Shown piece after piece: positions 1 to 10,700 of a stretch of 10,700 bases of DNA (positions are counted from its first letter, which is position 1; each line of letters opens with the position of its first letter). Source of the stretch: Candidatus Iainarchaeum sp. (GTDB lineage Archaea; Iainarchaeota; Iainarchaeia; Iainarchaeales; JAAZKV01); contig JAPLVQ010000074.1 in the NCBI GenBank assembly GCA_026397035.1, positions 2,510 to 13,209 on the forward strand, in the 5' to 3' direction. Under the pieces are notes generated by a model that was not told where the DNA came from, searched no databases, and was given only the letters and a program-made list of their open reading frames with translations. A program made the translations under genes and the position numbers.

Positions 1-31
1 AGTAATCCAAATACACGGTTTTTGCTTTCAT
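1..31 (-). CDS. Cysteine desulfurase (NifS/IscS-like), N-terminal fragment
   Basis: Only ten codons lie in the window; the gene runs off the left edge. They read MKAKTVYLDY from an ATG at 29-31. Class V aminotransferases of the NifS/IscS family often begin this way (a short basic stretch, then VYLDYAATTP or VYLDNAATTP), so a cysteine desulfurase supplying sulfur for Fe-S clusters or tRNA thiolation is the best guess. A TATA-like stretch at 72-88 on the same strand would place a transcript start near position 54. No GGTGA site precedes the ATG. The gene lies 89 bases downstream of the ArsR-family gene on the same strand. Ten residues cannot prove the family. Confidence 0.4.
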   Translation of the reverse strand, partial: MKAKTVYLDY

Positions 32-71
32 TCTTTTTTCGCCAGTAAACAAATTTCCCTAACTTCACTCA

Positions 72-88
72 ACACTTATTTATTTATC
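72..88 (-). promoter_or_regulatory. TATA-like promoter for the left-edge gene
   Basis: On the minus strand this AT-only stretch reads GATAAATAAATAAG. It lies about 45 bases before the ATG at 31, which would give a leader of roughly 23 bases if transcription starts some 26 bases downstream. The gene could alternatively be read through from the ArsR-family gene. Confidence 0.35.
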
Positions 89-120
89 ACTGATTTTTTT
101 ATTGGTGTGGCTGATCAATT

Positions 121-429
121 TTACTTTTTGTGTTTGCAGTATTTTTTTGCGTGTTCTTCAAATATATCAAAGAGTGGTTTGTTTTTTGATTTAGTAAATA
201 TGTCAGACTTTATATAATAAATGCTTTTTTTCCCTTCTTTACGAAAGTCAACAAAACTGCATTCTTTCATTTGTTTGAGTGCATGGCTTACAAGGCTTTG
301 TTCTCTACCCAGCTCCGTGCAGACTTGCTGTACGGTTCTTGGCTTTTTTTCCAGCAGGCAGAGTATTTCAATTCTTAATTTGTTTCCGAGTACTTCCATG
401 CATTTGTGCGGGTAATGTTCTTTTTTCAT
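121..429 (-). CDS. ArsR-family winged-helix transcriptional regulator
   Basis: This 102-residue protein has the size and pattern of an ArsR/SmtB-type repressor, which acts as a DNA-binding homodimer. Residues 12-30 (EVLGNKLRIEILCLLEKKP) match the first helices of the winged-helix domain. Residues 32-55 hold the helix-turn-helix, with QSLVSHALKQMKE as recognition helix. Residues 58-73 form the wing (FRKEGKKSIYYI). Cysteines occur at 10, 24, 37, 57 and 98, with histidines at 5, 8, 93 and 100. The two termini (HKC and HAKKYCKH) could form a metal or redox site, but the classical CVCDLC metal motif is absent. The start codon is flanked by a perfect inverted repeat, which suggests autoregulation. 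The next gene on the same strand may be a cysteine desulfurase, so sulfur, metal or redox sensing is possible. Confidence 0.85.
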   Translation of the reverse strand: MKKEHYPHKCMEVLGNKLRIEILCLLEKKPRTVQQVCTELGREQSLVSHALKQMKECSFVDFRKEGKKSIYYIKSDIFTKSKNKPLFDIFEEHAKKYCKHKK

Positions 430-445
430 ATGAATTAGTATTCAT
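430..445 (-). promoter_or_regulatory. Inverted-repeat operator before the ArsR-family gene
   Basis: ATGAAT (430-435) and ATTCAT (440-445) form a perfect six-base inverted repeat around a four-base spacer, immediately upstream of the ATG at 427-429. ArsR/SmtB operators are typically AT-rich imperfect palindromes containing TGAA and TTCA half-sites, so the match is good. The repeat lies between the presumed TATA box (451-460) and the start codon, where a bound dimer would block transcription. Confidence 0.6.
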
Positions 446-450
446 GGAAG

Positions 451-460
451 TGTTTTTAAT
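451..460 (-). promoter_or_regulatory. TATA-like box of the ArsR-family gene
   Basis: On the minus strand the sequence ATTAAAAACA lies about 26 bases before the start codon. This spacing predicts a leaderless or nearly leaderless transcript, and no GGTGA site is present. The rest of the gap between 446 and 553 shows no other clear element. Confidence 0.35.
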
Positions 461-553
461 GGTTGCGAGTACAAAAATAGTTTTCACAAAAATAGATTTT
501 TTAATCAGTCTTTCACCCGCCGTTTTCTGGCAGCAGGTAAAAAGCTTTTCCAG

Positions 554-916
554 TTATGCTTCTACTGTTCCTTTGTAAGTGACTTTTTTTGTGGTCCCGT
601 CTTCTCCCCACATGTAAGTCATTTCCACCGGCTTATCTTTTTCAAGTACTATCTGATTATCCCCTGGGTTTACTGTTTTTAGTGTAAATAATTTTGAATA
701 TTTTACTACTGCCCTGTCTCCCGCATTTCTTAATAGCTGGTATACTGTTTGGTCGCTTCCTTTTCCAGTTACTTTATCAAATTCTTCGCCTTCCTCAACA
801 TCATATATTTCGTCAGTAATGTCTTTCTTGAATGGCGGCTTCCATGAGCTCTTTATTGTTCTTACTTCAAATCTCGATTTCATAACACCCACTTCTGGAA
901 CGGTTTTTATGTCCAC
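554..916 (-). CDS. Hypothetical protein, beta-rich, 120 residues
   Basis: I do not recognise this protein. It is acidic to neutral, with no signal peptide, membrane segment or cysteine. Charged segments alternate with short beta-like stretches, and an EEGEEFDKVTGKG loop sits near residues 41-53. Composition and length suggest a soluble single-domain protein. The GTG at 914-916 is chosen because a TATA-like stretch (931-945) lies 20-30 bases upstream, as expected for a leaderless gene. An in-frame ATG at 881-883 (residue 12) is the alternative; GGTG precedes it, but only two bases away. The gene diverges from nurA and precedes the ArsR-family gene on the same strand after a 124-base gap. It is probably real, because its reading frame is open with ordinary protein composition and the opposite-strand frames look random. 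Confidence 0.6.
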   Translation of the reverse strand: MDIKTVPEVGVMKSRFEVRTIKSSWKPPFKKDITDEIYDVEEGEEFDKVTGKGSDQTVYQLLRNAGDRAVVKYSKLFTLKTVNPGDNQIVLEKDKPVEMTYMWGEDGTTKKVTYKGTVEA

Positions 917-930
917 AGTAGGAATGGTTG

Positions 931-945
931 TTTTATTTAAAAATC
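931..945 (-). promoter_or_regulatory. TATA-like promoter of the hypothetical gene at 554-916
   Basis: On the minus strand this stretch reads GATTTTTAAATAAAA. It lies about 20-30 bases before the GTG at 916, which fits a leaderless transcript. Confidence 0.4.
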
Positions 946-1024
946 TTTGTTTTTTGCCTGAATTTGAAAGGGGTTTGTTATTTGCCCAAAAACCCGGCTT
1001 TCGTTCCTTCTATTTTGGTGCTTT

Positions 1025-1057
1025 TCACCGGTATTTTGCTTTGCTTAGTTTTTTATT
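1025..1057 (+). promoter_or_regulatory. nurA promoter with CACCGG element and TATA-like box
   Basis: CACCGGTATTTTG starts near 1026 and is followed by GTTTTTTATTCG at 1048. The ATG at 1079 lies 31 bases after the G of this box. The same 31-base distance separates the GTATTT box from the ATG of the polymerase-like gene at 7787. CCGG begins 51 bases before this ATG and 52 bases before the other. No GGTGA site is present, so the transcript is probably leaderless. The TATA match is weak. Confidence 0.4.
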
Positions 1058-1078
1058 CGCTTTTTGTCTTATTTTGTA

Positions 1079-1468
1079 ATGTTTAACGAGTTTCTCAAGG
1101 ATGCTGTTCTTGCCATTAGTGCGAATCATTCTCTTAATGAGAAGATTTCTTTTGCTCTTTCTCCTCTTCGTGCCCAAAAAGCCCCTGATTCAGAGGAATT
1201 AATGGTTGTCCCTGTTTTTAAAAAAAGTCCCTCTTTTAGTGTTGCTGGGGTTGATAGCGGTTTTGCTTCAAAGCGTCTTTCTTTTATGGAGCTTCTTTTA
1301 GTAAAAACTGCAGGAGTTGTTTTTAACTTCAAAAATGGTTCGCTTGTTTCTTCCATTTACTATCCGACTCCGTTTTCTTTTCCCAAGCCTCTTCTTTTGC
1401 GTCAGGGTCTTGAGCGTGACGAAGAGGCGCAAAGTATTTCTCTTATTCGGTTAAAGGAACGCAATTGA
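1079..1468 (+). CDS. nurA: NurA-type 5'-3' nuclease, N-terminal part (frameshifted)
   Basis: NurA is the nuclease partner of the HerA helicase in archaeal DNA-end resection. This frame carries the first part: an N-terminal helix region, then PSFSVAGVDSGF near residues 51-62, which matches the first conserved Asp motif of NurA (D59 here), followed by a beta-rich segment and the helix LIRLKE near the frame's end. The natural continuation (AIEVIQKFKPEF, then FIDGS) lies in the next frame, and the TGA at 1466-1468 closes this one after two foreign residues. Skipping one base near 1460 joins the halves. ATG 1079 is preferred to an upstream in-frame TTG at 1064 because it fits the promoter spacing. 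HerA lies about 3.5 kb downstream on the same strand. Confidence 0.75.
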   Translation: MFNEFLKDAVLAISANHSLNEKISFALSPLRAQKAPDSEELMVVPVFKKSPSFSVAGVDSGFASKRLSFMELLLVKTAGVVFNFKNGSLVSSIYYPTPFSFPKPLLLRQGLERDEEAQSISLIRLKERN

Positions 1469-2201
1469 AGTTATTCAAAAATTCAAACCCGAGTTTATGT
1501 TCATTGACGGTTCTATTGTTCCGCAGTATCAGGATAAGCCACGGGGTGATTCAGAGCTTAATAGTGACTATCATTCCATTATTACTCTTTTTGCGCGTCT
1601 CTATAAAGTGGCTGAGCAAAATTTTACGACTCTTGTTGCGTGTGTTGAGGATTCACGGGGGACTCGTTTTAGACAGATTTTGCAGGATGATATTCTTTCA
1701 AAAGATTCTTCTTCAACCCCTTCTTCGCAAAACTCCCTTAATCAAAAAAACCTTTCTTCAAAAATTCAACTCTCCGCTTCTATATTAAACAGCTCTTTTG
1801 ACGCGTCTATTCTTGATTATTATTTGCGTCAGGGTGAAAGAACTTTTGCTTTCTCTTACACTAATTCACCTAGTTCGCACGCGATTTTGAAAGATTATTC
1901 TCCTGAATGGGCTAAGAGTGTTTTTGTTTTTTATCTCAAAGCGACAGAATTTGATCGTCCTCTAAGAGTAGAATTTTTGTGCAAGGATAAAAATAATCTC
2001 AAAGAGTGCGCAAACAGAATCGCTTCAATAGTTTATTCCTTGAGTTCTCTTCACAGAGAATATTCTTTTCCAAGTATTCTAATCGAAGCCGATTTGCGTG
2101 CGGGTCTAAGTGAACAGGAAATTAATGTAGTATATGAAAGGTTAATAGATAAGCTCGGCTCTAAAATAAGGATGCGGAGAAACAATAGGCCGTTTGGGTG
2201 A
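1461..2201 (+). CDS. nurA: NurA-type nuclease, C-terminal part (second frame)
   Basis: This frame is open from 1455 and continues the NurA homology with AIEVIQKFKPEF and then FIDGSIVPQY (from 1500), the second conserved Asp motif. A standalone reading would have to start at ATG 1497, next to the catalytic Asp and without a GGTGA site, so independent translation is unlikely. The C-terminal part (about 1960-2190) resembles the NurA tail: RVEFLCKD, a helix, then FPSILIEADLRAGLS. Many NurA proteins have a catalytic His in that last motif (an Ala-His pair after Pro), and here the position appears to be Asp, which could still bind metal. The TGA at 2199-2201 overlaps the ATG of the next gene by one base, indicating translational coupling. 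With both halves joined the protein is about 375 residues, normal for NurA. Confidence 0.75.
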   Translation, partial: AIEVIQKFKPEFMFIDGSIVPQYQDKPRGDSELNSDYHSIITLFARLYKVAEQNFTTLVACVEDSRGTRFRQILQDDILSKDSSSTPSSQNSLNQKNLSSKIQLSASILNSSFDASILDYYLRQGERTFAFSYTNSPSSHAILKDYSPEWAKSVFVFYLKATEFDRPLRVEFLCKDKNNLKECANRIASIVYSLSSLHREYSFPSILIEADLRAGLSEQEINVVYERLIDKLGSKIRMRRNNRPFG

Positions 2202-3082
2202 TGTATTTGACAATTTCTATTTTGCCGTGGGCACACAATATTCGTTCTGTTCTTAATCACTTTATGCTGGTTCAGTTCGTGGGAAGAATTTCAAAAAGAA
2301 GTGTTGTTTATCTTGAAGCATCCCAAAAGTTTTGTGATTTTTTGTCCAGAGTAGAGGATTATGCTTTTGGGGCTGACTTGCCTAATGGTTTTGAGGGAAT
2401 TATCAGCGAGTCGCAGAGGCAGGCATTTAACAGGGTTCACCCGGACAGGCGTAGTTTGAACGGCTTCCCCCCAAATACCTTAGCCATTTTGGGATTATTA
2501 CACACCCTCCAAAAGAGGGGGGTTAAGTTAGTTCTTCTTGAAACCCCGGTTTCACAGATCATAGCAAAAAGGGGCAGGGAGATTCCCAGTGAAGAAGGGT
2601 TCCTTTCTTTTGATGGATTCATCAAAAAATTTGATTCGTATAAGCAAAGAGAAAAAACGTGGTTGCGCCAGATTATTTCAGATGGTTCTTTCAAATCGCG
2701 GCCTGCTTTTATTATTGGAGGGATTGATCATGCAGTTGGGATTAAGGGGTTGCTGGATAAGAGCAAAGTAGATAACAAGATTCAAATTGATTTTTTGCCA
2801 AAGGGAAAGGAACGGGGCCTTTGCCGTGAAAGGCTTGCTTTTTCACGAAAAGTTAGGTGTGCAATGGGCGAGAATAATATTGCTTTGTTGCAAAAGTTAT
2901 TTATCCTGGACAGGCAGATTCCCGGGACACATATAGGCACCCACAGAACTGATTGTTCGGGGATTTTCTTAACGTTACTTAAAGAGCGGATGAGAAAAGA
3001 AAAAAGGTTGACAAGGAAACTGGCTAGTCATATGAGAGTTGCAATAGAGGCTATTCCTTCCAGAAGGAATTTGCATGGTTAA
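2201..3082 (+). CDS. TraB/Tiki-superfamily-like protein (tentative)
   Basis: I do not recognise this 293-residue protein with certainty. The order of its motifs resembles the TraB/Tiki (ChaN, GumN) superfamily of putative metal-dependent hydrolases: an N-terminal strand ending in His (ISILPWAH, H12), a strand ending in Glu (VVYLEA, E39), a helix with an alternating hydrophobic strand (GVKLVLLE, 107-114), an Arg-Glu pair (150-151) and a C-terminal GGIDHAVGI (173-181). Family members often have an analogous GAGH motif near that point. The C-terminal 60 residues are strongly basic. The protein has no signal peptide or membrane helix, so it is probably cytosolic. ATG 2201 overlaps the nurA stop (TGATG), so it is probably in the same transcript. 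A GTG three bases earlier is possible but less likely. A unique family is the alternative. Confidence 0.6.
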   Translation: MYLTISILPWAHNIRSVLNHFMLVQFVGRISKRSVVYLEASQKFCDFLSRVEDYAFGADLPNGFEGIISESQRQAFNRVHPDRRSLNGFPPNTLAILGLLHTLQKRGVKLVLLETPVSQIIAKRGREIPSEEGFLSFDGFIKKFDSYKQREKTWLRQIISDGSFKSRPAFIIGGIDHAVGIKGLLDKSKVDNKIQIDFLPKGKERGLCRERLAFSRKVRCAMGENNIALLQKLFILDRQIPGTHIGTHRTDCSGIFLTLLKERMRKEKRLTRKLASHMRVAIEAIPSRRNLHG

Positions 3083-3101
3083 TTTGTTTGGGTGAATTTT
3101 G

Positions 3102-3554
3102 ATGAAAATAATTTCAGTTGCTAATGCGTTGTATCCTATTTACCAGGTTGACGAGAATTTATTTACTGGCTCCAGTAATTATGCCTCGCTTTTGGAATTG
3201 AAAAAGCGCGGCGTGTCGGTAATATTATCTGTTTATCCAAAGAACACTCTTCAGTCCATAGCCCTAAGATCCTTTCAAAGAAAACATAAAGTTAAAATTC
3301 TTTTTTCGAGTGATAGAATATCTAGCGATTTTATCCTTAGGGACAAGCTTGCAGCGCAAGTACTAAAATTTGCTAAGAACCACAAAGTGGCAGTGGTTTG
3401 TTCTACTGGCGATTTTTCAAGAAAATTTGTTGCTGAGCAGTACTTGAAATTAAAAAGAGATGCTTTGCTTTCTTCTCGCCGCAAGGTTTTAGAGATTGCA
3501 AAAAGAAGGCTTTCGCAGAGAAGACGAGCGGGATTAAAAAGAAAGAGAAAATAG
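3102..3554 (+). CDS. Basic protein resembling a degenerate dual-specificity phosphatase
   Basis: This protein has 150 residues. Its first 110 residues follow the order of a cyclophosphatase-like DSP/PTP fold: YPIYQVDENLFTGS (11-24), a helix, GVSVILSVYP (37-46), a helical region, then VAVVCSTGDFSRKF (96-109), where the phosphate loop HCxxGxxR would lie. The His is replaced by Val99, and the Cys-to-Arg spacing is six residues instead of five, so it may bind phosphate or nucleic acid without catalysis. The last 35 residues are rich in Arg and Lys (RRKVLEIAKRRLSQ, then RRRAGLKRKRK), typical of nucleic-acid binding. GGTGA at 3091-3095 lies six bases before ATG 3102, which decides the start over an upstream TTG at 3099. 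It is read in line with its neighbours, 19 bases after the preceding gene. The family call is tentative. Confidence 0.65.
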   Translation: MKIISVANALYPIYQVDENLFTGSSNYASLLELKKRGVSVILSVYPKNTLQSIALRSFQRKHKVKILFSSDRISSDFILRDKLAAQVLKFAKNHKVAVVCSTGDFSRKFVAEQYLKLKRDALLSSRRKVLEIAKRRLSQRRRAGLKRKRK

Positions 3555-3569
3555 TTTTTGGTGAATTTT

Positions 3570-4187
3570 TTGAATACAAAATCTTTCAAGAGGGTTGTTG
3601 GAGCTTCTTCAAGGAGAAGGGGTTTTTCAAGATCGCGGCAGGAGTGGCGTAAGAGTTTCCAAAGAAAGTTTTTAGTGGATTTAGTAAAGCATGTAAAGCC
3701 TTATTTAGAAAATGGGGTAATGCCTCCTGGTGGAGAAGTTCTTGGTGATCGTGAGAGCATTAAAAAATATTCTTTCCATGGAGTGGGTTTTGTTATAAAA
3801 AATACTGGGGCAATTTTGGATTTTCCTCCTCTTCACGGTCGTCCATTTAATTCTTTGCGTAAGAACATGCTTGCTTTTCATGAGGATCAAGTTGCAAGAG
3901 GGATTAAGGATAGGGCTTATATTTTGCGTTTTCCAAAAGTATATTTTCGTGTTGGCAATTTTGTGGTAATGAAGCATGTAAAAGAAGTTTTTGGTGAGTC
4001 ATGGGAAAATGAAGAAAAATTCGAGAAATTGCCTTTGTATAGGAAGGGACGTCGCCAGGCACGGGAAGATATTTTGGAGTTTAATAGACAAAGAAGATCA
4101 AAGTATCCTCTTCACAGGACTCATTTAATACCAGCTGGGTTTTTGAATGGAAAAGTTATTTTATATGTTGCAGTTGATTCAAGTTAA
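3570..4187 (+). CDS. Hypothetical basic protein, 205 residues, TTG start
   Basis: I do not recognise this protein. Its N-terminal 35 residues are Arg/Ser/Lys-rich (SSRRRGFSRSRQEWRKSF), followed by a helical segment, a central part with GVGFVIKNTGAILDFPP, and a strand-rich region ILRFPKVYFRVGNFVVMKHV. It ends with HLIPAGFLNGKVILYVAV. It has no membrane helix or cysteine. The basic N-terminus suggests RNA or DNA contact, but that is inference. GGTGA at 3560-3564 lies five bases before TTG 3570, the same spacing used by neighbouring genes, so TTG 3570 is chosen over TTG 3558 or GTG 3561, which overlap or precede the Shine-Dalgarno site. The gene follows its neighbour after 15 bases and precedes the HAD gene by 11, so it belongs to the same operon. 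Confidence 0.65.
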   Translation: MNTKSFKRVVGASSRRRGFSRSRQEWRKSFQRKFLVDLVKHVKPYLENGVMPPGGEVLGDRESIKKYSFHGVGFVIKNTGAILDFPPLHGRPFNSLRKNMLAFHEDQVARGIKDRAYILRFPKVYFRVGNFVVMKHVKEVFGESWENEEKFEKLPLYRKGRRQAREDILEFNRQRRSKYPLHRTHLIPAGFLNGKVILYVAVDSS

Positions 4188-4198
4188 CAGGTGGAAGA

Positions 4199-4864
4199 AT
4201 GATTAAAGCGATAATTTTTGATTTGTGGAATACAATTATTCCGGGTTCGGTGGATTTTAAGTTCCTTGCTTCTCTTGCGAGAAATGCGGGTATTTCTTGT
4301 TCAGATTATATTTCGCGTTTTGAGCATTCGGTTCAGGTAAAGAAGTATTCTTCGCTTGAGGAAATGAAGGTGGATTTTGACCGTGACTTTTTTGATATTT
4401 CTCCCAAGCTTAGGGATTTGTTATTTGCCCAGACTTGTTTGAATGATGATTTCAAAATTATTACTTTTCCTGATTCCGTAAGTGTTTTGAAAAAATTAAG
4501 AAAAGACGGGTATAAATTGGTTCTTCTTTCAAACACTGAAAATATTTCCACGGAGAAAGTAATGAAAAAGCTGAAGTTAGAAAAGTATTTTGATGTTTTG
4601 GGTTATAGTTATGATATTGGCGCTGTGAAGCCGGATAAAGAAGCTTTTTCTTTTGTTTTAAAAAAACTCAAATTAAATCCAAGCGAGGTGCTAATGGTTG
4701 GGGATTCAATGCGTTCTGATATTGGTGGTTCGCAAAGTGCAGGCATGCACAATTGTCTAATAAATCGTTCGGGTAAGATACTTGTTGATTCAAAGGTAGT
4801 TTCGGAGTTTGAGATTCAGTCATTAAATGAAATACCAAGAATATTGAGTAAGTTAAATGATTAA
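4199..4864 (+). CDS. HAD-superfamily hydrolase
   Basis: This 221-residue protein shows all four HAD motifs. Motif I is FDLWNT (residues 7-12), with nucleophile D8 and Trp at the place of the second Asp, as seen in some archaeal HAD proteins and in haloacid-dehalogenase-like members. Motif II is LLSNT (Ser near 115), motif III is GAVKPDKEAF (Lys), and motif IV is MVGDSMRSD with the acidic pair. A helical C1-type cap lies between motifs I and II (about 18-80). The enzyme is probably a cytosolic phosphatase; the substrate cannot be read from sequence. GGTGG at 4190-4194 lies four bases before the ATG. It follows the preceding basic protein by 11 bases and is likely co-transcribed. Confidence 0.9.
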   Translation: MIKAIIFDLWNTIIPGSVDFKFLASLARNAGISCSDYISRFEHSVQVKKYSSLEEMKVDFDRDFFDISPKLRDLLFAQTCLNDDFKIITFPDSVSVLKKLRKDGYKLVLLSNTENISTEKVMKKLKLEKYFDVLGYSYDIGAVKPDKEAFSFVLKKLKLNPSEVLMVGDSMRSDIGGSQSAGMHNCLINRSGKILVDSKVVSEFEIQSLNEIPRILSKLND

Positions 4865-4893
4865 AGAATTATAAAAAGTTCTGGGTGAATTGA

Positions 4894-4938
4894 ATGGTTA
4901 AATTGGTGTTGGAATTTTTGGGTGAGTTGCGTGTCTAA
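4894..4938 (+). CDS. Possible 14-codon leader peptide overlapping the next gene
   Basis: A GGTGA at 4884-4888 lies five bases before ATG 4894, exactly the spacing of real starts in this window. The reading frame encodes MVKLVLEFLGELRV and stops at TAA 4936-4938, overlapping the first codons of the next gene (GTG 4931) in another frame. It could couple translation of the downstream gene, or it could be a chance match. A TATA-like sequence (4870-4878) would start transcription close to or after its ATG, which argues against it if that promoter is the main one. Confidence 0.3.
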   Translation: MVKLVLEFLGELRV

Positions 4939-5251
4939 AAAATTACCAAAGGTTTTTCTTCCTGCTGATCTTGCAAGAAGAAGGGGGCAGTTGAATCGTA
5001 CAAGGAATCTTATTGAGCGTACTGGCGCGTTGATTGATTTTGTCGGTCCAAGTGCGGTGCATCAGTCTTCTCATCAGGCTTACGCCGCTAGCGGCGCGTT
5101 AAAGAATTCCTCTGCTCATTCGGTTATTGTTGGCAAAGACACCGCAAGTAAATTGGTTACTCAAAAGAATGTAAGAAGAAAGTTGGTCAGAAGAAAGTGG
5201 CTTTTGGGGTATAAGCACAAAATTCCTCTGCATACAGTTCCAAAGCACTGA
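4931..5251 (+). CDS. Small basic hypothetical protein, 106 residues, GTG start
   Basis: I do not recognise this protein. It is Arg/Lys-rich at both ends (LARRRGQLNRTRNLIER near residues 15-31 and NVRRKLVRRKWLLGYKHK near 80-97). A Ser/Ala/His-rich central part runs through AVHQSSHQAYAASGALKNSSAHS. The protein has no cysteine or membrane segment and looks like a nucleic-acid-binding or ribosome-associated small protein, which is inference. GGTGA at 4921-4925 lies five bases before GTG 4931, so this start is chosen over GTG 4922, which is inside the Shine-Dalgarno site. It lies 66 bases after the HAD gene. A possible own promoter (TTATAAAAAG, 4869-4878) and the leader reading frame occupy that gap. 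Repeated T-runs follow the stop. Confidence 0.65.
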   Translation: MSKKLPKVFLPADLARRRGQLNRTRNLIERTGALIDFVGPSAVHQSSHQAYAASGALKNSSAHSVIVGKDTASKLVTQKNVRRKLVRRKWLLGYKHKIPLHTVPKH

Positions 5252-5290
5252 TTTTTTAAAAGCGGTCTTTTTTGTCTTTTTCATAGTTGT
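5252..5290 (+). terminator. T-run terminator region after the small basic gene
   Basis: Several runs of five to six T occur after the TGA (GATTTTTTAAAAGC, GTCTTTTTTG, GTCTTTTTC). Archaeal transcription ends at U-rich tracts without needing a hairpin. The stretch also lies just past the end of the convergent minus-strand gene. Confidence 0.45.
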
Positions 5291-5464
5291 TCATTTTTTT
5301 GGTTTTTGTCTTTTGATTAAATATCGTTTTTGTTGTTTAATATTATGCCCAAGCTGGTGTACTCCTATTTCTGCAAGAGTGGCGTTCTGTTCTTTTAGAG
5401 CAGTAAATGGATTTCTCAAGTGGGGATTTGGGTAGCCTTTTGTTGGAAGTGGAGGTTTTCGCAT
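5291..5464 (-). CDS. Small hypothetical protein, 57 residues
   Basis: I do not recognise this protein. From ATG 5462-5464 it reads MRKPPLPTKGYPNPHLRN, then FTALKEQNATLAEIGVHQLG, and ends in a Lys/Arg-rich tail (QQKRYLIKRQKPKK). Its composition and clean N-terminal Pro-rich segment look like a real small protein. A TATA-like GATTAAATAG at 5488-5497 would start transcription near 5466, giving a leaderless message from this ATG. An upstream in-frame ATG at 5471-5473 is the alternative. The gene converges on the basic protein to its left and lies between the nurA operon and herA. Confidence 0.5.
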   Translation of the reverse strand: MRKPPLPTKGYPNPHLRNPFTALKEQNATLAEIGVHQLGHNIKQQKRYLIKRQKPKK

Positions 5465-5487
5465 AGTATACATCCTGCTTTTTTCTA

Positions 5488-5497
5488 TTTAATCTTG
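5488..5497 (-). promoter_or_regulatory. TATA-like box of the small minus-strand gene
   Basis: On the minus strand GATTAAATAG lies about 26 bases before the presumed transcript start near 5466, consistent with a leaderless gene beginning at ATG 5462-5464. Confidence 0.4.
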
Positions 5498-5525
5498 CTG
5501 TTGTCTTCTTTTACCCCATTTTACT

Positions 5526-5560
5526 CCTCCGGCAATTCACTATAAGAGTATTTTTATAGT
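5526..5560 (+). promoter_or_regulatory. herA upstream element and TATA-like region with inverted repeat
   Basis: CCTCCGGCAATTCACT (5526-5541) is followed by GTATTTTTATAG (from 5548). The same 16 bases, with one mismatch, precede the polymerase-like gene at 7732-7747. Overlapping it, ACTATAA (5539-5545) and TTATAGT (5554-5560) form a seven-base inverted repeat with an eight-base spacer that could be an operator or a bidirectional TATA region. A transcript start near 5580 would leave a leader of about 85 bases before herA. The gap from 5465 to 5664 shows no other gene. Confidence 0.5.
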
Positions 5561-5664
5561 TCTTTTTTGCACTTGTTTATTAAGTTGTTCGGATTTTAGT
5601 AATTTAAGTTGGTTAAGGTTAAGTAACATTTTTGAGTAATAAAAAAAGTAATTAGGTGTTTTTG

Positions 5665-7203
5665 ATGTCTGTTCGTGAGCAGTTGGGCACGGTTGTTTCT
5701 ACTCTTGAAGGACCTTCTCCTTCTACTGTTTCTTTTGTCGTGAATAATGGCAAGGCCCATAAAGGAATGTTTGCAGAGCTTGAGTATTCCGAAGGCACTA
5801 TGATGCTTTTAGTGGAGGATGTGCTTAAGACTAATCGTTATTTTGAGCGTCCTGATTCGGTTAAAGTAATGGGGGAAGAATTAGAAAGAAACTTTCCGGC
5901 GAGCGAGTGGGAGTTTTTGATTGCAAAAGCCCGTCCGCTTGGAGTATTCAAGGATGAACGTATTCTCAGAACAACTTTTCCTCCTTCTCCGGGTATAAAG
6001 GTTTTTGTTGCGGATAATGAGAAGATAAAAAGATTTTTGGGTTTGGAAGAGGAGGGCTTGAATTTAGGAAAACTTCAGTTTCATGATGTTGAATTGAAGT
6101 TAAATTTATCAAAACTATTGCAGAAACACGTTTTTTTGGGGGCCATGTCGGGTTCTGGAAAATCATATTTGGTTAGTGTTCTTCTTGAAGAGCTTTTGTC
6201 AAGAAAGAAAGAGCAGGGTGCTATTGCTGTTGTTGTTATGGATACTCATGGAGAGTATACTTGTTTCGGTAATCCGATAAAATCTGATAGTTCTTCTAAA
6301 TTTACAGATTTTTCCTCAAAGACGCGTATTGTTGATGCGTCCAAAATAAAAATCGCTTGTTCCAAGCTCTCGCCTTATATGGTTTCTTCGTTGATTAAAG
6401 ATATTTCTCCAACGCAAAAGCGTGCGCTCGCAAATATTTTTACTAAGCTTTCAAGCGAGATGCGTTCTGGTGCGGGGCCATTTGATTTGAGTGCGATAAA
6501 AAGTGAGGTTGAGTTATTGGATAATGAAAAGACTCAAAGCTCTCTTTTTGCAATTATTTCAGAGCTTGAAGAGCTCGGGCTTTTTTCAAAGATTGATGAA
6601 CCAAGTATTGTTGATTTTGTAAAGCCCGGGCAGTTAGTGGTAATTGATCTTAATGATGTTATTAGTGAAAAAAAGAAGCAGTTCATAGTTGCATATTTGT
6701 CAAATAAATTGTTCCACGAGAGAAGGGGGCATTCAAAGAAAATTCCTCCTTTTGCTTTGTTTGTGGAAGAGGCGCATAATTTTATTCCTGAAGGGACGGC
6801 CAGTGAGCATGCAATTGCGCGTTCGTATTTGCGCACGATTGCAAGGGAAGGTAGAAAGTTTGGTGCATCTCTTGTAGTAATTTCACAGCGTCCGAAAAGG
6901 CTTGACACGACGACACTGGCGAACTGCAATACGCACATTATCTTGCGTATAACAAATCCTTATGATCTTGATCATGTTTCTCAATCTTGCGAGGGTTTGG
7001 ACAAATCCAGCCAGAATATTATTTCTTCTTTGCGCGTAGGAGAAGCCCTTATTGTGGGGGAAGCAGTTAATGCTCCGACTTTCTTTAAGGTTCGCCAAAG
7101 AAAGTCCGCTCCAAGCCGTCATGAATCAACGCTTGAGGATGCAGCAAGAGCCTTTGTTTCTGATGAATTAAAAAAAGAGGATGAAGTTAATTCGTTTTTG
7201 TGA
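5665..7203 (+). CDS. herA: HerA bipolar DNA helicase/ATPase
   Basis: HerA is a hexameric FtsK-HerA ATPase that translocates on double-stranded DNA and works with NurA in end resection for recombination. The 512-residue protein has an N-terminal beta-barrel (HAS domain, about 1-100), Walker A GAMSGSGKS (159-167), the HerA signature VVMDTHGEYT (190-199), Walker B FALFVEEAHNF (363-373), an arginine-finger region RTIAREGRKFG (390-400) and sensor motif ISQRPKR (406-412). It ends in a C-terminal segment EDAARAFVSDELKKEDEV. Length and motif order are normal. AGGTG at 5654-5658 lies six bases before ATG 5665, so this start is preferred to GTG 5656, which is the Shine-Dalgarno site itself. The gene is not adjacent to nurA, but both are on the same strand and their promoters may share an element. 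Confidence 0.95.
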   Translation: MSVREQLGTVVSTLEGPSPSTVSFVVNNGKAHKGMFAELEYSEGTMMLLVEDVLKTNRYFERPDSVKVMGEELERNFPASEWEFLIAKARPLGVFKDERILRTTFPPSPGIKVFVADNEKIKRFLGLEEEGLNLGKLQFHDVELKLNLSKLLQKHVFLGAMSGSGKSYLVSVLLEELLSRKKEQGAIAVVVMDTHGEYTCFGNPIKSDSSSKFTDFSSKTRIVDASKIKIACSKLSPYMVSSLIKDISPTQKRALANIFTKLSSEMRSGAGPFDLSAIKSEVELLDNEKTQSSLFAIISELEELGLFSKIDEPSIVDFVKPGQLVVIDLNDVISEKKKQFIVAYLSNKLFHERRGHSKKIPPFALFVEEAHNFIPEGTASEHAIARSYLRTIAREGRKFGASLVVISQRPKRLDTTTLANCNTHIILRITNPYDLDHVSQSCEGLDKSSQNIISSLRVGEALIVGEAVNAPTFFKVRQRKSAPSRHESTLEDAARAFVSDELKKEDEVNSFL

Positions 7204-7257
7204 GTGTTTCCTTTAGTTCATTTTTATCTTTATTTCTGCCAAATCCCAGCAAAGATT

Positions 7258-7268
7258 ATTATTTATAC
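7258..7268 (+). promoter_or_regulatory. TATA-like box before the sigma-region-4-like gene
   Basis: TTATTTATAC lies about 30-40 bases before ATG 7298 and predicts a transcript start near 7291, with a leader of about six bases. The 94 bases between herA and this gene hold nothing else that is clear; T-rich sequence after the herA stop may terminate its transcript. Confidence 0.45.
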
Positions 7269-7297
7269 AACGTATTCTAGTTTATTAGTTGATAATA

Positions 7298-7690
7298 ATG
7301 CCTTTAAAGAGAAAGAGTTTTGTTGTGCCTTTTTTGAATAAAGAGGGGATTGAATCCAAAGTGGCAGGGCATTTGAAGGATGCTGGAGTGAATTTTCCGA
7401 AAAGTAGTGCTTTTTTTGGGTTGAGGGGATTAAGAAAAGTGAAGTTTGGAATTTTGCTTGATGAAATTACTACAAAAGAAAGGGCGGTCATTGTGCAGGA
7501 ATCAATTGCAAAGCTTGAACCGGTTGAGACAAAGGCAGTTGAATTAGTTTTTGGTTTTAGCGAGGCTGGCGCGGTGGATAAAGCGGTTGCGGCAAAGCAA
7601 ATGGGATTGTCCTTAGAGGATTTTAATATTTTGCTTTCGGTTGCAATTGCAAAGCTTGCTTCTAATAAAAAGTTGAAAGAGTTTGTTTGA
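7298..7690 (+). CDS. Protein with sigma-70 region 4-like helix-turn-helix
   Basis: This protein has 130 residues. The C-terminal part (about 71-130) follows the pattern of bacterial sigma-70 region 4: a helix KLEPVETKAVELVFGFSEAG (LxPxExxVxxLxFG in the family), a helix AVAAKQMGLS (the family's EVGxxLGVS), then LEDFNILLSVAIAKLASNKK and KLKEFV (RVRQIExxALxKLRHP and LREF in the family). Archaea use TFB/TBP instead of sigma factors, so this would be a stand-alone HTH of that fold. The N-terminal 60 residues contain an FFGLRGLRKVKFG segment of unknown role. It could be a transcription regulator of the surrounding repair genes, which is inference. It lies between herA and the polymerase-like gene. 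ATG 7298 fits the TATA spacing; an upstream TTG at 7289 is less likely. Confidence 0.65.
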   Translation: MPLKRKSFVVPFLNKEGIESKVAGHLKDAGVNFPKSSAFFGLRGLRKVKFGILLDEITTKERAVIVQESIAKLEPVETKAVELVFGFSEAGAVDKAVAAKQMGLSLEDFNILLSVAIAKLASNKKLKEFV

Positions 7691-7731
7691 AGTGTGAACT
7701 TTTTTCATTAGTGTAAACCAGCAGATCCCGA

Positions 7732-7766
7732 CCACCGGCAATTCACTTCCAAAGCGTATTTAAATA
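7732..7766 (+). promoter_or_regulatory. Promoter of the polymerase-like gene, with shared 16-base element
   Basis: CCACCGGCAATTCACT (7732-7747) precedes GTATTTAAATAA (from 7756), a strong TATA box 31 bases before the ATG at 7787. Transcription would begin at or next to the ATG, so the gene is probably leaderless. The 16-base element also lies before herA (5526) and, in weaker form, before nurA (1025). Confidence 0.6.
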
Positions 7767-7786
7767 AAAAAAACCGTTTCATCTTC

Positions 7787-9556
7787 ATGTCCCAACACAA
7801 TATTGAGGACAAGAGTCAGCCGGATTCTTGTCAAAAGAATGGCTTTTCGCCTGCGCTTTTGCGCCCGCGCTCAATTCTTTACTTGACTAAGGTTTCCTAT
7901 AATGAACCTAAGCATGAGGTTTTGGTTGAGTTTTCTTGTGAATCAGAGCGTTTTGTAAAAAGAGAAAAGTTTTTCCCGTTTATTTTATTTTCACCGTCAA
8001 TCGAGAAGGACAAACTGCAGTCTCTGCTTCTTTCTGCTGGTTTTAAGGGTTTTAGCCTTGAAGTTAGCGGCCAATTTTTGTGTCTGCGTGCTTTGTCCTT
8101 CTCTGAATTGAAAAGGATTAGTAATTCACTTGCTGTTTTTATTAACAAGAAACCTTTAGTGCTTGAGCCCGAGCGTGTATATTTACTTTCAAAGGGTTGG
8201 AGTTTTTTTGATTCTTTTGAAAAGATTGATGATTTTCTGTACAAGCTTCCAATAGTTACTCAAAATTCAAATAGTCTGCAAAACTCAAATAATTTGGGAA
8301 ATTCAAGTAATTTAAAAAGCTCAAATAGTTCTAAAAATGTAAATAACTTAGGAAATTCAAAGAAGTTCCAAAATATTCCTGACCTTGGTTTTTTCCTTAC
8401 TAAAGAGATTCCTTTCAAAGAGGCTTTGGAGTTGTCTAGAGAGGATGTTTTGCATTTAGTAGAGCTTTCAGCGTGGAGTAATTTGCTTTCGGTTCCGTTA
8501 AGTAATATCCCAAAATCAAAAGGGGAGCGTCTTGAGCTTTTCATTGAGAATTTGTTTTTCAAGAATGGTGAATTGCTTTCTTTTGATTCGAGTTCAAGAT
8601 TTTATTCAAGTAATGGTTTTGAGCCGCTTGGAGGGGTAGAGCCTTTATCAAAGCTTGATTTTTCTTTTGTCTGGACAGAGCTTTTCTCAAATACTTTTTT
8701 TAATATTGGTCCCGAGACCAGGAATTGTTCTTGTTGTTCTCCCGCTCTTCTTGAAGCAAAAAATCTCTTGCCTTCTTCATTAATTTTGGTTCGCTTTTTA
8801 GGTGATAATGTTTTTTTTGAATCAAGTTCTGAGAGTTTTGCGAGTTCTTTTCATTCTTCCCGTCCGTTTAAGGATTTGCGTGTTGCAAAGAGAAAAGAAT
8901 TTTTCCTGAATTCTTTTCCAATAGGTCCTTTTTTTAGGGAAGATTCTGTTCTTCTTCCTCTTCTTGATGCTAGGCGCTTGATTTCGGAGGGTAAAGTAGT
9001 GCTTGTTTCTAGTAAGGGTGTTTCGTATTCACAAACCCAAAATGAATTAAAACAAATTAATTCCCAAAAAAACGCTTCTTCCCAAAATCAGCTTCCTTTT
9101 CATGACTTGAATTGGTTTTGCTTGAATAAGGAAAGCTTTTTCTCAAAAGAAATTCGTTCCTCAACCGAAGTTTTATTAAATTTGCGTTTTATTCTTGATT
9201 CGAATGGTGATTCGCTTTTTTCTTCAAAAGATTTTTCCGCGTTTTATTTAGACTTTCTTCATAGTGCTTTGTCTTTTTCGCTTGCTAACATCCCTAATCA
9301 GTTAACAAATTCAGAGTCAAAGTTTTTTTCTACCGCGCTCGCAAAGGGTATTATTTCAGTTCAGGAAGCTACTATTGCGAAGTTCAAAGAGTTTTCAGAA
9401 AAGAGGGGTTATCGTGTTTTGCACGCGAATAAGAGCGCGGCGTTTGTAAAGGGTTTTGATTCTTTAAAACTCGCAAAGGAGTTTGCTTGTTCTTCTAACC
9501 TTCCGCAGCCGATAGTTGCTGGTTTTTCAAGTAAAAGAGCGCTTGGGTTTGCCTGA
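7787..9556 (+). CDS. Inactive family-B DNA polymerase-like protein lacking exonuclease and thumb
   Basis: The 589-residue protein aligns in order with archaeal family-B polymerases but is reduced. Residues 28-150 match the N-terminal domain (FFPFILFSP, LEPERVYLLSKGWSFFDSFEKI). The 3'-5' exonuclease domain is missing; in its place lies an Asn/Ser linker (159-197). Residues 215-262 match the palm entry (AWSNLLSVPLSNIPKSKGERLELFIENL). GGVEPLSKLDFSFVWTEL (282-299) corresponds to motif A (LDFxSLYPS), keeping D291 but losing the SLYPS residues. GPETRNCSCC follows, as in archaeal polymerases. Residues 495-556 match motifs B to C; the DTD of motif C is NKS (548-550), so catalysis is unlikely. The protein ends just after the palm with no thumb. 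A scaffold or regulatory role with HerA-NurA is inference. The start is set by TATA spacing; no GGTGA is present. Confidence 0.7.
   Translation: MSQHNIEDKSQPDSCQKNGFSPALLRPRSILYLTKVSYNEPKHEVLVEFSCESERFVKREKFFPFILFSPSIEKDKLQSLLLSAGFKGFSLEVSGQFLCLRALSFSELKRISNSLAVFINKKPLVLEPERVYLLSKGWSFFDSFEKIDDFLYKLPIVTQNSNSLQNSNNLGNSSNLKSSNSSKNVNNLGNSKKFQNIPDLGFFLTKEIPFKEALELSREDVLHLVELSAWSNLLSVPLSNIPKSKGERLELFIENLFFKNGELLSFDSSSRFYSSNGFEPLGGVEPLSKLDFSFVWTELFSNTFFNIGPETRNCSCCSPALLEAKNLLPSSLILVRFLGDNVFFESSSESFASSFHSSRPFKDLRVAKRKEFFLNSFPIGPFFREDSVLLPLLDARRLISEGKVVLVSSKGVSYSQTQNELKQINSQKNASSQNQLPFHDLNWFCLNKESFFSKEIRSSTEVLLNLRFILDSNGDSLFSSKDFSAFYLDFLHSALSFSLANIPNQLTNSESKFFSTALAKGIISVQEATIAKFKEFSEKRGYRVLHANKSAAFVKGFDSLKLAKEFACSSNLPQPIVAGFSSKRALGFA
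8261..8377 (+). repeat. Asn/Ser-rich degenerate repeat linker within the polymerase-like gene
   Basis: Residues 159-197 of the polymerase-like protein consist of repeats around NSNNLGNSSN, encoded by degenerate TCAAATA/GGAAATTCAAG units. The linker occupies the place where the exonuclease domain would be. It looks like low-complexity expansion filling a domain loss, not a CRISPR or operator array. Confidence 0.6.
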
Positions 9557-9645
9557 AATTGTTTTTGAATTTGCCTCAAAGTTTTGGGTTTTGCCTGAAT
9601 TTTTCTCTTATATTCTTTGTTTTTCCCATCTTTTGCCTGTTTTTT
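9545..9645 (+). repeat. Degenerate TTTGCCTGAA repeats downstream of the polymerase-like gene
   Basis: TTGCCT occurs at 9549, 9571, 9591 and 9633, giving spacings of 22, 20 and 42 bases, near multiples of 21. T-rich stretches lie between the copies and include the stop codon of the polymerase-like gene. The sequence is noncoding (9557-9710) apart from T-runs that probably end its transcript. A further copy, TTTTTGCCTGAATTT, lies at 951-965 between the divergent 554-916 gene and nurA. Confidence 0.35.
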
Positions 9646-9660
9646 GGCCCCTTTAGGCAT

Positions 9661-9671
9661 GATTTTTAAAG
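9661..9671 (+). promoter_or_regulatory. TATA-like box of the rpo6 remnant
   Basis: GATTTTTAAAG lies about 45 bases before TTG 9711. A start near 9692 would give a leader of about 19 bases that includes the GGTGA at 9701-9705. Confidence 0.4.
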
Positions 9672-9710
9672 CTTGCTTTATGAGTATTCTTGTATTACTT
9701 GGTGAGTTAA

Positions 9711-9903
9711 TTGGTTAGGTTGACAAGGTTTGAATTTACTAGAGTGCTTTCGGCTAGGGCATTACAGCTTTCTTTGGGCGCTCCTCCTTTAGTTAAGCGT
9801 ACCGGAGAAGGAATTTGCTCAAAAGGTTTTGCCGCTTAGTGTTTTAAGAAAATACCCTAACGGGAATTTAAAGCGTGTGGAATTATTTGATGTTTCGAAT
9901 TAG
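9711..9903 (+). pseudogene. rpo6: RNA polymerase subunit Rpo6 (RpoK), interrupted by +1 frameshift
   Basis: Rpo6 is the archaeal counterpart of bacterial omega and eukaryotic RPB6 and helps assemble RNA polymerase. From TTG 9711, five bases after GGTGA, the first frame reads LTRFEFTRVLSARALQLSLG and then APPLVKRTGE, matching the family's TRFE...ARALQLSLGAPPLV core. It then derails and stops at TAG 9837-9839. The next frame continues with EFAQKVLPLSVLRKYPNGN and LKRVELFDVSN, ending at TAG 9901-9903, which matches the family's C-terminal LPLxVxRxxPxG motif. Skipping one base near 9810 joins the two parts into about 63 residues. Because Rpo6 is essential, a sequencing error or decoded frameshift is more likely than true loss, unless another copy exists. 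Confidence 0.8.
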
Positions 9904-9930
9904 TTTTTTGATGTTTTTTGGTGATTGAAA

Positions 9931-10137
9931 ATGTGAAAGTCTGTAGCGAAGAAGTTAAAGTATGAAGGGGAAGTTTTGCTTGAAGAATTCCATGAAAAGT
10001 TTGGCAAGGATTTTGTAAAAAACAAGTCCCAGCTTAATTTGATTAAAGAATTGCAGCTCTCAAAGGTTACACGGAATATTCTCGCAGGGTATATTGTAAG
10101 GCTTGCAAGAAGAAAAGAAGCTGAAAAATTAAAGTAA
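9931..10137 (+). pseudogene. rps17e: Ribosomal protein eS17, stop at codon 2
   Basis: Ribosomal protein eS17 belongs to the archaeal/eukaryotic small subunit. From codon 3 the frame reads KSVAKKLKYEGEVLLEEFHE, then KFGKDFVKNK and LQLSKVTRNILAGYIVRLAR, matching eS17's FxxNK and SKxxRNxIAGYV core. The sequence ends in a Lys/Arg/Glu tail. GGTGA (9920-9924) lies six bases before ATG 9931, but the next codon is TGA (9934-9936). Archaeal eS17 normally begins Met-Gly, so this TGA sits where GGN is expected and may be a G-to-T change or base error. GTG 9933 is in another frame and would need a +1 shift. No other in-frame start precedes the conserved core. It follows rpo6 by 27 bases and is likely co-transcribed. 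Confidence 0.8.
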
Positions 10138-10182
10138 AAAGGCTTTCTTTTTCGCATACTGCTTTCAATTATTTATTTTGTT

Positions 10183-10700
10183 TCATTCTCTTTGTCTAAA
10201 CATTCCTTTTATGAGCTGGGAAACAAGATTCATGTCTTGTATTTCGCTTTCTAAACGGGTTTTTGCTTTTCTTGATTTTCTTAATAGGAATATTGTTGGT
10301 CTTGTTGCTTCCTCAATATTGTGTATTCCAAGTTTTTTTAGTCCTTTTAAATATTTTCCAGTATCAAGGTGCATTCTTGCGAGCTCGCTTTTGGTGAATT
10401 TTATTCTTTTTTGGGGGCTTGAGCGCATCCTGACTGCTGGTGATTTTGATTTTATTGCCTGTTCGTCAGCGATTGTTATGGCATGGATTTTTAGCCCGAG
10501 CTTGCCTGCAATTTCTTGTAGGAATTTTTCTTGAAGTTTGTCCTGTACTAGTATTAATCTTCCGCCTGGTGCTAGCGCTTTTTCAGCCGCGATGCAAAAA
10601 GTCCTGTCACAAGGAACTCCTTTTAGCAGGCATGAATCTTCTTTTGGGAGGCTGTTTAATAAATAACTTCCAAAGATTACGTGCTGGCTTTTTTCTGGAG
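10183..10700 (-). CDS. SAM-dependent methyltransferase-like protein, C-terminal part
   Basis: The frame is open from the right edge to TGA 10183-10185, about 171 residues, so the 5' end lies outside the window. HVIFGSYLLNSLP is followed by a helix and AEKALAPGGRLILVQDK (about 10540-10585), the typical A-x-x-x-LxPGGxLxxV strand after motif III/IV of Rossmann methyltransferases. The SAM-binding loop would lie upstream, outside the window, and is not visible. The C-terminal half is basic (SPAVRMRSSPQKRIKFTKSE, then FLLRKSRKAKTRLE), suggesting RNA or DNA contact. The frame is open well upstream of the ATG at 10428 and has the same protein character throughout, so that internal ATG is not the start. 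It converges on eS17; the 45-base gap holds T-runs for both strands. Confidence 0.6.
   Translation of the reverse strand, partial: PEKSQHVIFGSYLLNSLPKEDSCLLKGVPCDRTFCIAAEKALAPGGRLILVQDKLQEKFLQEIAGKLGLKIHAITIADEQAIKSKSPAVRMRSSPQKRIKFTKSELARMHLDTGKYLKGLKKLGIHNIEEATRPTIFLLRKSRKAKTRLESEIQDMNLVSQLIKGMFRQRE

Follow-up and report, generated by a model that had tools for sequence, protein, structure and literature searches.

The window analysed here, 10,700 nt from a Candidatus Iainarchaeum sp., belongs to a genome of 1.29 Mb that is 77% complete and lies in 188 contigs. It raises a question in three parts: whether the 589-amino-acid protein encoded downstream of herA descends from a family-B DNA polymerase (PolB), whether it could still copy DNA and, if not, for what such a gene is kept. 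A sequence-only reading had seen in it a catalytically dead PolB, possibly a repair or replication factor. The gene, an uninterrupted open reading frame (ORF) with an ATG start that we read as an inactive PolB derivative, is called dPolB below. The features of the window to which the text refers are the following.

1064..2201 (+): NurA, in two frames in the assembly (1064-1468 and 1497-2201), both pieces matching the NurA of locus L091
5656..7203 (+): HerA (Pfam DUF87, E 4.7e-27)
7757..7766 (+): A/T-rich box TATTTAAATA, promoter-like by eye, 21-30 nt upstream of the dPolB ATG
7787..9556 (+): dPolB, read as an inactive PolB-derived gene, 589 aa (ORF; PolB homology by profile and fold)
7874..8248 (+): N-terminal domain, PolB-N-like, residues 30-154 (score above shuffles; folds well in the model)
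8258..8380 (+): Asn/Ser low-complexity linker, residues 158-198, with an 18-nt imperfect tandem repeat
8387..8572 (+): helices ahead of the palm, residues 201-262, matching the post-exonuclease stretch of PolB (hhalign, model)
8645..8683 (+): motif A region, residues 287-299, Asp 291 retained, SLYPS gone
8726..8737 (+): CxCC, three of the four invariant cysteines (314, 316, 317; 27/27 members)
8744..9016 (+): putative GINS-B-like domain within the palm, residues 320-410 (not in 26 active PolBs)
9017..9088 (+): second low-complexity loop, residues 411-434 (pLDDT <50; a gap in most relatives)
9113..9121 (+): WFC with the fourth invariant cysteine (445; 27/27 members)
9122..9304 (+): long helices at the position of the fingers, residues 446-506 (hhalign, model)
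9305..9529 (+): C-terminal part of the palm, residues 507-581, with the motif C site at 9428-9436 reading NKS

Three details of the window concern other genes. The second NurA piece matches Pfam NurA (E 1.7e-5) and the first has no Pfam NurA match; relatives carry a single ORF of about 360 amino acids, and the split may be an assembly error or a real break. A 133-aa ORF (7289-7690) without a match in a Pfam search lies between herA and dPolB. At about 9715-9905, a stretch named RpoK-like by eye shows a frame change relative to L094 (7611-7901).

As a single sequence, dPolB gave nothing significant in Pfam or among PDB sequences, with one sub-threshold MRS2-like match in the former. A dPolB match was found in 48 of 53 related genomes, and 27 members, window copy included, were aligned (A1; L007, L008 and L024, cut or masked, were omitted from the 30 family loci), as were 26 active PolBs of the same set of genomes (A2; L035, L039, L044 and L054 omitted from 30 loci). 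Searched against 177,635 PDB sequences, the A1 profile retrieved three matches with E<=10, all of them family-B polymerases (best 5mdn, E 0.0041). When A1 was compared with A2 by hhalign, the two matched with a probability of 98.1% (E 1.1e-13) over 241 columns running from the helices ahead of the palm to past motif C and skipping one insertion. The N-terminal domain also aligns in order with that of PolB, scoring 29.7 where none of 50 column shuffles exceeds 19.2; this match is weaker, however, its hhalign probability being just 22.5% in local and 51.1% in global mode. Thus the in-order alignment from the N-terminal domain through the palm that had been proposed is strong for the palm and less so for the N-terminal domain. 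The AlphaFold2 model (pLDDT 79.8, pTM 0.78) agrees with the profiles: the fold search returned 205 matches with E<=0.001, and the best 50 PDB rows were all family-B polymerases (best E 4.5e-11), by title archaeal enzymes or engineered variants, with modest TM-scores of 0.43-0.48 by query length.

Other searches added little to this. NCBIfam gave weak PolB names in at most 4 of the 27 members, and Pfam gave Gins51_C in two (best E 0.11), a lead only. An isolated OKR_DC_1_N match in one member (Pfam E 0.00086) was judged to be due to chance. As to a phage origin, no tblastn match was obtained at E 0.01 among 50,697 phage records, and the viral matches of the fold search were likewise polymerases, which is uninformative on origin. 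In a tree, the 27 members plus a longer relative from genome G086 form one clade, apart from 27 active PolBs; the tree is midpoint-rooted with long branches, prints no support values, contains no PolB2 sequence and names no parent. That dPolB is an inactive derivative of PolB is, in our view, close to certain.

How complete is the loss of catalytic function? Motif C reads NKS in the window copy (residues 548-550), as had been noted; conservation of an NKS-type motif C in related genomes, which would have marked a dedicated inactive family, was not found. What the 27 members share is the absence of DTD: there is no D-x-D and no conserved acid at the site, whereas 25 of the 26 active PolBs have DTD and one has DSD. 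Motif A had been said to have lost SLYPS, which is true (found in none of the 27); its aspartate is retained in 23 of 27, including D291 of the window copy. The motif B residues are lost in the family. PolB columns ~140-346, i.e. the exonuclease, have no counterpart in the dPolB profile, nor do the columns past 605, which bears out the missing thumb. The Asn/Ser stretch (~158-198) had been taken for what replaced the exonuclease. It is private to the window genome and, since the 26 other members are without the linker and without the exonuclease too, it is no replacement; in the model this stretch and the loop 411-434 have pLDDT <50. Alignments and predicted model together show that DTD, the exonuclease and the thumb have been lost. 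An active but unusual enzyme, for instance one with a shifted metal site, would be in keeping with the retained motif A aspartate, and very weak activity has been reported for one PolB2 (PMC4104785); but with neither a D-x-D nor a conserved acid at motif C in any member, and with the motif B residues and the thumb gone, we regard continued catalysis as very improbable.

An intact PolB is present elsewhere in 49 of the 53 genomes, and the truncated architecture recurs in 66 of the 75 genomes of the order. Given these two facts, dPolB is not a working PolB distorted by errors. The active PolB of the window genome itself is in pieces on a contig with a gap; it has SLYPS, and its motif C is intein-split into YGD and TDS (L158, contig C17, with an intein-like insertion between the two). 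Several relatives have PolB ORFs of more than 1,200 amino acids.

The distribution was derived from a profile search of 87 genomes of the phylum. There were matches in 73, from which six were removed as matching an active PolB ORF only (G017, G025, G057, G060, G081 and G083). The family is thus found in 67 genomes, those 66 of the order (Diapherotrites-type archaea, tiny and uncultivated; G038 was counted from a piece at a contig end) and G086. Among order genomes at least 90% complete, 20 of 22 have it; nine of the 75 do not, two of which are at least 90% complete. The named genomes with relatives are Candidatus Diapherotrites, records of the Candidatus Iainarchaeum type, archaeon GW2011_AR10 and a few others, two being labelled Micrarchaeota. 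A motif scan of named genomes returned 15 loci, 14 of the dPolB family and one active PolB (L105); since its patterns were strict, it is a weak test of absence elsewhere.

Two kinds of relatives lie outside the order. G086, from elsewhere in the class, encodes a 905-aa ORF of uncertain start that matches the family with E 2.7e-35 in the genome search, lies downstream of HerA and faces a Rad50-like gene. It has additional sequence at the position expected for the exonuclease; calling this a decayed exonuclease is a reading by eye, because neither this protein nor three f21 proteins had a Pfam match and the G086 protein alone found no PolB in PDB. In family f21 of the same class, a 338-372-aa protein directly follows HerA, so that it and the G086 protein occupy the same place. 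By hmmsearch, the match of the f21 protein is weak (E 3.5e-5 to 0.0025, four-sequence set), but by hhalign its four members match A1 with a probability of 94.8% (E 5.2e-8, score 65.3; maximum 21.7 in 60 column shuffles). It occurs in 6 of the 87 genomes, all among the 10 f21 genomes, with a HerA match on the same contig in at least five of the six. The f21 loci (L141 5632-6645, minus strand; L143 2911-4026, plus strand; L144 5765-6874, minus strand) look like a further-reduced form of dPolB, without the cysteines. Together, these relatives suggest a stepwise decay, from a long form with a region at the exonuclease position (G086) through one without it (the order) to one that is shorter still (f21).

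Decay may raise the suspicion that the gene is a relic without function, and its high divergence, lost motifs, absence from nine order genomes and private low-complexity repeat in the window copy could be quoted in support. The signs of constraint largely refute this. The A1 alignment has twenty-two invariant columns across 27 sequences, four invariant cysteines among the conserved features, and the place near HerA is kept in most genomes (see below). For two of eight pairs, those with dS <1, dN/dS is 0.235 and 0.353, the remaining pairs being near or beyond saturation. In the measurable pairs, then, dPolB looks to be under purifying selection and the gene looks constrained; a mere relic is extremely improbable.

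The conserved features include two that the sequence-only reading had missed or understated, the invariant four-cysteine site and the insert that it encloses; the conserved place beside NurA-HerA is the third. The four cysteines (CxCC and WFC) are present in 27 of 27 members, with the insert (residues 320-410) between the third and the fourth. At the same positions the 26 active PolBs have C in 25, H in 21 (C in 4), C in 23 and C in 25, and all 26 are without the insert. The Hadesarchaea PolB of L105 (4531-7122) likewise has NCSCCKP and FC without an insert. A C/H-C-C...C palm cluster is therefore carried by active archaeal PolBs, as seen in L105 and in the PolBs of the order. We take the cysteines of the Pol epsilon CysX motif and those of the dPolB site to be arranged alike. 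Archaeal PolBs are described in PMC7544198 as having no detected metal-binding domain.

What the insert resembles is the B-domain of GINS. Compared with the Gins51 B-domain, it scores 30.9 (84.0%, E 7.5e-6), over just 30 columns. The controls are clearly lower: at most 17.7 in 50 shuffles, and at most 11.7 for nine other A1 windows and 12.0 for 17 A2 windows, while the two A1 windows that cover the insert reach 31. The published pair of GINS-B and the C-terminal domain of PriS (PriS-CTD; PMC2861644) reaches 35.7 in the same comparison. Folded alone, the insert has a pLDDT of 91.1 and the order E-E-H-H-E-E-H-E. A strand-helix order of this kind is described for GINS B-domains, Sld5 having one helix between strands 2 and 3 (PMC2861644). 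With GINS-B and PriS-CTD the insert shares this order and, in its second half, the pattern G-P-F ... (I/L)P ... A ... L (PMC2861644), but it differs in the pair of helices that separates strands 2 and 3 and in its location inside a polymerase palm. In the fold search, the first 11 PDB matches were GINS, CMG or archaeal replication-protein entries, the matched chains of which we infer from titles and lengths to be GINS subunits; at the top is 5ghr_B (prob 0.99, TM 0.71 by the 55-residue target, rmsd 2.9). The related entry 5GHS is the nuclease GAN with Gins51C (PMC5484177).

Several results count against homology with GINS-B. Only 30 columns are aligned; the probability drops to 63.4% against whole Gins51, and to 53.3% and 23.5% in whole-profile comparisons with GINS; against PriS-CTD the score is 22.5 and the probability 13.7%; the best E of the fold search is just 0.07, none reaching 0.001; and in a profile search of PDB, Psf2 comes third (E 1.2), after two unrelated matches. 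(For these comparisons L069 was omitted from the 30 Gins51 loci, and the PriS ends were taken from 24 of 30 loci.) The evidence from profiles and predicted structure for a palm insert with a GINS-B-like fold is good, not final, and we consider it likely that the insert is a true homolog of GINS-B. A side product of the Gins51 search is a weak Gins51_C match in a 436-aa ORF directly ahead of Gins51 (G012 C1 11420-11548; G046 C40 2245-2373), which is probably the PriS C-terminal domain.

The gene neighbourhood is the main pointer to function. Among the HerA matches listed, HerA lies on the same contig and within 6.4 kb of dPolB in 55 of the 67 genomes, with dPolB downstream on the same strand in 54 and on the opposite strand once (G020). 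In the single-contig genome G012 the two are 113 kb apart; of the other 11 genomes, HerA is on another contig in six and five have no HerA match among those used. The count uses one HerA match per genome (two for G086) and mostly leaves out long DUF87 ORFs. For G011 and G018 it takes the match on the dPolB contig, not the top-scoring one. Such choices can bias a few genomes towards nearness, and the gaps are measured between matched domains, not gene ends. NurA is on the dPolB contig in 45 of the 67. The nearness to herA that had been remarked on is therefore general, although in the window the 133-aa ORF intervenes. The apparent likeness of the dPolB promoter to that of herA, which had been noted as well, is one judged by eye. 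In three loci (L091 4763-5905, L102 4755-5903, L149 3066-4208) a membrane-protein gene, by eye a Ca/Na antiporter, is found between HerA and dPolB. A Rad50-like gene faces dPolB in 9 of the 11 regions read; it does not in G012, nor on the window contig, of which 1.1 kb remains past dPolB. Of the Rad50-like proteins, four were scanned: they match Rad50 models of NCBIfam best, in every case under the curated cut-offs, and a zinc hook is above the Pfam cut-off in two.

By this conserved neighbourhood, dPolB is a gene partner of NurA-HerA. Three observations weigh against a functional partnership: dPolB is absent from nine order genomes, and all four of these inspected (G013, G025, G027, G060) retain NurA-HerA, so dPolB is not required for NurA-HerA everywhere; it is far from HerA in G012; and in the window its own A/T box and the 133-aa ORF separate it from herA.

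Could the protein instead belong to the replication fork? A dead PolB might sit in the replisome with CMG or with active PolB or PolD, its insert engaging GAN or MCM as GINS does, comparable to the inactive half of Pol epsilon, which interacts with CMG (PMC7544198); its proximity to HerA would then be an old neighbourhood that persisted. The GINS-B-like insert could serve such a factor equally well and, since PolD DP2 was found in all 19 and Gins51 in 51 of the 53 genomes examined for them, there is a fork to bind. But it is near HerA that the gene is kept, and no replication genes stood out in the regions read (G012 left unannotated), which makes a fork factor rather unlikely. Another possibility is a regulator of active PolB or of PCNA, for instance a non-catalytic dimer partner. 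The same proposal was first made for PolB2 (PMC2527604), and an active PolB does accompany dPolB in most genomes; the absence of the thumb and a neighbourhood of NurA-HerA rather than PolB make this improbable.

The nearest described family is PolB2 (Dpo2). Like dPolB, it is an archaeal PolB paralog with disrupted catalytic motifs that occurs beside an active PolB and is suspected of a role in repair or replication (PMC2527604, PMC4104785). The same papers describe PolB2 as highly conserved overall, with the distal Asp of motif C in place and the exonuclease disrupted, and put it near a RadA paralog and arCOG07300; the neighbours recorded for dPolB are NurA-HerA. In dPolB, compared on the basis of those publications, there is neither exonuclease nor thumb, motif C is free to vary, with no conserved acid in place of the distal Asp, and the GINS-B-like insert is present. 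The inactive C-terminal half of Pol epsilon is another dead PolB that acts as a scaffold (PMC7544198, PMC2669801), but it forms one polypeptide with an active PolB and acts alongside CMG (PMC7544198), while dPolB is a separate gene beside NurA-HerA. The P-domain of the active half, as described there, resembles the dPolB insert in being a palm insertion at the base of which lies a cysteine motif; P-domain and CysX are said to be confined to Pol epsilon orthologs, and the main text of that paper contains neither Diapherotrites nor HerA (PMC7544198). A viral case, likened here by description, is chordopoxvirus F12, a DNA polymerase said to serve another role; it is implicated in virion morphogenesis (PMC4304020). 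In the open-licence literature searched, no description of a HerA-linked PolB was found. PolB2 is the closest described relative, with a different architecture and different published neighbours, and dPolB is an inactivated PolB with an architecture and a gene context that we did not find described. Both tests proposed with the sequence-only reading, a search against PolB profiles and structures and a survey of related genomes for the truncated form, came out in favour, and they support its interpretation as a non-catalytic repair or replication factor.

NurA and HerA, with Mre11-Rad50, resect DNA ends (PMC9960219, PMC3820547). From the neighbourhood, dPolB probably works together with NurA-HerA, its presumed partners, and on balance we favour an inactive PolB acting as a structural partner in their DNA-end processing. 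The most likely part for it to play is that of a non-catalytic scaffold in resection, again assuming these partners. Beyond anatomy and neighbourhood, we infer the steps of the mechanism. The remaining N-terminal domain and palm may bind the DNA end or a single-strand/double-strand junction, and a partner may dock on the GINS-B-like insert. The best candidate for this partner would be a RecJ-family nuclease of the GAN/Cdc45 kind, because the archaeal Gins51 C-terminal domain binds such a nuclease: it binds the RecJ-like GAN in the same way as Cdc45 is bound by the Psf1 B-domain, and GAN is stimulated by Gins51 (PMC5484177). In Deinococcus, RecJ is bound and stimulated by HerA, and NurA competes (PMC4663267). 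DHH-family matches were found in 19 of 19 genomes, 18 above the cut-off, that of the window genome being short and sub-threshold. Docking of a RecJ/GAN-type partner is a tentative suggestion. The HerA-linked PolB body and its insert would then form an adaptor between translocase, DNA end and RecJ-type nuclease, and dPolB might help to decide which strand gets cut, or pass on the resected 3' end.

In a fuller scenario, which we regard as doubtful, the palm of a PolB acquired a GINS-type B-domain, after which the protein gave up catalysis and shed its exonuclease and thumb. It would now serve archaeal NurA-HerA resection as a third component, holding a Cdc45/RecJ-type nuclease on the translocase in such a way that one strand is cleaved and the 3' end survives. 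We know of no polymerase-GINS chimera; if the scenario were true, dPolB would be one, and would parallel, in archaea, the inactive half of Pol epsilon. For the NurA-HerA complexes of S. solfataricus and P. furiosus, both tails are reported to be degraded; a 3' tail in archaeal resection may depend on associated factors, and such proteins, Mre11-Rad50 among them, are suspected of settling the outcome (PMC9960219). For the usable 3' tail of archaeal NurA-HerA, dPolB would be a concrete candidate for a missing part. The family suggests an old copying enzyme turned into a structural part of a repair machine, and it would be another route from DNA polymerase to scaffold.
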